From NCBI GenBank assembly GCA_944321945.1, contig CALUNE010000007.1, positions 37,055-101,054 of the forward strand: DNA of 64,000 nt, in the 5' to 3' direction. The first letter of the stretch is position 1. Each line of letters starts with the position of its first letter. The DNA comes from an uncultured Alistipes sp. (lineage in GTDB: Bacteria > Bacteroidota > Bacteroidia > Bacteroidales > Rikenellaceae). Shown piece after piece: positions 1 to 64,000 of the stretch. The notes under the pieces are model-generated. The model was not told where the DNA came from. It saw only the letters and a list, made by a program, of their open reading frames with translations, and searched no databases. The position numbers were made by a program, and so were the translations under genes.

Positions 1-429
1 CCGTGGCTGCTCTTCGCCGTGATCCGCCGCACGCGCATCAACCGCGTCCGGCGATCGGGGTCGTCGCAGTCGGGATCGCTGCTGCTGTCGCTCGTGGCCC
101 TGGCCGTAAGCGCCTCGCTCACCTACTACATCGCCGACTCGACGATCGACCTGATCTTCTTCGGCGTGGCCCTCTACTCGCTGCTGAGCGGACTGATCCT
201 CATCGTGATGCGGCAGCGGATCTTCTCCCACATGATCGGCTTTCTGGTCATCGAGAACGGCGTGTTCCTCTTCTCGACGGCCATCGGCGTGGAGATGCCC
301 CTGCTGATCAACTTCGCCATCCTGCTCGACATCCTCATTTCGGTGCTGATGCTGGGCATCTTCTTCACCAAAATCGACGACAAGCTCCACGCCGACGACG
401 CCGATTCACTGACCAACGTAAAGGACTGA
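1..429 (+). CDS. HyfE-like membrane subunit of a hydrogenase-4/Ehr-type complex (5' end cut by window)
   Basis: The reading frame is open to the first base of the window, so the gene starts upstream; the first possible in-window start is a GTG at 19, but the codons before it already look like protein (PWLLFAV). About 142 residues remain, with several hydrophobic segments and a charged C-terminus, resembling the NuoK/MnhC-like HyfE proteins. HyfE is a small membrane subunit beside the antiporter-like proton channels. The assignment leans on gene order, since HyfF- and HyfG-like genes follow directly (4-base gap to the next ATG). The role, in a proton- or ion-translocating membrane arm, is inferred from the family. 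Confidence 0.75.
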   Translation, partial: PWLLFAVIRRTRINRVRRSGSSQSGSLLLSLVALAVSASLTYYIADSTIDLIFFGVALYSLLSGLILIVMRQRIFSHMIGFLVIENGVFLFSTAIGVEMPLLINFAILLDILISVLMLGIFFTKIDDKLHADDADSLTNVKD

Positions 430-433
430 CGCC

Positions 434-1834
434 ATGATCGCCTACCTCATCGCAAGCATTCTGATCGCTTCGGCGGCCTTTCTCGTACGCCGCGAACGGC
501 AGCTCTTCCTCACGGGCGTACTCTTCTACGCCGTGCAGGCGGCCTTCGCCTGTGTCATCCTCTTCGGCGGGCTCTACGGGCAGGAATCGACCGCCTGGTT
601 CCGGTTCGATGCGCCGGGAACGCTCTTCTACGTGCTGCTGTGCGTGGTCTCGGCCTTCGCCTACTTCCACTCCGAGGCCTATCTGCGCGACAACGACCTG
701 CAGCAGACCCGCGCCTATTCGGGGCTCGTCATGCTGCTGACGACGGCCATCGCCGGATCGTACTTCGCAGCCAATCTGGCCGTGACGTGGATCTTCCTCG
801 AGGCCACGACACTCTGCTCGGCCGGCATCATCTACCACCGCCGCACGGCCCAGACGCTCGAAGCCGCCTGGAAATACGTCTTCGTCTGCTCGACGGGCAT
901 CGCCATGGCCTACCTGGGCATCCTGCTGCTGGCCGCCGCCACCGACTGCGAGTCGCTCGACTACCTGGCCGTGGCCGAAGCCGCCCCGCGCGGCAACGCC
1001 CTCTATCTGAAGATCGCCTTCCTGCTGATCCTCTGCGGCTACAGCTGCAAGGTGGAGCTCTTCCCGCTGCATACGGTAGGCATCGACGCCAACTTCGCGG
1101 CTCCGTCGCCCGCCTCGGCACTGATCTCCACCGGACTGGTCAACGCCGGCTTCCTGGCCATCTTCCGCGTCTACCGGATGCTGGCCCCGACGGAGATTTT
1201 CGCCTGGGTGCGCTCGGTGCTGCTGATCGTCGGGGTGCTGTCGCTCGTCATCGGCGCGCTGTTCCTGCGCCGCACGAACAACTACAAGCGCTTCCTCTCC
1301 TACTCGACCGTCGAGAACATGGGCATCGCCGCCATCGGTCTGGGAGTGGGCGGCATCGGAGCCTGGGCCGCCGTGTTCCACGTCGTCTGCCACACCTTCA
1401 TCAAGAGCAGCCTCTTCCTGCAGATGGCCGTCGTGCGACAGGTCTACAACGGCTACCGCATCAACCGCATCGGCGACTACATCCACATCAACCGCGTCGG
1501 AGCCGTCGGCCTGCTCGCGGGCATGGTCGTTCTGGTGGCCTTCCCGCCCTCGCCGCTCTTCCTCTCGGAGCTGATGATCCTGCGCGAAACGATCGCCGGC
1601 GGACGCTGGTGGCTCGTCGCCGGGATGCTGCTCCTGCTCTGCATCGTCATCTACTCGTTCTGCTCGCGCATGATCCGCCTCTGCTACCAGCCCAACCAGG
1701 ACGAACTCCACCCCTCGAAGGTCGATCGGGCACTGTCGTGGTCGGCCCTCTCGCTGCTGGTCGTGGCCATGGTGCTTGGGCTCTGGCAGCCGGAGCTGCT
1801 GCGTGAACTGATCGATCAAATCGCCTTGTCATGA
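434..1834 (+). CDS. HyfF-like proton-translocating membrane subunit (NuoN/MrpD family)
   Basis: A 466-residue, very hydrophobic protein of the proton-antiporter (proton_antipo_M) family found in complex I, Mrp antiporters and group 4 hydrogenases. It contains the segment LEATTLCSAGIIYHRR and a lysine/histidine-bearing core (CKVELFPLHTVGIDANFAAPSP) typical of these subunits. It would form one antiporter-like half channel coupling redox chemistry in the peripheral arm to ion movement. Its stop codon overlaps the start of the next gene as ATGA, which indicates translational coupling. Residue-level proton path assignments need an alignment. Confidence 0.85.
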   Translation: MIAYLIASILIASAAFLVRRERQLFLTGVLFYAVQAAFACVILFGGLYGQESTAWFRFDAPGTLFYVLLCVVSAFAYFHSEAYLRDNDLQQTRAYSGLVMLLTTAIAGSYFAANLAVTWIFLEATTLCSAGIIYHRRTAQTLEAAWKYVFVCSTGIAMAYLGILLLAAATDCESLDYLAVAEAAPRGNALYLKIAFLLILCGYSCKVELFPLHTVGIDANFAAPSPASALISTGLVNAGFLAIFRVYRMLAPTEIFAWVRSVLLIVGVLSLVIGALFLRRTNNYKRFLSYSTVENMGIAAIGLGVGGIGAWAAVFHVVCHTFIKSSLFLQMAVVRQVYNGYRINRIGDYIHINRVGAVGLLAGMVVLVAFPPSPLFLSELMILRETIAGGRWWLVAGMLLLLCIVIYSFCSRMIRLCYQPNQDELHPSKVDRALSWSALSLLVVAMVLGLWQPELLRELIDQIALS

Positions 1835-3360
1835 ACTATCTCGTAACCGACAATACAGCGGGCGCCGTGCGCCTGGAGGAGATCCCCGAAATCTCCTACG
1901 CCTCGTTCTACGAACTGATGCGCACGTGGCTGGCGGACGAACGCTACCACGTGGGCCACTATTTCGCCCTGCCGTCCGACGACCGCATGCGCTTCTACGC
2001 CCTGGTGCTGGACGACGCCGAAGGGCGCGTGCTGGTCACCTCCCACGCCACGGGCTACTACGACGACACGGCCCTGCCGTCGCTCACGGCCCTGCATCCG
2101 CAGATGCACCCCTTCGAGCGCGACATCACCGAACGCTACGGCATCCGCTTCGACGGACAGCCCTGGCCCAAGCCGCTGCGCTTCCCCTTCGACCGCTACG
2201 ACCGTCAGAGCACGATCGAGAACTACCCCTTCTACACGATGGCCGGACGTACGCTGCACGAGGTCAACGTGGGACCGATCCACGCCGGAATCATCGAGCC
2301 GGGAGCCTTCCGCTTCATCTGCAACGGCGAGCAGGTGCTCCATCTCGAGATCGCCCTGGGCTATCAGCACCGCGGGGTGGAGGCGGCCTTCCAGACGACG
2401 GACAACCGGCTGAGGCAGAACTGTCTGGCCGAAACCGTCGCGGGCGACAGCGCCGTAGCCCACGCCACGGCCTTCGCCGAAGCGATCGAGAAGCTCACCG
2501 ACCGCGAACGCCCCGCACAGCTCGACCGTGAACGGGCCGTAGCCCTCGAACTGGAACGCATGGCCATGCAGATCGCCGATACGGGCGCCCTGTCGATGGA
2601 CACGGGCTACCAACTGGGACAGGTGGCCTGCGAGGCACTGCGCACGATGACGATCAACACCACGCAGGCATGGTGCGGCAACCGCTTCGGCAAGGGGCTG
2701 ATCCGCCCCCACGGCACGGACCATCCGCTGACACCGGCCAAGTCGGAGATGATCCGCACGAACGTCGCCCGGATCGCCCGGCGTTACGACGAGGTGCGTC
2801 GCGATATCGAATCGTCACCCTCGCTGCTGGCCCGCTTCGAACAGTGCGGCGTGGTGCCGCGCGAGGAGATGCGGCGGATCGGGGGCGTCGGTCAGGCGGC
2901 CCGCGCCAGCGGACTGGCGCGCGACATCCGCACGACACATCCCTGGGGCTCGTACGGCAAGTGTCTGCACCACACGCCGGTCGTCGAACAGGCGGGCGAC
3001 GTGATGGCCCGCCTCGAGGTGCGCTGCCGCGAGGTGCTGCAGTCGGCCCGCTACATCGACCATCTGTTGGAGATCTACGAACGGAAATACGGCGCGGTGG
3101 AGAATCCGTGCGACGAGCCCGACTACACGACCTCGCTCACACCGTCGTCGCTCTCGTTCGGCCTGGTCGAGGGGTGGCGCGGCGAGACGTGCCACGTGGT
3201 GGTGACCGATGCCGACGGACGCATCGAGGCGTGTCGCATCAAGGATCCGAGCCTGCACAACTGGCTGGCGCTGGCGCTGGCCGTGCGCGGCGAGGGGATC
3301 TCCGACTTCCCGATCTGCAACAAGAGCTTCAACCTTTCGTACTGCGGCCACGACCTCTGA
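1831..3360 (+). CDS. HyfG-like large subunit (NuoC-NuoD fusion) lacking NiFe ligands, Ehr type
   Basis: A 509-residue protein. Residues ~1-130 resemble the 30-kDa NuoC domain (ERDITERYGIRFDGQPWP); from ~140 it resembles the 49-kDa NuoD/hydrogenase large subunit (VNVGPIHAGIIEPGAFRF). In active group 4 hydrogenases an N-terminal CxxC and a C-terminal DPCxxC bind nickel and iron. Here the first motif reads AETVAGDSAVAH at ~200 (both Cys replaced by Ala and Ser) and the C-terminus ends KSFNLSYCGHDL, where by eye the Cys pair is Ser and Gly. It therefore fits the energy-converting-hydrogenase-related (Ehr) group, whose substrate is unknown. The start overlaps the preceding gene by ATGA and a terminator follows the stop. 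Confidence 0.85.
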   Translation: MNYLVTDNTAGAVRLEEIPEISYASFYELMRTWLADERYHVGHYFALPSDDRMRFYALVLDDAEGRVLVTSHATGYYDDTALPSLTALHPQMHPFERDITERYGIRFDGQPWPKPLRFPFDRYDRQSTIENYPFYTMAGRTLHEVNVGPIHAGIIEPGAFRFICNGEQVLHLEIALGYQHRGVEAAFQTTDNRLRQNCLAETVAGDSAVAHATAFAEAIEKLTDRERPAQLDRERAVALELERMAMQIADTGALSMDTGYQLGQVACEALRTMTINTTQAWCGNRFGKGLIRPHGTDHPLTPAKSEMIRTNVARIARRYDEVRRDIESSPSLLARFEQCGVVPREEMRRIGGVGQAARASGLARDIRTTHPWGSYGKCLHHTPVVEQAGDVMARLEVRCREVLQSARYIDHLLEIYERKYGAVENPCDEPDYTTSLTPSSLSFGLVEGWRGETCHVVVTDADGRIEACRIKDPSLHNWLALALAVRGEGISDFPICNKSFNLSYCGHDL

Positions 3361-3380
3361 AAAGCCGTCGGCCACGACGC

Positions 3381-3413
3381 AAAAGCCTCCGCCCGAAACG
3401 GCGGGGGCTTTTT
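3381..3413 (+). terminator. Rho-independent terminator after the HyfG-like gene
   Basis: A GC-rich stem (AAAAGCCTCCGCC pairing with GGCGGGGGCTTTT) with loop CGAAAC is followed by a T run. It lies 20 bases after the HyfG-like stop and should separate that operon from the pectinesterase gene. Confidence 0.85.
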
Positions 3414-3541
3414 GTTCGTCGGCTCCGCAACAGGGTCCCGGAGGGTGCGGTAAGGGGTTGACAGAGGCCTGCGAAAGGCCGGAACGACAAAAAATCCCTG
3501 TTTTCCGCAAAAAAATCCCCGCCCCGAAACACAAAAACAAC

Positions 3542-3549
3542 GAACTTTG
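3542..3549 (+). promoter_or_regulatory. Possible -7 element of the pectinesterase promoter
   Basis: GAACTTTG matches the Bacteroidota -7 consensus TAnnTTTG at all fixed positions except the first base. It lies 32 bases before the pectinesterase ATG in an A-rich stretch. No clear -33 TTTG is present at the right distance, so the call is tentative. Confidence 0.4.
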
Positions 3550-3581
3550 CCGTCGTAAAACCGAAACGAAAACCGCGAATC

Positions 3582-4697
3582 ATGAAACTGCCTCAACAGA
3601 TGCTTGTCCTCGGCGCGGCACTGTTCGCCCTGACCGGAACGACGGCCTGCGGATCGGACTCCGAAACGCCGAATCCCGACCACGGAGACGGCTCGTCGCA
3701 GGAGCAGATCCATACCGTCACCGTTGCCCGGGACGGTTCGGGCGACTACACGTCGCTCCAGGAGGCCTTCGACGCCCTGCCCGTCGACGGCAAACCCCAC
3801 ATCGTCCGCCTGCGCCCGGGAACCTATTATGAAAAGGTCTCGCTGACGTCGAAACACCCCCACGTCACGCTCATCGGCGACGATGCCGCCACCTGCATCG
3901 TCACCTACGACGACTATGCGGGCCACGACGACGGCCAGGGCGGCACGCTCGGCACATGGCAGAGCCAGACGCTGCTGATCGATGCCGACGACTTCACGGC
4001 CTGCGGCGTCACCATCGCCAACAGCTATGTCAACAGCAAGGCCAATGCCGCCCTCAACAAGGATACGCAGGCCGTCGCCGTGCGGGTTGAGAGCGACCGC
4101 GCGGCCTTCTACAACTGCCGCATCACGGGCTATCAGGACACCCTCTTCGGCCGCGGCACGGGGCGCGTCTACCTGCGCGACTGCTACGTCGAGGGCAACG
4201 TCGACTTCATTTTCGGCTCGTCGACGATCCTGCTGGACCGCTGCACGCTCCACGTCAACCGCAACAACAGCGTGCTGACCGCCCCCTCGACCCCGGAGGA
4301 TCACCGTTTCGGCATCGTCTGCCTCGACTGCACGATCACCTGTCCGGCGACGGGCGAAGTGGACTTCGACGGGTCGAAATTCTCGTACTTTCACCTGGGA
4401 CGTCCGTGGCAGAATGCGCCGCGTGCGGTCTTCGTGCGCTGCGAGGAGCCGGCAGCCCTGCGGGCCGAAGGCTGGACCACGATGTCAGCTTCGCCGGCCC
4501 TCTTCGCCGAATACCGGTGTACGGGCGAAGGTGCGGCAGCCGACCGTCTCGCTCAACGGGCCAACGGAGGCCGTCAGCTCTCCGACGAGGAGGCCGCCGA
4601 ATATACCGCAGCAACGATCTTCGCCCGGGAAGCGGCTCCGGAGAACGGCTCCGACTGGCTCCCGGCCGAGGCCTTCACCGACCCCGCCGGTCGATAA
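3582..4697 (+). CDS. Pectinesterase (CE8), predicted lipoprotein
   Basis: A 371-residue protein that should remove methyl esters from homogalacturonan. A lipoprotein signal ends in LTGTTAC (Cys 23), followed by a Ser/Asp/Gly-rich linker, so the enzyme is probably surface or periplasm anchored. The right-handed beta-helix pectinesterase domain is marked by GSGDYTS, the QAVAV segment, GYQDTLFG (~185), VDFIFG (~208) and LGRPW (~273), which hold the two catalytic aspartates and the arginine. Length is usual for bacterial CE8 enzymes. It has its own candidate promoter and is bracketed by two terminators. It stands alone inside a hydrogenase-like operon with no susC/susD pair or other pectin gene nearby. 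Confidence 0.9.
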   Translation: MKLPQQMLVLGAALFALTGTTACGSDSETPNPDHGDGSSQEQIHTVTVARDGSGDYTSLQEAFDALPVDGKPHIVRLRPGTYYEKVSLTSKHPHVTLIGDDAATCIVTYDDYAGHDDGQGGTLGTWQSQTLLIDADDFTACGVTIANSYVNSKANAALNKDTQAVAVRVESDRAAFYNCRITGYQDTLFGRGTGRVYLRDCYVEGNVDFIFGSSTILLDRCTLHVNRNNSVLTAPSTPEDHRFGIVCLDCTITCPATGEVDFDGSKFSYFHLGRPWQNAPRAVFVRCEEPAALRAEGWTTMSASPALFAEYRCTGEGAAADRLAQRANGGRQLSDEEAAEYTAATIFAREAAPENGSDWLPAEAFTDPAGR

Positions 4698-4775
4698 TCC
4701 GCACGAAAGAAGGCAGCCCGCCCGCTTTCACCCACCTCTTCCAAAGATTCCCCCATCATTCATTTCCCTTTCTCC

Positions 4776-4817
4776 CGCGGACCGGAGTTCCCGATACGGA
4801 ACTTCGGTCCGCGTTTT
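4776..4817 (+). terminator. Terminator after the pectinesterase gene
   Basis: A 16-base stem (CGCGGACCGGAGTTCC with GGAACTTCGGTCCGCG, one G-T style mismatch) and six-base loop, followed by TTTTCG. It lies ~80 bases after the pectinesterase stop and before the next promoter. Confidence 0.8.
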
Positions 4818-4839
4818 CGTGCAAAACCCCGAAAAGCGC

Positions 4840-4870
4840 TTGTAGGTTCCGGGGGATTTCCGTATTTTTG
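4840..4870 (+). promoter_or_regulatory. Sigma-ABfr promoter for the fused small-subunit/CHR operon
   Basis: TTG at 4840-4842, a 20-base spacer and a perfect -7 element TATTTTTG at 4863-4870 match the Bacteroidota housekeeping promoter. It is 20 bases upstream of the HyfH/I-like start, so this subunit is transcribed separately from the other hydrogenase-like genes. Confidence 0.8.
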
Positions 4871-4890
4871 CGGGCATAAAGATTGCGACC

Positions 4891-5655
4891 ATGATTCTAC
4901 CGAAAATACGGGTTCTGCGCAGCCACGGCCGTCAGGCCATCGAGGATCTCGATGCTGTTCTGCTGACCGAGGAGTTCCGGGGACGCCCCGAACTGACCTT
5001 CACCGAAGATACCACCGAAGCCGAACACGCCCAGGCCATCTGCCCGACGGGCGCCTTCACGGCCGATCCGCTGACGCTCGATCTGGGCCGCTGCCTCTTC
5101 TGCGGAGCGTGCGCACGGGTGGCACCGCGCAACGTGCGCTTCACGAACGACTACCGCATCGGTTCGCCTACCCGCGAAGGGCTCGTTCTCCACGCCGGCG
5201 ACACCCGCGTGGCGTTCGATCCCGAACAGGTACGGCCCGAAATCCGCCGCTGCTTCGGCCGCGCGCTCCAACTGCGCGAAGTCTCGGCCGGAGGCGACGC
5301 CTCGGTCGAAATGGAACTCAACGCCACGGGAAACGTCAACTTCGACCTCGGGCGCTTCGGCATCGGCTTCACCGCCTCGCCTCGCCATGCCGACGGGGTG
5401 GTCGTCTCGGGCCCGATCACGGCCAACATGGCCGAGGCGCTCGAAATCTGCTACGACGCAGTCGCCGAGCCGAAAATCCTCGTCATGTGCGGCACGGAGG
5501 CCTGCTCCGGAGGACTCTTTGCCGAGAGCCGCGCCCTGGACCGCAGTTTCCTCGATTCGCACAGGCCCGACCTCTGGCTCCCCGGAGCTCCGACCCACCC
5601 AATGATCTATATCGACGGCCTGCGGACGCTGCTGGGCCACAAAAAACGCATCTGA
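4891..5655 (+). CDS. Fused ferredoxin and HyfI/NuoB-like small subunit with degenerate cluster ligands
   Basis: A 254-residue protein. The N-terminal part is a reduced ferredoxin domain: C51 (CPTGAF), then C68, C71 and C74 (CLFCGAC), while the fourth cysteine of that motif is Ala 78. This leaves four ligands for one [4Fe-4S] cluster. The C-terminal half follows the NuoB/HyfI pattern (RFGIGFTASPRHADGVVVSGP, MAEALEICYDAVAEPK, then GTEACSGGLF and LPGAPTHP). The CxxC of the proximal cluster is replaced by Asn148-Val-Asn-Phe151 and the GCPP cysteine by Ala 233; Cys 205 (and Cys 200) remain. It probably serves the Ehr-like complex, as HyfH and HyfI would. It is followed after 3 bases by a CHR transporter. 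Confidence 0.8.
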   Translation: MILPKIRVLRSHGRQAIEDLDAVLLTEEFRGRPELTFTEDTTEAEHAQAICPTGAFTADPLTLDLGRCLFCGACARVAPRNVRFTNDYRIGSPTREGLVLHAGDTRVAFDPEQVRPEIRRCFGRALQLREVSAGGDASVEMELNATGNVNFDLGRFGIGFTASPRHADGVVVSGPITANMAEALEICYDAVAEPKILVMCGTEACSGGLFAESRALDRSFLDSHRPDLWLPGAPTHPMIYIDGLRTLLGHKKRI

Positions 5656-5658
5656 TTC

Positions 5659-6225
5659 ATGATGGAACGTCTGCATACGATCTTTCTGTCGTTCTTCAAG
5701 ATCGGCCTCTTCACCTTCGGCGGCGGCTACGCCATGATCCCCCTGATCGAACGCGAGGTGATCGACAACCGCCACTGGATCGAACAGCGGGAATTCCTCG
5801 ACCTGCTGACCCTGGCCCAGTCGGTTCCGGGCCCCATTTCGCTCAACACGTCGGTCTTCGTCGGGTACAAGATCCGCGGACTGCGGGGAGCCGCCGCAGC
5901 GCTGCTGGGCGTAGTCGTGCCGTCGTTCGTCATCATCCTCATCATCGCCCTCTTCTTCGCCGGCATCCGCCACAATCCGGTGGTCGACGCCGCCTTCAAG
6001 GGGATGCGCCCGGCCGTCGTGGCGCTGATCATCGGGCCGGTGATCTCGCTGGCGCGCGGCATGCACTGGTCGATGTTCTTCGTCATCGCCGCCGCGGCAC
6101 TGGCCGTCTGGGGGCTGGGCTGGTCGCCGATCTGGGTGCTGGTGGCCGGCGCCGCTGCCGGCATCGCCTGGGAGCTGGCCGTCGCCCCGCGGATCGCCCG
6201 ACACAAAAAGAATCCCGAAGCATGA
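5659..6225 (+). CDS. Chromate transporter (CHR) half protein, first copy
   Basis: A 188-residue membrane protein with a single CHR domain: FTFGGGYAMIPLIEREV near residue 15, then AQSVPGPISLNTSVFVGYKIRG, a pattern repeated in the partner gene at 6712. Short-chain CHR proteins normally work as pairs and are annotated as chromate/sulfate-related transporters, but the natural substrate is often unknown. Two ATG codons (5659 and 5662) could start it. It begins 3 bases after the fused small-subunit gene and ends by ATGA overlap with the next gene, so all four genes look like one transcript. Confidence 0.9.
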   Translation: MMERLHTIFLSFFKIGLFTFGGGYAMIPLIEREVIDNRHWIEQREFLDLLTLAQSVPGPISLNTSVFVGYKIRGLRGAAAALLGVVVPSFVIILIIALFFAGIRHNPVVDAAFKGMRPAVVALIIGPVISLARGMHWSMFFVIAAAALAVWGLGWSPIWVLVAGAAAGIAWELAVAPRIARHKKNPEA

Positions 6226-6698
6226 ATCCGACAAAAAACATGAAATACAGTCTGTCTCTGGGGATTCTGCTCCTTGCGTTGCTGATAGCCGGGCCCTCGA
6301 CGGCCCGGTACACCGCTGCCGCCTCCACCCAAAAGCCCACGGCCGGCTCCGGCACCTCCACGGAGGAGGTCCGGCAAGCGCTGGAGCGCTTCTACCGGGC
6401 ATACGCCGGCTGGGTAGCGGCCAGCTACAACGAGCATCCGGAGAAGCCCGCCCTGCCCCTGGACAAGGCCACCCGCCGGAAGGTGGAAAAGGCCGCCGCC
6501 GAAACGGACGGGGATCCGCTCATCCGGGCCCAGGATTTCAACAAGCGGTCGCTGCCGACGATCCGGGTCGAACACGTCGAGGGCGAATGGTATGCCATCG
6601 CCTATCTGGCCACGTACGAAAACCGGTGCGTCGTTATTCCCGTTCGTGCCACCATGCGGAACGGGCAGCTGGAAATCACCGACATCACCCTGCCATAA
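6222..6698 (+). CDS. Small secreted protein between the two CHR halves (function unknown)
   Basis: A 158-residue protein starting at an ATG that overlaps the preceding stop (ATGA). It has a signal peptide (MKYSLSLGILLLALLIAG after a short leader) with a likely cleavage near residues 28-33, so the mature part is exported. The mature region begins TEEVRQALERFYRAYAGWV and ends with beta-strand-like sequence (EWYAIAYLATYENRCVVIPV). The shape recalls DUF3828-like proteins, but I do not recognise it firmly. Its place between two CHR half transporters, with 13 bases to the second, suggests a periplasmic partner; this is inference only. Confidence 0.75.
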   Translation: MNPTKNMKYSLSLGILLLALLIAGPSTARYTAAASTQKPTAGSGTSTEEVRQALERFYRAYAGWVAASYNEHPEKPALPLDKATRRKVEKAAAETDGDPLIRAQDFNKRSLPTIRVEHVEGEWYAIAYLATYENRCVVIPVRATMRNGQLEITDITLP

Positions 6699-6711
6699 CC
6701 CTCATCCCGAC

Positions 6712-7293
6712 ATGATTCTTCTCTGGCAACTCTTCGTTTCGTATCTCAAGATCGGATTCTTCGGATTCGGCGGCGGATACGCCATGCTGTCGCTCATCCA
6801 GAACGAGGTGGTCGTGCAGCACCAGTGGCTCACCAACGCGCAGTTTGCCGACATCGTCGCCATCTCGCAGATCACCCCCGGCCCAATTGCCATCAACTCG
6901 GCCACCTACGTGGGCTACACCGTCGGTCTGGAGACCGGCTACGCGTGGTGCGGCATTCTGGGATCGGCCATTGCGACGCTGGCCGTCTGCCTGCCGTCGC
7001 TCACGCTGATGATCCTCGTAGCACGGTTCTTCCTGCGGCTGAAGGACAACCGGCTGGTCGAAGGGGCCATGCGGGGCATGCGTCCCGTGGTGATCGGCAT
7101 GATCGCCGCCGCGGCGCTGCTGCTGATCTTCCCCCACAGTTCGGAACCCGACGAACAGAACTTCATCGACGCCTGGAGCTGGGTGCTCTTCGGCGGGGTC
7201 TTCATCGGCTCGTGGCGCAAGGTGAACCCGATCCTGCTGATCGTCCTCTCGGCCGCGGCGGGCATCCTGATCTACCACGTCTTCGGACTTTAG
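6712..7293 (+). CDS. Chromate transporter (CHR) half protein, second copy
   Basis: A 193-residue CHR-domain membrane protein with GFFGFGGGYAMLSLIQNEVV and ISQITPGPIAINSATYVGYTVG, paralogous to the first CHR gene. The open frame extends further upstream, but the ATG at 6712 gives the usual CHR N-terminus and lies 13 bases after the previous stop. The two halves probably assemble as a heterodimer equivalent to one long ChrA. What is transported is not shown by the sequence. Confidence 0.9.
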   Translation: MILLWQLFVSYLKIGFFGFGGGYAMLSLIQNEVVVQHQWLTNAQFADIVAISQITPGPIAINSATYVGYTVGLETGYAWCGILGSAIATLAVCLPSLTLMILVARFFLRLKDNRLVEGAMRGMRPVVIGMIAAAALLLIFPHSSEPDEQNFIDAWSWVLFGGVFIGSWRKVNPILLIVLSAAAGILIYHVFGL

Positions 7294-7322
7294 TTCCTGC
7301 CAGGAAAGCCATACAAACAGCA

Positions 7323-7348
7323 GGTGCATAGGTTTTCACCTATGCACC
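7323..7348. terminator. Perfect 11-bp hairpin between convergent genes
   Basis: GGTGCATAGGT and ACCTATGCACC pair perfectly around the loop TTTC. It lies between the convergent CHR and DUF4405-like genes. There is no long T run on either side, so its terminator activity is only likely. Confidence 0.55.
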
Positions 7349-7379
7349 CGTCCCGACGGCTGTCTGCGCATGCCGGATG

Positions 7380-7835
7380 TCAGCGGTTCTTCGCGGCTCC
7401 CGGTTTCGCGATACCGAAAAGAATGCGCAGCCGTTTGAGGAGGTGCAGCAGCCCCATTATGCCGAAGATCAGACCCAAAAGGTAATGGAACTTGCCCAGA
7501 TAAAGGGCACACCCGGCACCGCACAGCAACAGGAGGAGACCCGTAACCGCCGCAAGCAGAAAAACAAGGCTGAACAACAGCACCATCCGGCGGTGCCGAT
7601 CCTTGCAGCCCACGGTCGTCAGCGCACGATACCAGCCCCAATGTCCATAGACATGGATTCCCGCCAGGAGCAGGAACAGGAGCGAGACGACCGTATGCGA
7701 CACGGACCAGCGATGCCCGAAAAGGGGATCAGCGACGTGTCCGGCGGCATGCAGTTCGAGCCCCGTCCAGATCACCCCGACGAAGACCGGAACCAGCGCC
7801 CGGTCGATCCAAAGATTGAATTTGCGTTTGTCCAT
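7380..7835 (-). CDS. DUF4405-like four-helix membrane protein
   Basis: A 151-residue protein with about four hydrophobic helices and several membrane-placed histidines (GLELHAAGH, GHRWSVSHTV, AGIHVYGHWGWYRAL, GKFHYLLGLIFG). This pattern is that of DUF4405 proteins, which look like small cytochrome b-type helical bundles; heme binding has not been shown here. It starts 80 bases after the AraC regulator stop on the same strand, so the pair may be co-transcribed. It could also be an unrelated membrane protein. Confidence 0.65.
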   Translation of the reverse strand: MDKRKFNLWIDRALVPVFVGVIWTGLELHAAGHVADPLFGHRWSVSHTVVSLLFLLLAGIHVYGHWGWYRALTTVGCKDRHRRMVLLFSLVFLLAAVTGLLLLLCGAGCALYLGKFHYLLGLIFGIMGLLHLLKRLRILFGIAKPGAAKNR

Positions 7836-7915
7836 TTTTCACTTCGATTTTTGTCGATGCAAAGTAACCGACTTTCCGACTTCGGGACAATGGACAAACC
7901 CGGGCGATTGTTGGA

Positions 7916-8782
7916 CTATCCGAGGTATTGGCGGCGGAAGGAGGAGGGGCTGATTCCGACCACCTTCGTGAAGAGGCGCGTGAAGTAGGCCGCGTCGCCG
8001 AAACCCAGTTCGAAGGCGATCTCACGGACGTTCATCGTCGTATGGATCAGCAGACGCCGGGCTCTCAGCATCAGCTCCTCGTGGATGCAACGGCCGACAC
8101 TCGTACCCGCCACGGCCCGCACCGCCTCGTTAAGATAACCCGTCGAGACATGCAACTCTGCGGCATAGCGGGCCGGACCGCCTTCGAGAAGCGGGGAGCG
8201 GTCGAGCAATTCGCGGAACGCGAGGGCCAGATCGACCTGACGACCCGTCGCCGAACGGCCCCGGAGGCTCTGCCGCACGGCTCCGGCAATCATTCCCACG
8301 GCCGCACCGGCCAGCAGCCGGATCAGCCGTCCGGTCTCCTCCGCATCGGAAGTTTGCCGTGCCCCGACACGACGGTCGATCATGGCAAACAGCTCCCCGA
8401 GCTCATGCCTCAACGACGGTTCAAGAGGCATTGGATGGGGTTGGAAGGCGAATTCGGTGAGCACGCGTCTGTCTCCGGCATCGATGCATGCGGCATCGAC
8501 AAAAAGTACCGCACCCCGCACCGTCTGTTCATCGACCAAGCGGTGGACCTGCCCGGGCCGGACGCAGAACATCTCCCCCGCATGAAGGTCATACTCCTCA
8601 AAATCAAGCCCGATACGACAGCTGCCCTCCTCGACGAATCCGAAAAGGTAATAGTCGTCGCGATGGGCGTAACGGATCGGCTGAACGACGATTCCGGGTC
8701 CGATTCTTTTCAGGAAGATGCCGGATTCGGTCATCCGCACGGCCCGATGCAGGGGCAGCGATTTCCGGATTGGGCGGTTCAT
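7916..8782 (-). CDS. AraC-family transcriptional regulator
   Basis: A 288-residue protein. Residues ~20-110 form a cupin-like sensing domain (YYLFGFVEEGSCRIGLDFEEYDLHAGEMFCVRPGQVHRL) and the last ~100 residues form a double helix-turn-helix with the family signature FELGFGDAAYFTRLFTKVVGISPSSFRRQ. The longer open frame upstream is not needed: the ATG at 8782 gives a normal full-length regulator. The ligand is not evident. The neighbouring DUF4405-like gene in the same direction is the most obvious target, by position only. Confidence 0.9.
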   Translation of the reverse strand: MNRPIRKSLPLHRAVRMTESGIFLKRIGPGIVVQPIRYAHRDDYYLFGFVEEGSCRIGLDFEEYDLHAGEMFCVRPGQVHRLVDEQTVRGAVLFVDAACIDAGDRRVLTEFAFQPHPMPLEPSLRHELGELFAMIDRRVGARQTSDAEETGRLIRLLAGAAVGMIAGAVRQSLRGRSATGRQVDLALAFRELLDRSPLLEGGPARYAAELHVSTGYLNEAVRAVAGTSVGRCIHEELMLRARRLLIHTTMNVREIAFELGFGDAAYFTRLFTKVVGISPSSFRRQYLG

Positions 8783-8814
8783 TTGACACAGGACAAGATG
8801 CGGTGCAACAACCT

Positions 8815-9105
8815 CTACAGGGCGGCCATCAGCATGGCGCCACCGGTCAGGAGCAGCATCAGAAAGACAATCAGACAGAGGATTCCGAGTACAGCCACCG
8901 TGGTGCCGATACAGCCCCAGCGTTGCACGTCGCCCGGCAGCGGATCGGTCAGCAGCGTGATGATCAGCCCCACGAGCGGAGTGAAGATCAGGCTCAACAG
9001 AAAGGCCCATCCGAAGCCGATGCGGCGCCGGCTGCCGATGATTCCCACCAGTACCGAGAGCAGCGAACCGCTCAACAGGCCGAATAGCACAGCAAGAAAA
9101 CTCAT
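8815..9105 (-). CDS. Small hypothetical membrane protein
   Basis: A 96-residue protein made almost entirely of three hydrophobic segments (residues ~1-22, 29-52 and 66-94) separated by short basic or polar loops (GSRRRIG, TDPLPGDVQRWG). No family is recognised. It lies 32 bases upstream of the AraC regulator in the same direction. Expression as a real gene is supported by the clean hydrophobic pattern and an ATG start. Confidence 0.6.
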   Translation of the reverse strand: MSFLAVLFGLLSGSLLSVLVGIIGSRRRIGFGWAFLLSLIFTPLVGLIITLLTDPLPGDVQRWGCIGTTVAVLGILCLIVFLMLLLTGGAMLMAAL

Positions 9106-9243
9106 ATCATCCTAATTTCAAGATCATTCAATCGATTGCGGATCCTCTCGCACGACATCGCGTGGTCGGTCCGAAACCGGTCCCGACCCGGCGATGTCCC
9201 CGAAAGGCTCCGTTCCACGGTCCGGTTCAGCGTCCGAAACAAG

Positions 9244-10182
9244 TCAGCGTCTGAAACGGTAATAGGTTCCCAGGGGCAGCTCCTTGCCGGCACGGTCCGT
9301 GAAGCACAGCTCGCCCCACTGCTCCTCGCCCGGAGCCCCGAAGGCCTGCCGCACGGCCGTACGGGCCAGCGTCGACGAAAGCCCCATCGAATAGAGGTTC
9401 AGCACAAGAAACGCCCCGTGCGGTTCGAGCAGCCGGGCACAACAGTCGAGCATCTCGCCGATGTTCTCCTCGAGGACCCACTTTTCGCCGTTGGCACCGC
9501 GACCGTAGGCCGGCGGATCGAGGATGATTCCGGCATAGTGGTTGCCGCGGCGCACCTCGCGGCGCACGAACTTCAGCGCATCCTCGACGATCCAGCGCAC
9601 GCCGTCCAGACCGCTCAGTTCCATGTTCTCGCGGGCCCACGTCACCACGGGCTTGACCGAATCGACATGTGTCACCTCGGCACCGGCGGCCCGGGCCGCA
9701 AGCGTCGCACCGCCCGTGTAGGCGAAGAGATTCAGCACGCGGGGTGCAGCAACTGAAGTCGTTCCGCCGTCCGGACGGGCGGCGCCCCCGTTCGAAGAGG
9801 TGTCGACGGCCTCGGCCCGCAGCTGCAGCACGTTGTCATAGATGAAATTCCAGTTGGCAGCCTGTTCGGGGAAGATTCCGACGTGCTTGAACGACGTCAA
9901 TGCCAGCCGCATGCGCAACTGCATGCCGCGGTAGGCATAGACGACCGTCCAGCGGTCGGGCATCTTCGGCACCAGACGCCACTCGCCGCGTTCGTCGTTG
10001 CGCACGTCGCGCAGGAACGAGGCATCGGCCCGCCGCCACTCCTCCTCGGGGAGCGTCCGGCGCCAGATGGCCTGCGGTTCGGGACGCCGCGTCACGTAGC
10101 GGCCAAAGCGTTCGAGCTTTTCGAAATTGCCCGTATCGAGCAGTTCGTAGTCGGGGAAATCGGGGGTCAGTTGCTGCTGCAT
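9244..10182 (-). CDS. Class I SAM-dependent methyltransferase, RlmI-like
   Basis: A 312-residue methyltransferase. The SAM-binding motif LNLFAYTGGATLAARAAGA lies at ~150 and the catalytic-type motif ILDPPAYGRG at ~220, as in RlmI/YccW-like rRNA cytosine methyltransferases. Compared with RlmI it lacks an obvious N-terminal PUA domain, so the exact RNA target is uncertain. It starts 15 bases after the U32 peptidase gene on the same strand, forming a two-gene unit; U32 proteins of this group also modify RNA, so a shared RNA-modification role is plausible. Confidence 0.85.
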   Translation of the reverse strand: MQQQLTPDFPDYELLDTGNFEKLERFGRYVTRRPEPQAIWRRTLPEEEWRRADASFLRDVRNDERGEWRLVPKMPDRWTVVYAYRGMQLRMRLALTSFKHVGIFPEQAANWNFIYDNVLQLRAEAVDTSSNGGAARPDGGTTSVAAPRVLNLFAYTGGATLAARAAGAEVTHVDSVKPVVTWARENMELSGLDGVRWIVEDALKFVRREVRRGNHYAGIILDPPAYGRGANGEKWVLEENIGEMLDCCARLLEPHGAFLVLNLYSMGLSSTLARTAVRQAFGAPGEEQWGELCFTDRAGKELPLGTYYRFRR

Positions 10183-10197
10183 GGTATCTTGTCGGTA

Positions 10198-12024
10198 TTA
10201 GGCCTTGTTTTTCCGGCGCGGCGGGCAGGCCACCAGCGCCATTTCGCACGCCGCACAGTCGAAATCCAGCCGGAAGCGGTCCGTGCCATGTTCCAGATAG
10301 AGGTCGCCGCGCAGGCGCGAACCCTCGCGCAGGCACTCGCCGATCTCGCGGCGGATGCAGTAGGCCGAGCGCATCACCGTGCGTCCCTCGAACGAAGGGG
10401 CCAGCTCCAGCGGCCGTTCGATTTCGCGCACGCCGTGGTCGCGATAGAAGGCCTCGGCCAGATGATTGGTGACGTTTCCGTCGGCCAAGATACGCTCCGA
10501 CGGATAGCGCGCCTCGGGATTTTCCGTCAGAATCCGGTGCGTGAACGGCCGTTCGGAACGCCGTCGCAACAGCCCGTCCAACGCCTCGCGCCGCACTTCG
10601 GCCGCCAGCGAGGCCGGCACGAACCACTCTCCGCCCAGCACCTCGACCTCACGCACCGCGAAGATCGTATCGCCCGACTTGCGGGCCTGCGTGCGCAGCG
10701 TCTCGGCATTGGCCTCGGGATTCTTGGCCCGCTCGAGACGGATGTCGCGCCGGGCCGCAGCCTCGAACCCCTCGCAGTCGGTGCAGGTCATCGCAACGCC
10801 CGTTCCGGAGGCCTCGACGCGGACCCGGACCGGAATGACCCGCCGCATACGGCTGCGTTCGAGGGCCAGCGAGAAGCGCCGGTCGTAATTGCGGAAGACC
10901 TCCGCACCGGGGGTGATTCCCTCGATGCGGTTGGGGGTGATGCGACGCCCGTCGACCGTATTGACGTTCGTTCCCAGTGCCCCGCGCGCGGAGACGAAGC
11001 AGAGGCCGTCACCGGCCGACAGGTCGGAATCGCCGTCCAGCCAGAAACTGCCGCCCGCCACCTTCGCCACACGGCCGATCCGTTCGCCGACGGCCTTCGG
11101 CGTATCGAACGACGCCACGCCCGGACGTTTGCCGTCGAAGAAGTACTCCGACTCGCCGCGCGTAAAGCTCTTCGCCGGATCGGGCGTGAAATCCGGCACG
11201 CTCTCGCCCACCGACGAACGCCGCAACGCCGGACGCGCGGCCAACACCTCGTCCAGAGCCCGGCGGTACCACGCCACCACGTTGCGGATGTAGCCGGTAT
11301 CCTTCAGGCGCCCCTCGATCTTGAACGACGCGACGCCGGCATCGACCAGCTCGCCGAGGCGGTGCGAAAGGTTCATGTCGCGCACCGAAAGGAGGTGTTT
11401 GCCCGCAATGAGCCGCCGTCCGCCGCCGTCGACCAGATCCCACGTGAGGCGGCAGGGCTGGCTGCAGGCGCCGCGGTTGCCGCTGCGACCGGACATCGCC
11501 CGCGACAGAAAACAGCGTCCGCTGTAGCCGACGCAGATCGCGCCATGCACGAAAACCTCGATTTCGGCCGGCGTCGCGGCACAGATGGCGCGGATCTCGC
11601 CGAGCGACAGCGCCCGCTCGAGAATCACCCGCGCGAAGCCCGCCCCGGCCAGGAAACGCGCCTCTTCGGGCGTGCGGTTCGAGACCTGGGTCGAGGCGTG
11701 CAGCTCGACCGGCAGATCCATCCGCCGCAGAGCCATGTCCTGCACGATGAGGGCATCGACCCCGGCGTCGATCAGTTCGCGGGCCGTGCGTTCGGCCTCG
11801 CGAAGCTCGTCGTCCCAGAGCAGCGTGTTGAGCGTGGCATGGACCCGCACGCCGTAGCGATGGGCATACTCGACCACGCGGGCGATCTCCGCGGCGGAGT
11901 TTCCGGCTGCCTGACGAGCCCCGAAACGGGCCCCTCCGATATAGACGGCATCGGCCCCGGCATCGACGGCCACGACGGCCGACGCATAATCCCGGGCCGG
12001 AGCCAACAGTTCAACGGTTTTCAA
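10198..12024 (-). CDS. Peptidase U32 family protein (YegQ/RlhA-like), TTG start
   Basis: A 608-residue protein with the U32 signature EVFVHGAICVGYSGRCFLS followed by GACSQPCR, whose cysteines fit an iron-sulfur site. Members of this family modify 23S rRNA (RlhA) or prephenate-derived tRNA bases, while others are called proteases; the exact role here is open. The open frame runs far upstream, but the start MKTVELLAPARD from a TTG at 12024 matches the family N-terminus. A perfect -7 element at 12042-12049 lies just upstream and excludes the farther GTG, which overlaps it. A C-terminal Cys-rich segment (CAACEMALVACPPRRK) is present. Confidence 0.85.
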   Translation of the reverse strand: MKTVELLAPARDYASAVVAVDAGADAVYIGGARFGARQAAGNSAAEIARVVEYAHRYGVRVHATLNTLLWDDELREAERTARELIDAGVDALIVQDMALRRMDLPVELHASTQVSNRTPEEARFLAGAGFARVILERALSLGEIRAICAATPAEIEVFVHGAICVGYSGRCFLSRAMSGRSGNRGACSQPCRLTWDLVDGGGRRLIAGKHLLSVRDMNLSHRLGELVDAGVASFKIEGRLKDTGYIRNVVAWYRRALDEVLAARPALRRSSVGESVPDFTPDPAKSFTRGESEYFFDGKRPGVASFDTPKAVGERIGRVAKVAGGSFWLDGDSDLSAGDGLCFVSARGALGTNVNTVDGRRITPNRIEGITPGAEVFRNYDRRFSLALERSRMRRVIPVRVRVEASGTGVAMTCTDCEGFEAAARRDIRLERAKNPEANAETLRTQARKSGDTIFAVREVEVLGGEWFVPASLAAEVRREALDGLLRRRSERPFTHRILTENPEARYPSERILADGNVTNHLAEAFYRDHGVREIERPLELAPSFEGRTVMRSAYCIRREIGECLREGSRLRGDLYLEHGTDRFRLDFDCAACEMALVACPPRRKNKA

Positions 12025-12041
12025 AGCGATGGAATTTTGCA

Positions 12042-12049
12042 CAAAAATA
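12042..12049 (-). promoter_or_regulatory. Promoter -7 element of the U32 gene
   Basis: Reads TATTTTTG on the minus strand, a perfect TAnnTTTG, 18 bases upstream of the TTG start. The untranslated leader would be only ~10 bases. No -33 TTTG is visible at the usual distance. Confidence 0.6.
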
Positions 12050-12072
12050 AGATAAATTTGGGAATTGTTTTG

Positions 12073-12080
12073 TAATTTTG
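12073..12080 (+). promoter_or_regulatory. Promoter -7 element of serS
   Basis: TAATTTTG matches TAnnTTTG perfectly and lies 38 bases upstream of the serS ATG. It is divergent from the U32 promoter about 25 bases away. The -33 box is not clear. Confidence 0.55.
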
Positions 12081-12118
12081 CCCTTCGTAACGCGAAAACA
12101 CACAAAACGACAGATATC

Positions 12119-13390
12119 ATGCTTACGATCAAGCAAATCCGGGATGACCGGGATGCCGCCGTCCGCAAACTCGCCAAGAAAGGCGTCGACGCCGCCCCCG
12201 TCATCGACAAGATCCTTACGCTCGACGACCGCCGCAAGGCCATCCAGCAGGAACTCGACAACACGCTCGCCGTCCAGAACAAGGCCGCCAAGGAGATCGG
12301 CGCCCTGATGGGCCAGGGCCTCCGCGAAGAGGCCGAAGAGCGCAAACACTTCGTCACGGACCTCAAGGAGAAATCGGCCCGTCTGCAGGCCGAATCGAAC
12401 GACGTGCAGCAGGAGCTGCAGGCCGCTCTGGTCTCGCTGCCGAACTTCCCGGCCGACATCGTCCCCGAAGGCAAGACGGCAGCCGACAATCTGGTCGTGA
12501 AGCTCGTCGAGAGCTACACCCAACTGCCCGAAAACCCGCTGCCCCACTGGGAGCTGGCCAAGAAATACGACATCATCGACTTCGACCTGGGCGTCAAGCT
12601 CACCGGAGCCGGTTTCCCCGTCTACAAGGGCAAGGGTGCCCGCCTGCAGCGCGCGCTGATCAACTACTTCCTCGACTGCAACACCCGCGCCGGGTATCTG
12701 GAGGTCGAGCCGCCCGTGATGGTCAACGAAGCCTCGGGATTCGGTACCGGCCAGCTGCCCGACAAGGAGGGCCAGATGTACCACGCCACGGTCGACAACT
12801 ACTACCTCGTGCCGACGGCCGAAGTCCCCGTGACGAACATCTACCGCGACGTGATCCTCGACGAGAAGGACTTCCCGGTGAAGATGACCGCCTATACGCC
12901 CTGCTTCCGCCGCGAAGCCGGTTCGTACGGCAAGGATGTGCGCGGTCTGAACCGTCTGCACCAGTTCGACAAGGTGGAGATCGTCCAGCTGTCGCTGCCC
13001 GACGTCTCGTATGAGGCGCTGGACGGCATGGTGGCCCACGTCGAGACGCTGGTCAAGTCGCTCGGCCTGCCGTACCGCATCCTGCGGCTCTGCGGCGGCG
13101 ACATGTCCTTCACCTCGGCCCTAACGTACGACTTCGAGGTCTACTCCGAGGCCCAGAAACGCTGGCTGGAGGTCTCCTCGGTCTCGAACTTCGAGTCGTT
13201 CCAGGCCAACCGTCTGAAACTGCGCTACCGCGACGCCGACAAGAAGATCCATCTGGCCCATACGCTCAACGGTTCGTCGCTCGCCCTGCCGCGTATCGTC
13301 GCCGCATTGCTCGAGGATTTCCAGACTCCCGAAGGCATCCGCATCCCGGAAGTGCTGGTTCCCTACACCGGTTTTGATATGATCAAATAG
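12119..13390 (+). CDS. serS: Seryl-tRNA synthetase
   Basis: A 423-residue class II synthetase that charges tRNA-Ser. The N-terminal ~110 residues form the tRNA-binding coiled coil (KQIRDDRDAAVRKLAKKG onward). The catalytic core shows motif 2 CFRREAGSYGKDVRGLNRLHQF and motif 3 LNGSSLALPRIVAALLEDFQ. The ATG at 12119 (MLTIKQIRDD) is the standard SerRS start; the frame extends upstream into the promoter. Its last codons (FDMIK) overlap the first of two inverted repeats that precede the ferredoxin gene. Confidence 0.97.
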   Translation: MLTIKQIRDDRDAAVRKLAKKGVDAAPVIDKILTLDDRRKAIQQELDNTLAVQNKAAKEIGALMGQGLREEAEERKHFVTDLKEKSARLQAESNDVQQELQAALVSLPNFPADIVPEGKTAADNLVVKLVESYTQLPENPLPHWELAKKYDIIDFDLGVKLTGAGFPVYKGKGARLQRALINYFLDCNTRAGYLEVEPPVMVNEASGFGTGQLPDKEGQMYHATVDNYYLVPTAEVPVTNIYRDVILDEKDFPVKMTAYTPCFRREAGSYGKDVRGLNRLHQFDKVEIVQLSLPDVSYEALDGMVAHVETLVKSLGLPYRILRLCGGDMSFTSALTYDFEVYSEAQKRWLEVSSVSNFESFQANRLKLRYRDADKKIHLAHTLNGSSLALPRIVAALLEDFQTPEGIRIPEVLVPYTGFDMIK

Positions 13391-13405
13391 TTTGATATTA
13401 TCAAA
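13373..13405. promoter_or_regulatory. Tandem inverted repeats at the ferredoxin promoter (possible operator)
   Basis: TTTGATATGATCAAA (13373-13387) and TTTGATATTATCAAA (13391-13405) are two 15-base palindromic sites, 18 bases apart, with identical half sites TTTGAT/ATCAAA. The second overlaps the -33 box of the ferredoxin promoter; the first overlaps the end of serS. The half site resembles CRP/FNR-type sites but the spacing is one base short. Confidence 0.5.
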
Positions 13406-13421
13406 TAAGTTTCTATATTTG
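13391..13421 (+). promoter_or_regulatory. Sigma-ABfr promoter of the ferredoxin gene
   Basis: TTTG at 13391-13394, a 19-base spacer and TATATTTG at 13414-13421 match the Bacteroidota consensus exactly. The ferredoxin ATG follows 33 bases later. Confidence 0.85.
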
Positions 13422-13454
13422 CACTACACACATTAACCATAAACACGCAAAAAA

Positions 13455-13622
13455 ATGGCTTACAAAATCACTGATTCCTGCGTAGCATGCGGAACCTGCA
13501 TCGGCGAATGCCCGGTAGAGGCTATCTCGGCCGGCGACATCTATGTCATCGATCCCGACAAGTGCATCGACTGCGGTACCTGCGCAGGCGTTTGCCCGAG
13601 CGAGGCGATCGTTTCGGAGTAA
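13455..13622 (+). CDS. Small 2[4Fe-4S] ferredoxin
   Basis: A 55-residue bacterial ferredoxin (MAYKITDSCVACGTCIGECP at the start) with two complete CxxCxxCxxxCP motifs: the first at residues ~9-20 and the second CIDCGTCAGVCP at ~38-49. It should carry electrons at low potential in the cytoplasm; partners such as pyruvate:ferredoxin oxidoreductase or the Ehr-like complex are possible but not shown. Length and spacing are those of clostridial-type ferredoxins. It stands alone between its own strong promoter and a terminator, so it is probably expressed as a single-gene transcript. Confidence 0.97.
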   Translation: MAYKITDSCVACGTCIGECPVEAISAGDIYVIDPDKCIDCGTCAGVCPSEAIVSE

Positions 13623-13643
13623 TTCCGCTGGGATAAAACGCAA

Positions 13644-13684
13644 GATACGCCCCGGGACCGCACGTTCCGGGGCGTATTCTTTTC
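13644..13684 (+). terminator. Terminator after the ferredoxin gene
   Basis: GATACGCCCCGGGAC pairs with GTTCCGGGGCGTATT around a short loop and is followed by CTTTTC. It lies 22 bases after the ferredoxin stop. Confidence 0.8.
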
Positions 13685-13700
13685 AAGCGACGGCATCGAA

Positions 13701-14282
13701 ATGGACGATTACGAAATGATGCGCGCGGGGCGGTGGCTTCACGCCGTGACACCCCGCATCGGCGAAGCGCTGCACCGGGCCGAGGAGTTGTGCTTCCGGC
13801 TGAACCAGCTGCCACCCTCCCGCCGCGAGGAGCGCGAGGCGATCATCCGGCAGCTCCTCGGACACGTCGGAAAGGAGATCACGCTCCACAGCCCGTTTCA
13901 CTGCGACTTCGGGGAGCAGATCTCCGTGGGCGACCACTTCGTGGGGAACTTCAACCTCACGATCCTCGACGAGGCACCCGTCACAATCGGCAACCACGTC
14001 TTCATCGGCCCCGACGTGGGGATCTACACCGTGCGCCACGCCCTGCTCACCGATCAGCGCAATGCCGGAATCATGCAGTCGCTCCCGGTCACGATCCACG
14101 ACAACGTCTGGATCGGCGGCCATGCGACGCTGCTTCCCGGGGTGACGATCGGTCAGGGGTCGGTGATCGGAGCCGGGAGCGTCGTGACGCACGACATTCC
14201 GCCGCAGGTCGTGGCGGCCGGCAATCCCTGCCGCGTACTGCACCCCATCACCGAAGCCGACCGGGTGCAGGAGGTGGATTGA
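13701..14282 (+). CDS. Sugar O-acetyltransferase (LacA/Maa type, left-handed beta-helix)
   Basis: A 193-residue acetyl-CoA-dependent transferase of the maltose/galactoside acetyltransferase family. Hexapeptide repeats are evident (ISVGDHFVGNFNLTILD, VTIGNHVFIGPDVGIYT, VTIHDNVWIGGHATLLPGVTIGQGSVIGAGSVV) and the catalytic histidine lies in YTVRHAL. The N-terminal helical part carries the usual Maa domain. The acceptor sugar cannot be read from the sequence. It begins just after the ferredoxin terminator and may use a promoter in that hairpin region. Confidence 0.92.
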   Translation: MDDYEMMRAGRWLHAVTPRIGEALHRAEELCFRLNQLPPSRREEREAIIRQLLGHVGKEITLHSPFHCDFGEQISVGDHFVGNFNLTILDEAPVTIGNHVFIGPDVGIYTVRHALLTDQRNAGIMQSLPVTIHDNVWIGGHATLLPGVTIGQGSVIGAGSVVTHDIPPQVVAAGNPCRVLHPITEADRVQEVD

Positions 14283-14306
14283 TCCGCCATCCGATGCAGG
14301 AGAGAC

Positions 14307-14346
14307 GAAAAAACGGCGGCACACGCGATTCAGGATGTGCCGCCGT
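14307..14346 (-). terminator. Terminator of the leftward MATE-prfB-NamZ operon
   Basis: ACGGCGGCACA (14313-14323) pairs with TGTGCCGCCGT (14336-14346). An A run on the plus strand gives a T run after the hairpin on the minus strand, as expected for termination of the NamZ-like gene. Confidence 0.75.
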
Positions 14347-14365
14347 CATTCGTCAAAGACCGGAC

Positions 14366-15685
14366 CTACTCGTATAACAGGTATTTCGCCCGCAGCGTAC
14401 GGAACGCTTCAGCCTCGGGCAGCCAGCGGGCACGGATCTCCTCGTCCGAGGCTCCGTCGAGAATCATCCCGCGCACCCACCCCACGCCGACCAGTTTCTC
14501 GAACATCGGCGTGAAGAAGGCCTCGCCCAAGCCCAGATCGCGGAAGGCATCAATGACATATTGCAGGGAAAAACCCACCGCACGAGCCTTCTCGAGGGGC
14601 ATGCGGCTCAGATCCTCGCCCCGGCACAGGCGCCCCTCCAGCGGCGGATGCTTTGCGCCGGGCGTCGGATGCGGCGTGAAGGAGAACCGCCGGTCGGTCA
14701 GATCGGGATGGCCGTAGATTTCGAACGGGCGGTCGGTTCCGCGCCCGACGCTCACGACCGTCCCCTCGAAGGGACACAGCGCGGCATAAAGGTAAACCGA
14801 CCGCTGGGTCGGCAGATTGGGCGACGGCGCCACGGGCAGCCGGTATTCGGTAGCATGGGTGTAGTTGCGGCAGGGGACGATCCGCAGGTCGCACCTGCGG
14901 GCCCACCCCTCGCCCACGGCCATACGGGCAATCTCGCCCATCGTCAGCCCGTGCAGCACCGGGATCGGCAGTGCCCCGACCCCCGATTTGTAACGCATGT
15001 CGAGCAGCGGGCCCTCGACCTTGTCGCCGTTGGGGTTCGGACGGTCGAGGACGATGACCTTTCGGCCGAATTCGGCCGAGGCATCCATCATCCGCAGCAT
15101 CGAGATATAATAGGTATAGAAACGCAGCCCGACATCCTGCATGTCAACCACCAGGACGTCGAACGAGCGCATCGCCTCGTCCGAGGGACGCAGCGTCCGT
15201 CCGTCGTAGAGCGAGCGGATCGGGATCCCCGTGCGGGGGTCGGTCGAGCTGGAGACCCTCTCGCCGGCATCGGCCGTACCGCGGAATCCGTGTTCCGGAG
15301 AGAAGATGGCCTCGACGTCGAATCCGCACTCGTGGAGCAGATCGACCAGATGGATCCGTCCGGCCTCATCGGCGGTCACCGGGCGCCCCGTCGTGCCGAC
15401 AACTCCCGGCATCCGGGCCACCGAGGTCTGGTTGGCCAGCACGGCCACGCGGCGTCCGCGCAACAGCGGGAAGTAGGCGGCCGTATCGGTCATGCCGACC
15501 CGCACACCGGATTCCGCGGCCGGATTCTGCGCCGTCGATGCGGCCCGAACACTCCCGGTCCCGGCCGAAACGTCCGTACTGCCCGACACAATCGCCCCTT
15601 CTGCCGCATCCGTCATGCCCCCCGCAAACAGTCCGGCCAACAGGAGGATCCATCCCCCGACCCGTTGAAGAAGCCCTCTACGCAT
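14366..15685 (-). CDS. namZ: DUF1343 / NamZ-type exo-beta-N-acetylmuramidase, secreted
   Basis: A 439-residue protein with an N-terminal signal peptide (RVGGWILLLAGLFAGGMTDA). The DUF1343 (GH171) domain shows FSPEHGFRG (~130), DVLVVDMQDVGLRFYTYYISM and LDRPNPNGDKVEGPLLD. Characterised members (NamZ) release terminal MurNAc from peptidoglycan fragments, so a role in cell-wall recycling or scavenging in the periplasm is likely. The start at 15685 lies inside the end of prfB (8-base overlap); the longer frame upstream lacks a sensible signal peptide. It is the last gene of the operon. Confidence 0.88.
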   Translation of the reverse strand: MRRGLLQRVGGWILLLAGLFAGGMTDAAEGAIVSGSTDVSAGTGSVRAASTAQNPAAESGVRVGMTDTAAYFPLLRGRRVAVLANQTSVARMPGVVGTTGRPVTADEAGRIHLVDLLHECGFDVEAIFSPEHGFRGTADAGERVSSSTDPRTGIPIRSLYDGRTLRPSDEAMRSFDVLVVDMQDVGLRFYTYYISMLRMMDASAEFGRKVIVLDRPNPNGDKVEGPLLDMRYKSGVGALPIPVLHGLTMGEIARMAVGEGWARRCDLRIVPCRNYTHATEYRLPVAPSPNLPTQRSVYLYAALCPFEGTVVSVGRGTDRPFEIYGHPDLTDRRFSFTPHPTPGAKHPPLEGRLCRGEDLSRMPLEKARAVGFSLQYVIDAFRDLGLGEAFFTPMFEKLVGVGWVRGMILDGASDEEIRARWLPEAEAFRTLRAKYLLYE

Positions 15686-16790
15686 TGGCTCCGAACTCCA
15701 TGAGATAGGCCTTGATGAAGGCATCCAGATCGCCATCCATCACCGCCTCGACGTTCGAAGTCTGCACGCCCGTGCGGTGGTCCTTCACGCGGCGGTCGTC
15801 GAAGACGTACGAACGGATCTGCGAACCCCATTCGATCTTCTTCTTCGAAGCCTCCAGAGCCTGCTGCGTGGCCATGCGCTTGTCCAGTTCGCGCTGGTAG
15901 AGTTTCGACCGCAGGATGCGCATGGCATTCTCGCGGTTCATCAGCTGCGAACGCGTCTCCATGTTCTCGATCAGATACTCGACCGGTTCGCCCGTATCGG
16001 GATCCTTGCCGTGGTAGCGCAGCCGCACGGCCGTCTCGACCTTGTTGACGTTCTGACCGCCGGCTCCCGACGAACGGAACGTATCCCACTCGATATCGGC
16101 GGGGTTGATCGTGATCTCGATCGTGTCGTCGACGGCCGGCGACACGAAGACCGATGCAAAGGTCGTCTGCCGTTTGTTGTTGGCATTGAACGGCGAGAGC
16201 CGCACCATGCGGTGAACGCCGTTCTCGCTCTTGAGGTAGCCGTAGGCATATTCGCCCTCGAACTCCAGCGTGCAGGACTTCACTCCCACTTCGTCACCGG
16301 CCTGATAGTCGAGCACCTTGACCTTGTATCCGTGGGCCTCGCCCCAGCGCGTGTACATACGCAGGAGCATCGAGGCCCAGTCCAGCGCCTCCGTTCCGCC
16401 CGCACCGGCGTTGATATCCATGATGGCGCCGAGTTTGTCCTCGTCGCGGCGCAACATGTTGCGCATTTCGAGCTTCTCGATCTTTTCGAGCGTCGCGGCA
16501 TAGTGGGCATCCAGTTCGGCCTCGGTCATGACCCCCTCCTTGACGAAGTCGGGCATCAGTTCCAGATCCTCGACATCCTTGCGGATCGCATCGTAATCCT
16601 CGACCCATGCCTTGATCCCCGCCACCTTGCGCAGTTGTTCGCGCGCCCGGTCGGGATCGTCCCAGAAATCGGGTTCCTGGGTCTTCTCCTCCTCATTGCG
16701 CAGGTCGATGCGTTTCTGTTCAATGTCCAGGCAGCGCTCCAACGCCTCGCGACGCTGACCGAGTTCCTTGATCTGTTCGGATAATACCAT
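15678..16790 (-). CDS. prfB: Peptide chain release factor 2
   Basis: A 370-residue class 1 release factor. The catalytic GGQ lies in SSGAGGQNVNKVETAVRL and the stop-codon recognition motif SPF in VRLSPFNANN, which marks RF2 (UAA/UGA) rather than RF1. The gene is one uninterrupted frame: at the place where E. coli uses a programmed frameshift the codons here simply encode RCLDIEQ. It is third of four closely packed leftward genes, 12 bases after the cytidylate-kinase-like gene and overlapping the NamZ-like gene. Confidence 0.97.
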   Translation of the reverse strand: MVLSEQIKELGQRREALERCLDIEQKRIDLRNEEEKTQEPDFWDDPDRAREQLRKVAGIKAWVEDYDAIRKDVEDLELMPDFVKEGVMTEAELDAHYAATLEKIEKLEMRNMLRRDEDKLGAIMDINAGAGGTEALDWASMLLRMYTRWGEAHGYKVKVLDYQAGDEVGVKSCTLEFEGEYAYGYLKSENGVHRMVRLSPFNANNKRQTTFASVFVSPAVDDTIEITINPADIEWDTFRSSGAGGQNVNKVETAVRLRYHGKDPDTGEPVEYLIENMETRSQLMNRENAMRILRSKLYQRELDKRMATQQALEASKKKIEWGSQIRSYVFDDRRVKDHRTGVQTSNVEAVMDGDLDAFIKAYLMEFGANA

Positions 16791-16802
16791 ATTTTGTTGT
16801 CT

Positions 16803-17438
16803 CTAAAATTTCTCGTGCAGTTTGCGTCCGGCGAAGTCCAGAATGAAGTCCGCCGTCTGCTCCTCGCCCAGTTTCGAGGAGTTGACGCACAGATGGTAGG
16901 TGGCAGCCTGCCCCCACGTCCGCAGGCTGTAATAGTTGTAGAACGATGCACGCTGGGCGTCGATGCGCTCCATCATCGCGCGGGCCTCGTCGGGCGTGCA
17001 GTTGTCGCGCTTGCAGAGGCGGTCGATGCGATCGGCCTCGTCGGCCGTGATGAAGACATTGACGCACCGCGGATGGTCGCGCAGGATGTAGTCGGCGCAG
17101 CGCCCCACAAAGATGGCCGATTCGCGTGCGGCGATCTGCCGGATCACGTCGCTCTGGATGCGGAACAGCGATTCGTTGGCCAGGATGTTGTTCGTATTGC
17201 CCCCCTCGTAGCCCGTGAACGGAGCCCGGAAATAGCCGATCAGCGTAGCGAACATTCCCTTGGCTTCGCGTTCGTCGGCCTTTTCGAAACACTCGGGACA
17301 GAGGCCGCTCTCGCGGGCTGCCAGGTTGATCAGCTCCTTGTCGTAGAGCCGGATTCCCAGACGCCGGGCAATGATCTCGCCGACGATTTTGCCGCCGCTG
17401 CCAATCTGGCGGCCGATATTGATTACGAATTTGTCCAT
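16803..17438 (-). CDS. Cytidylate kinase-like family protein
   Basis: A 211-residue P-loop protein of the cytidylate-kinase-like family (PF13189 type). The N-terminal motif INIGRQIGSGGKIVGEIIARRLG is the nucleotide-binding loop; VGRCADYIL and FITADEADRIDRL lie in the core. These proteins are common in Bacteroidota and gut Firmicutes and are distinct from the canonical Cmk; the substrate is not established. It sits 8 bases after the MATE gene and 12 bases before prfB. Confidence 0.88.
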   Translation of the reverse strand: MDKFVINIGRQIGSGGKIVGEIIARRLGIRLYDKELINLAARESGLCPECFEKADEREAKGMFATLIGYFRAPFTGYEGGNTNNILANESLFRIQSDVIRQIAARESAIFVGRCADYILRDHPRCVNVFITADEADRIDRLCKRDNCTPDEARAMMERIDAQRASFYNYYSLRTWGQAATYHLCVNSSKLGEEQTADFILDFAGRKLHEKF

Positions 17439-17446
17439 AACAGGGG

Positions 17447-18841
17447 TTATTTTTTATCCGGTTCCACGGTCGGCATGGCGCGGAATTTCCGCAGCTGCCA
17501 GGTCAGCATGAAGAAGGCCACGATCGAAGCCAGCAGGTCCGACAGCGGCATCGAGGCCCAGACGCCCCAACTGCCGTCCCACGGCGTGTACTGGTCGAAG
17601 AAGTGCGGCAGGAAGATCAGGAACGGCATCAGGAACAGCAGCTGCCGCGACAGCGACAGGAAGATCGCCTTCGAGGCCATGCCGATGCTCATGAAGAAGT
17701 TCGTGGCCACCATCTGGAAGCCGATGATCGGATAGCAGATGAAGACAATGCGCATGCCCTCGACCGAGAGGCGGATCAGCTCCTCGTCCGTCGTGAAGAG
17801 GCTGACGGCCACCCGCGGGAAGAGTTCACCGATCAGGAATCCGGTCACGGTGATGCACGTGGCGCCGATTATCGTCAGTTTCAGTACCCGCATGACGCGG
17901 TCGAACTGCCGTGCGCCGTAGTTGTAGCCGGCAATGGGCTGCATGCCCTGGTTCAGACCCATGACGATCATCACGAAGAAGAAGCCCAGGCGGTTGACGA
18001 TGCCGTAGGCGCCGATCATCAGGTCGCCGCCGAACTCTTTCAACCCCTTGTTGATGAGGATGACGATGAAGCACGCCGCCAGGTTCATCAGGAAGGGCGA
18101 CATGCCGATCGAGAGGATGTCGCGGACGATCTTGCGCCGCAGGCGGTAGATGCCTCTCCGGAAGTGGAGCAGCTCCTGACGGTCCGACAGAAGCCGGAAC
18201 TGCCACATCAGCGAGATGATCTGCGCCAGTACCGTGGCGATGGCCGCCCCGCGGATGCCCCAGTCGAACCAGAAGATGAAGATCGGGTCGAGGATGGCAT
18301 TGATGACCACCGTGTTGATCGTGGCGTACATCGACTTGCGGGGGTGACCCGCGGCCCGCAGGATGGAGTTCAGGCCCAGGTAGAGGTGCGTGATGACGTT
18401 GCCCAGCAGGATGATGACCATGTACTCGCGGGCATAGCCGATCGTCGCCTCGCTGGCCCCGAAGAAGTAGAGGATCGGGTCGAGGAAGATCAGCGCGACG
18501 ACGCCGAAGGTCACGCCGATGATGAGATTGAGCATCACGACGTTGCCCAGCACGTGCTGGGCCGTTTCGTAGTCGCGCTGTCCGAGGCGCATCGAGACGA
18601 GCGTCGCGGCACCCACGCCGACGAGCGATCCGAAGGCCGCCGCCAGGTTCATCAGCGGGAAGGTCAGCGCCAGGCCCGAGATGGCCAGCGGGCCGACACC
18701 GTGGCCGATGAAGATGCTGTCGACCATGTTGTAGAGTGAGGATGCCGTCATGGCGATGATCGCCGGCACGGCATACTGCACCAGAAGTTTGCGGATCCGC
18801 TCGGTTCCGAGTTCCAGAGCCGCTACTTTGAGTTCAGCCAT
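17447..18841 (-). CDS. MATE family multidrug/cation efflux transporter (first)
   Basis: A 464-residue protein with twelve predicted membrane segments in two similar halves, as in MATE proteins. Features include the opening VQYAVPAIIAMTASSLYNMVDSIFIGHGVGP and the second-half GLNQGMQPIAGYNYGARQFDRVMR. It should export drugs or metabolites in exchange for Na+ or H+; the substrate is unknown. It is the first gene of the leftward operon that includes prfB. A second, diverged MATE gene lies at 48.9 kb. Confidence 0.93.
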   Translation of the reverse strand: MAELKVAALELGTERIRKLLVQYAVPAIIAMTASSLYNMVDSIFIGHGVGPLAISGLALTFPLMNLAAAFGSLVGVGAATLVSMRLGQRDYETAQHVLGNVVMLNLIIGVTFGVVALIFLDPILYFFGASEATIGYAREYMVIILLGNVITHLYLGLNSILRAAGHPRKSMYATINTVVINAILDPIFIFWFDWGIRGAAIATVLAQIISLMWQFRLLSDRQELLHFRRGIYRLRRKIVRDILSIGMSPFLMNLAACFIVILINKGLKEFGGDLMIGAYGIVNRLGFFFVMIVMGLNQGMQPIAGYNYGARQFDRVMRVLKLTIIGATCITVTGFLIGELFPRVAVSLFTTDEELIRLSVEGMRIVFICYPIIGFQMVATNFFMSIGMASKAIFLSLSRQLLFLMPFLIFLPHFFDQYTPWDGSWGVWASMPLSDLLASIVAFFMLTWQLRKFRAMPTVEPDKK

Positions 18842-19087
18842 ATTGTGTATCAGTTCAGTTGCCTATGAATTTTCCGAGGTCGGTTCCGCCGTTCGTTTCG
18901 GGATATCCGGGCAAGGTTCCGGAGCTTTCCGGAAAGCCCGGCGTGCTGTTACCCATCCGCTCCGGGCCGTTCCGCAGCGTGCCGGCCCGAATCGGTCGCA
19001 TCCGACCGCTTGCCAGAAGCGGTCATCAGCCTGTTCCAGACTTTTCGGATACGGCCGCCGGTCAGCTCCGTACCCTATCGGGCGAGA

Positions 19088-19615
19088 CTACCTGGGTACC
19101 GTCCGGTCAAGCCGGTCGAACCAGCCGCGGTAGATCTCCGGATCGGTCGACAACCCGAGTTCCTCGGTCATGAAGGCCGACGCATCCCCCGAATACCATT
19201 GGCGCGAGACGTAGACCGTCAGACGCACCTCGCTCACCTGTTGATCCGGCTGCACGACGAAACTCAGCTGCCGGATCTCCCCGGCCATCGGCACAAGGAT
19301 CGTCGATTCCGCGGGCAGCACCTGTCGTGCCACGATGAGCCCCGAAGCCCGGTCGGCACTCACGATCAGACACCCCTCGCGCTGCAGCAGGTCGAACAGC
19401 AGGTCGTAACACTCCTCGGCACCGACCGTCATCCGATGGCGGGTCAGGGTGTCCAACTGCTGCGGATCGGGCACTCCTTGGACCACCGACGTCTGTTTGC
19501 GGACCTGAAGGTAGGCATTCGACGTGCAACCGGACAGCAGCACGGCGGAAACGGCCGCTACAAACCAGGCCAACCCCCGGCAGGAAACAGTCCCGTGCAG
19601 AAATCTTCCGTTCAT
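19088..19615 (-). CDS. Lipoprotein of unknown function
   Basis: A 175-residue protein with a lipoprotein signal ([13 protein letters not shown]) preceded by a short basic segment; the lipidated Cys is near residue 30. The mature part includes [41 protein letters not shown], suggesting an alpha/beta domain, but no family is recognised. The start MNGRFLHG at 19615 is preferred because the upstream frame is repeat-derived. It lies 177 bases downstream of cysS, with minisatellite DNA between. Confidence 0.75.
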
Positions 19616-19677
19616 ATTCCAATAATTCTGTCTATCGCGATCGGCTTCTCGAAAGCCCCCGTTGCAGTCCCCATCAC

Positions 19678-19790
19678 AGACCGCCCGTTGCAGACCGCCC
19701 GTTGCAGGCCGCCCTGTCGTCTGCCGCCGTGTCATCTGCGGCCGTGTCATCTGCGGCCCCGTCGTCTGCGGCCCCGTCGTTGTGGGCCGG
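19678..19790. repeat. Two adjacent short minisatellites downstream of cysS
   Basis: Two exact 14-base units AGACCGCCCGTTGC (19678-19691, 19692-19705) are followed by four 15-base units close to GTCATCTGCGGCCCC (from 19716) and a decayed fifth unit to 19790. The array fills the gap between cysS and the lipoprotein gene. Confidence 0.85.
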
Positions 19791-19792
19791 GA

Positions 19793-21268
19793 TTACTCCA
19801 GTTCCCAGTCCGAACCGTCCTTGCGGTCCTTAACGCGGATACCGGCAGCCGTCAGTCCGTCGCGGATGCGGTCCGACGTAGCCCAGTCCTTCGAGGCCTT
19901 GGCCCCCTGGCGGATGTCGAGCAGCATCTCGACCAGCGGCGTCACATAGTCGCGACCGGCAGCCGAACCGGCGGCCTTCTCGTCGCGCAGTCCGAGGATG
20001 TCGAAGGCGTAGAGGCGGAACGTCCGGCGCAGCGTCTCGAGATCTTCGGCCGTGATGGTCTGCGTACCGTCGGCGAGCTGGTTGATCGTGCGCACCCAGT
20101 CGAAGAGGGCCGAGATGACCATCGGCGAGTTCAGATCGTCGTCCATGGCCGTACGGCAGCGCTCCTCCAGTTCGGCGGGCGAGACGGTCGACTCGGCCGC
20201 GGGCTGGATCTTGCCCAGCGTCTCGATACCCTTCATCAGACGGTCGAGCCCCTTTTCGGCGGCCTGCAGCGCCTCGTTCGAGAAGTCGAGCGTCGAGCGG
20301 TAGTGGGCCTGCAGCACGAAGAAGCGGATCGTCATCGGCGAATAGGCCTGGGCCAGCAGCCGGTGGTTGCCCGTGAAGAGCTCCTCGAGGGTGATGAAGT
20401 TGCCGAGCGACTTGCCCATCTTCTGGCCGTTGATCGTGATCATGTTGTTATGCACCCAGTAGCGGGCCGAATCGTGGCCCAGTGCGGCGGTCGACTGGGC
20501 GATCTCGCACTCGTGGTGCGGGAACATCAGGTCCATGCCGCCGCCGTGGATATCGAACCGCTCGCCCAGGTAGCGCGTCGACATGGCCGAGCACTCCATG
20601 TGCCAGCCGGGGAATCCGTCGCTCCAGGGCGAGGGCCAGCGCATGATGTGTTCGGGCGAGGCCTTTTTCCAGAGGGCGAAGTCATAGGAGTGGTGCTTGT
20701 CCGACTGCCCGTCCAGTTCGCGCGTATTGGTGACGATGTCCTCGAGGTTGCGGCCCGAGAGGCATCCGTAGTGGTATTTGCGGTTGTACTTCTCGACGTC
20801 GAAGTAGACCGAGCCGTTCGACTCGTAGGCATAGCCGGCCTCGAGGATCCGCTTGACGAACTCGATCTGCTCGATGATGTGGCCCGAAGCGAAGGGTTCG
20901 ATCGAGGGGGTCTCGACATTCAGCGCATCCATCGCCCGGTGGTAGCGTTCCGTATAGTAATGGGCCACCTCCATGGGTTCGAGCTGTTCGAGACGGGCCT
21001 TCTTGGCGATCTTGTCCTCGCCCTCGTCGGCATCGTGTTCGAGATGGCCGACGTCGGTGATGTTGCGCACGTAGCGCACCTTGTATCCCGAGGCCTTCAG
21101 GTAGCGGAACAGCAGGTCGAAGGTCACCGCCGGACGGGCGTGGCCCAGATGCGGATCCCCGTAGACCGTGGGTCCGCAGACATACATGCCGACCCGGCCC
21201 TCGACCAGGGGTTCGAACTCCTCCTTGCGGCGCGTCAGCGTATTGTAAAGCACGAGTTTGGATTCCAT
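19793..21268 (-). CDS. cysS: Cysteinyl-tRNA synthetase
   Basis: A 491-residue class I synthetase for tRNA-Cys. The HIGH motif is HLGHAR (~41), zinc ligands are expected from Cys 31 (YVCGPTVYG) and the [14 protein letters not shown] region, and the KMSKS loop reads KMGKSLGN. Length is usual for bacteria. It is divergent from the DEAD-box helicase gene, with ~90 bases between. A TATCTTTA element on the minus strand near 21300 may be its -7 box (one mismatch). Confidence 0.97.
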
Positions 21269-21358
21269 AATATTTCGGTTTATCGACGTTTTGAACGGGT
21301 AAAGATACGAAATTTATGCGTTATCCCGAAAATTTATCGTACCTTTACCGCGATTATT

Positions 21359-23350
<1,992 letters not shown>

Positions 23351-23400
23351 CCGCCACACCGGGTATCGGCAACATATCGTTTTTTAGGAACTTGAACCAT

Positions 23401-26400
23401 ATGCACTTCTTCAAACGCTGGAACAACCTCGTCGGATGGGGCGTCTTCGCCATTGCGGCGATCGTCTACCTGATGACCATGGAACCCGTGTCGAGTCTCT
23501 GGGACTGCTCGGAGTTCATCGCCACCTCCTACAAACTTGAAGTGGGACACCCGCCCGGAGCCCCTCTCTTCATGATGCTCGCCCGCCTGGCCACCCTCTT
23601 CGCCTTCGGCAACCCGGACTACGTCGGCATGGCCGTCAATGCGATGAACTCGCTGGCCAGCGCCTTCTGCATCCTCTTCCTCTTCTGGACGATCACCCAC
23701 CTGGCCCGCCGTCTGGCCACGCGTGGCGGCGCCGAACTGACCCCCGCCTCGACGGTCGCCATCCTCGGCGCCGGCGTCGTCGGGGCCCTGGCCTACACCT
23801 TCACCGACACCTTCTGGTTCTCGGCCATCGAGGGCGAGGTCTATGCCCTCTCGTCGATGTTCACGGCTCTCGTGGTGTGGCTCATGCTCAAGTGGGAGGA
23901 GCAGGCCGACCAGCCCCACGCCTCGCGCTGGATCGTGCTGATCGCCTACCTGATGGGACTCTCGATCGGCGTCCACATCCTCAACCTGCTCTGCATCCCG
24001 GCGCTGGTCTTCATCTACTATTTCCGCAAGACGGACCACGTCACCTGGAAGGGCGTCGTCGGCACCACCGTACTGGCCGGCGCACTGATCATCTTCCTGA
24101 ACAACATCATCATCCCCTATACGGTCTGGTTCGGCGCCCAGGTCGACACGCTCTTCGTCAACACGTTCGGCCTGCCCGTCAACTCCGGCATGGTGGTCTT
24201 CGCCCTGGCGCTGATCCTCGGTCTGGGCTGGGCCGCCTGGAAGGCCCATCAGAAGGGCCGCGTCGTGCTGAATCTCTTCCTGATCTCCACGACGATGGTC
24301 CTCGTCGGCTTCTCCTCCTACGCCTCGATGACCATCCGCGCCGCGGCCAACCCGCCGATGAACTCCAACAACCCGAACAACCCCCACGCCCTGCTCTCGG
24401 TGCTCAACCGCGACCAGTACGGCAGCCGCCCGCTGCTGTACGGCGCCCAGTACTCGGCTCCCCCCGAGGACGTGAAGAGCAAAAACGTCTGGTACCTCGA
24501 CGAGGACGGCAAATACAAGCGCGCCTCCGTCCTAACGGGCTACACCCACGCCCCGGAGTTCATGACCCTCTTCCCGCGGATGTGGAACCCCGCAAAGGGC
24601 GAAAAGGAGTACAAACAGTGGGCCGCCTACCGCACCAAGACCGAAACGCTGCGCGACGAAAACGGCGAAATCCAGCGCGACGCCTCGGGCCGCCCGATCC
24701 GCGGCGAGGTGCTCGACTACGGCCGCAAACACGTCTACACCGACTCGTACGGCGATACGCACAGCATCGTCGAACCCACGTTCGGCGAAAATATCCACTT
24801 CTTCTTCAACTACCAGCTCTCGTACATGTACTGGCGCTACTTCCTGTGGAACTTCGTCGGACGACAGAGCGACATCCAGCCCTCGCGCACGACGCTCACC
24901 GACGGAAACTGGCTCTCGGGCGTGAAGTGGATCGACGAAATGTACCTCGGACCGCAGGACAACCTGCCCCGCGAAATCGCCGAAAACAAGGGCCGCAACA
25001 CCTACTATTTCCTCCCCTTCCTGCTGGGGTTGATCGGTCTGATCTACCAGCTGAACCGCGATTCGCGCAACTTCACGATCGTCATGTGGCTCTTCATCAT
25101 GATGGGCGTGGCGCTGGTCTTCTACTTCAACACCTCGCCCGGCGAACCGCGTGAACGCGACTATGTCTATGCCGGATCGTTCTACGCCTTCTCGATCTGG
25201 ATCGGATTCGGGGTGCTGGCGCTGCGCGACCTGATCGAGTGGATCACCAAACGCCGCAACATCGCCACGGCAGCCGCCGCCACGGTCGTGTCGCTGGGCG
25301 TGCCGACGATCCTCGCCGCCCAGAACTGGGACGACCACGACCGTTCGCACCGCACCATGGCCCGCGACATCGGCTGGAACTACCTCCAGTCGACGCTCCC
25401 CAACTCGATCATCCTCAACTACGGCGACAACGACACCTTCCCGCTGTGGAACAACCAGGAGGTCTACGGCGTGCGGCCCGACGTGCGGATCGTCAACACG
25501 TCGTACCTGGGCGGCGAATGGTACATCGACGAGATGAAGACCAAGGCCAACGAGGCCGATCCGGTCCCCTTCACGCTGCCCAAACGCAAGTATACCTACA
25601 ACAACGATCTGATTCCGGTGCTGGACAAGATCGAACAGGGGGCCGAAATCAGCCAGGTGATCGACTTCGTGCGCAGCGACGACCCGCGCAGCCAGGTCCG
25701 GCTGACCGACGGCACGATGACCGACTACATCCCCACCAAGCGCATCGCCCTGCCCGTGAACAAGGAGAATGCCATCGCCTCGGGAATCGTCGCCGAAAAG
25801 GACCGCGACAAGATGGTCGACACGGTCTATCTCAACCTCAAGCGCAACTCGCTCGACAAGAGCCAGCTGATGATCCTCGACATGCTGGCCCACTTCGACT
25901 GGAAACGCCCGATCTACCTCACGCAGGTCTACATCATGCAGGATCTCGGACTGATGGACTACCTCCAGTTCGACGGCTATGCCTACCGCTTCGTACCGAT
26001 CCTCACTCCTGTTCAGAGCCCCTACGAGATCGGCCGCATCGATACGGATTATGCCGCACCGTTGCTCCGCGACACCTTCCGCTACGGAAACCTCAACGAT
26101 CCGCGGGTCTACGTCGACTACTTCATCCAGTACAACCTCTCGGCCTCGCATGCGCGTGATGCCTTTGCCCGCGTCGCCAAGGAGCTGCTGCGTGAAGGGA
26201 AGGTCGACGAAGCGGTCGAACTGCTCGACCTGGGGCTGGAGAAGCTGCCCACCTCGCAGATCCGCTTCACGGATTCGAATACCTACCCCTTCCTCGAGGC
26301 CTACTACGCCGCCTCGGCCATGGGGGCCGAAGGGGCCGCCGAAAAGGGCGACGCCCTGCTGCGGGAGTATGCACAGACGCTGATCGAATACATCGAGTAT

Positions 26401-26631
26401 TATCTCCGCTTCGACGGCGCCCAGGGTGACATGGTTTCCGACGTGATCGACGAGAAACTCGATCAGTTGGGCGATGTCTACTACCTGGCCAGCTATGCCG
26501 GGCGCCGCGACGTGGTGGCCGAACTGAACAGCTACTACCGCTCGCTGGGAGTCTCGGAGGAGAACCTCATCCAGGTTGATACGACTCAGACGGCCGACCC
26601 GACACAAGTGCAGGCGGCCGAGAACCGCTGA
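23401..26631 (+). CDS. GT117 / DUF2723 membrane glycosyltransferase-like protein
   Basis: A 1076-residue protein. The N-terminal ~600 residues hold about ten membrane segments with the DUF2723 features SSLWDCSEFIATSYKLEVGHPPGAPLF and, later, GEPRERDYVYAGSFYAFSIWIGFG; the C-terminal ~450 residues are soluble and include TPR-like helices. The acidic DCSEF motif near the first loop is like the catalytic acidic site of GT-C enzymes. The family (GT117) is typical of Bacteroidota and is assumed to glycosylate proteins or lipids at the outer face of the inner membrane; the substrate is unknown. The ATG at 23401 is preferred over a TTG nine bases earlier. Confidence 0.88.
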   Translation: MHFFKRWNNLVGWGVFAIAAIVYLMTMEPVSSLWDCSEFIATSYKLEVGHPPGAPLFMMLARLATLFAFGNPDYVGMAVNAMNSLASAFCILFLFWTITHLARRLATRGGAELTPASTVAILGAGVVGALAYTFTDTFWFSAIEGEVYALSSMFTALVVWLMLKWEEQADQPHASRWIVLIAYLMGLSIGVHILNLLCIPALVFIYYFRKTDHVTWKGVVGTTVLAGALIIFLNNIIIPYTVWFGAQVDTLFVNTFGLPVNSGMVVFALALILGLGWAAWKAHQKGRVVLNLFLISTTMVLVGFSSYASMTIRAAANPPMNSNNPNNPHALLSVLNRDQYGSRPLLYGAQYSAPPEDVKSKNVWYLDEDGKYKRASVLTGYTHAPEFMTLFPRMWNPAKGEKEYKQWAAYRTKTETLRDENGEIQRDASGRPIRGEVLDYGRKHVYTDSYGDTHSIVEPTFGENIHFFFNYQLSYMYWRYFLWNFVGRQSDIQPSRTTLTDGNWLSGVKWIDEMYLGPQDNLPREIAENKGRNTYYFLPFLLGLIGLIYQLNRDSRNFTIVMWLFIMMGVALVFYFNTSPGEPRERDYVYAGSFYAFSIWIGFGVLALRDLIEWITKRRNIATAAAATVVSLGVPTILAAQNWDDHDRSHRTMARDIGWNYLQSTLPNSIILNYGDNDTFPLWNNQEVYGVRPDVRIVNTSYLGGEWYIDEMKTKANEADPVPFTLPKRKYTYNNDLIPVLDKIEQGAEISQVIDFVRSDDPRSQVRLTDGTMTDYIPTKRIALPVNKENAIASGIVAEKDRDKMVDTVYLNLKRNSLDKSQLMILDMLAHFDWKRPIYLTQVYIMQDLGLMDYLQFDGYAYRFVPILTPVQSPYEIGRIDTDYAAPLLRDTFRYGNLNDPRVYVDYFIQYNLSASHARDAFARVAKELLREGKVDEAVELLDLGLEKLPTSQIRFTDSNTYPFLEAYYAASAMGAEGAAEKGDALLREYAQTLIEYIEYYLRFDGAQGDMVSDVIDEKLDQLGDVYYLASYAGRRDVVAELNSYYRSLGVSEENLIQVDTTQTADPTQVQAAENR

Positions 26632-26677
26632 TCCACAAACGGTGCGGGCAGGCAGACCGTTTGGGCCCGCAACGCAT

Positions 26678-26713
26678 GAAAAATCCCTTCCAGAGCTCCG
26701 GAGGGGATTTTTC
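26678..26713 (+). terminator. Terminator after the GT117 gene
   Basis: GAAAAATCCCTTCC pairs with GGAGGGGATTTTTC around AGAGCTCC. It lies ~47 bases after the stop. Confidence 0.85.
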
Positions 26714-26992
26714 GTTATCCGGGGGGGGGCACACTGAACAAAAGGCGGAGAAGGACGGCGGAAGACGATAGACGAACCGGGAAACGACCGCCCGGAAACC
26801 GTCGCCGCACCGGAGAATCCGCCATTCGCCGGAAGACATGAAACGGCGGAGAAAAAGAGTGGTCACGGAAACTCCGCAACATGATAACGCAACGTCTCTT
26901 TTGCTCCGCCCGATCATTTTTGTGCCGGAATCCGATACCTTTCGGCACAAATTCTGCTATTTCTGAAACCAAAGATACAAAAAATCTCGGAA

Positions 26993-27012
26993 TAATGATG
27001 TATAAATCATTA
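26993..27012. promoter_or_regulatory. Palindromic operator candidate upstream of the XRE regulator
   Basis: TAATGAT and ATCATTA are perfect 7-base arms separated by six bases, placed between a leftward TATCTTTG (26970-26977) and a rightward TTTCTTTG (27034-27041). The position suits autoregulation by the XRE protein. Confidence 0.45.
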
Positions 27013-27046
27013 CAAGAAAGTTCGAGGTTTGTGTTTCTTTGTTCAG

Positions 27047-27292
27047 ATGAAACAACCGAGGCGAAATACGGCACTTCTGGAAGCGATAGCTGGCCGGCTC
27101 AAAGAGTTGCGGGCCGCCAACGGCATATCCCAGGAGATCGTCTATGAGGATACGGGTCTGCATATCGGCAAAATCGAGACGGCAAAGTACAATATCACCG
27201 TCAGTACGCTGTCACGGCTCTGCTCCTATTACGGCATCACCCTGACGGAGTTTTTCGACGGAATCGGGGTTCTGAACGAAGAGATCGAATAA
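27047..27292 (+). CDS. XRE-family helix-turn-helix regulator, small
   Basis: An 81-residue protein made of a single Cro/C1-type domain: IAGRLKELRAANGISQEIVYEDTGLHIGKIETAKYNITVSTLSRLCSYYGITLTEFFDGIG. The recognition-helix region is GLHIGKIETAKYN. The ATG at 27047 is preferred to the upstream one because it gives the normal N-terminus. It stands alone with a terminator behind it and a palindrome in front. No toxin partner is visible, so it is probably a transcription factor rather than an antitoxin. Confidence 0.88.
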   Translation: MKQPRRNTALLEAIAGRLKELRAANGISQEIVYEDTGLHIGKIETAKYNITVSTLSRLCSYYGITLTEFFDGIGVLNEEIE

Positions 27293-27324
27293 CGGCTGCT
27301 CTCCGACCGAGTCATCCAGGCATC

Positions 27325-27357
27325 AAAAAGCCGCACCGAATATCGGTGCGGCTTTAT
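27325..27357. terminator. Terminator between the XRE gene and the acyl-CoA synthetase gene
   Basis: AAAGCCGCACCGA pairs with TCGGTGCGGCTTT around a three-base loop, with A and T runs on both sides. It may serve both converging genes. Confidence 0.85.
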
Positions 27358-27460
27358 CGGATCCGTCCATGAAAAAAGCGTCTGAGGAACTTTCTCCTTC
27401 CATCGGATACACCCCAGGCTTTCGGCCGACCGCCTCTCGACGTCCGCCGTCAGCCCGAGA

Positions 27461-29131
27461 TCAGGATTTCTCGGCCGTCGGACGGTCCGACGGCTTTCCG
27501 TTCGAGGAATTCTTGTTGTATAGGAAGCGCTTGATCTTCTGCGTCGGCGTCTTGACGAACTCCTCCTTCTCCTCGACCACCTCCGAAATACGCGAGAAAC
27601 GGTTCACCTTCGCATTGACGAACTCCATGATCTCCTTTTTGAGCTGTTCGGTCTTGGCCTCGAGAGCCTCTTTTTTCGTCGTCCACTCCTCGCGCCAGTC
27701 ATCGATCATCGCATCGATCTGCTCGCGGTTGAAATGAACCAGAGCGATCAGACGACCCTCGTGTTCAGTCACGATCGAATCGGCAATGCAGACGTGCGAA
27801 TTCAACACGCTTTCGATGTCTTCGGGATAGATGTTCTCGCCGCCCGGACCGACAATCATGTTTTTGAGACGGCCCTTGATGTAAAGCCAGCCGTCCTTGT
27901 CGAACTCGCCGAGATCCCCCGTACGGAACCATCCGTCCGGCGTGAAGGCTTCGCGCGTGGCCTCGGGGTTTTTGAAGTACCCCAGCATGATGCTCGGCGT
28001 CAGAGCCACGATCTCCCCCTGACGGGTTTCGGGATTGACGTTTTCCAATCGCAGCTGTACGCCCGGAGCCTGAGGCCCGGTGGAACCGAGACGCACCTGC
28101 GAAGGCGCCGCGCCGGCCAGCAGCGGAGCCGTTTCGGTCAGGCCGTACCCGATGGCATAGGGGACACGCGATTCGAGCAGGAAACGCTCGGCACCGTTGT
28201 CGAGTTTCGAACCGCCGATGCCGAGGAAGCGCAGCCGTCCGCCGAAGACCTTCATCAGCTTCTTGCCGGCCATGCGGTTGAGACGTCGGCGCAGGAAGCC
28301 CACGCGGTAGAGTGTCCGCCAGAAGCCGTTGGAGTTGAACTTGGCAAGGACCTGATGGCGGTAAATCTTCTCGATGACCAGCGGCACGATGAGCATCACC
28401 GTGGGGCGGACACTCCGCAGGGCCGGCATCAGGACCGAGGCTGTGGGCGGCCGATCAAGATAGACGACCCGCGCCCCCTCGGAGAAGGGATAGATCATAC
28501 CGATCGAACACTCGTAGGTGTGCGACAGGGGCAGCACCGAAAGGAACGTATCGTCTCCATGCACGGGGAAAATGGCGGTCGAGAGGTCGATCTGCTTGCA
28601 CAGCGCCTTGTGAGTCAGCATCACGCCCTTGGGCTTGGAGGTGGTGCCCGACGTATAGATGATGACGGCCAGATCGTCGGGCCGGGGGATACCGGTAGCA
28701 CCCGCTTCACGGACGTGCTGGGCGATGACGCCGAGGTTTTTCGTACGGACCACGACATTCAGACGGTCGATGGTCTTTCGGGAGAGTTTCGTGAAGAGGC
28801 GGTCGGAAACCAGCAGGGCCTTGGCCTCGGAGTGTTCGATGATCATGTCAAGCTCCTCGCCCGAGAAGTCGGGAAGGATCGGCACGGCGACCATGCCGGC
28901 CGAAGTGACGGCGAAGTAGCAGATTCCCCAGTTGGGCATGTTGCTGCTCAACAGGGCCACCTTGTCGCCGGGGCGGAGCCCCGACGTGGTCAGGATCTCC
29001 TGCACGCGCGCAATACGACGACCCGCTTCGGCGTAAGTCACATCCTCGCCGTCGAACATCGAATAAGCGATCCGCGAGGCGAACTTTTCCACGCTGTTGC
29101 GGACCAGTTCGTACAGAGTGTTGATAATCAT
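27461..29131 (-). CDS. AMP-forming long-chain acyl-CoA synthetase
   Basis: A 556-residue adenylate-forming enzyme. The ATP-binding motif is IIYTSGTTSKPKGVMLTH (~180); GYGLTETAPL (~340) and the hinge segment GWFRTGDLGEFDKDGWLYIKGRLKNMIVGPGGENIYPEDIE follow. It should activate fatty acids for phospholipid synthesis or degradation. Sequence is closest in pattern to FadD15-like enzymes, but chain-length specificity cannot be read. It is divergent from queG. Confidence 0.92.
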   Translation of the reverse strand: MIINTLYELVRNSVEKFASRIAYSMFDGEDVTYAEAGRRIARVQEILTTSGLRPGDKVALLSSNMPNWGICYFAVTSAGMVAVPILPDFSGEELDMIIEHSEAKALLVSDRLFTKLSRKTIDRLNVVVRTKNLGVIAQHVREAGATGIPRPDDLAVIIYTSGTTSKPKGVMLTHKALCKQIDLSTAIFPVHGDDTFLSVLPLSHTYECSIGMIYPFSEGARVVYLDRPPTASVLMPALRSVRPTVMLIVPLVIEKIYRHQVLAKFNSNGFWRTLYRVGFLRRRLNRMAGKKLMKVFGGRLRFLGIGGSKLDNGAERFLLESRVPYAIGYGLTETAPLLAGAAPSQVRLGSTGPQAPGVQLRLENVNPETRQGEIVALTPSIMLGYFKNPEATREAFTPDGWFRTGDLGEFDKDGWLYIKGRLKNMIVGPGGENIYPEDIESVLNSHVCIADSIVTEHEGRLIALVHFNREQIDAMIDDWREEWTTKKEALEAKTEQLKKEIMEFVNAKVNRFSRISEVVEEKEEFVKTPTQKIKRFLYNKNSSNGKPSDRPTAEKS

Positions 29132-29204
29132 GACGTATTTTTGTTATCCGTTAAAGGAACGCAATATTACGGGGCTAAATTACGAATTTCCAGCCAAAAA
29201 ATAC

Positions 29205-29212
29205 TATTTTTG
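29205..29212 (+). promoter_or_regulatory. Promoter -7 element of queG
   Basis: TATTTTTG, a perfect TAnnTTTG, 15 bases before the queG ATG. The leader would be very short. No -33 TTTG is clear. Confidence 0.6.
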
Positions 29213-29227
29213 GCATAAAATATCAAC

Positions 29228-30139
29228 ATGCTCGACCATTCGTACATCAAAAAGCTCGCCGAAGAGGTTGGATTCGATCTTTGCGGTCTGGCGCCGTGTC
29301 ATCACCTGGAGGAGGCGGAGGTTCGGTTCCGCGAATGGATCGCCCGCGGATACCAGTCGTCGCTGGGCTATCTCGAGCGTCATACGGAGAAGCGTTTCGA
29401 TCCGCGGCTGCTGGTCGAGGGGGCCCGTACGGCCGTCGTCTGCGCCGTAGGATACAAGAACCGGATGAGTGACGGATACCCCGCCGGACACTGCACGAAG
29501 GTGGCCTCGTATGCCTGTGCCGAGGACTACCACACCTCGGTGCGGAAGATGCTCCAACAGATGCTCGACACGCTGCGCAGCGAGTACCCCACGCTGCGGG
29601 GACGGGCCTTCGTCGATACGGCGCCACTGACCGAGAAACTCCTGGCCCGCGAAGCCGGTCTGGGATGGATCGGGCGGCAGTCGCTGCTGGTGACCCCGAC
29701 GCTGGGCAGCTACCTCGTGCTGGGCGAACTGATCCTCACCGACGAGGCCGACCGCTACGACCGTCCGTTCGCGGAGTCCCGCTGCGGCACCTGCCGGGCC
29801 TGCGTCGAGGGCTGCCCAACGGGAGCCGTGATGCCCGGCCGGGGAATCGACACCGCGCGCTGCATCTCGTGCCACACCATCGAGCGGGAACCCGCCGCCA
29901 CGATCGATCTCGACGGCTGGATCTTCGGGTGCGACGCCTGCCAGAGCTGCTGTCCGTGGAACCGCCGCGCCCCGCAGCATCGCAACCGGGCCTTCGATCC
30001 GGTGTTCGATCCGCTCGGAATGGATGCCGCGGCGTGGTTCAGGCTCGACGAGGCGGAATTCGAACGGCTGTGCGGACGCACGCCCCTCACCCGCAGCGGC
30101 CTGGAGCGTATCCGCGGCAATATCGTCCGGGAGGAATGA
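29228..30139 (+). CDS. queG: Epoxyqueuosine reductase
   Basis: A 303-residue cobalamin-dependent iron-sulfur enzyme that makes the last step of queuosine in tRNA. The two [4Fe-4S] clusters are marked by CGTCRACVEGCPTGA (~187) and CISCHT plus CDACQSCCPWN (~220-245). The N-terminal domain includes RTAVVCAVGYKN and GLGWIGRQSLLVTPTLGSYLVLGEL, typical of QueG. It is shorter than the E. coli enzyme (which has a C-terminal extension) but complete in motifs. No other queuosine gene is nearby. Confidence 0.95.
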   Translation: MLDHSYIKKLAEEVGFDLCGLAPCHHLEEAEVRFREWIARGYQSSLGYLERHTEKRFDPRLLVEGARTAVVCAVGYKNRMSDGYPAGHCTKVASYACAEDYHTSVRKMLQQMLDTLRSEYPTLRGRAFVDTAPLTEKLLAREAGLGWIGRQSLLVTPTLGSYLVLGELILTDEADRYDRPFAESRCGTCRACVEGCPTGAVMPGRGIDTARCISCHTIEREPAATIDLDGWIFGCDACQSCCPWNRRAPQHRNRAFDPVFDPLGMDAAAWFRLDEAEFERLCGRTPLTRSGLERIRGNIVREE

Positions 30140-30419
30140 TCCGCCGGAACGCCCTCGGCCGTGCACCCCGATCCGCAGAGGCCCGAAACCCGGCCGACGA
30201 CAAAAGCCCCGCAGCCAACAAATCCCCCAAAGACGACGGAAGCCCCGGAGACGAACCAGGTCCCCGAGGCTTGATAGACGATGAAACCCGACCGGGCCGG
30301 CCGGCTGAAGGAGCGGTGCGGCACGCCGTCGGTCTCGCGGCCGAACGCCCGGTCACGAAGCCCGTACGGCTTCCGGCGGTGCAAGAGCCCCCGCGCACCG
30401 CAAGCAGCCATAACGACGG
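30140..30419. other. Convergent intergenic stretch with no recognised feature
   Basis: About 280 bases between queG and the end of the fimbrillin-like gene. Open frames exist on both strands but resemble GC-biased noise; no terminator with a T run was found. Confidence 0.5.
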
Positions 30420-32792
30420 TCACTCACGCTGGCAGCGCACCGGAAGTCCGAAACCCCGCGGATCGGAGTAGCATTCGTAGACCGTAGCCGAGGTCAGTCC
30501 GAAGGTCCAGGCCCCGAACGAATCGGACGTTGCGGGCGAACTGGTCCAGTAATAGCCCGACTGCGAGAAGAAAAAGACCCCCAGCTCGTCATACCGATAG
30601 CCGACCCCCGGATAATAGGTCGTTGCCGAACCGTCGTAGAGGAAGTTCCAACCCTGGACGAACGATCCCGAGACCCCGGTCGTGCCGCTCGAAACCGATG
30701 CCGTAGCCCCCGTCTGCGTGAAGCCGCTGAAGACGTACGGATGGGGCATCTTCCAGCCCGGCGGGCAGGGATCGAACAGCGTCTTGGTGGTCTGTGCCCC
30801 GACGGTCGTACCGTTCGGATTGCCCCACAGCGAATTGTTGCGATACTGGTCGGTCGTTCCCTGTCCGCCGCCCCAGTACCAGTCGTAGGAGGAGCCTGTG
30901 GTGGTGGCGATGAAGGTGTCGGGATGGGCCGTGGCATACCACGTATTGCCCGTATAGCCGGCATACTGCCCGGGGGATCCCGTCGCCTGCACGGCCGTCC
31001 ATTCCGAAAGATAGTTGTAGGGATTGTTGTCGGCATCGTAGACCACGTCGCCCCACGGGAAGGGGTCCTTGCGCCCCCACTGGTAGAGCGGTGCCCGGAA
31101 CGATCGCGCGTAGGGCCCGTCCTCGTTGTAGATGGCCCCCAGATTGCGGTCCATCATCTGGGCCGAGCCTGCGCCGTAGGCCGTTTCGTAGGTCGAATAC
31201 ATCGTATAGGTCTCGGCTGCGGCCTGCAGCTGTTCGTTGGTCTGATCCGTCACCCAGATGTGCCAGCTCCAGAGTGCCTCATCGGACTGGGCGTCGGCAT
31301 AGAGGCCGATCACGGCATTGCCGCCCAGGGCGGTGGGACGTTCGGTCAGCGTGAAGGAGATCCGGCCGTCGGCCCAGACGACGCTCCCCGGTTCGATCAG
31401 CCACGGCTGGCTCTGCCACAGCAGCTTCGCATAGCCTCCGCCCGAGAGATCGGCCGACAGCGTACGCCCTTCGTAACGCTGGACAGCCTGCTGGAGATCG
31501 TCGGTGATGACGCCGTTCCCGGCCACCGTGGCATCGAACGAATAGCTCTGCGACGGCACCGAAACCACATAGCAGTTGGCCGTCTCGGAGGTCGGCGAAA
31601 GGTCGACCGTGGGACCTGCCGCCGTTCCGGTCGAGACCTCCTCGGTGAGAACCAGCATCTGCGCCGCCGAAATGACCGGTCCCGAGCGCGTATAGGTGGC
31701 CGTATAGCCGTCCGTGGTGCTGACCACGGCGTAGACCTGGCCGCCGCCCAGCGAATAGTCCGCCGGATTGACCGTCAGATAGGCCGTCACGGTCTCGGAG
31801 CCCAGCACGGGCGGACGGGTGAAGGTCAGCCCGCAATAACCGATCTGCGCCGCTCCGCCCGCATAGGTGGCCGTGGCCGGCACGGAGGCCGTGAGATCGA
31901 ACGTGAAGCTGCCGGTCATGTTGGCCGTGCCGGAGACCGTGCCCGACGAGGAGACCGTGGCGGCATCCGTACCGAAGAGCGTTATCGATTCGACGCTCTT
32001 GCCGGCCATGGTTCCCGACCCCGTCAGGTCGACCTCGATCACCGCAAAGGCGTGGCTGAAGGTGAGTGCCGGAAAGGCATCCGCCGTTCCGGCAACGGCC
32101 CCGGCCACCAGGAAGTCATAATCGCCCAGGTGGGAGGTATCGCCCGAGGCGGCCTGGATCTGCTGCGAGGCCAGCTGAAAGGAGAGGCTCGACGCCGAGG
32201 TCACCGAAGACGAATAGGGGTAATAGGCGTAGAGCGTCCAGGAGGAGGAACTCTCGTCGAGGGTGATCTCCCCGCTGAAGGTCCCCCCCGCGGACGGAGA
32301 CGATCCCTCGAAGACAAACGGTGCATTGGTCGTCGTAAAGGTGGTGCCGCTGGTAACGAAGACGCCGATCGTATCACCCGGGCTCCAGAGCATGTTGTAG
32401 CCGTCGTCGGCCAGCTGGGTGCGGGTCGCAGGGGTAGCCGCCCGGGTCCGCGTGGCGGGAGTGGCCGCCTCGACCCGGAAGCGGCGGGTGACAAGGTGCC
32501 GCGTTTCATCCGATGTTGTCGCAGTGGGGTCCGAAGTGCAACCGGCCAGCGTTCCGGCCGCAACAAGGGCCAATAATCCGGCCGCAAACCGGCCGAAGAG
32601 CGACCGTGTGCCGATCCGTGTGCCGACAGGCCTCAACGCGGCATCCGACGGCACGAGACACTCCCCGACCTTTCCGGCCGGTGACGTGAAGTGCTCCGGG
32701 ATCGCGACGATGCTCTGCAGCCTCGTCACGGGGCGTTTTCTGGTCGCGGCGGAGGCCATTGCCGCGGCGCCCTGCATCCGATTCTGTTTCAT
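30420..32792 (-). CDS. Fimbrillin-like / FISUMP-domain lipoprotein
   Basis: A 790-residue surface protein from the ATG at 32792. A lipoprotein signal (FAAGLLALVAAGTLAGC, Cys ~85) is preceded by an unusually long ~65-residue polar segment. The mature N-terminal region (LWSPGDTIGVFVTSG..., YAYYPYSSS) matches fimbrillin-type Mfa1/FimA relatives; the C-terminal ~220 residues are a FISUMP domain (MMDRNLGAIYNE, LYQWGRKDPFP, DPCPPGWKMP, YYWTSSP, GFGLPVRCQRE). Its ATG overlaps the stop of the preceding 40-residue peptide gene (ATGA). A GTG at 32654 would give a shorter, more normal signal peptide. Probably exported as a pilin- or adhesin-like lipoprotein. Confidence 0.8.
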   Translation of the reverse strand: MKQNRMQGAAAMASAATRKRPVTRLQSIVAIPEHFTSPAGKVGECLVPSDAALRPVGTRIGTRSLFGRFAAGLLALVAAGTLAGCTSDPTATTSDETRHLVTRRFRVEAATPATRTRAATPATRTQLADDGYNMLWSPGDTIGVFVTSGTTFTTTNAPFVFEGSSPSAGGTFSGEITLDESSSSWTLYAYYPYSSSVTSASSLSFQLASQQIQAASGDTSHLGDYDFLVAGAVAGTADAFPALTFSHAFAVIEVDLTGSGTMAGKSVESITLFGTDAATVSSSGTVSGTANMTGSFTFDLTASVPATATYAGGAAQIGYCGLTFTRPPVLGSETVTAYLTVNPADYSLGGGQVYAVVSTTDGYTATYTRSGPVISAAQMLVLTEEVSTGTAAGPTVDLSPTSETANCYVVSVPSQSYSFDATVAGNGVITDDLQQAVQRYEGRTLSADLSGGGYAKLLWQSQPWLIEPGSVVWADGRISFTLTERPTALGGNAVIGLYADAQSDEALWSWHIWVTDQTNEQLQAAAETYTMYSTYETAYGAGSAQMMDRNLGAIYNEDGPYARSFRAPLYQWGRKDPFPWGDVVYDADNNPYNYLSEWTAVQATGSPGQYAGYTGNTWYATAHPDTFIATTTGSSYDWYWGGGQGTTDQYRNNSLWGNPNGTTVGAQTTKTLFDPCPPGWKMPHPYVFSGFTQTGATASVSSGTTGVSGSFVQGWNFLYDGSATTYYPGVGYRYDELGVFFFSQSGYYWTSSPATSDSFGAWTFGLTSATVYECYSDPRGFGLPVRCQRE

Positions 32793-32911
32793 GACCACTC
32801 CTCCCGATCGAAACCTTCGATCTCTCCGTCGACCTCCGAGACGGCGAATCCGCGTTCAACGCAGACCTCCAGCACCTCGATCTCCGGGCTTTCATACGTT
32901 TGCTTTTCCAT
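32789..32911 (-). CDS. Short acidic peptide coupled to the fimbrillin-like gene
   Basis: A 40-residue peptide (MEKQTYESPEIEVLEVCVER at the start, then GFAVSEVDGEIEGFDREEWS). The pattern Y-x-x-P-x-x-E-V-x-x-V followed by an acidic tail recurs in short Bacteroidota proteins near surface lipoprotein genes. It has no signal peptide. Its stop codon overlaps the next ATG (ATGA), so translation of the two is probably coupled. The longer frame to 32980 adds residues unlike this family. Function unknown. Confidence 0.7.
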   Translation of the reverse strand: MEKQTYESPEIEVLEVCVERGFAVSEVDGEIEGFDREEWS

Positions 32912-32977
32912 GCTGTTCGATTCAATAACGTCCAGGGATACCTGCACATATCGTACCGAAGCCCGAAACACCCGGCA

Positions 32978-33011
32978 CAAAAAAATTCCTGCCGCTGTTG
33001 CGGCAGGAATT
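32978..33011 (-). terminator. Terminator of the TPR protein gene
   Basis: AATTCCTGCCGC (32984-32995) pairs perfectly with GCGGCAGGAATT (33000-33011). The plus-strand A run becomes a T run on the minus strand just after the hairpin. Confidence 0.85.
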
Positions 33012-33058
33012 CGCTCTTCGGGAGCAATCCGCGCTCCCGTCCGGAATCGCCCGGACGT

Positions 33059-33997
33059 CTATTTCTGAAGCTCGGTGAGCGCCGTCTTGGCATTTTCGGC
33101 AGCCGCACCGGCCGTCACCTTCTGGAAAGCAGCAATGGCCTGAGCCTTCATCTCCTTGGCGTTGTAGGCGGCACCCAGCAGGTAGTACATCAGGCTGCGG
33201 TCCTCCTCCTCGGTCTGCGCATCGGCGGCAGCCTGACCCAGTTCGATCACCTTGTCGTAATCCTTCTTGTTGGCATAGGCCTGCAGGCGCACGTTCTGGA
33301 ACAGGGCGCTTGCGGGATTCTTCTCGAGCTGAGCGTCGGCCAGCGTGATGATGCCGTCGAAGTCACCGGCGGTCTGCATCTCGGCCACCTTGTTGTTCGT
33401 ATAGAGAGCCATCATCTCCTTGGCCTTGGCCACATCCTCGGCATATTTCGGGTGGGTCTTGGCGGCAATGGCCTCGTAGATGTCCATACCCTTCTCATAT
33501 TCGCCCATCTCGCAGTAGCTCATGGCCAGGTTCAGGGCCATGGCCGTATTGTCGGGATCGGCCTTGTAACCCTTCTCGAAGATGCCGGCTGCGGTCACAT
33601 AGTCCTTGTTGTTGAAGGCATCGCCGCCCTGCAGCTGGTAGATCTTGGCCACCCAGCCGTTCGATTTGGCCATCTGCGACATGTCGCCGTAAAGTTCGGC
33701 CAGTTCGGCCGATTTCGAGAAGTTCTTCAGCGCCTCGTCGTAGTTCTTGGCCTTGATGGCGGCACCACCCAGGTAGTAGTAGCATTTGGGAAGCGTCGAT
33801 TTTGCGGTGGCGACCTGCGTGGCAACCTCTTCGTTGTCGATACCCAGATCAATCACCTGCTCGAACTTGGCGGCGGCACCGGCGAAATCCTTGGCATTGA
33901 ATGCGGCACCGGCTTCGTTGTAGATTGCCGTAACATCCTGGGCCGAAAGCGACACGGCCGCCATCAGCGCAAGGGCCGAAACAAAAATCTTTTTCAT
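33059..33997 (-). CDS. Secreted tetratricopeptide-repeat protein
   Basis: A 312-residue protein with a signal peptide (MKKIFVSALALMAAVSLSAQ) and no lipobox, so periplasmic or outer-membrane associated. Repeated helical TPR units are visible (YNEAGAAFNAKDFAGAAAKFEQVI, NYDEALKNFSKSAELAELYG, KDYVTAAGIFEKGYKADPDNTAMALNLAMSYCEMGEYEKGMDIYEAI, YYLLGAAYNAKEMKAQAIAAFQKV). Such proteins scaffold protein complexes; no partner is evident. Base composition is less GC-rich in third positions than neighbours, consistent with high expression. It has a strong promoter far upstream, giving a ~340-base leader. Confidence 0.88.
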   Translation of the reverse strand: MKKIFVSALALMAAVSLSAQDVTAIYNEAGAAFNAKDFAGAAAKFEQVIDLGIDNEEVATQVATAKSTLPKCYYYLGGAAIKAKNYDEALKNFSKSAELAELYGDMSQMAKSNGWVAKIYQLQGGDAFNNKDYVTAAGIFEKGYKADPDNTAMALNLAMSYCEMGEYEKGMDIYEAIAAKTHPKYAEDVAKAKEMMALYTNNKVAEMQTAGDFDGIITLADAQLEKNPASALFQNVRLQAYANKKDYDKVIELGQAAADAQTEEEDRSLMYYLLGAAYNAKEMKAQAIAAFQKVTAGAAAENAKTALTELQK

Positions 33998-34378
33998 GGT
34001 TTTCTATCGTTTTATGTTGTTGAGTTTTTTGAGGTTCCGTATTCCGCCTTCGCGGATCCATTGTTTGCCTGTACGGCACCGTATCATCTTTTTTCCGGAG
34101 TTCGTGCCACGCGTCATCGTTCTGCGGTTCGCGGGTCACTGCATCCGCAGTCCCAGCACCCGCAACTCCCCGACGTCCGATCCGTTCCCGGGCTCCCGTT
34201 CTGCACGGAATCCATTCTGCAACCCGTGCGGTCGTTGCGTTGCCGACACCCTTACGGTTCAAAGAGGCCGGCACCCGACCCGTTTCCCCGGTAGAATCCC
34301 TTCCGCAACGGTCTTCCGGCTCTCCGCACAGGATACGTTGGGGACAAAAATACAAAAAAAATTCCTCTTTTGCCAAAT
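33998..34378 (-). other. Long untranslated leader of the TPR gene, or an unannotated RNA
   Basis: About 340 bases lie between the likely start of transcription (near 34338) and the TPR ATG. No convincing protein frame was found on either strand. Local complementarity exists, for example GTTGCG with CGCAAC in the first 150 bases of the transcript, but no known RNA family was recognised. Confidence 0.5.
34345..34377 (-). promoter_or_regulatory. Sigma-ABfr promoter of the TPR gene
   Basis: On the minus strand TTTG (34377-34374), a 21-base spacer and TATTTTTG (34352-34345). Both boxes are perfect and directly follow the tadA stop. Confidence 0.75.
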
Positions 34379-34825
34379 CTAATTCCGCAATGATGCGAAA
34401 AAAGAGGTCATCAACTCCTCGCATTCGCCGGCCAAAACACCGCTCGTCACCTCGGTTTTGGGGTGAAAAACCTGTTCGGCATAGCGGCGAAAGCCCCGTT
34501 TCGGATCATCGGCGCCCCATACGACACGTCCGATCTGAGCCCATCCGATCGCCCCGGCACACATGATACACGGCTCGACGGTGACATACAACGTACATTT
34601 GTTCAGATACTTGCCTCCGAGCGTCGAAGCCGCGGCCGTCAGAGCCTGCATCTCGGCATGGGCCGTCGGGTCGGACAGCGTCTCGACCAGATTATGCCCG
34701 CGGCCAACCACCGCACCCTGGCTGACAACTACCGCCCCGATGGGGACCTCCTGCTCTTCCAACGCTTTTCGGGCCTCGTTTAGTGCGAGACGCATGAATT
34801 TTTCGTCGATCTGCCGCTGTTCCAT
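34379..34825 (-). CDS. tadA: tRNA-specific adenosine deaminase
   Basis: A 148-residue zinc deaminase that converts adenosine 34 to inosine in tRNA-Arg. The zinc and catalytic motif is HAEMQAL (~55) with PCIMCAGA (~85) supplying the two cysteines. The start [10 protein letters not shown] at 34825 matches TadA proteins; the longer frame upstream would add an unrelated 40 residues. It is divergent from aspS. Confidence 0.93.
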
Positions 34826-34952
34826 GTCGATTTTTCTGCAAAAAACGCGATTTTTTCCCGTATTTGCAAATCCGCAGCCCCGACCGCCGAAACGGTTCCA
34901 AGTCCAAAACTCTTTTTTTCGATCAGCCCGACTTTTTATCCGCAAAAGTTAT

Positions 34953-34960
34953 TACCTTTG
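34953..34960 (+). promoter_or_regulatory. Promoter -7 element of aspS
   Basis: TACCTTTG, a perfect TAnnTTTG, 61 bases before the aspS ATG in AT-rich sequence. The -33 box is not clear. Confidence 0.6.
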
Positions 34961-35021
34961 TGGGTTCGTTCAAAGATACGGACACCATCGGACATACACG
35001 GACAAACAAACCTATACGTCA

Positions 35022-36785
35022 ATGTACAGAACTCATACCTGCGGGTGCCTCCGGGCCTGCAACGTCCACGAAACCGTCACCCTGGCCGGGTGGGTGCAGA
35101 AAGTCAGAAACCTCGGCGCCATGACCTTCATCGACCTGCGCGACCGCTACGGCCTGACGCAGATCGTCGTCGAGGAACACTCGCCGGCCGAAGCCCGCGA
35201 AACGGCCTCGCGCATCGGCCGCGAATGGGTCATCCAGGTCGAGGGCGAAGTTGTCGAGCGCCAGTCGAAAAACCCCAAGATGGCCACCGGTGACATCGAA
35301 GTCTCGGCCCGCCGCATCAACGTCCTGCATGAGGCCGAAGTGCCGCCCTTCACCATCGAAGAGGTCTCGGACGGCGGCGACGACCTGCGCATGAAGTACC
35401 GCTACCTCGACCTGCGCCGCCCGCCCCTGCAGCGCAACCTGATCCTGCGCCACAAGATGGCCCAGGAGATCCGCCGGTTCCTCTCCGACGAAGGGTTCCT
35501 CGAGATCGAAACCCCCTATCTGGTCGCCTCGACCCCCGAAGGCGCCCGCGACTTCGTCGTCCCGAGCCGCATGTCGCCCAACCAGTTCTACGCCCTGCCG
35601 CAGTCGCCGCAGATCCTCAAGCAGCTGCTGATGGTGGCCGGCTACGACAAGTACTTCCAGATCGTGCGCTGCTTCCGCGACGAGGACCTGCGCGCCGACC
35701 GTCAGCCCGAATTCACGCAGATCGACTGCGAGATGTCGTTCGTCGAGGAGGAGGACGTGCTGGAGGTCTTCGAACGCTGGGCCAAGCACATGTTCAAGAC
35801 CGTGCTGGGGATCGAATTCACCGAGCCGCTGCGCCGCATGCCCTGGATCGAAGCCATGGAGAAGTACGGTTCGGACAAGCCCGACCTGCGCTTCGGCATG
35901 GAGTTCGCCGACCTGACCGACCTGGCCAAGGGCCACGGATTCTCGGTCTTCGACGATGCGGAATACATCACCGGATTCGCCGCCCCGGGCTGCGCAACCT
36001 ACACCCGCAAGCAGATCGACGCCCTCACGGAGTTCGTCAAACGACAGCAGATCGGCGCCAAGGGGCTCATCTGGATCCGCATGGAGGCCGAAGGCGGCGT
36101 GAAGTCGTCCGTCGACAAGTTCTACTCGCCCGACGAGGTGCGTGCCATGGCCGAACGCTGCGGCGCCAAGGCCGGAGACATGGTCTTCATCCTCTGCGGC
36201 AAGAAGTTCAAGGTGCTGACGCAACTCTGCGCCCTGCGTCTGGAGGTGGCCCAGCAACTGGGACTGCGCGATCCGAAGAAGTTCGCACCGCTGTGGGTGG
36301 TCGACTTCCCGTTGTTCGAGTGGGACGACGAGACGCAGCGCTTCTACGCCGTACACCACCCCTTCACCTCGCCCAAACCCGAGGACATCGAGTTCCTCGA
36401 CAGCGATCCGGGTCGCGTGCGGGCCAACGCCTACGACTTCGTCTGCAACGGTACCGAAATCGGCGGCGGCTCGATCCGTATCCACGATTCGAAACTGCAG
36501 GAGAAGATGTTCGAACTGCTGGGATTCACCCCCGAACAGGCTCAGGCCCGCTTCGGCTTCCTGATGAACGCCTTCAAGTACGGCGCACCCCCTCACGGAG
36601 GTCTGGCTTTCGGTTTCGACCGTCTGTGCGCCCTGTTCGGCGGCTCGGATTCGATCCGCGACTACATCGCCTTCCCGAAGAACAACGCCGGCCGCGACAT
36701 GATGCTCGATGCACCGAACTTCATCGACCAGTCGCAGCTCGACGAACTCTACCTCGCTCTGCGCAAGCCCGAGGCCGGCAAGTAG
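35022..36785 (+). CDS. aspS: Aspartyl-tRNA synthetase
   Basis: A 587-residue class IIb synthetase of the bacterial type. The OB-fold anticodon domain is residues ~1-110 ([26 protein letters not shown]), motif 2 is [19 protein letters not shown], the bacterial GAD insertion spans the middle, and motif 3 is [15 protein letters not shown]. The ATG at 35022 (MYRTHTCG) is the standard start. A terminator follows 20 bases after the stop. Confidence 0.97.
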
Positions 36786-36805
36786 CCGGTCGCGCGCCAT
36801 ACAAG

Positions 36806-36837
36806 AAAAACGGTCCGGAATCCCGGACCGTTTTTTT
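36806..36837 (+). terminator. Terminator after aspS
   Basis: AAAAACGGTCCGG pairs with CCGGACCGTTTTT around AATC, followed by more T. A strong intrinsic terminator that also shields the leftward DUF2752 gene. Confidence 0.9.
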
Positions 36838-36890
36838 ATGGGTTAGCGATTGACCGCCGACCGATTGTGTACCCCACCGGACGACACGGA

Positions 36891-37274
36891 CTACAGATTG
36901 ACCCCCGGCAGATTGCGTACCACCCACCAGCCGACAAACAGCAGGCAATAGGCCCACGCCAGCCACCGGTGCTGCACCACGGGCCGCAGCCGCCGGGCCA
37001 ACCGTCCGTGATCGAGCGACGTCCACACCACGGCCAGAAAATAAGGAACGGCCGCAACCAGGAAGAGGTTGTATGCAACGGCCTCGGCCACACGTCCGTG
37101 CAAGAGGCTGTGCAGGGCGCGCTGCCCGCCGCAGGCCGGACACTGCCAACCCGTGAGCGCATGGAACGGACACTGCGGCAGCCACGCCGTCTGCGACGGA
37201 TCGACCGCCCGGTAGAGCAGCACCGCCCCGACGATCAGGACCGACAGACCGATCCACAGCCGTTTTCGAGACAC
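36891..37274 (-). CDS. DUF2752 membrane protein
   Basis: A 127-residue membrane protein with the DUF2752 signature CPFHALTGWQCPACGGQRALHSLLHG, whose cysteines may bind metal, and three hydrophobic segments. The GTG at 37274 (MSRKRLWIGLSVL) is chosen because it follows the stop of the preceding CD225 gene by 13 bases; the longer frame overlaps that gene. Function unknown. DUF2752 and CD225/TM2-type genes often occur together in Bacteroidota. Confidence 0.8.
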   Translation of the reverse strand: MSRKRLWIGLSVLIVGAVLLYRAVDPSQTAWLPQCPFHALTGWQCPACGGQRALHSLLHGRVAEAVAYNLFLVAAVPYFLAVVWTSLDHGRLARRLRPVVQHRWLAWAYCLLFVGWWVVRNLPGVNL

Positions 37275-37287
37275 GCCGCGTACGGAA

Positions 37288-37653
37288 TCACACGTCGATA
37301 AGACCGACCGACGAATAGGTGAGCAGCCCCAGAACGACGAAAAGCAGCAGGTAGAGCAGCCAGCAGACCACGGCCACACCGACCGATACCCACGTCCAGG
37401 TCCGGGCGCGCCGGGCCGAACGGCATGCGGCTTCGTGATTGCCCGCAAACCAGTAGGAGTCGACCTGGGTCGAATAGACAATGGCGACGATGCCGAAGGG
37501 CAGGCAGCAGAAGATCGTGCTGAGAATGGCCCACGGCAGGAAGTTGTCGGGCTTCTTCGGTTCGGGCTGCGACGGGGCGCCGGCCCACACGGCGGGACGG
37601 GCCGACGTCTGTGCGGTCGAGTCGCCGGCCGGCTTGGGATCGATAATTTCCAT
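37288..37653 (-). CDS. CD225/dispanin-family membrane protein
   Basis: A 121-residue protein. A Pro-rich cytoplasmic N-terminus is followed by a CD225 domain: NFLPWAILSTIFCCLPFGIVAIVYSTQVDSYWFAGNHEAACRSARRARTWTWVSVGV, then a second membrane helix. The Cys-Cys pair at the end of the first helix is typical (palmitoylated in animal relatives). Role in bacteria unknown. It starts from a perfect -7 element and is followed by the DUF2752 gene. Confidence 0.85.
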   Translation of the reverse strand: MEIIDPKPAGDSTAQTSARPAVWAGAPSQPEPKKPDNFLPWAILSTIFCCLPFGIVAIVYSTQVDSYWFAGNHEAACRSARRARTWTWVSVGVAVVCWLLYLLLFVVLGLLTYSSVGLIDV

Positions 37654-37681
37654 CGGACGGGTGAGATTGGTTTCGTTGGAA

Positions 37682-37689
37682 CAAATATA
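37682..37689 (-). promoter_or_regulatory. Promoter -7 element of the CD225-DUF2752 pair
   Basis: Reads TATATTTG on the minus strand, 29 bases before the CD225 ATG. It is divergent from the rarA -7 element 20 bases away. Confidence 0.6.
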
Positions 37690-37709
37690 CGTTTTTTTTC
37701 GAAATTGCG

Positions 37710-37717
37710 TATCTTTG
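37710..37717 (+). promoter_or_regulatory. Promoter -7 element of rarA
   Basis: TATCTTTG, a perfect TAnnTTTG, 22 bases before the rarA ATG. The T-rich stretch upstream (37692-37699) may act in place of a -33 box. Confidence 0.6.
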
Positions 37718-37739
37718 AGCCACCAAAACGAGCCGAACC

Positions 37740-39017
37740 ATGCCGAACATTCCCTTAGCCGAACGTCTGCGTCCCCACACGCTCGATGACTACATCGGGC
37801 AGGAGCATCTGGTGGGACCGAAAGGCGTTTTCCGCAAATTCTTCGAGACGGGAAACGTCCCTTCGTTCATCCTCTGGGGCCCGCCCGGAGTCGGGAAAAC
37901 CACCCTCGCACGCATCGTCGCCACGCAACTCGAACGTCCGTTCTTCACCCTTTCGGCCGTCACTTCGGGGGTGAAGGAGGTGCGCGAGGTGATCGAATCG
38001 GCCCGCAAGCAGCGCTTCTTCGACCAGCAGCCCCCGTTTCTGTTCATCGACGAAATCCACCGCTTCAACAAGTCGCAGCAGGATTCGCTGCTCGGGGCCG
38101 TCGAACAGGGCATCGTCACGCTGATCGGCGCCACGACCGAAAACCCCTCGTTCGAGGTCATCTCCCCGCTGCTGAGCCGCTGTCAGGTCTACATTCTCCG
38201 CGCGCTGGAGGACAGTGACCTGCAGAAACTGCTGGACCGGGCGCTGGAGAAGGACTCCGAACTGCGCGAACGCGACATCGAAGTCCGCGAAACCGGAGCC
38301 CTGTTCCGCTTCGCCGGGGGCGACGCCCGCAAACTGCTCAATATCCTCGACATCCTGGTCGGCGCCACCGACGGCAAGGTGACGATCACCGACCGATACG
38401 TGCAGGAGTGCCTCCAGGAAAACATCGCCCTCTACGACAAGAACGGCGAACAGCACTACGACATCATCTCGGCCTTCATCAAGTCCGTCCGGGGCAGCGA
38501 TCCCAATGCCGCGGTCTACTATCTGGCGCGGATGCTGGCCGGCGGCGAGGAGCCGCGCTTCATCGCCCGGCGGCTGGTGATCCTCGCCTCGGAGGACATC
38601 GGACTGGCCAATCCCAACGCCCTGCTGCTGGCCAACGCCTGCTTCGACACGGTCCACAAGATCGGCATGCCCGAGGCCCGCATCACCCTCTCCGAAACGA
38701 CGATCTACCTGGCCACCTCGCCCAAGAGCAATTCGGCCTACATGGCCATCAACAAGGCCCTCGCGCTGGTCGAACACGACACGACGAACCGGCCCGTACC
38801 GCTCCACCTGCGCAACGCCCCGACACGGCTCATGAAGCAGGCCGGCTATGCCCGGGGATACAAGTATGCCCACGACTACGAGGGACACTTCGCCGAGATG
38901 GAGTTCCTGCCCGAATCACTCGCGGGAACGAAATTCTACGAACCCGACACGCAGAATGCCGCCGAGGCCAAGATCGCCGAACGCATCGCGCACCTCTGGA
39001 AGGACAAATACAAATAA
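37740..39017 (+). CDS. rarA: Replication-associated recombination protein A (RarA/MgsA)
   Basis: A 425-residue AAA+ ATPase acting at stalled replication forks. Walker A is WGPPGVGKTT (~45), Walker B FLFIDEIHRFNKSQQD (~100), sensor 1 IGATTENPSFEV. The C-terminal tetramerisation region shows GSDPNAAVYYLARMLAGGEEPRFIARRLVILASEDIGLANP, which separates RarA from clamp-loader subunits and RuvB. A metallophosphoesterase gene follows after 60 bases. Confidence 0.95.
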   Translation: MPNIPLAERLRPHTLDDYIGQEHLVGPKGVFRKFFETGNVPSFILWGPPGVGKTTLARIVATQLERPFFTLSAVTSGVKEVREVIESARKQRFFDQQPPFLFIDEIHRFNKSQQDSLLGAVEQGIVTLIGATTENPSFEVISPLLSRCQVYILRALEDSDLQKLLDRALEKDSELRERDIEVRETGALFRFAGGDARKLLNILDILVGATDGKVTITDRYVQECLQENIALYDKNGEQHYDIISAFIKSVRGSDPNAAVYYLARMLAGGEEPRFIARRLVILASEDIGLANPNALLLANACFDTVHKIGMPEARITLSETTIYLATSPKSNSAYMAINKALALVEHDTTNRPVPLHLRNAPTRLMKQAGYARGYKYAHDYEGHFAEMEFLPESLAGTKFYEPDTQNAAEAKIAERIAHLWKDKYK

Positions 39018-39077
39018 TACGCCCGACCCTGCCGCGGCCGCAACACCGGTCGCACACACCGATACCCACTCCACGAC

Positions 39078-39599
39078 ATGAAAAAGATAGGCATCATCTC
39101 CGATACGCACGGATGCTTCGACGAGCCGCTCCGCGAATTCCTGAAGGATGTCGACGAGATCTGGCACGCCGGTGACATCGGCTCGCTCGAACTGGCCGAC
39201 CGCATCGCCGCCTTCAAACCGCTCAGGGCCGTGAGCGGGAACATCGACGGCGGCATGACCCGCCGGGTCTACCCCGCGTTTCTCTCGTTCGAATGCGAGG
39301 GGGTGCGCGTGCTGATGACCCATATCGGGGGCTATCCGCGCCATTACGACCCGCGGGCCGTCGCCCGGATCCAGGCACTGCGTCCGAAACTCTTCATCGC
39401 GGGCCATTCGCACATCCTCAAGGTGATGTACGATCCGGTCTACGAGCTGCTGGCCGTCAACCCCGGCGCCGCCGGCCAGTTCGGGTTCCACCGCGTCCGC
39501 ACGGCCATCCGCCTGCGGATCGATCACGGTGAAATGCACGATATGGAGGTGGGCGAATGGCCCCGCCGTCAGACAGATAGCGAAGAGGTGTCCGAATAG
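39078..39599 (+). CDS. YfcE/MJ0936-type metallophosphoesterase
   Basis: A 173-residue calcineurin-like phosphodiesterase. Metal-binding motifs are IISDTHG (~8), HAGDIG (~30), VSGNID (~50), MTHIGG (~80) and AGHSH (~108). Proteins of this class hydrolyse phosphodiesters such as bis-pNPP in vitro; the physiological substrate is unknown. It may be co-transcribed with rarA. Confidence 0.92.
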   Translation: MKKIGIISDTHGCFDEPLREFLKDVDEIWHAGDIGSLELADRIAAFKPLRAVSGNIDGGMTRRVYPAFLSFECEGVRVLMTHIGGYPRHYDPRAVARIQALRPKLFIAGHSHILKVMYDPVYELLAVNPGAAGQFGFHRVRTAIRLRIDHGEMHDMEVGEWPRRQTDSEEVSE

Positions 39600-39668
39600 A
39601 CGATTTCGTCCGCATAATAAACAGAAGCGTCCGTCCGTTCGTATGGCGAATTCAAACGACGACGCAAC

Positions 39669-42119
<2,451 letters not shown>

Positions 42120-42149
42120 AGCAGCGGCGCCGCTCGGACGGTCACGTCC

Positions 42150-42233
42150 GGAAACGCGGCGGACGGATCCCCCGACAAACGCCAAGGGGAGATCCGTCCG
42201 CCGCGTTTCCATATCCGGGCCCCTGCCCGGATA
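42150..42233. terminator. Double hairpin between convergent clp and LytTR genes
   Basis: A 20-base perfect stem GGAAACGCGGCGGACGGATC (42150-42169) with its complement at 42191-42210, extended by CCCC/GGGG, is followed by a second hairpin ATCCGGGC/GCCCGGAT (~42212-42233). The site separates converging genes; no long T run follows. Confidence 0.7.
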
Positions 42234-42245
42234 CGGCGCCGTATG

Positions 42246-42941
42246 TCACTGCGCCAACCGTTCGAGAAGCACCGCAGCATACTGCTGTCCGACGGGAAGC
42301 GCCACGCCCCCGCGGAGCGTCACCCGGCTGCGCGTAAAGGATTCGACGGCCCCCACGGCAACGACATACGAGCGATGGATGCGCAGGAAACGGTTCTCGG
42401 GCAGAAGATCGGTCACCGTCTTGAGGTTGGTGCGCGTCAGCACATGCCCGCCCGAGCGGCGGACGATCTTCACGTAGTTGCCCAGCGCCTCGACATAGAG
42501 GATGTCGTCGCAGGGGATGCTCACGTTGTTGTACTCCTGTTTGACGACCAGATGGGCCGTTACGGGTGTACGCCGCGCCTCAATGCGCCGGAAGGCCCGT
42601 TCGACAGCCACTTCGAAACGCTCGTAGGCGAAGGGCTTGTGCAGGAAATCGACCGCGTCGAGATCGAATCCCTCGAGGGCATACTGCGCATGGGCCGTGG
42701 TGAAGATCAGACAGCACTCCGGCGGAAGGCTCTGGGCGATCTCCAGCCCCGAAATGCCGTCCATGCGGATGTCGAGAAAGACCAGATCGGGCCGTGTGCG
42801 GCGGATCGCCTCCAATCCCACGTGCGGTTCGCTGAAGGTCTCCACCTCCAGCCCGCCCTTGCGGCGGCAGAACTGTTCGATGACCAGCAGGGCCATCGGT
42901 TCATCGTCGATGGCAATGCAACGGATCGGCTTCATACTCAT
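42246..42941 (-). CDS. LytTR-family response regulator
   Basis: A 231-residue regulator. The receiver domain (~5-120) has the acidic pocket (IAIDDEP), phospho-acceptor Asp in VFLDIRMDG (~55) and the Lys in HKPF. The C-terminal LytTR DNA-binding domain shows VVKQEYNNVSIPCDDILYVEALGNYVKI and FLRIHRSYVV. Its ATG overlaps the histidine kinase stop (ATGA); a second ATG two codons later is also possible. The kinase is its obvious partner. Confidence 0.95.
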   Translation of the reverse strand: MSMKPIRCIAIDDEPMALLVIEQFCRRKGGLEVETFSEPHVGLEAIRRTRPDLVFLDIRMDGISGLEIAQSLPPECCLIFTTAHAQYALEGFDLDAVDFLHKPFAYERFEVAVERAFRRIEARRTPVTAHLVVKQEYNNVSIPCDDILYVEALGNYVKIVRRSGGHVLTRTNLKTVTDLLPENRFLRIHRSYVVAVGAVESFTRSRVTLRGGVALPVGQQYAAVLLERLAQ

Positions 42942-43960
42942 GACTGCGGTTCATTCAGGCGAAGGGTCAGCCGCACGCGATAGATGTCCTGCGTTTCGGA
43001 GTTCCGAAGTTCGAAACGCCCCGGGAAGAGCATCTGAAGCCGTTTGCGGCAATTCTCGATTCCGATTCCGGGCGTCTTCTCTTCCCGGCGGCGCATCACC
43101 CCGTTCTCGGTCCGGAACTCCAGCATCCCGTCGCGCAGGCGGATGCCGATGCGGATCGTGCAGTCGCGCTCGGACGACGTGCCGTACTTGAAGGCATTCT
43201 CCACGAAGGTGATGAAGAGCATCGTCGGGACCGGCACCCGATCGTCATCGACCTCCTCGTCGAGCATCACCTGCGTATGGCGGTTGAGCCGCAGCTTCTG
43301 CAGATCGACGTACTGCCGCACGTATTCGAGTTCGTCGGCCAGGGGGATCATCTCCCGGTCGGCCTGTTCGTACATGTAACGCAGGATGTTCGAAAACTTC
43401 ACGAAGGCCGACTCCGTGCGGTCGGATTTCGAGAGGACCAGCGCATAGAGCGTGTTGAGCGTATTGAAGAGAAAGTGCGGATTGATCTGCGCCTTGTAGA
43501 GGGCCAGTTCGGCACGGTCGCGCTCGGCCGCCAGCTCCTGCCGGGCGAGAATCTGCCGGAAGAGTTCGAAGGTCAGCTCGATGGCCAGCGAAAAACCCGT
43601 CACCACCAGGAAAAAGAACCATACGGTCTGCGTGCGTATTCCGCGCCGTGCCGCCAGCCGATGCGCCTCGAGCGTCGAGACGTCGCCGTCGGAGATCGGG
43701 AAGCGCGTCAGCAGCGCCGTCACCCCCACCAGCACCACCATCAGCACCACCAGCCGCAGGTAACGCCGCTGCAGAAAAAGTTGTGCAGGCTTCGCCAGGC
43801 GGTAGGTGAAGTAGAGCGCATAGACATACCCCACGAGCGTGATCAGAAACGCCGTGTTGTGGACGATCCAGCGATCGACCGGCAGCAGCATGATGACCAG
43901 CGGCATGATGACCAGACAGAACAGCAGGTCGATAGATCGGGCTACGCGGGTATGTTTCAT
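42938..43960 (-). CDS. LytS/YehU-type membrane sensor histidine kinase
   Basis: A 340-residue kinase. Four hydrophobic segments fill residues ~10-150, followed by the His_kinase domain with the phospho-accepting histidine in KAQINPHFLFNTLNTLYAL and the ATP-binding N box FITFVENAFKYG; GIGIENCRKRL is near the end. The ATG at 43960 is chosen over the upstream frame, since a perfect -7 element lies at 43983-43990. It pairs with the LytTR regulator. The signal is unknown. It is divergent from the RND efflux genes, which may be regulated by the pair. Confidence 0.93.
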   Translation of the reverse strand: MKHTRVARSIDLLFCLVIMPLVIMLLPVDRWIVHNTAFLITLVGYVYALYFTYRLAKPAQLFLQRRYLRLVVLMVVLVGVTALLTRFPISDGDVSTLEAHRLAARRGIRTQTVWFFFLVVTGFSLAIELTFELFRQILARQELAAERDRAELALYKAQINPHFLFNTLNTLYALVLSKSDRTESAFVKFSNILRYMYEQADREMIPLADELEYVRQYVDLQKLRLNRHTQVMLDEEVDDDRVPVPTMLFITFVENAFKYGTSSERDCTIRIGIRLRDGMLEFRTENGVMRRREEKTPGIGIENCRKRLQMLFPGRFELRNSETQDIYRVRLTLRLNEPQS

Positions 43961-43982
43961 GGGTTGGAATCCTTCGACAGGA

Positions 43983-43990
43983 CAAAGATA
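43983..43990 (-). promoter_or_regulatory. Promoter -7 element of the kinase-regulator operon
   Basis: Reads TATCTTTG on the minus strand, 23 bases before the kinase ATG. No -33 TTTG is visible. Confidence 0.6.
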
Positions 43991-44087
43991 CGACATTGCG
44001 GGCGAAAACGGAGCGTTTCCCCACGGAGTTCGTCACCACATTCGGGGCGTTGGTCACCACACGCTGCGACGTTCGGCCGAGAATCCC

Positions 44088-44095
44088 TAAATTTG
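44088..44095 (+). promoter_or_regulatory. Promoter -7 element of the RND efflux operon
   Basis: TAAATTTG, a perfect TAnnTTTG, 82 bases before the adaptor ATG. The -33 box is missing, which may mean activator dependence. Confidence 0.6.
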
Positions 44096-44177
44096 TAAGG
44101 AGCGGCAGGTCCGGCCTCCGGACCCGTGCGGACCGCAAGGCCCGATACCGACACTCCGACAAAATCCGACATCCGAT

Positions 44178-45371
44178 ATGAACCGAAAAAAATCACATCT
44201 GCTCCTGTTGCCCGTACTGCTGCTTCTGGGAGCCTGCGCCGGCGAACAGCCGCAGCAACCCGGACAGACCTACCGCATCCTGACCCTCACCCCGGGCGAC
44301 CTGACCCTCACGTCGGACTACGCCGCCACGCTGCGCGGCCGCCAGACCGTCGAGATCCGGCCCCAGGTCGGCGGCACCATCACGCGGATCCTTCTCGACG
44401 AAGGGGCTCCGGTCCGCAAGGGCGAGGTGCTCTTCGTCATCGACCAGGTACCCTATCAGGCCGCTCTCGAAACGGCCCGGGCCAACGTCCAGAGCGCCGA
44501 GGCCCAGCTCAAAACCGCCGAACTGACCACCTCGAGCAAGGAGGCGCTCCATGCCCGGAAGGTCGTCTCGGACTTCGATCTGGAGATGGCCCGCAACCAG
44601 CAGCTCGAAGCCGAAGCCGCACTGGCCCAGGCCCGGGCCGAAGAGACCAACGCCCGCAACAACCTCTCCTACACCGAGGTCCGCAGTCCCGTCGACGGCG
44701 TGGCCAGCATGATCCCCTACCGGGTCGGCGCCCTGGTGGACAGCAACATCAGCGAACCGCTGGTCACCGTCTCGGACGACGAACGGATCTACGCCTACTT
44801 CTCGATGGCCGAAAACCAGATGCTCGACCTCATCCAGCAGTACGGTTCGCTCGAGGAGGCCCGCGAGAAGATGCCCGACGTCGGGCTGCGCCTGGGCAAC
44901 GGCGCGACGTACGACCTTGCGGGGCGCATCGACGCCATCAGCGGAACGGTCGACGAGGGGACCGGCGCCGTGCGGCTGCGTGCCGTCTTCCCCAATCCGC
45001 GCCACCTGCTGCGCAACGGCGGCAGCGCCACGGTCATCGTTCCGACCCATCACCGGGCATGTCTTGTCATTCCGCAGGCGGCCACCTATGAGCTGCAGAA
45101 CCGCGTCTTCGTCTGGAAGGTCGTCGACGGCGTGACCCAGTCGGCCCCGATCACCGTCTACAAATACAACGACGGGCAGAACTACATCGTCGAATCGGGC
45201 CTCGCGGCGGGTGACGTGATCGTCGCCGAAGGCGCCGGACTGCTGCACGAAGGGGTCCGGATCGATACGGCCGACGCCGCCGGAAGCGTCTCTACGAAAA
45301 CGGCCGACACCACCACCGTTGCCGACACCGCCGCATCCGCCGGCGAACCGACCGCCCAATCCGAAAAATAG
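44178..45371 (+). CDS. RND efflux periplasmic adaptor lipoprotein
   Basis: A 397-residue membrane-fusion protein of the AcrA/MexA type. The lipoprotein signal is HLLLLPVLLLLGAC (Cys 20). The biotinyl-lipoyl-like halves are VEIRPQVGGTITRILLDEGAPVRKGEVLFVID and NNLSYTEVRSPVDGVAS, bracketing a coiled coil (~95-160). It links the inner-membrane pump to an outer-membrane channel. The pump gene follows 9 bases later; no TolC-type gene is present in the cluster. Confidence 0.95.
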   Translation: MNRKKSHLLLLPVLLLLGACAGEQPQQPGQTYRILTLTPGDLTLTSDYAATLRGRQTVEIRPQVGGTITRILLDEGAPVRKGEVLFVIDQVPYQAALETARANVQSAEAQLKTAELTTSSKEALHARKVVSDFDLEMARNQQLEAEAALAQARAEETNARNNLSYTEVRSPVDGVASMIPYRVGALVDSNISEPLVTVSDDERIYAYFSMAENQMLDLIQQYGSLEEAREKMPDVGLRLGNGATYDLAGRIDAISGTVDEGTGAVRLRAVFPNPRHLLRNGGSATVIVPTHHRACLVIPQAATYELQNRVFVWKVVDGVTQSAPITVYKYNDGQNYIVESGLAAGDVIVAEGAGLLHEGVRIDTADAAGSVSTKTADTTTVADTAASAGEPTAQSEK

Positions 45372-45380
45372 CGCAGCCCC

Positions 45381-48300
45381 ATGACGATACGAACCTTCAT
45401 CGAACGCCCCATTCTGGCCGGAGTGATCTCCGTCCTGATCCTGATTCTGGGGCTCATCGGGCTTTCGCAGCTCTCCATCGAACAGTTCCCCGAGATTGCG
45501 CCTCCGACGGTCAGCGTCTCGGCCACCTACACCGGCGCCAATGCCGAAACCGTGCAGAAGAGCGTCGTCGTTCCTCTCGAGGAGGCCCTCAACGGCGTCG
45601 AGAACATGATGTACATGACCTCCACGGCCTCGAACAACGGTTCGGCACGTATCTCGGTCTACTTCCGTCAGGGCACCGACCCCGACATGGCCACGGTCAA
45701 CGTCCAGAACCGCATCGCCACGGCCCAGGGCCAGTTGCCGGCCGAGGTGACGAAGAGCGGCATCACCGTGCGCAAGCGCCAGACGAGCAACATCAAGCAG
45801 CTGGCCGTCTACAGCCCCGACGACTCGTTCGACGAGGCCTTCCTGACCAACTACATGAAGATCAACATCGAACCCCGCCTGTCGCGTATCGCCGGCGTGG
45901 GCGAGGTCAACGTCTTCGGATACGACTACTCGATGCGCATCTGGCTCGATCCGGGCAAGATGCTCAAATACGGCCTCGTCCCCTCCGACATCTCCACCGT
46001 TCTCGACGAACAGAACATCGAGGCCGCAACCGGAACCCTCGGCGCCGAATCGCAGAACACCTTCCAGTATGTCCTCAAATACCGCGGCCGTTACGAAAAC
46101 GAGATCGATTATGAGAATATGGTCATCAAGTCGCTGCCCGACGGCGAGGTGCTGCGGCTGGGCGACGTGGCCACCGTCGAGCTCGGAACCCGCGCCTACG
46201 ACTATATCGGCGAGGTGAGCGGACACCCCGGCTGCAACATCATGATCTCGCAGACCTCCGGCTCGAACGCCAACGAGATCATCGAGGAGATCGACCGTAC
46301 GGTGGCCGAAATCTCGAAAACCCTCCCGAAAGGCATCAAGATCGTCGATCTGATGAGTACGAAGGACTTCCTCGACGCCTCGATCCGCAGCGTCATCAAA
46401 ACGCTGTTAGAGGCGATCATTCTCGTCGTGCTGGTGGTCTACGTCTTCCTGCAGAGCCTGCGGTCGACCTTCATCCCGGCCCTCTCGATCATCGTCTCGC
46501 TCGTCGGAACGTTCGCCTTCCTCTACGCCGCGGGCTTCAGTCTGAACATGCTGACCCTGTTCGCCCTGGTGCTGGTCATCGGTACGGTGGTCGACGACGC
46601 CATCGTGGTCGTCGAAGCCGTGCAGGCCAAGTTCGACGAGGGGTACCGTTCGGCCTACCGCGCCACGATCGACGCCATGGACGGCATCACCTCGGCCCTC
46701 ATCACCACCACGTTCGTCTTCATGGCCGTCTTCATCCCCGTGAGCTTCATCGGCGGCACGACCGGCACGTTCTACACCCAGTTCGGACTGACGATGGCCG
46801 CCGCCGTGGCCATCTCGCTCATCAACGCCCTGACGCTCAGCCCGGCCCTCTGCGCCCTGATCATGACTCCACACCAGACCGCTGCCGAGGGCCGGCGGCT
46901 GAGCTTCTCGTCGCGCTTCCACATCGCCTTCGACGCGGCGTTCCACCGTCTGGTGTCGAAATACAAGTTCGGCGTCGGATTCATGCTGCGCCACCGCTGG
47001 CTGGCCGGCGCACTGCTCGTCGCAGCCTGCGCGGGTTTCGCCGTGCTGATATCCACCACCAAAACCGGTCTGGTCCCCAACGAGGACATGGGAACCATCT
47101 TCGTCGACGTACGCACCTCGCCCGGCAGCAGCGTCCGACAGACGCGGATCGTCATGGAACAGGTCGACAGCTGTCTGCGCACGATTCCCCAGATCGAGCT
47201 CTACTCGAACATCACCGGAAACTCGATGCTCAGCGGCCAGGGCGCCTGCAACGGCATGTTTACGATCCGCCTGAAGGACTGGAGCGAACGCACCTCGAAG
47301 GAGGATGCCATCGAGGCCGTGATGGCCGAAATCAGCCGCCGCACGGCCTTCATCTCGAGTGCCGACATCATGCCCTTCACACGTCCGATGATCCCGGGCT
47401 ACGGCGTGAGCAGCGGCTTCGAGGTCTACGTTCAGGACCAGAAGGGCGGCACGACCGAGGATCTGTTGAAATATACGCGGCAGTTCCTCGAGGCGCTGAA
47501 CGGGCGGCCCGAGATCGGCCGCGCCACCACGTCGTTCGACACCAAGTTCCCGCAGTATCTGGTCGAAGTCGACGCCGCGCGTTGCAAACGAAACGGTGTC
47601 TCGCCCTCCGATGTGCTGAGCACCCTCTCGGGCTACATCGGCGGCAGCTATGCCTCGAACATGAACCGCTTCTCGAAACTCTACCGCGTGATGGTGCAGG
47701 CCCCGCCCGAATACCGCCTCGATCTCGAATCACTGAACAACATCTTCGTGCGCAACGACGCGGGCGAGATGTCGCCCGTCGCACAGTATCTGACCCTCAC
47801 GCGCGTCTACGGTTCGGAGGTGCTGACGCGCTTCAACCTCTTCTCGGCCATTCAGGTCAACGGCACCCCGGCTACGGGCTACAGCTCGGGTCAGGCCATC
47901 GGGGCCGTGCGCGAGGTGGCCGCCGCAACGCTCCCGACGGGCTACGGTTTCGAATTCGGCGGCATGTCGCGCGAAGAGTCCTCGACAGGCAATACGACGA
48001 CCCTGGTCTTCGTCATCTGCGTGGTATTCATCTATCTGATTCTCTGTGCGCTGTATGAAAGTCTCTTCGTGCCGCTGGCCGTCATCCTCTCCGTGCCGTT
48101 CGGACTGGCCGGCAGCTTCCTCTTCGCACGCATGTTCGGTCTCGAGAACAACATCTACCTCCAGACGGGTCTGATCATGCTGATCGGTCTGCTGGCCAAG
48201 ACGGCCATCCTGCTCACCGAGTACGCCTCGGACCGCCGCCGCGCCGGCATGAGCATCCCGCAGGCTGCCCTCTCGGCCGCCAAGGTGCGTCTGCGCCCGA

Positions 48301-48560
48301 TTCTGATGACCTCGCTGACGATGATCTTCGGCATGCTGCCGCTGATGTTCGCCTCGGGCGTCGGCGCCAACGGAAACATCTCGATCGGCGTCGGTACGGT
48401 CGGAGGCATGCTGATCGGTACCGTGGCGCTGTTGTTCATCGTACCGCCTCTGTTCATCGTCTTCCAGTGGCTGCAGGAGCGCTGGATGCCCGATCGAAAC
48501 CGCGACGAGGAGCCCGGAAACAACCTCGAAGCCGCATCGGGCGAAGCCACAAGAGGGTAA
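45381..48560 (+). CDS. RND multidrug efflux permease (HAE1/AcrB type)
   Basis: A 1059-residue inner-membrane pump with the two-fold RND layout: a first helix (FIERPILAGVISVLILILGLIGL), two large periplasmic loops, and membrane helices including VLVIGTVVDDAIVVVEAVQA (helix 4 aspartates for proton relay) and GLLAKTAILLTEYASDRR. Porter-domain sequence such as SNNGSARISVYFRQGTDPDMATVNVQNR is typical of HAE1 pumps. It should export hydrophobic drugs or bile compounds using proton motive force with the adjacent adaptor. Confidence 0.96.
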   Translation: MTIRTFIERPILAGVISVLILILGLIGLSQLSIEQFPEIAPPTVSVSATYTGANAETVQKSVVVPLEEALNGVENMMYMTSTASNNGSARISVYFRQGTDPDMATVNVQNRIATAQGQLPAEVTKSGITVRKRQTSNIKQLAVYSPDDSFDEAFLTNYMKINIEPRLSRIAGVGEVNVFGYDYSMRIWLDPGKMLKYGLVPSDISTVLDEQNIEAATGTLGAESQNTFQYVLKYRGRYENEIDYENMVIKSLPDGEVLRLGDVATVELGTRAYDYIGEVSGHPGCNIMISQTSGSNANEIIEEIDRTVAEISKTLPKGIKIVDLMSTKDFLDASIRSVIKTLLEAIILVVLVVYVFLQSLRSTFIPALSIIVSLVGTFAFLYAAGFSLNMLTLFALVLVIGTVVDDAIVVVEAVQAKFDEGYRSAYRATIDAMDGITSALITTTFVFMAVFIPVSFIGGTTGTFYTQFGLTMAAAVAISLINALTLSPALCALIMTPHQTAAEGRRLSFSSRFHIAFDAAFHRLVSKYKFGVGFMLRHRWLAGALLVAACAGFAVLISTTKTGLVPNEDMGTIFVDVRTSPGSSVRQTRIVMEQVDSCLRTIPQIELYSNITGNSMLSGQGACNGMFTIRLKDWSERTSKEDAIEAVMAEISRRTAFISSADIMPFTRPMIPGYGVSSGFEVYVQDQKGGTTEDLLKYTRQFLEALNGRPEIGRATTSFDTKFPQYLVEVDAARCKRNGVSPSDVLSTLSGYIGGSYASNMNRFSKLYRVMVQAPPEYRLDLESLNNIFVRNDAGEMSPVAQYLTLTRVYGSEVLTRFNLFSAIQVNGTPATGYSSGQAIGAVREVAAATLPTGYGFEFGGMSREESSTGNTTTLVFVICVVFIYLILCALYESLFVPLAVILSVPFGLAGSFLFARMFGLENNIYLQTGLIMLIGLLAKTAILLTEYASDRRRAGMSIPQAALSAAKVRLRPILMTSLTMIFGMLPLMFASGVGANGNISIGVGTVGGMLIGTVALLFIVPPLFIVFQWLQERWMPDRNRDEEPGNNLEAASGEATRG

Positions 48561-48871
48561 CATACCCAACAGCAGGGTCATTCCCCGCAATAGCCGCAGG
48601 CATCCGCCCGAAAAGCGGAGTTCCGACGGATGCCGACCGGATGCAGTCGGGGCCGACCGGCTCCCGCCCCGGTAAGGGGAGAGCCCGGGCCGCGGGAGCC
48701 GTCCGCGGCGGAACCTCCGGATACGGACCGCATGTCGGGATTCTCCCGACGTTCCGCCGCGGGCCCGTCGTGGTTTTCCTTCCTCTGGAAAGAAAAACCA
48801 CGGCGGCGGTCGGCCGCTGCATCTTTTCGTCCAAAAATTCGTACCTTTGCGGGCCATAAGCGAACCACGAC
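48561..48871. other. Intergenic region between the RND permease and MATE genes
   Basis: About 310 bases without a convincing gene. It holds GC-rich inverted segments, an imperfect hairpin of TGGTTTTCCTTCC with GGAAAGAAAAACCA (48771-48800), and the MATE promoter element near the right end. Confidence 0.55.
48842..48849 (+). promoter_or_regulatory. Promoter -7 element of the second MATE gene
   Basis: TACCTTTG, a perfect TAnnTTTG, 22 bases before the MATE ATG. Confidence 0.6.
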
Positions 48872-50230
48872 ATGTACCGTTTTTCGACCTACAAAGAACA
48901 ATACCGACAGAATCTGCGCCTGGCCCTGCCCGTCGTGCTGACCCAGCTGGGACAGATCCTCACGCAGTTCGCCGACAACCTGATGGTCGGCCGCTACGGC
49001 GGAGACGATCCCACGCCGCTGGCCGCCGTCTCGTTCGGCGGTTCGGTCTTCTTCATCCTCTTCATCGCCGCCATCGGCATCGCCCTGGGCATGACCCCGC
49101 TGGTGGGCGAACGCTTCGTGCAGGGCGACCGCACCCGCTCGGCCCGGCTGCTGCAGAACGGGATCCTCTTCTACGGCGTGCTAGGCGTGGTCATGGCCGT
49201 CGTTCAATATGCGGCCATTCCGCTGCTCTACCACATGCGACAGCCGGTCGACGTGGTCGACATGGCCATCCCCTACTACAAAATGCTCGTCTGGAGCATG
49301 CCGGCCGTCATGCTCTTCTTCGCCTTCAAGCAGTTCCTCGAGGGGGTCGGCAACACCCGCGCCGAGATGTACGCCACGATCGTGGCCAACGTGGCCAACG
49401 TCGTCTTCAACTGGTTCTTCATCTACGGCCACGCCGGAGCCCCCGAAATGGGAGCCGAAGGCGCCGGCCTGGGCACCCTGCTGGCCCGCGTGATCGGCAT
49501 GCTGATCATCATCGGGTACTTCTGCGCCCAAAGCCGCTACCGGAGTTATTTCGGGGAGTTCTCGATGCGGGGATTCTCCCTGGGGAGTATCCGCCAGCTC
49601 TTCCGCATGGGCGGGCCCATCTCGCTGCAGATGTTCCTCGAATCGTCGGCCTTCGTCGGCACGGGCCTCATGATGGGATGGTTCGGCAAACAGGCTCTGA
49701 GCGCCAACCAGATCGCCATGACCATCGGCAACTGCGCCTTCATGATCGTCATGTCGATCGGCGCCGCCGCGACCATCCGCATCTCCCACTGCTACGGCGC
49801 CCGCAACATCGGCGAACTGTCGCTGGCCGCCCGGGCCTCGTATCACCTCGTGGTGGCCTGGAACGCCTTCGCGGCTCTGATCTTCATCACGCTGCGGCAC
49901 GTCATCCCGACGCTCTTCACCTCGAATGCCGAGGTCATCGCCATCACCTCCCAACTGCTCGTGCTGGCCGCCCTGTACCAACTCTCGGACGGCATTCAGA
50001 ACGTCTCGGTAGGCATCCTGCGCGGCATTCAGGACGTACGGATCATCATGCCGATCGCCTTCGTGTCGTACTGGCTGCTCAACCTGCCGGTGGGCTACCT
50101 GCTGGGCTTCACGCTGGGGATGGGCCCCTCGGGGCTCTTCCTGGGCTTCACCTTCGGACTTTCGGCCGCCGCCGTGCTGCTCATCCTGCGCATCCGCCAC
50201 AGCGTGCGACGCCTGCGCGAGACGAAATAG
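48872..50230 (+). CDS. MATE family efflux transporter (second, NorM-like)
   Basis: A 452-residue protein with about twelve membrane segments in two halves; LPVVLTQLGQILTQFADNLMVGRYG opens the first and MGGPISLQMFLESSAFVGTGLMMGWFGKQALSANQIAMTIGN the second. The start resembles NorM-type MATE pumps more than the MATE at 17.4 kb. It should expel drugs or metabolites; its position after an RND pump may reflect a broader export cluster, but it has its own promoter. Confidence 0.93.
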   Translation: MYRFSTYKEQYRQNLRLALPVVLTQLGQILTQFADNLMVGRYGGDDPTPLAAVSFGGSVFFILFIAAIGIALGMTPLVGERFVQGDRTRSARLLQNGILFYGVLGVVMAVVQYAAIPLLYHMRQPVDVVDMAIPYYKMLVWSMPAVMLFFAFKQFLEGVGNTRAEMYATIVANVANVVFNWFFIYGHAGAPEMGAEGAGLGTLLARVIGMLIIIGYFCAQSRYRSYFGEFSMRGFSLGSIRQLFRMGGPISLQMFLESSAFVGTGLMMGWFGKQALSANQIAMTIGNCAFMIVMSIGAAATIRISHCYGARNIGELSLAARASYHLVVAWNAFAALIFITLRHVIPTLFTSNAEVIAITSQLLVLAALYQLSDGIQNVSVGILRGIQDVRIIMPIAFVSYWLLNLPVGYLLGFTLGMGPSGLFLGFTFGLSAAAVLLILRIRHSVRRLRETK

Positions 50231-50277
50231 TCGGCGATTCAAAAATTTTTCGTATCTTTACGCAAATTATACCCGAA

Positions 50278-52011
50278 ATGGAGATCGAAAAACCACATAA
50301 CGGCGCCTGCAAACCCGAAGTGGGTCGCGGCTGCGCCTTCTGCAACTGCGGCGCCGAACCCGAAGCCCGCCTCTGCGACGGATGCTTCAAACTGCACGAA
50401 ACCGCCTGGCTCGACGAATACCCCGTCAACGAACCGACGGACATCGTCGAGGTGCGCTTCAAGAACACCCGGCGCTCGTTCTATCAGAATGTCAACCACC
50501 TCGACCTCAAGCGCGGCGACATCGTCGCCGTCGAGGCCTCGCCCGGTCACGACATCGGCATCGTCTCGCTCACGGGCGATCTGGTGGCCCGGCAGATGCG
50601 CCGCGTCGGATTCAACCCCTACAACGGCGAATACAAGAAGATCTACCGCAAGGCCAAACCCTACGACATCGAACGCTGGCAGGAGGCCATCGCCCTCGAA
50701 CACGAAACGATGATCGCCTCGCGCCAGATCGCCGCCGACATGGGTCTGAACATGAAGATCGGCGACGTCGAGTACCAGGGCGACAAAATCAAGGCCATCT
50801 TCTACTACATCGCCGACGAACGCGTCGACTTCCGCGAACTGATCAAGGTCTTCGCCGAACGCTTCCACATCCGCATCGAGATGAAGCAGATCGGCGCCCG
50901 CCAGGAGGCCGGCCGCATCGGCGGTCTGGGAGCCTGCGGCCGCGAACTGTGCTGCGCCTCGTGGATGTCGACCTTCTCGAGCGTGACGACCGGCGCCGCC
51001 CGCGTGCAGGACATCTCGCTCAACCCCCAGAAACTGGCCGGACAGTGTTCGAAACTCAAGTGCTGCATGATGTACGAGTACGATGCCTACGTCGATGCTC
51101 GCAAGGATTTCCCGCGGCTGCGCGAACCGCTCGAGACCGAAGAGGGACAATGGTTTCTCGTCAAGAGCGACGTGCTGGCCGGGACGATGACCTTCTCGTC
51201 GTCGAAGGAGACGATGTCGAATCTTACCACGCTGCCCGTCGCCCGCGTGAAGGAGATCCTGGCGCTGAACCGTCAGGGCAAAAAGGTCGAACAGCTGCAG
51301 CACGCCGACGACATCCAGCCGACGGTGGAGGAGCCGACCTACCGCTCGGAGGAGGACAGCATCACGCGTTTCGACCAGGCCAAACGCCGCAAACGGGGCG
51401 GCAAGAACAAGAACCGCAACAACCAGAACGGGCAGAACGCTCAGAACGGACAGCAGGCCCGCGCTCAACAGCCGGCCGCCAATCCGGATGGAGGCGACGA
51501 ATCGCTGCGCGAAAACGGCCGTGAAACTCCGCAGCGCAATGCTCAGAACCGCAACAACCGCAAAGGAAAAGGTGGGGCAAACGCCAACTCCGCAAACGGT
51601 GCCAATGCCGGCAACAGCGAGAAACCGCGTCCGGAAAACGGCGCCGGGAAGCGCCGCGACAACAACCGGGAGGCACGGTCTGAAAACGGCAACAACCGGG
51701 AGACGCGCCCGGAAAACGGAGGCAACCGGGAAGCGCGGAATCAGAACGGTCAAAACGCCCGGAATGTCCCGGCCGACAAGCCCGACAACGGACAGAACGG
51801 GCAGAACGAACAGAACGGAAACACCGAGTCCCCGAACCGCGAAGGCGGCCGCAACCGCAACCGCCGCAACCATCGTCGCGGCGACCGGAACGGAGGCAAC
51901 GGCGGCAACGGCGGCGGCCAAAATGGCGGCATCCGTTCGAAAGGCAGCACAGGCGAGCCGAACGGTTCGCCCGCAGCAGCCGGCAATGCCCCGGCGAAAG
52001 ACAAGGAATAA
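50278..52011 (+). CDS. ricT: RicT/PSP1-domain protein with an Asn/Gly/Arg-rich repeat tail
   Basis: A 577-residue protein. An N-terminal Cys-rich segment (CAFCNCGAEPEARLCDGC) precedes the PSP1 domain (~55-300) with IGGLGACGRELCCASWM and CSKLKCCMMYEYDAY, whose cysteines bind iron-sulfur in RicT/YaaT. RicT acts with RicA and RicF in RNA processing in Bacillus; in Bacteroidota the role is less clear. Residues ~385-577 are low complexity, with ten-residue units such as NNREARSENG and NNRETRPENG. The gene is followed by gldH and trmB in the same direction. Confidence 0.88.
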   Translation: MEIEKPHNGACKPEVGRGCAFCNCGAEPEARLCDGCFKLHETAWLDEYPVNEPTDIVEVRFKNTRRSFYQNVNHLDLKRGDIVAVEASPGHDIGIVSLTGDLVARQMRRVGFNPYNGEYKKIYRKAKPYDIERWQEAIALEHETMIASRQIAADMGLNMKIGDVEYQGDKIKAIFYYIADERVDFRELIKVFAERFHIRIEMKQIGARQEAGRIGGLGACGRELCCASWMSTFSSVTTGAARVQDISLNPQKLAGQCSKLKCCMMYEYDAYVDARKDFPRLREPLETEEGQWFLVKSDVLAGTMTFSSSKETMSNLTTLPVARVKEILALNRQGKKVEQLQHADDIQPTVEEPTYRSEEDSITRFDQAKRRKRGGKNKNRNNQNGQNAQNGQQARAQQPAANPDGGDESLRENGRETPQRNAQNRNNRKGKGGANANSANGANAGNSEKPRPENGAGKRRDNNREARSENGNNRETRPENGGNREARNQNGQNARNVPADKPDNGQNGQNEQNGNTESPNREGGRNRNRRNHRRGDRNGGNGGNGGGQNGGIRSKGSTGEPNGSPAAAGNAPAKDKE

Positions 52012-52099
52012 CAACCGGACGGTGGAAAAGACGATTCGGATGAAGGGACCGACAGAAAGACGGATCGCCTCGCGCAACCCCCTTTCGAGCAGGAGAATC

Positions 52100-52185
52100 C
52101 GGACGGAGAAAACTCCGGCAGAGGGATCGGTTCAGGCGGAAAAGGATGCAACGGGAAGAGGCGCTCGGACGGAGAAAACTCCGGC
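52100..52185. repeat. Pair of identical 20-base repeats upstream of gldH
   Basis: CGGACGGAGAAAACTCCGGC occurs at 52100-52119 and 52166-52185, 66 bases apart. Each copy holds a small hairpin (CGGAG-AAAA-CTCCG). In the gldH frame the copies encode RTEKTPA twice, so they may be a decayed in-frame duplication. Confidence 0.8.
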
Positions 52186-52219
52186 CGGAAAGTTGTCGAC
52201 GCCACGAACCGTTCGACGG

Positions 52220-52639
52220 ATGGTCTGGAGCGGGATGCTTCTGATCGGATGCGTCGGATGCACGTCGCCCTACCAGAGTGCCGTCACGGATGTTCCACCC
52301 CGCAGGTGGCACGAAACGGCCGAAATCCGACTGGAAAATGCCGACTCGACCACGTTGCGCGATGCGGATCTCTTTCTGCGCTGCAACGACCGCTTCGCCG
52401 AAGATACCCTCACGGTCCGCATCGCGACGCTCTCGCCCGATTCGCTCCGCTTCGAGGAGCCGTTCCTGCTGGCCATCAGCCGCACGGGCGGTCCGGCAGC
52501 CCTGATGCGCGAAGTCGTTGTCCCCTACCGCCGCCGGATCCTTCTCGGCCGCACGGGCGAATACCGGATCCAAATCACCCCGACACGCCCCGTCCGCGGG
52601 ATCGAGGCCGTCGGGATCCGCCTCTGCAAAAGCAACTGA
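52220..52639 (+). CDS. gldH: GldH-like gliding motility/secretion lipoprotein
   Basis: A 139-residue protein with a short lipoprotein signal (MVWSGMLLIGCVGC). The mature part (PPRRWHETAEIRLENADSTTLRDADLFLRC, later GRTGEYRIQITPTRPVRGIEAVGIRL) follows the GldH pattern, including the terminal GI-x-x-VGIRL. GldH is a Bacteroidota lipoprotein linked to gliding and found also in non-motile species. A TTG at 52193 would add nine residues (including RTVRR) and give a better positive N-terminus. Assignment is by short motifs, so moderate. Confidence 0.65.
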   Translation: MVWSGMLLIGCVGCTSPYQSAVTDVPPRRWHETAEIRLENADSTTLRDADLFLRCNDRFAEDTLTVRIATLSPDSLRFEEPFLLAISRTGGPAALMREVVVPYRRRILLGRTGEYRIQITPTRPVRGIEAVGIRLCKSN

Positions 52640-52730
52640 TCCCCGCACGAGCCGCCCGACCCGGACGAATATGACACAACACAAGCCGCCCCGGGCGCTA
52701 ACACAAATACTCACAGAGCAAAACATCCGC

Positions 52731-53483
52731 ATGGGAAAAGACAAACTCCGCCGCTTCCGCGAAAACCTTACCTTCGCCTGCTTCGTGCAACCCGAATTCG
52801 AGGAGGTTTTCCGCCACGACCATCCGCTCAAGGGGCATTGGAATACCGATTTCTTCCACAACGACCGCCCGATCGTCCTCGAGCTCGGATGCGGAAAGGG
52901 CGAATACACCGTGGCACTGGCCGAACGCGACCCCGACCGCAACTACATCGGCATCGACATCAAGGGGGCCCGCATGTGGCGCGGTGCGAAAACCGCCACC
53001 GAACGCGGCCTGTCGAACGTGGGATTCCTGCGTACGCGCATCGAATTCATCAACGGGCTCTTCGCCGAAAACGAGGTCTCGGAACTCTGGATCACCTTCC
53101 CCGACCCACAGCTCAAGACCCGCCGGGCCAAGAAGCGTCTCACCTCGCCGCTCTTCCTCGAATACTACGCCCGGATGCTGCGCCCCGACGGGGTCATCAA
53201 CCTCAAGACCGATTCGAAACACCTGTACGCCTATACGAACGAGGTGATCCGCCGCTTCGGGCTTCCGTGCGAGGTCTCCGAGCCCGACATCTACGGATCG
53301 GGATTCGCCGACGAGGTCCTCTCGGTAAAGACCGCCTATGAGCAGCGGTTCCTCGAAATGGGGCTCCCGATCACCTATACGCGCTTCCGCCTCGACGGAC
53401 GCCGCAACTTCCCCTGGTTCGACTGGGAGGAGGACGAAAAACTCGAAAAGGACGCCGAAGAGGCACGAAAGACCGGGCACTGA
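52731..53483 (+). CDS. trmB: tRNA (guanine-N7-)-methyltransferase
   Basis: A 250-residue SAM-dependent enzyme that makes m7G46 in tRNA. Motif I is IVLELGCGKGEYTVALA (~45), the family signature is LWITFPDPQLKTRRAKKRL (~120), and NLKTDSKHLY and SVKTAYEQRFL follow. The ATG at 52731 (MGKDKLRRF) is the usual Bacteroidota start; an upstream ATG at 52671 would add 20 residues. The stop codon lies inside the loop of the terminator hairpin. Confidence 0.93.
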   Translation: MGKDKLRRFRENLTFACFVQPEFEEVFRHDHPLKGHWNTDFFHNDRPIVLELGCGKGEYTVALAERDPDRNYIGIDIKGARMWRGAKTATERGLSNVGFLRTRIEFINGLFAENEVSELWITFPDPQLKTRRAKKRLTSPLFLEYYARMLRPDGVINLKTDSKHLYAYTNEVIRRFGLPCEVSEPDIYGSGFADEVLSVKTAYEQRFLEMGLPITYTRFRLDGRRNFPWFDWEEDEKLEKDAEEARKTGH

Positions 53484-53498
53484 GCCCGGTCTTTCGTT
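53467..53498 (+). terminator. Terminator that contains the trmB stop codon
   Basis: GAAAGACCGGGC (53467-53478) pairs with GCCCGGTCTTTC (53484-53495). The loop holds the last codon bases and the TGA stop. Confidence 0.85.
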
Positions 53499-53564
53499 TG
53501 TCACGCTTCGCGCCGGCCGTGCGCAACGCCTCACGTCCAAGGCCGAAAGCTCCCGCAGGGACGT

Positions 53565-54659
53565 CTACCGCAGGTCGAGCAGCTCCATGATGCGGCGGGC
53601 AAGTTCCGAGTTCTCCATCACGCCGCCGATGCGGTCGGCTCCGGCACCGTAGAGATAAACGGGGACCATCGTGGCCGAATGGTTGCGGGTCGAAAAATCG
53701 TAACGGATCTCCGAATGGGCCCGGGTGAAGTCGGCCTCCTGCCCCGGAAGCGAAAGACCGCCCGTCTCGTGATCGGCCGTCACCACCACCAGCACCCCGG
53801 GCGTGCGATCGGCATAGTCCATCGCCTCCTGAACCGCCCGGTCGAAATCGCGCATCTCGGCCTGCATCCATTTGACATCGTTGGCATGTCCCGCCAGATC
53901 GATCTGCGAACCCTCGACCATCAGCATGAACCCCGTGCCGCGGACCGCAGCATCGTTGCTCAATATCTCCAGGGCCTTGCGTGTGGCCCGGGGCAGGAAA
54001 TCCCCGCGACGCGGCGCCGGATCGAGATGCCGCTCGGCCACCACACACGCCACGCGCCCGTGCGTCAGCGTATCGGTCGCCTCGAGCCGGTCCGTGACGA
54101 AATATCCGCTGCGGCGAAGGGCGTCCAGACCGCTGCCGCCCGCAGGACACTCCTCCGCAAGCCACTTGCGGCCGCCCCCGAACAGCACGTCGACGCCACT
54201 CGCCAACAGATCCCGGGTAATCAGTTCCGTATTGTTGCGATTGGATTCGTGAGCGTAGAAGGCCGCCGGAGTGGCATGCTGCAGATAGCAGGTCACGGCA
54301 ATACCCGTAGGCATGCCCTTCTCACGGGCCCGGGTCATCATCGACCGCAGCGGATGATCCTCAAGATCAACCCCCAGACGACCGTTCCCGGTCTTCACGG
54401 CCGACGACAGCGCCGTGCCGGCCGCCGCCGAATCGGTCACCCGGCTGTTGGCCGAACGCGTGCGGATCAGCGCCACCTGCTGCGCCCGATCGAAGGCCGT
54501 CAGCGTATCGCCGCGCTCCGTCTGCAGCATCGACACCTGAGCCAGGCCCATTCCGTCGCCGATCAGAAAAATCAGACTGCGAACCTCGCCGCCGTCCGCA
54601 GCCGCAACCCGCACCACCGTGCAGATCGCAGCCGCCCACATCAAAATCCTCTTTTTCAT
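53565..54659 (-). CDS. Alkaline phosphatase, secreted
   Basis: A 364-residue PhoA-family phosphatase with a signal peptide (RILMWAAAICTVVRVAAA). Metal and catalytic motifs are FLIGDGMG (~35), the nucleophile serine in RVTDSAAAGTAL (~78), MVEGSQIDLAGHAND, VVTADHETGG and RNHSATMVPVYLYG. It should release phosphate from esters in the periplasm. The ATG at 54659 is preferred over a GTG three codons earlier. It is divergent from ung. Confidence 0.94.
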   Translation of the reverse strand: MKKRILMWAAAICTVVRVAAADGGEVRSLIFLIGDGMGLAQVSMLQTERGDTLTAFDRAQQVALIRTRSANSRVTDSAAAGTALSSAVKTGNGRLGVDLEDHPLRSMMTRAREKGMPTGIAVTCYLQHATPAAFYAHESNRNNTELITRDLLASGVDVLFGGGRKWLAEECPAGGSGLDALRRSGYFVTDRLEATDTLTHGRVACVVAERHLDPAPRRGDFLPRATRKALEILSNDAAVRGTGFMLMVEGSQIDLAGHANDVKWMQAEMRDFDRAVQEAMDYADRTPGVLVVVTADHETGGLSLPGQEADFTRAHSEIRYDFSTRNHSATMVPVYLYGAGADRIGGVMENSELARRIMELLDLR

Positions 54660-54711
54660 GTTACTCACTCGATTTCAATGCGAAGATAAGCGCTTTTTCC
54701 GAACTTTTTGC

Positions 54712-54719
54712 TACTTTTA
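54712..54719 (+). promoter_or_regulatory. Possible -7 element of ung
   Basis: TACTTTTA differs from TAnnTTTG only in the last base and lies 23 bases before the ung ATG. Confidence 0.4.
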
Positions 54720-54742
54720 CACCACTTTAATCGCATTTCAAC

Positions 54743-55405
54743 ATGGATGTAAAGATCGCCCCGGACTGGAAGGAGATCCTCGCCCCGGAGTTCGAAAAGC
54801 CCTATTTCGCGCAATTGACCGATTTCGTCCGTCAGGAGTACGCCACCCACCGCGTCTATCCACGCGGAAGCAACATCTTCCGGGCTTTCGACAAATGTCC
54901 GTTCGAGCAGCTGAAGGTCGTCATCATCGGCCAGGATCCCTATCACGGACCGGGACAGGCCAACGGTCTCTGCTTCTCGGTAGCCGACGGCATTCCCTTC
55001 CCGCCCTCGCTGCAGAACATCTTCAAGGAGGTGGCCGACGACACGGGGCGTCCGATTCCCACGAGCGGCAACCTCGACCGCTGGGCCGAACAGGGCGTCC
55101 TGTTGCTGAACTCCGTGCTGACGGTCCGGGCCCACGAGGCCGCCTCGCACGCCAACCACGGCTGGGAGACCTTCACCGACGCCGTCGTGCGGGCCATCGC
55201 CGAACGCCGGCAGGGCATCGTCTACATGCTGTGGGGAAGCTACGCCCAGCGCAAGGGGGCCATCGCCGATCCGGCGCGTAACCTCATACTGAAGGCTGTT
55301 CATCCATCACCGCTCTCGGTCTACCGCGGATTCTTCGGTTGCCACCACTTCTCGCGGGCCAACGAGTATCTCGTCAGTCAGGGCAAGGAGCCGATCGTCT
55401 GGTAG
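54743..55405 (+). CDS. ung: Uracil-DNA glycosylase
   Basis: A 220-residue family 1 UDG that removes uracil from DNA. The water-activating motif VVIIGQDPYHGPGQANGL (~58) and the DNA-intercalation loop HPSPLSVYRGF (~190) are intact, as is LLLNSVLTVR. Length is usual. No neighbour suggests a special context; the gene ends before a terminator shared with rpoD. Confidence 0.97.
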   Translation: MDVKIAPDWKEILAPEFEKPYFAQLTDFVRQEYATHRVYPRGSNIFRAFDKCPFEQLKVVIIGQDPYHGPGQANGLCFSVADGIPFPPSLQNIFKEVADDTGRPIPTSGNLDRWAEQGVLLLNSVLTVRAHEAASHANHGWETFTDAVVRAIAERRQGIVYMLWGSYAQRKGAIADPARNLILKAVHPSPLSVYRGFFGCHHFSRANEYLVSQGKEPIVW

Positions 55406-55607
55406 CCTCACCATCGCCCGGCTGGCCATGACTTCCCGCCGCGAATTTGCCGAAAGCCGGTCACAACGGGCTCCCGTCACAACCTGCCGGGAAAGCAGGC
55501 GGCGACACTCCCAACCGGTCGAAAACGGCTGAAGTATCTTCTGAAACAGGCCGTAACCCGTAGTTCTCACAACAAACCGGCCGCAGCGACCGATCACTTC
55601 CACCGAC

Positions 55608-55640
55608 AAAAAAACCGGAGGCCGCAGCCTCCGGTTTTTC
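55608..55640. terminator. Bidirectional terminator between ung and rpoD
   Basis: AAAAACCGGAGGC pairs perfectly with GCCTCCGGTTTTT around CGCA. A and T runs on both sides suit both converging genes. Confidence 0.85.
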
Positions 55641-55661
55641 CATATTCCGTAACAGGATTTT

Positions 55662-56522
55662 CTACCCCAGATAGGATTTCAGCAGTTTCGAACGCGACGA
55701 ATGGCGCAGACGACGAATCGCCTTCTCCTTGATCTGACGGACACGTTCACGCGTGAGGTCGAACTTTTCGCCGATCTCCTCGAGCGTCATCTCCGAGCAG
55801 CCGATGCCGAAGAAGTACTTGATGATGTCGCGTTCGCGCTCGGTCAGCGTCTCGAGGGCCCGCTCAACCTCGGTCGACAGCGACTCGTTGATCAGTCCGC
55901 GATCGGCGTTGGGCGAATCGGGGTTGACCAGCACGTCGAGCAGCGAGTTGTCCTCGCCGTCGGCGAACGGTGCATCCACCGAGACGTGGCGTCCGGCCAC
56001 CCGCAGCGTATCGGTCACCTTCTCCTTCGGGAGTTCCAGTTCGGTAGCCAGCTCTTCGGGCGACGGCGTACGCTCGTGCTCCTGTTCGAAGCGGGCGAAG
56101 GCCTTGTTGATCTTGTTGAGCGAGCCGACCTGGTTCAGCGGCAGACGCACGATACGCGACTGCTCGGCCAGCGCCTGGAGAATCGACTGACGGATCCACC
56201 ACACCGCATAGGAGATGAACTTGAAGCCACGGGTCTCGTCGAACTTCTCGGCGGCCTTGATCAGACCGAGGTTACCCTCGTTGATCAGGTCGGGCAGGCT
56301 CAGACCCTGGTTCTGATATTGTTTGGCGACGGAAACCACGAAGCGAAGGTTCGCTTTGGTGAGTTTCTCGAGGGCCTCCTGGTCGCCTTTCTTGATTCGT
56401 TGGGCGAGTTCCACCTCCTCTTCCACCGTGATGAGCTCCTCCTTGCCGATCTCCTGCAGGTACTTGTCCAGCGAGGCACTCTCCCGGTTGGTGATGGACT
56501 TTGTGATCTTGAGTTGACGCAT
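55662..56522 (-). CDS. rpoD: Primary sigma factor RpoD (sigma-ABfr type)
   Basis: A 286-residue sigma-70 factor. It lacks region 1.1, as in Bacteroidota. Region 1.2 is [16 protein letters not shown], region 2 holds [38 protein letters not shown] and [15 protein letters not shown], region 3 [19 protein letters not shown], and region 4 ends with [29 protein letters not shown]. This factor is expected to read the TTTG/TAnnTTTG promoters found through the window. degP lies 69 bases upstream on the same strand. Confidence 0.96.
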
Positions 56523-56591
56523 ATCTTTATCCTAACTTCCTAAAATAGTTCCAGTTCCATTCGACACGAAACCCGCCTCCGGATCATTGCC

Positions 56592-58079
56592 TTACTCGAC
56601 GAGCATGTAGCTTGCCGAGCGGCCGTTGGGATAGATACCGTCGATCGAACGGATCTTTTCGGTCATTCGCTGCATGTCCTGGAGCGAGTAGACCGGTTGA
56701 TCGTTGATGTGGGTGATCACGAATCCCTGCTTGACGCGGGCGCGGGCCAGAATTCCGTCCGCCTTGATGCCGACCACCTGCACGCCGCCCCGAATATCGA
56801 GTTCGCGGCACAGCTTCGTACCGGCATCGGCGAATTTACCGCCGAGAGCATCGACCACGTCGACATCCTCCTTGGTCATCAATTCCGTTTTACCAGCCTT
56901 ATTACGCAAAGTGACTACAAATTGTTTCACCTGACCGTCCCTTTTTACCGACAATTTAACCTTATCGTTGGGTCGGCGCTTGGCGATCTGCTCCTGGAGC
57001 GTCGAGGGCTCGGTGATCTTCACGCCGTCGATGTCGAGGATGACGTCACCCTTGCGGATGCCGGCCTCCGAAGCGGAACCGCCCTCCGTGACACTGGCCA
57101 CATAGGCACCGCCCAGATCCTTGATACCGAGCTCCTTGCCCTCCGTGTCGAGGAAGTCCTGATCCACCATGCGGAACTGAATGCCCAGCATGGCGCGCTG
57201 GACGACGCCGTACTCCTTCAGGTCGACCACCACCTTGCGCACGATCGACTCCGGAATGGCGAACGAATAGCCGACATAGCTGCCCGTCTGCGACTTGATA
57301 AGCGTATTGATGCCGACCAGTTCACCGTGGGTGTTGACCAGCGCACCGCCCGAGTTGCCGGGGTTGACCGCCGCATCGGTCTGGATGAACGATTCGATGC
57401 GGAAGTCGTTGGGTATGGCTCCGAGCTGACGCGCCTTGGCGCTCACGATGCCGGCCGTGATGGTCGACTGCAGGTCGAACGGCGAACCGATAGCCAGCAC
57501 CCACTCGCCCAGACGCAGCGCATCGGACGATCCGAAGGGCAGCGTCGGCAGATCCTTCGCATCGATCTTCACCAGGGCCAGATCCGTCGCCGAATCCGTA
57601 CCGATCAGCTTGCCGTCGAACGTACGGCCGTCGTTGAGCTTCACGCGGAGTTTCGTGGCGCCGTCGACGACATGGTTGTTCGTCACCACGTAGCCGTCCT
57701 CCGAGATGATCACGCCCGAACCGCCGGCCCGCTGTTCACGATACTGCGGGCGTCCGTCGCCATAGCCATAGTCCTGCGGGATGCCGAAGAACTCCAGGAA
57801 GGGATCGTACGAACGGCGCGGCATCTCCACCTGCTGGATTGCCTCGATGTTGACAACCGCCTTCACCGCATTCTCGGCGGCATAGGTCAGGTCGGGATAT
57901 TGTTCATTCTGGTAGGAGGTAAAGTGATTGCCCAGAGCCGGCGTACGCTCGACCTCACGCTCGACGTAGGAGACGGTCTGGTCACCCTTTCCGTCCACGG
58001 CCCATGCCGTCAGACCGCCTGCTGCGGCCGATACGGCGACAAGTCCTAAAATCAAAAATGCCTTTTTCATCGTTTTCAA
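56592..58079 (-). CDS. DegP/HtrA-type periplasmic serine protease with two PDZ domains
   Basis: A 495-residue Do-family protease. A signal peptide (KKAFLILGLVAVSAAAGGLTAWA) precedes the trypsin-like domain with the triad histidine in VVTNNHVV, aspartate in ATDLALVKI and serine in NPGNSGGALVN. Two PDZ domains follow (GGAYVASVTEGGSASEAGIRKGDVIL and GVQVVGIKADGILARARVKQGFVI). It should degrade or refold damaged envelope proteins. A second in-frame ATG (58070) gives the start MKKAF. It ends 69 bases before rpoD. Confidence 0.94.
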   Translation of the reverse strand: MKTMKKAFLILGLVAVSAAAGGLTAWAVDGKGDQTVSYVEREVERTPALGNHFTSYQNEQYPDLTYAAENAVKAVVNIEAIQQVEMPRRSYDPFLEFFGIPQDYGYGDGRPQYREQRAGGSGVIISEDGYVVTNNHVVDGATKLRVKLNDGRTFDGKLIGTDSATDLALVKIDAKDLPTLPFGSSDALRLGEWVLAIGSPFDLQSTITAGIVSAKARQLGAIPNDFRIESFIQTDAAVNPGNSGGALVNTHGELVGINTLIKSQTGSYVGYSFAIPESIVRKVVVDLKEYGVVQRAMLGIQFRMVDQDFLDTEGKELGIKDLGGAYVASVTEGGSASEAGIRKGDVILDIDGVKITEPSTLQEQIAKRRPNDKVKLSVKRDGQVKQFVVTLRNKAGKTELMTKEDVDVVDALGGKFADAGTKLCRELDIRGGVQVVGIKADGILARARVKQGFVITHINDQPVYSLQDMQRMTEKIRSIDGIYPNGRSASYMLVE

Positions 58080-58186
58080 GAGTTTAGTGTCTATTGATCA
58101 GAGGCAATTTCTTCACATAGGCGATGTTCTGAATTTCTTTTGTGGGACAAACGGTCGGAATCGTCCGGTTAGTATGCCGCGCGGTA

Positions 58187-58222
58187 CAAAAAAATCGGGA
58201 CATCGCTGCCGATGCCCCGATT
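58187..58222 (-). terminator. Terminator after metK
   Basis: AATCGGGACATCG pairs with CGATGCCCCGATT (one mismatch). The preceding A run on the plus strand forms the T run on the minus strand. Confidence 0.8.
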
Positions 58223-58239
58223 GTCGCAATTTTCATGCA

Positions 58240-59544
58240 CTAAAGCCCGAACTCCTTGCGGACGTCATCCACGGCATCGAGCTTCTCCCAGCCGAAGAAT
58301 TCGATTTCGCGCTCCACCTCGCGGCCGTTCTCCCAGACTTTCACCCGTTTCGTGTAGGGGCGGTTGCCGAAGTGGCCGTACGAAGCCGTCGCCTCGAAGA
58401 TCGGATTTTTCAGTCCGAAGCGCTTCACGATGGCAGCCGGACGCAGGTCGAAAAGTTTGCCGATGCGGCGGGCGATCTCGCCGTCGGTCATCCCCTCAAG
58501 GGCCTTCGGACGGGGCGAACCGTACGTGTCGACGTAGATCGACAGCGGTTCGGCGATGCCGATGGCGTAGCTCAGCTCCACGAGGATCTGGTCGGCGACA
58601 CCCGCCGCCACGAGGTTCTTGGCGATGTGGCGGGCGGCGTAGGCGGCCGAACGGTCGACTTTCGAGGAGTCCTTGCCCGAGAAGGCGCCGCCGCCGTGGG
58701 CTCCGCGGCCTCCGTAGGTATCGACGATGATCTTGCGGCCCGTGAGGCCCGTATCGCCGTGAGGGCCGCCGATGACGAACTTGCCCGTGGGGTTGACGTG
58801 CAGGATGTAGTCGTCGCCGATCAGATCGGCCAGCTTGTCGCCGGCACGCTCCAGACGCGCCTTCACGCGCGGAATGAGGATCGTGCGCACATCCTCGCGG
58901 ATGCGCTCCTGCATCTGCCGTTCGGCCTGCTTCTCGTCGAGGCCCTCGCCCGGACGGATGAATTCGTCGTGCTGCGTCGAGACGACGATCGTATGCACGC
59001 GCAGCGGTTTGTTGGTCTTTTCGTCGTATTCGATCGTCACCTGCGACTTCGAGTCGGGGCGCAGGTAGGTCATCACCTTCCCTTCGCGGCGGATGACGGC
59101 CAGCTCCTTCAGAATGACGTGCGAGAGGATCAGCGTCGCCGGCATCATCTCGCGCGTCTCGTTGCAGGCATAGCCGAACATGATACCCTGGTCGCCGGCT
59201 CCCTGCTCATACTCCTCGTCGCGTTCGACACCCTGGTTGATGTCGGACGACTGTTCGTGGATGGCCGAAAGGATGCCGCACGAATTGCAGTCGAACTGAT
59301 ACTCGCTCTTGGTGTAGCCGATACGTTCGATCACGCGGCGGGCCACACCCTGCACGTCAACATAGGCCTCCGAGCGCACTTCACCCGCCACAACCACGAG
59401 ACCCGTGGTGCAGAGCGTTTCGCAGGCGACCTTCGAATTGGGATCGTGACGAAGAAATTCGTCGAGAATGGCGTCGGAAATCTGATCCGAGACCTTATCG
59501 GGGTGTCCTTCCGAGACAGACTCCGAGGTAAATAAAAAACCCAT
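58240..59544 (-). CDS. metK: S-adenosylmethionine synthetase
   Basis: A 434-residue enzyme making SAM from methionine and ATP. Signature motifs are [18 protein letters not shown] (~10), [15 protein letters not shown] (~117) and [19 protein letters not shown] (~270). The length is slightly above the ~385-400 of many MetK proteins, as seen in Bacteroidota. The ATG (MGFLF) lies within a predicted hairpin, and a SAM-II aptamer lies 64 bases upstream, implying feedback control by SAM. Confidence 0.97.
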
Positions 59545-59581
59545 TTTGAACCGTTTTTTAAGGTTAAACGTCTAAAATGGG
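59540..59581 (-). promoter_or_regulatory. Hairpin covering the metK start codon (expression platform candidate)
   Basis: In the transcript CCCAUUUU (plus 59581-59574) can pair with AAAAUGGG (plus 59547-59540), which contains the metK AUG; an inner AACC/GGUU pair also forms. No U run follows, so control at translation is more likely than termination. Confidence 0.6.
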
Positions 59582-59607
59582 AAAAATTGGCTGTTGAAAA
59601 TAAAAAA

Positions 59608-59664
59608 TGTGCTGTTTTAGCGATTTTTTATTGTGGTTTGCAATCAGTCAAATCTTTCCACATT
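59608..59664 (-). promoter_or_regulatory. SAM-II riboswitch aptamer in the metK leader
   Basis: On the transcript: P1 stem UGUGG/CCACA (plus 59662-59658 and 59636-59632); loop with GAUUUGACUGAUUGC; pairing of loop GAUUU with linker AAAUC (plus 59654-59650, 59626-59622); loop CUG with tail CAG (59647-59645, 59614-59612); and the conserved GCUAAA (59621-59616). This is the H-type pseudoknot and sequence of SAM-II. A promoter lies 20 bases upstream of the aptamer. Confidence 0.85.
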
Positions 59665-59686
59665 CCCCGCTTGACAGACGGGACCG

Positions 59687-59716
59687 CAAAGATAACTCCT
59701 TTTTGCGGATTGGCAA
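59687..59716 (-). promoter_or_regulatory. Sigma-ABfr promoter of metK
   Basis: On the minus strand TTG (59716-59714), a 19-base spacer and TATCTTTG (59694-59687). Transcription would begin near 59680, just upstream of the SAM-II aptamer. Confidence 0.8.
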
Positions 59717-59774
59717 TGGATTTTCCGGATTTTTTTAGACACCGGCCCCATACCTATATATAGAACGGTCTGCC

Positions 59775-59820
59775 CGCGAAAAAGAGGGGTGACCTTGACA
59801 GGTCACCCCTCTTTTTCGCG
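59775..59820. terminator. Strong terminator after tkt
   Basis: A perfect 20-base stem (CGCGAAAAAGAGGGGTGACC with its complement at 59801-59820) and six-base loop TTGACA. The A and T runs are within the stem ends. It lies 25 bases after the transketolase stop. Confidence 0.85.
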
Positions 59821-59844
59821 ATATATCGCCGGCCGCTGGAATGC

Positions 59845-61881
59845 CTACCGGCCCAGCATCTTCTTCACCTCGGCGGCCACCGTGGCACCGTTGTAGCCGA
59901 ACTTCTCGTCGAGCACCTTGTAGGGCGCCGAGTAGCCGAAGTGGTCCAGACCGTGGATCATGCCCTTTTCGCCGACCAGCCCCTGCAGGGTGACCGGAAG
60001 GCCCGAAGTCATGCCGTAACGCGGCAGTCCGGCCGGCAGCACCGTCTCCTGGTACGAACGGGGCTGATCGCGGAACAGGCCCTCGCTCGGCACGCTCACC
60101 ACGCGCACGGCGATTCCCTCCGAAGCCAGCTGCTCGGCACCCTCGACCAGCGTCGAAACCTCCGAACCCGAGGCGATCAGCACGGCAGCCGGTTTGGCGG
60201 CATCCATCACCACATAACCGCCCTTGGTCACCTGGAAGGCCTCCTCGCGGCGGCTGGCAGCACCCAGCGTGGGCAGGTTCCTGATGGCCTGACGCGACAA
60301 CACCAGTGCCACCGGACGATGCTCCTCGACGGCCAGTTTCCAGGCAATCACCGTCTCTTCGGCGTCGGCCGGACGCAGTACGACCATCGAACGTTCGCCG
60401 TGATGGTTCTTCAGATGCTCCATCAGCCGGATCTGAGCCTCCTGCTCGACGGGCTGGTGCGTCGGGCCGTCCTCACCCACGCGGAACGAATCGTGTGTCC
60501 AGACGTAGATCACGTGCAGACGCATCAGCGCAGCCAGACGCACGGCCGGCTTCATGTAGTCCGAAAAGACGAAGAACGTGCCGCACACGGGAATCACCCC
60601 TCCGTGCAGCGCCATGCCGTTCATCACGCAGGCCATCGTCAGCTCCGAGACGCCCGCCTGGAAGAATTTTCCCGTAAAGTCGCCTTTCGTGAAGGCCTTG
60701 GTCTTCTTCAGATAACCGTCCGTCTTGTCCGAATTCGAGAGGTCGGCCGAGGCCACGATCATGTTGTCGAACTTCTCGGCATAGACCCCCAGCACCGACG
60801 ACGATGCGGCACGCGTCGCCACGTCGGGCTTCACGGCCACCTGCTTGTAATCGATTTCGGGGATGCGGCCCGAGAGGAAATCGTCCAGTTTGCGGGCCAG
60901 CTCCTTGTGCTCGCTGCGCCACGACTTCTCGACGGCAGCCTGCTCGGCGGCCCACGCCTTCAGCGCCTCGCGACGCTCGGCGAAGACTTCGCGGCTCTCC
61001 TCGAAGACGGCAAAGGGATTCTCCGGATCGCCGCCCAGATTCTTCACCGTAGCGGCGAAATCGGCTCCGGCGGCCGTCAGCGGCTGGCCGTGGGTCGAGA
61101 CGCGGTTTTCATAGTTCTCACCCTCGGGACCCAGGGCACCCTTGCCCATCGTCGTGCGGCCGATGATGAGCGTCGGACGCTCCGTCTCGCTCTGCGCCGC
61201 AACCAGCGCCTCGCGGATTTCGTTGATATTGTGTCCGTCGATCGACAGCACGTTCCAGCCCCAGGCCTCGTACTTCATGGCCACGTTCTCCGTATCGACC
61301 TCGTCGACCTTCGTCGAGAGCTGGATGTTGTTCGCGTCGTAGAACATCACCAGATTCGAGAGCCCCAGATGGCCGGCGATGCGGCCCACGCCCTGCGAGA
61401 TCTCCTCCTCGACGGCTCCGTCCGAAATATAGGCATAGGTCCGGTGGGCCATCCACTCGCCGAAGCGCGCCACCATGAAGCGCTCGGCAATGGCGGCTCC
61501 GAGGGCCATGGCATGACCCTGGCCGAGCGGGCCCGACGTATTCTCCACACCGCGCATCACGTCGACCTCGGGGTGACCCGGCGTCACGCTGCCCCACTGA
61601 CGCAGCGACTGCAGATCCTCGGTCGTATAGTGACCGGCCAGCGAAAGCGTCGCATAGAGCATCGGCGACATGTGGCCCGGATCGAGGAAGAAGCGGTCCC
61701 GATAGGGATAGGCCATGTTGTCGGGATCGTAGCGCAGGAACTCGGCATAGAGAACCGTGATGAAGTCGGCGCCGCCCATGGCACCGCCCGGATGTCCCGA
61801 TTTCGCCTTTTCCACCATCGCCGCCGACAGGATACGGACGTTGTCGGCTACGCGCGTCAGTTTTGAATTCGTTGTAGACAT
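59845..61881 (-). CDS. tkt: Transketolase
   Basis: A 678-residue thiamine-diphosphate enzyme of the pentose phosphate pathway. Motifs include AKSGHPGGAMGGADF (~27), GPLGQGHAMALGAA (~115), the ThDP/Mg motif ISDGAVEEEISQG...YDANNIQL and the second-domain HDSFRVGEDGPTHQPVEQ. Length and order match bacterial transketolases. The ATG at 61881 (MSTTNSKL) is chosen; the longer frame overlaps clpX. It lies 50 bases after clpX and may be part of the same transcript. Confidence 0.97.
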   Translation of the reverse strand: MSTTNSKLTRVADNVRILSAAMVEKAKSGHPGGAMGGADFITVLYAEFLRYDPDNMAYPYRDRFFLDPGHMSPMLYATLSLAGHYTTEDLQSLRQWGSVTPGHPEVDVMRGVENTSGPLGQGHAMALGAAIAERFMVARFGEWMAHRTYAYISDGAVEEEISQGVGRIAGHLGLSNLVMFYDANNIQLSTKVDEVDTENVAMKYEAWGWNVLSIDGHNINEIREALVAAQSETERPTLIIGRTTMGKGALGPEGENYENRVSTHGQPLTAAGADFAATVKNLGGDPENPFAVFEESREVFAERREALKAWAAEQAAVEKSWRSEHKELARKLDDFLSGRIPEIDYKQVAVKPDVATRAASSSVLGVYAEKFDNMIVASADLSNSDKTDGYLKKTKAFTKGDFTGKFFQAGVSELTMACVMNGMALHGGVIPVCGTFFVFSDYMKPAVRLAALMRLHVIYVWTHDSFRVGEDGPTHQPVEQEAQIRLMEHLKNHHGERSMVVLRPADAEETVIAWKLAVEEHRPVALVLSRQAIRNLPTLGAASRREEAFQVTKGGYVVMDAAKPAAVLIASGSEVSTLVEGAEQLASEGIAVRVVSVPSEGLFRDQPRSYQETVLPAGLPRYGMTSGLPVTLQGLVGEKGMIHGLDHFGYSAPYKVLDEKFGYNGATVAAEVKKMLGR

Positions 61882-61931
61882 TGTCTTGTAGTTATTTAAG
61901 TATTGGTTGTCGTAGTGTGTCGCACACGTTG

Positions 61932-63209
61932 TCATCCCACCTGTTTCAGCACCGGAAGATTGGCCTTTTCGACCTTCTGGCGGGCGTAGTCGAGCGTCAC
62001 GGTGAACTCCCGGGCGCCGCTCGACGGCAGCTCGAACATCGTGTCCATCATGATCGCCTCACAGATCGAGCGCAGACCCCGCGCCCCGAGCTTGAACTCC
62101 ACGGCCTTGTCGACGATGTAGTCCAGCACCTCGTCGGTGAAGGTCAGCTTCACGCCGTCGAGCTCGAACAGCCGCACATACTGCTTGATGATGGCGTTGC
62201 GCGGCTCGGTGAGGATCGAACGCAGCGCGTCGCGCCCCAGCGGCTGCATGTAGGTCAGCACCGGAAGACGTCCCACCAGTTCGGGGATCAGTCCGAACGA
62301 CTTGAGATCCTGCGGCGTGATGTACTGCATCAGGTTCGAGCGGTCGACCGGATCGGCATTGATGCGTCCGTAGCCCATGGCACGCGTATTGAGCCGCTGG
62401 GCGATCTTCTTCTCGATACCGTCGAATGCACCTCCGCAGATGAAGAGGATGTGGCGCGTATCGACCTGGATGAACTTCTGTTCAGGGTGTTTGCGCCCGC
62501 CCTGGGGCGGCACGTTGACCACCGTTCCCTCGAGGATCTTCAGCAGCGCCTGCTGCACGCCTTCGCCCGAGACGTCGCGCGTGATCGAGGGGTTGTCGCT
62601 CTTGCGGGCGATCTTGTCGATCTCGTCAATGAAGACGATGCCGCGCTGTGCCTGTTCGACGTCGTAGTCGGCCACCTGCAGCAGCCGCGAGAGGATGCTC
62701 TCGACATCCTCGCCCACGTAGCCGGCCTCGGTGAGCACCGTGGCGTCGACGATCGTGAAGGGAACCTTCAGCAGTTTAGCAATCGTACGGGCCATCAACG
62801 TCTTGCCCGTACCCGTGGGGCCGACCAGCACGATGTTCGACTTGTCGATCTCGACGTCGTTCTCCTTCGGAGCATAGAGCAGCCGCTTGTAGTGGTTGTA
62901 GACCGCCACCGAAAGGTAGCGTTTGGCGGCATCCTGACCGATGACATACTGATCGAGGAACTCCTTGATCTGGGCCGGTTTCAGCAGCTCCTCCTTCTTG
63001 AGGGGCGCCGCCGACGAACGGCTTTTGCCTCCGGCCACAACGTCGTTGTCGAGCAGAATGCGGTAGCCGTTTTCGATGCACTTGTTGCAGATGTTGGCGC
63101 CGTCCACACCCTGAAACATGATCTCCACTTCGGAGCGCTTGGCGCCGCAGAACGAGCAGCAGTCGCCGCCGTTCTTCGGGTTGTTATTGTTGTTGCGGTT
63201 CTGTGCCAT
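61932..63209 (-). CDS. clpX: ATP-dependent unfoldase ClpX
   Basis: A 425-residue AAA+ unfoldase. The zinc-binding domain is [17 protein letters not shown]...NICNKC, Walker A is [15 protein letters not shown] (~125), Walker [12 protein letters not shown] (~190), sensor residues lie in [15 protein letters not shown]. It unfolds tagged proteins for ClpP, whose gene ends 5 bases upstream. An N-terminal Asn run ([10 protein letters not shown]) precedes the zinc finger. Confidence 0.97.
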
Positions 63210-63214
63210 GAAGG

Positions 63215-63883
63215 TTATTTCTCACGTTTGGAAAGCACCGTGTCGATCAGGCCGTACTCCTTGGCCTCCGGAGCCGAGAGCCAGTAGTCGCGGTCGGCAT
63301 CCTTTTCGATCTTGCGGATCGACACACCCGAGTGGGCGGCGAGGATCTCGTAGAGTTCGCGCTTGGTTTTCATGATTTCGCGGGCCGTGATTTCGATGTC
63401 GGAGGCCTGGCCCTGGGCACCGCCCAGCGGCTGGTGGATCATCACCCGGGCATGGGGCAGCGCCGCGCGTTTGCCGGCAGCACCGGCCGTCAGCAGCACG
63501 GCTCCCATCGAGGCAGCCAGCCCCGTGCAGATGGTCCCGACGTCGCACGCGACGAGCTGCATCGTGTCGTAGATGCCCAGTCCGGCCGAGACCGAGCCGC
63601 CGGGCGAGTTGATGTAGATCTGGATGTCCTTGTCGGGATCGACCGACTCGAGGAACAGCAACTGGGCCTGGATGATATTGGCAGCATCGTCGTAGATCGG
63701 CGCTCCGAGGAAGATGATGCGGTCCATCATCAGCCGCGAGAAGACATCCATGGTAGCGACGTTCAACTGGCGTTCCTCGATGATCGTCGGCGAAACGTAA
63801 GCCGCGCTGATCGATTGGAAATCGTGCAGTTTCAGCGAACTGATTCCGCACTGTTTCCGGGCGTATTTTTCAAATTCAGACAT
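63215..63883 (-). CDS. clpP: Clp protease proteolytic subunit ClpP
   Basis: A 222-residue serine protease subunit that forms the Clp barrel. The nucleophile serine lies in [14 protein letters not shown] (~125) and the histidine in [14 protein letters not shown] (~148); the N-terminal ~30 residues are longer than in E. coli ClpP. Gene order clpP-clpX with a 5-base gap is typical; the usual upstream trigger factor gene would lie beyond the window end. ClpC-like protein at 39.7 kb may also use it. Confidence 0.97.
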
Positions 63884-64000
63884 ATTCGATTCGTTCTCCT
63901 TTCAACATACATTTCGGCAGGGATATTCCTGTCCGCAGGGGACTTTGGGACGCACGCGTCACCCGGTCTGCCGTCCGGCCCCGTCAGCCACCGGCTCCAC
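63884..64000. other. Region upstream of clpP, no feature recognised
   Basis: The last 117 bases contain no recognisable gene or perfect TAnnTTTG promoter in the clpP direction. The window ends before the neighbouring gene. Confidence 0.4.

Follow-up and report, generated by a model that had tools for sequence, protein, structure and literature searches.

It has long been asked how electrons passing through the arm of complex I cause ions to move at a distance, in the membrane. The locus described here raises this question in a particular form: what does a complex I-type machine do once cofactor ligands have been lost from two subunits? The window (the whole stretch of DNA analysed, 64,000 nucleotides, most likely from a bacterium of the gut genus Alistipes) contains part of an Ehr complex made up of HyfB, HyfC, HyfE, HyfF, EhrL and EhrS, with HyfB, HyfC and the 5' end of HyfE situated upstream of the window start. 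The features concerned are:

1..429, + strand: HyfE-like membrane subunit, 3' part, the 5' end lying before the window
434..1834, + strand: HyfF-like antiporter-type subunit, 466 aa (Proton_antipo_M, 1.7e-38)
1831..3360, + strand: EhrL, large subunit of the NuoC/NuoD type (HycE-like), lacking the NiFe ligands; 509 aa from an ATG start
2440..2451, + strand: codons A204 to S207 of EhrL, at the place of the first CxxC motif (HycE CGIC), by alignment
3337..3348, + strand: codons S503 to G506 of EhrL, at the place of the second CxxC motif (HycE CYSC), by alignment
3582..4697, + strand: pectinesterase gene separating EhrL from EhrS
4891..5655, + strand: EhrS, 254-aa small subunit of the NuoB/HyfI type fused to a ferredoxin domain, with the proximal ligands lost
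5041..5112, + strand: sole surviving [4Fe-4S] ligand set of EhrS (C51, C68, C71 and C74)
5296..5307, + strand: codons D136 to V139 of EhrS, replacing proximal-cluster cysteines 1 and 2 (MbhJ CNGC), by alignment
5497..5499, + strand: E203 of EhrS, replacing proximal-cluster cysteine 3, by alignment
5587..5589, + strand: A233 of EhrS, replacing proximal-cluster cysteine 4, by alignment

The HyfE-like fragment matched a hydrogenase 4 membrane subunit at 2.8e-9, under the curated cut-off; the gene is complete in a related locus (L032:11855-12484) and encodes 209 aa. The membrane arm genes HyfB, HyfC, HyfE and HyfF adjoin EhrL, the operon arrangement characteristic of Ehr, and the gene order of the locus resembles that of hyf. 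The pectinesterase gene, which also lies between EhrL and EhrS in two relatives (G234 and G201), was judged to be an insertion, outside the complex. EhrS was found in 47 genomes of the family, all among the 49 with EhrL; the two genes were no more than 300 bases apart in 32 of these 47 genomes, farther apart on the same contig in nine and on different contigs in six. Pfam and NCBIfam names for these proteins are generic (complex I or hydrogenase-4), with scores under the NCBIfam cut-offs.

EhrL matches Complex1_49kDa (4.3e-30) and Complex1_30kDa (2.6e-5), and these matches and the alignment with HycE agree with the preliminary description, made from the sequence alone, of a HyfG-like protein with NuoC/NuoD fold markers. 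The NiFe-ligand columns were set by comparing a profile of 22 EhrL relatives with E. coli HycE (7z0s_E, E 1e-76), the CxxC motifs of HycE and HyfG being read from DNA. All four columns hold residues other than cysteine, with CGIC of HycE replaced by A204/S207 and CYSC by S503/G506, so that the reported replacement of both cysteine pairs stands. A CxxC pair at a displaced position, which that description had named as evidence against its claim, was sought in the EhrL alignment and none was found. The closest cysteine, C505, lies one column off a ligand column and is not invariant: the column has C in 51 of the 59 rows that lack the proximal cluster considered below and in 37 of the 46 that have it, and S or A elsewhere. 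In HycE and HyfG both CxxC pairs are present, together with a C-terminal tail that extends 39 residues from the first cysteine of the second motif, whereas EhrL has neither: three residues follow G506, and among the 108 aligned Ehr large subunits not one reaches beyond residue 509 of the window protein (seven residues counted from S503). HypD, on which alone the Hyp maturation criterion was judged, was detected in none of 120 family genomes, including that of the window (77.65% complete), whereas the control gave hits in four of 14 named genomes. Two CxxC pairs and HypD, both expected of a group 4 [NiFe] hydrogenase, were not found here; the earlier view that the complex cannot be a normal hydrogenase is supported, and is strengthened by the HypD result.

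Since the ligandless motif recurs among relatives of many phyla (among the matches listed) and dN/dS of EhrL is 0.13-0.19 in six congeneric pairs, the motif reflects neither chance nor decay. S503, Y504, G506, D508, D206, N497, K498 and H151 are invariant in the rows that have lost the proximal cluster (59/59) and in those that bear it (46/46). The AlphaFold model of EhrL (pLDDT 92.5, pTM 0.93; low confidence at 150-154 and 506-509) had HycE (7z0s_E) as its top PDB match (TMq 0.86). Tyr87 and His38 of Thermus Nqo4, which we take to be quinone-binding residues, correspond to G205 and P157 in EhrL. A complex I-type quinone site is not supported on these grounds, nor, for a site of this type, is the suggestion that the former NiFe pocket might contain quinone-compatible residues.

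The loss of clusters from EhrS is the new part of these results; it lies outside the region covered by the preliminary description, which missed it. The proximal [4Fe-4S] cysteines are gone at all four positions by comparison with MbhJ (D136, V139, E203 and A233), and one of the two ferredoxin-type clusters is also gone. The complex I NuoB of the same genome, which adjoins NuoCD on contig 11, has all four N2 cysteines (CC, GGC and PGC), and the proximal loss is therefore specific to the Ehr protein. A second small subunit carrying the wire was considered and rejected, because this NuoB is the sole PF01058 protein besides EhrS in the genome (77.65% complete). Among six other genomes examined, the complete genome G160 has EhrS alone and no second small subunit, and the remaining five have two PF01058 proteins each.

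The distribution of the loss was followed in 134 large-subunit sequences, consisting of one complex I protein from the window's own genome, 22 unpaired sequences (nine of them the same genes as loci fetched again) and 111 paired sequences, 108 of which were unique. For the related loci, the 80 best of at least 573 confirmed matches were used, so that counts across phyla are those of a sample. All four proximal cysteines are present in 46 of the 108 unique paired rows, including two from Geobacteraceae and four from Melainabacteria; these ligands, absent from this EhrS, are not a stated criterion in the sections of the Ehr literature used here. The proximal cluster has been lost in 59 of the 60 rows of a mainly Bacteroidota clade (among the matches listed) and, separately, in Verrucomicrobiota, in which the three lost rows have eight ferredoxin-region cysteines each and two hold one or two proximal cysteines. 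A single clade of all lost rows was rejected on the large-subunit tree (AU p 9.1e-87; topology test on the careful tree, with 70 of the 108 rows); the tree shows at least two separate losses of the proximal cluster.

The 59 lost rows have D at position 136 in 57 cases and E in one; at position 203, 38 of them have D and 20 have E. All 46 cluster-bearing rows have C at both positions. R181, the arginine of the HRGxE motif, is R in 59/59 lost rows; in complex I, according to the part of PMC8042128 drawn on, this arginine lies 3.7 A from N2. The ligands of the remaining cluster are conserved in a 70-row EhrS alignment, with C51, C68 and C71 invariant and C74 at 90% or above; the EhrS of locus L187, outside this alignment, lacks even this cluster. 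Among the 59 Bacteroidota-type lost rows, 58 retain just 4-6 cysteines in the ferredoxin region and no more than one at the proximal site. The dN/dS of EhrS is 0.10-0.18 (six pairs), and EhrL and EhrS are both under purifying selection. The AlphaFold model of EhrS had a pLDDT of 95.1 and a pTM of 0.90, and the structure alignments included, besides the window protein, 69 of 73 rows for EhrS and 74 of 79 for EhrL. As read from the sequences, the facts of ligand loss are firm.

Among EhrL columns at least 95% conserved in cluster-bearing rows (82), 67 keep the same residue at that level in lost rows, and in no column has a different residue become conserved with the loss of the cluster; EhrL conservation is therefore independent of the proximal cluster. 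Six columns fell under 80%, and seven were conserved only in lost rows. The conserved columns kept in lost rows were 36/42 for HyfC, 34/46 for EhrS, 8/13 for HyfE, 21/40 for HyfF and 18/33 for HyfB, the counts for HyfF and HyfB possibly mixing paralogous antiporter copies. For each membrane subunit, 30-39 lost rows were scored. HyfB E140, K219, K298, K349 and E404 and HyfC E126, E134, E185, E199 and E205 were present in all of them. The HyfF-like channel, previously described as intact, does retain its key residues in 95-100% of the 39 lost rows scored (E123, K206, E294, K324 and E379 in all, K285 in 95%); HyfF H213 falls from 98% to 31%.

The earlier assignment to the Ehr group agrees with the ligandless large subunit, the HyfB/C/E/F-like arm and the relatives in Geobacteraceae, Melainabacteria and Spirochaetota. 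Ehr, in the portions of the published accounts consulted, denotes energy-converting (Ech-) hydrogenase-related complexes of Geobacter (GSU0739-0745), Margulisbacteria, Saganbacteria, Melainabacteria and CPR, and these portions describe the same combination of a group 4-type large subunit without ligands, a ferredoxin/NuoB-type small subunit and a HyfB/C/E/F-like arm. The window lineage differs in having lost, besides, the ligands of the proximal [4Fe-4S] cluster and one of the ferredoxin-type clusters. The 108 Ehr rows were separate from HyfG and HycE with a support of 100, in a tree with just these two hydrogenase rows, a long-branch warning, and no rows from Ech, MBH, MBS or the G. sulfurreducens Ehr proteins; placement in a ligand-bearing hydrogenase clade, the other finding named beforehand as contrary evidence, was not seen against these two rows.

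Formate hydrogenlyase/hydrogenase 4 (HycE-HycG, HyfG-HyfI; group 4a) provided the top solved-structure fold for both subunits. Complex I (NuoCD, NuoB) shares the fold and the HRGxE motif, but the window proteins have no equivalents of Tyr87 and His38 and no N2 ligands. In MBS (MbsL, MbsJ), as far as the excerpts used from PMC7684303 go, two of the four NiFe ligands are lost and the proximal cluster has three cysteine ligands, a likeness to the window proteins in both respects; the same excerpts describe three [4Fe-4S] clusters as a wire, whereas here 0/4 proximal cysteines and one cluster are left. The marks of MBS are absent, EhrS having no proximal cysteine and EhrL no ligand cysteine. Antiporter-like subunits work without a redox arm in Mrp, and DAB2 is a redox-free complex with a NuoL-type subunit and a carbonic-anhydrase-like DabA (PMC13144422); an EhrL/EhrS-type arm appears for neither in the parts of the Mrp and DAB sources used.

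The explanation that we favour, with about even confidence, is that of an Ehr variant with an arm that has ceased to serve as an electron wire; it would most likely be a non-redox (Mrp- or DAB-like) ion-translocating complex. Ions would still be moved via the antiporter-like subunits, coupled to something besides electron delivery to the EhrL pocket; the complex would most likely be an Mrp-type proton/cation exchanger, or its EhrL pocket would perform non-redox chemistry, as DAB does with CO2. The carboxylates at 136 and 203 may supply, next to R181, the negative charge that went with the cluster, may keep the joint folded, and could serve as a protonation or metal switch rather than a redox switch; the remaining EhrS cluster would be structural or a sensor. 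More tentatively, these sequences could represent a complex I-type machine that has an arm with no electron transfer into it, the Fe-S joint having become a carboxylate-pair protonation or metal switch, and the idea could be carried over to Ehr complexes at large, which may not be redox enzymes, given that EhrL is conserved alike with and without the proximal cluster. Several points count against a non-redox reading: many columns have changed in the other subunits, HyfF H213 is much less conserved in lost rows, the Verrucomicrobiota lost rows have kept their ferredoxin-region cysteines and in two cases one or two proximal ones, the conserved cysteines of the remaining cluster would be odd if the redox role were wholly gone, and other residues could hold an unseen cofactor. 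A lineage without the joint cluster, paralleled by a second loss elsewhere, that has kept EhrL and the main ion-path residues allows the roles of the arm other than carrying electrons to be tested directly; the outcome would also narrow the possible function of Ehr in gut and environmental Bacteroidota.

Retention of C51, C68, C71 and C74 is what would be expected of a redox-driven Ehr with an unusual path, in which the lone [4Fe-4S] cluster would receive electrons from a soluble donor and hand them to an acceptor close to the ferredoxin domain, a conformational change driving the ions. Geobacter Ehr subunits reached higher levels with formate than under conditions that included hydrogen, in the part of PMC7894505 used, and this fits a redox role for a relative that bears the cluster. 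We nevertheless consider such a path rather unlikely in the window lineage, given the few cysteines left in the ferredoxin region and proximal site of 58 of the 59 Bacteroidota-type lost rows and the unchanged conservation of EhrL despite the lost electron supply. Moreover, without the proximal cluster, the distance from an N6b-like cluster to the pocket would exceed that usual for tunnelling. By analogy with vectorial CO2 hydration by DabA/DabB, the EhrL pocket might instead bind a different metal or substrate, with non-redox chemistry that either drives ion flow or is driven by it. The eight invariant EhrL residues, the redox-free DAB2 precedent in the part of PMC13144422 used and a SulP-type transporter family near 7/97 loci argue for this explanation, but supporting neighbour genes are sparse and we regard it as unlikely.

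That the Ehr genes are decaying, functionless remnants might be suggested by the loss of cofactor ligands in two subunits and by the separation of EhrS from EhrL here and in some relatives, but is very improbable in view of the dN/dS of 0.10-0.19 for the two subunits, the near-invariant replacement residues and the co-occurrence of EhrS with EhrL in those 47 genomes. A working [NiFe] hydrogenase with displaced ligands has a practically negligible probability: HycE of formate hydrogenlyase is the best solved relative, but EhrL has no CxxC pair and no C-terminal tail, EhrS has no proximal-cluster cysteines and HypD was found in 0/120 family genomes.

In 71 family genomes, five had both Ehr and complex I, 31 Ehr only, 17 complex I only and 18 neither, a partial exclusion (Fisher p 0.002, relatedness not corrected) that would also fit a respiratory role and to that extent counts against the preferred non-redox reading. 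No partner gene common to all loci was found. An HTH-17/PTS EIIA-2 family (two members Pfam-checked) occurred at 20/97 loci, all cluster-bearing (20/45), and at 0/41 fetched lost loci. The SulP-type anion transporter family, found near seven of the 97 examined loci, had one member Pfam-checked. Finally, a chromate-transporter gene pair followed EhrS in 16 of 30 fetched family EhrS loci, with flanks of ~1.5 kb.

The window begins within an operon, which on contig 7 of its own genome runs in the order HyfB-like (662 aa), HyfC-like (304), HyfE-like (209), HyfF-like (466), large subunit (509), pectinesterase gene and small subunit (254 aa). The two subunits considered here are:

1831-3360, large subunit (EhrL), 509 aa
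4891-5655, fused ferredoxin/NuoB-type small subunit (EhrS), 254 aa

The EhrL-family profile (22 relatives) had E. coli HycE as its top match (E 1e-76), with further matches to MBH (3e-60), complex I (1.8e-49 and weaker) and MBS (1.2e-32). AlphaFold modelling, as proposed in the preliminary description, gave a pLDDT of 92.5 and a pTM of 0.93, with HycE as the best structural match (TMq 0.86); the low-confidence stretches were 150-154 and 506-509, the latter belonging to the old ligand motif. Aligned to HycE, EhrL has A204, S207, S503 and G506 at the four Ni/Fe ligand positions, in keeping with the replacement of the NiFe ligands described initially. S503, Y504, G506 and D508 were invariant, both in rows without (59/59) and in rows with (46/46) the proximal [4Fe-4S] cluster of the paired EhrS. 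HycE and HyfG have 39 residues from the first cysteine of the second motif onward, whereas Ehr rows have no such extension (0/108 continue past window residue 509). HypD was found in none of 120 genomes of the source family; a control search detected it in 4 of 14 named genomes. The quinone-site residues Tyr87 and His38 of Thermus Nqo4 align with G205 and P157. Y87 is mentioned in passages of PMC8042128. Given these ligand columns, the missing tail, the negative HypD search and the G205/P157 pair, EhrL is not a hydrogenase, and it has no quinone site of the complex I type.

Passages on Ehr complexes describe them as lacking the residues coordinating Ni and Fe and as suspected of coupling redox reactions to charge movement (PMC6349859), and those of CPR as lacking metal-binding cysteines (PMC7304191); EhrA-1, EhrC, EhrL and EhrS are named in Geobacter sulfurreducens, in which their role is stated never to have been investigated (PMC7894505). 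At least 573 EhrL relatives were confirmed, and the best 80, which were retained, span Bacteroidota, Verrucomicrobiota, Planctomycetota, Acidobacteriota, Geobacteraceae, Melainabacteria, Spirochaetota and others. The agreement with published Ehr features and this spread across phyla show that the earlier placement of the large subunit in Ehr was right. Taken alone, EhrL is thus of a known kind; the new element is the lost proximal cluster of the small subunit. No report of such a loss in Ehr, and no title on lost N2 ligands, was found in the open literature searched (titles, abstract starts and Ehr passages), and the claim of novelty is limited by this scope.

The four proximal-cluster cysteines of MbhJ align with D136, V139, E203 and A233 of the window's EhrS; in the same genome, NuoB of complex I retains its full set of four N2 cysteines. 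Among 111 paired EhrL/EhrS sequences (three duplicates), four proximal cysteines were present in 46, two in 1, one in 26 and none in 38, the commonest lost states being D-C-D-N (23) and D-V-E-A (13). Judging from the alignment, the replacement is not random. In the 59 lost rows of the main clade (see below), position 136 was D in 57 (E 1, A 1), position 203 was D in 38 and E in 20 (H 1), and position 138 was S in 57. Position 233 was mostly N (35) or A (22), and the commonest residues at position 139 were C (25) and V (17). All cluster-bearing rows (46/46) have C at 136, 139, 203 and 233, by definition of the class. The HRGxE arginine, R181 in the window, was R throughout these lost rows (59/59), with R or K in the cluster-bearing ones (46/46). 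In complex I this arginine is given as 3.7 Å from N2 (PMC8042128). With two carboxylates beside R181, the charge balance would stay as it was with the cluster in place.

A phylogenetic tree was built on EhrL, whose sequence is free of the proximal-cluster trait. Of the 62 unique lost rows, 59 fell into a single clade of 60 rows (support 100), mostly of Bacteroidota, with one record titled Phycisphaerae and a single intact row (L093). A second, careful tree of 70 rows had a branch (support 94/95, not starred) that set the 37 Bacteroidota-type lost rows apart from all others, and grouping these with three Verrucomicrobiota lost rows was rejected (AU p 9.1e-87). For these three rows (SEEW, CACW and DVCW, with 0, 2 and 1 cysteines), the single-loss test gave an AU p of 0.41. 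The tree method gives no direction of change; the loss is taken as the derived state because HycG/HyfI-type hydrogenases and other Ehr carry the cluster.

The ferredoxin region had 4-6 cysteines in 58/59 rows of the lost clade (8 in the remaining row), 8 in the three Verrucomicrobiota lost rows and at least 8 in 32/46 cluster-bearing rows; loss of the second cluster is therefore not confined to the lost clade. The window retains C51 with C68, C71 and C74. Going by how cysteines are normally paired in domains of this type, this set corresponds to the cluster nearest the proximal site, and the electron chain of the Bacteroidota lineage would then have neither entry nor exit. A Gemmatimonadota EhrS (L187:5749-6705) presents the reverse case, with both ferredoxin-domain clusters seemingly gone and the proximal cysteines kept.

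The possibility that these genes are decaying is contradicted by dN/dS (0.13-0.19 for EhrL and 0.10-0.18 for EhrS in six congeneric pairs), co-occurrence and kept columns. Among 120 family genomes, EhrL was found in 49 and EhrS in 47, all within the 49; the two genomes with EhrL and no EhrS match are 82% (G152) and 65% (G190) complete. Of the columns conserved in cluster-bearing rows, lost rows kept 67/82 in EhrL, with none switched, and 34/46 in EhrS, with position 136 the only one switched. The EhrS model had a pLDDT of 95.1 and HycG as its first structural match (7z0s_G, TMq 0.50 over the NuoB-like part). In the membrane arm, whose HyfF-like channel looked intact in the preliminary description, the main Lys and Glu residues are conserved across the rows scored for each subunit (30-39 lost, 42-44 intact). 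Conservation over the arm as a whole is weaker, with 18/33 columns kept in HyfB, 36/42 in HyfC, 8/13 in HyfE and 21/40 in HyfF, counts into which paralogous antiporter copies may be mixed; HyfF H213 falls from 98% of intact to 31% of lost rows.

The wire disappeared on at least two occasions, yet EhrL and the main residues of the ion path persisted, so selection is probably not maintaining electron delivery to the large-subunit pocket. An ion exchanger or a pmf-linked enzyme with a non-redox arm would be the simplest model. DAB2 provides a published precedent in which a NuoL-type subunit is coupled to a reaction without redox chemistry (PMC13144422), and MBS one for the loss of NiFe ligands with a changed proximal cluster (PMC7684303). 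The conserved remaining cluster counts against a non-redox arm, as does the partial exclusion of Ehr and complex I: among 71 family genomes at least 90% complete, 5 had both, 31 Ehr only, 17 complex I only and 18 neither (Fisher p 0.002, kinship not corrected).

The pectinesterase gene separating EhrL from EhrS (3582-4697) does so also in two relatives (G234 and G201). EhrL and EhrS matches lay at most 300 bases apart in 32/47 family genomes; EhrS was on a different contig in G219 and G260 and about 380 kb away in G160. Two short chromate-transporter-type genes (5659-6225 and 6592-7293) lie 3' of EhrS, the first beginning 3 bases past its stop; the pair adjoins EhrS in 16 of 30 fetched family EhrS loci, including G219 and G260. 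A small gene between them (about 6223-6698), with a signal-like N-terminus, has a match (66%) in G234. Upstream of EhrS, at 4840-4870, a candidate promoter pattern of Bacteroidota-like type (TTG, 20 bases, TATTTTTG) is consistent with EhrS having its own transcription start.

A gene family with HTH-17 and PTS EIIA-2 domains (content checked in two members) was seen in 20 Ehr loci (e.g. L094:15014-15724 and L156:1082-1798), every one of which retains the proximal cluster, and adjoins HyfB in the eight maps viewed; it may hint at regulation tied to ion balance. A SulP-type anion transporter family lies near seven Ehr loci (L093, the member checked, L097, L098, L100, L116, L123 and L148).
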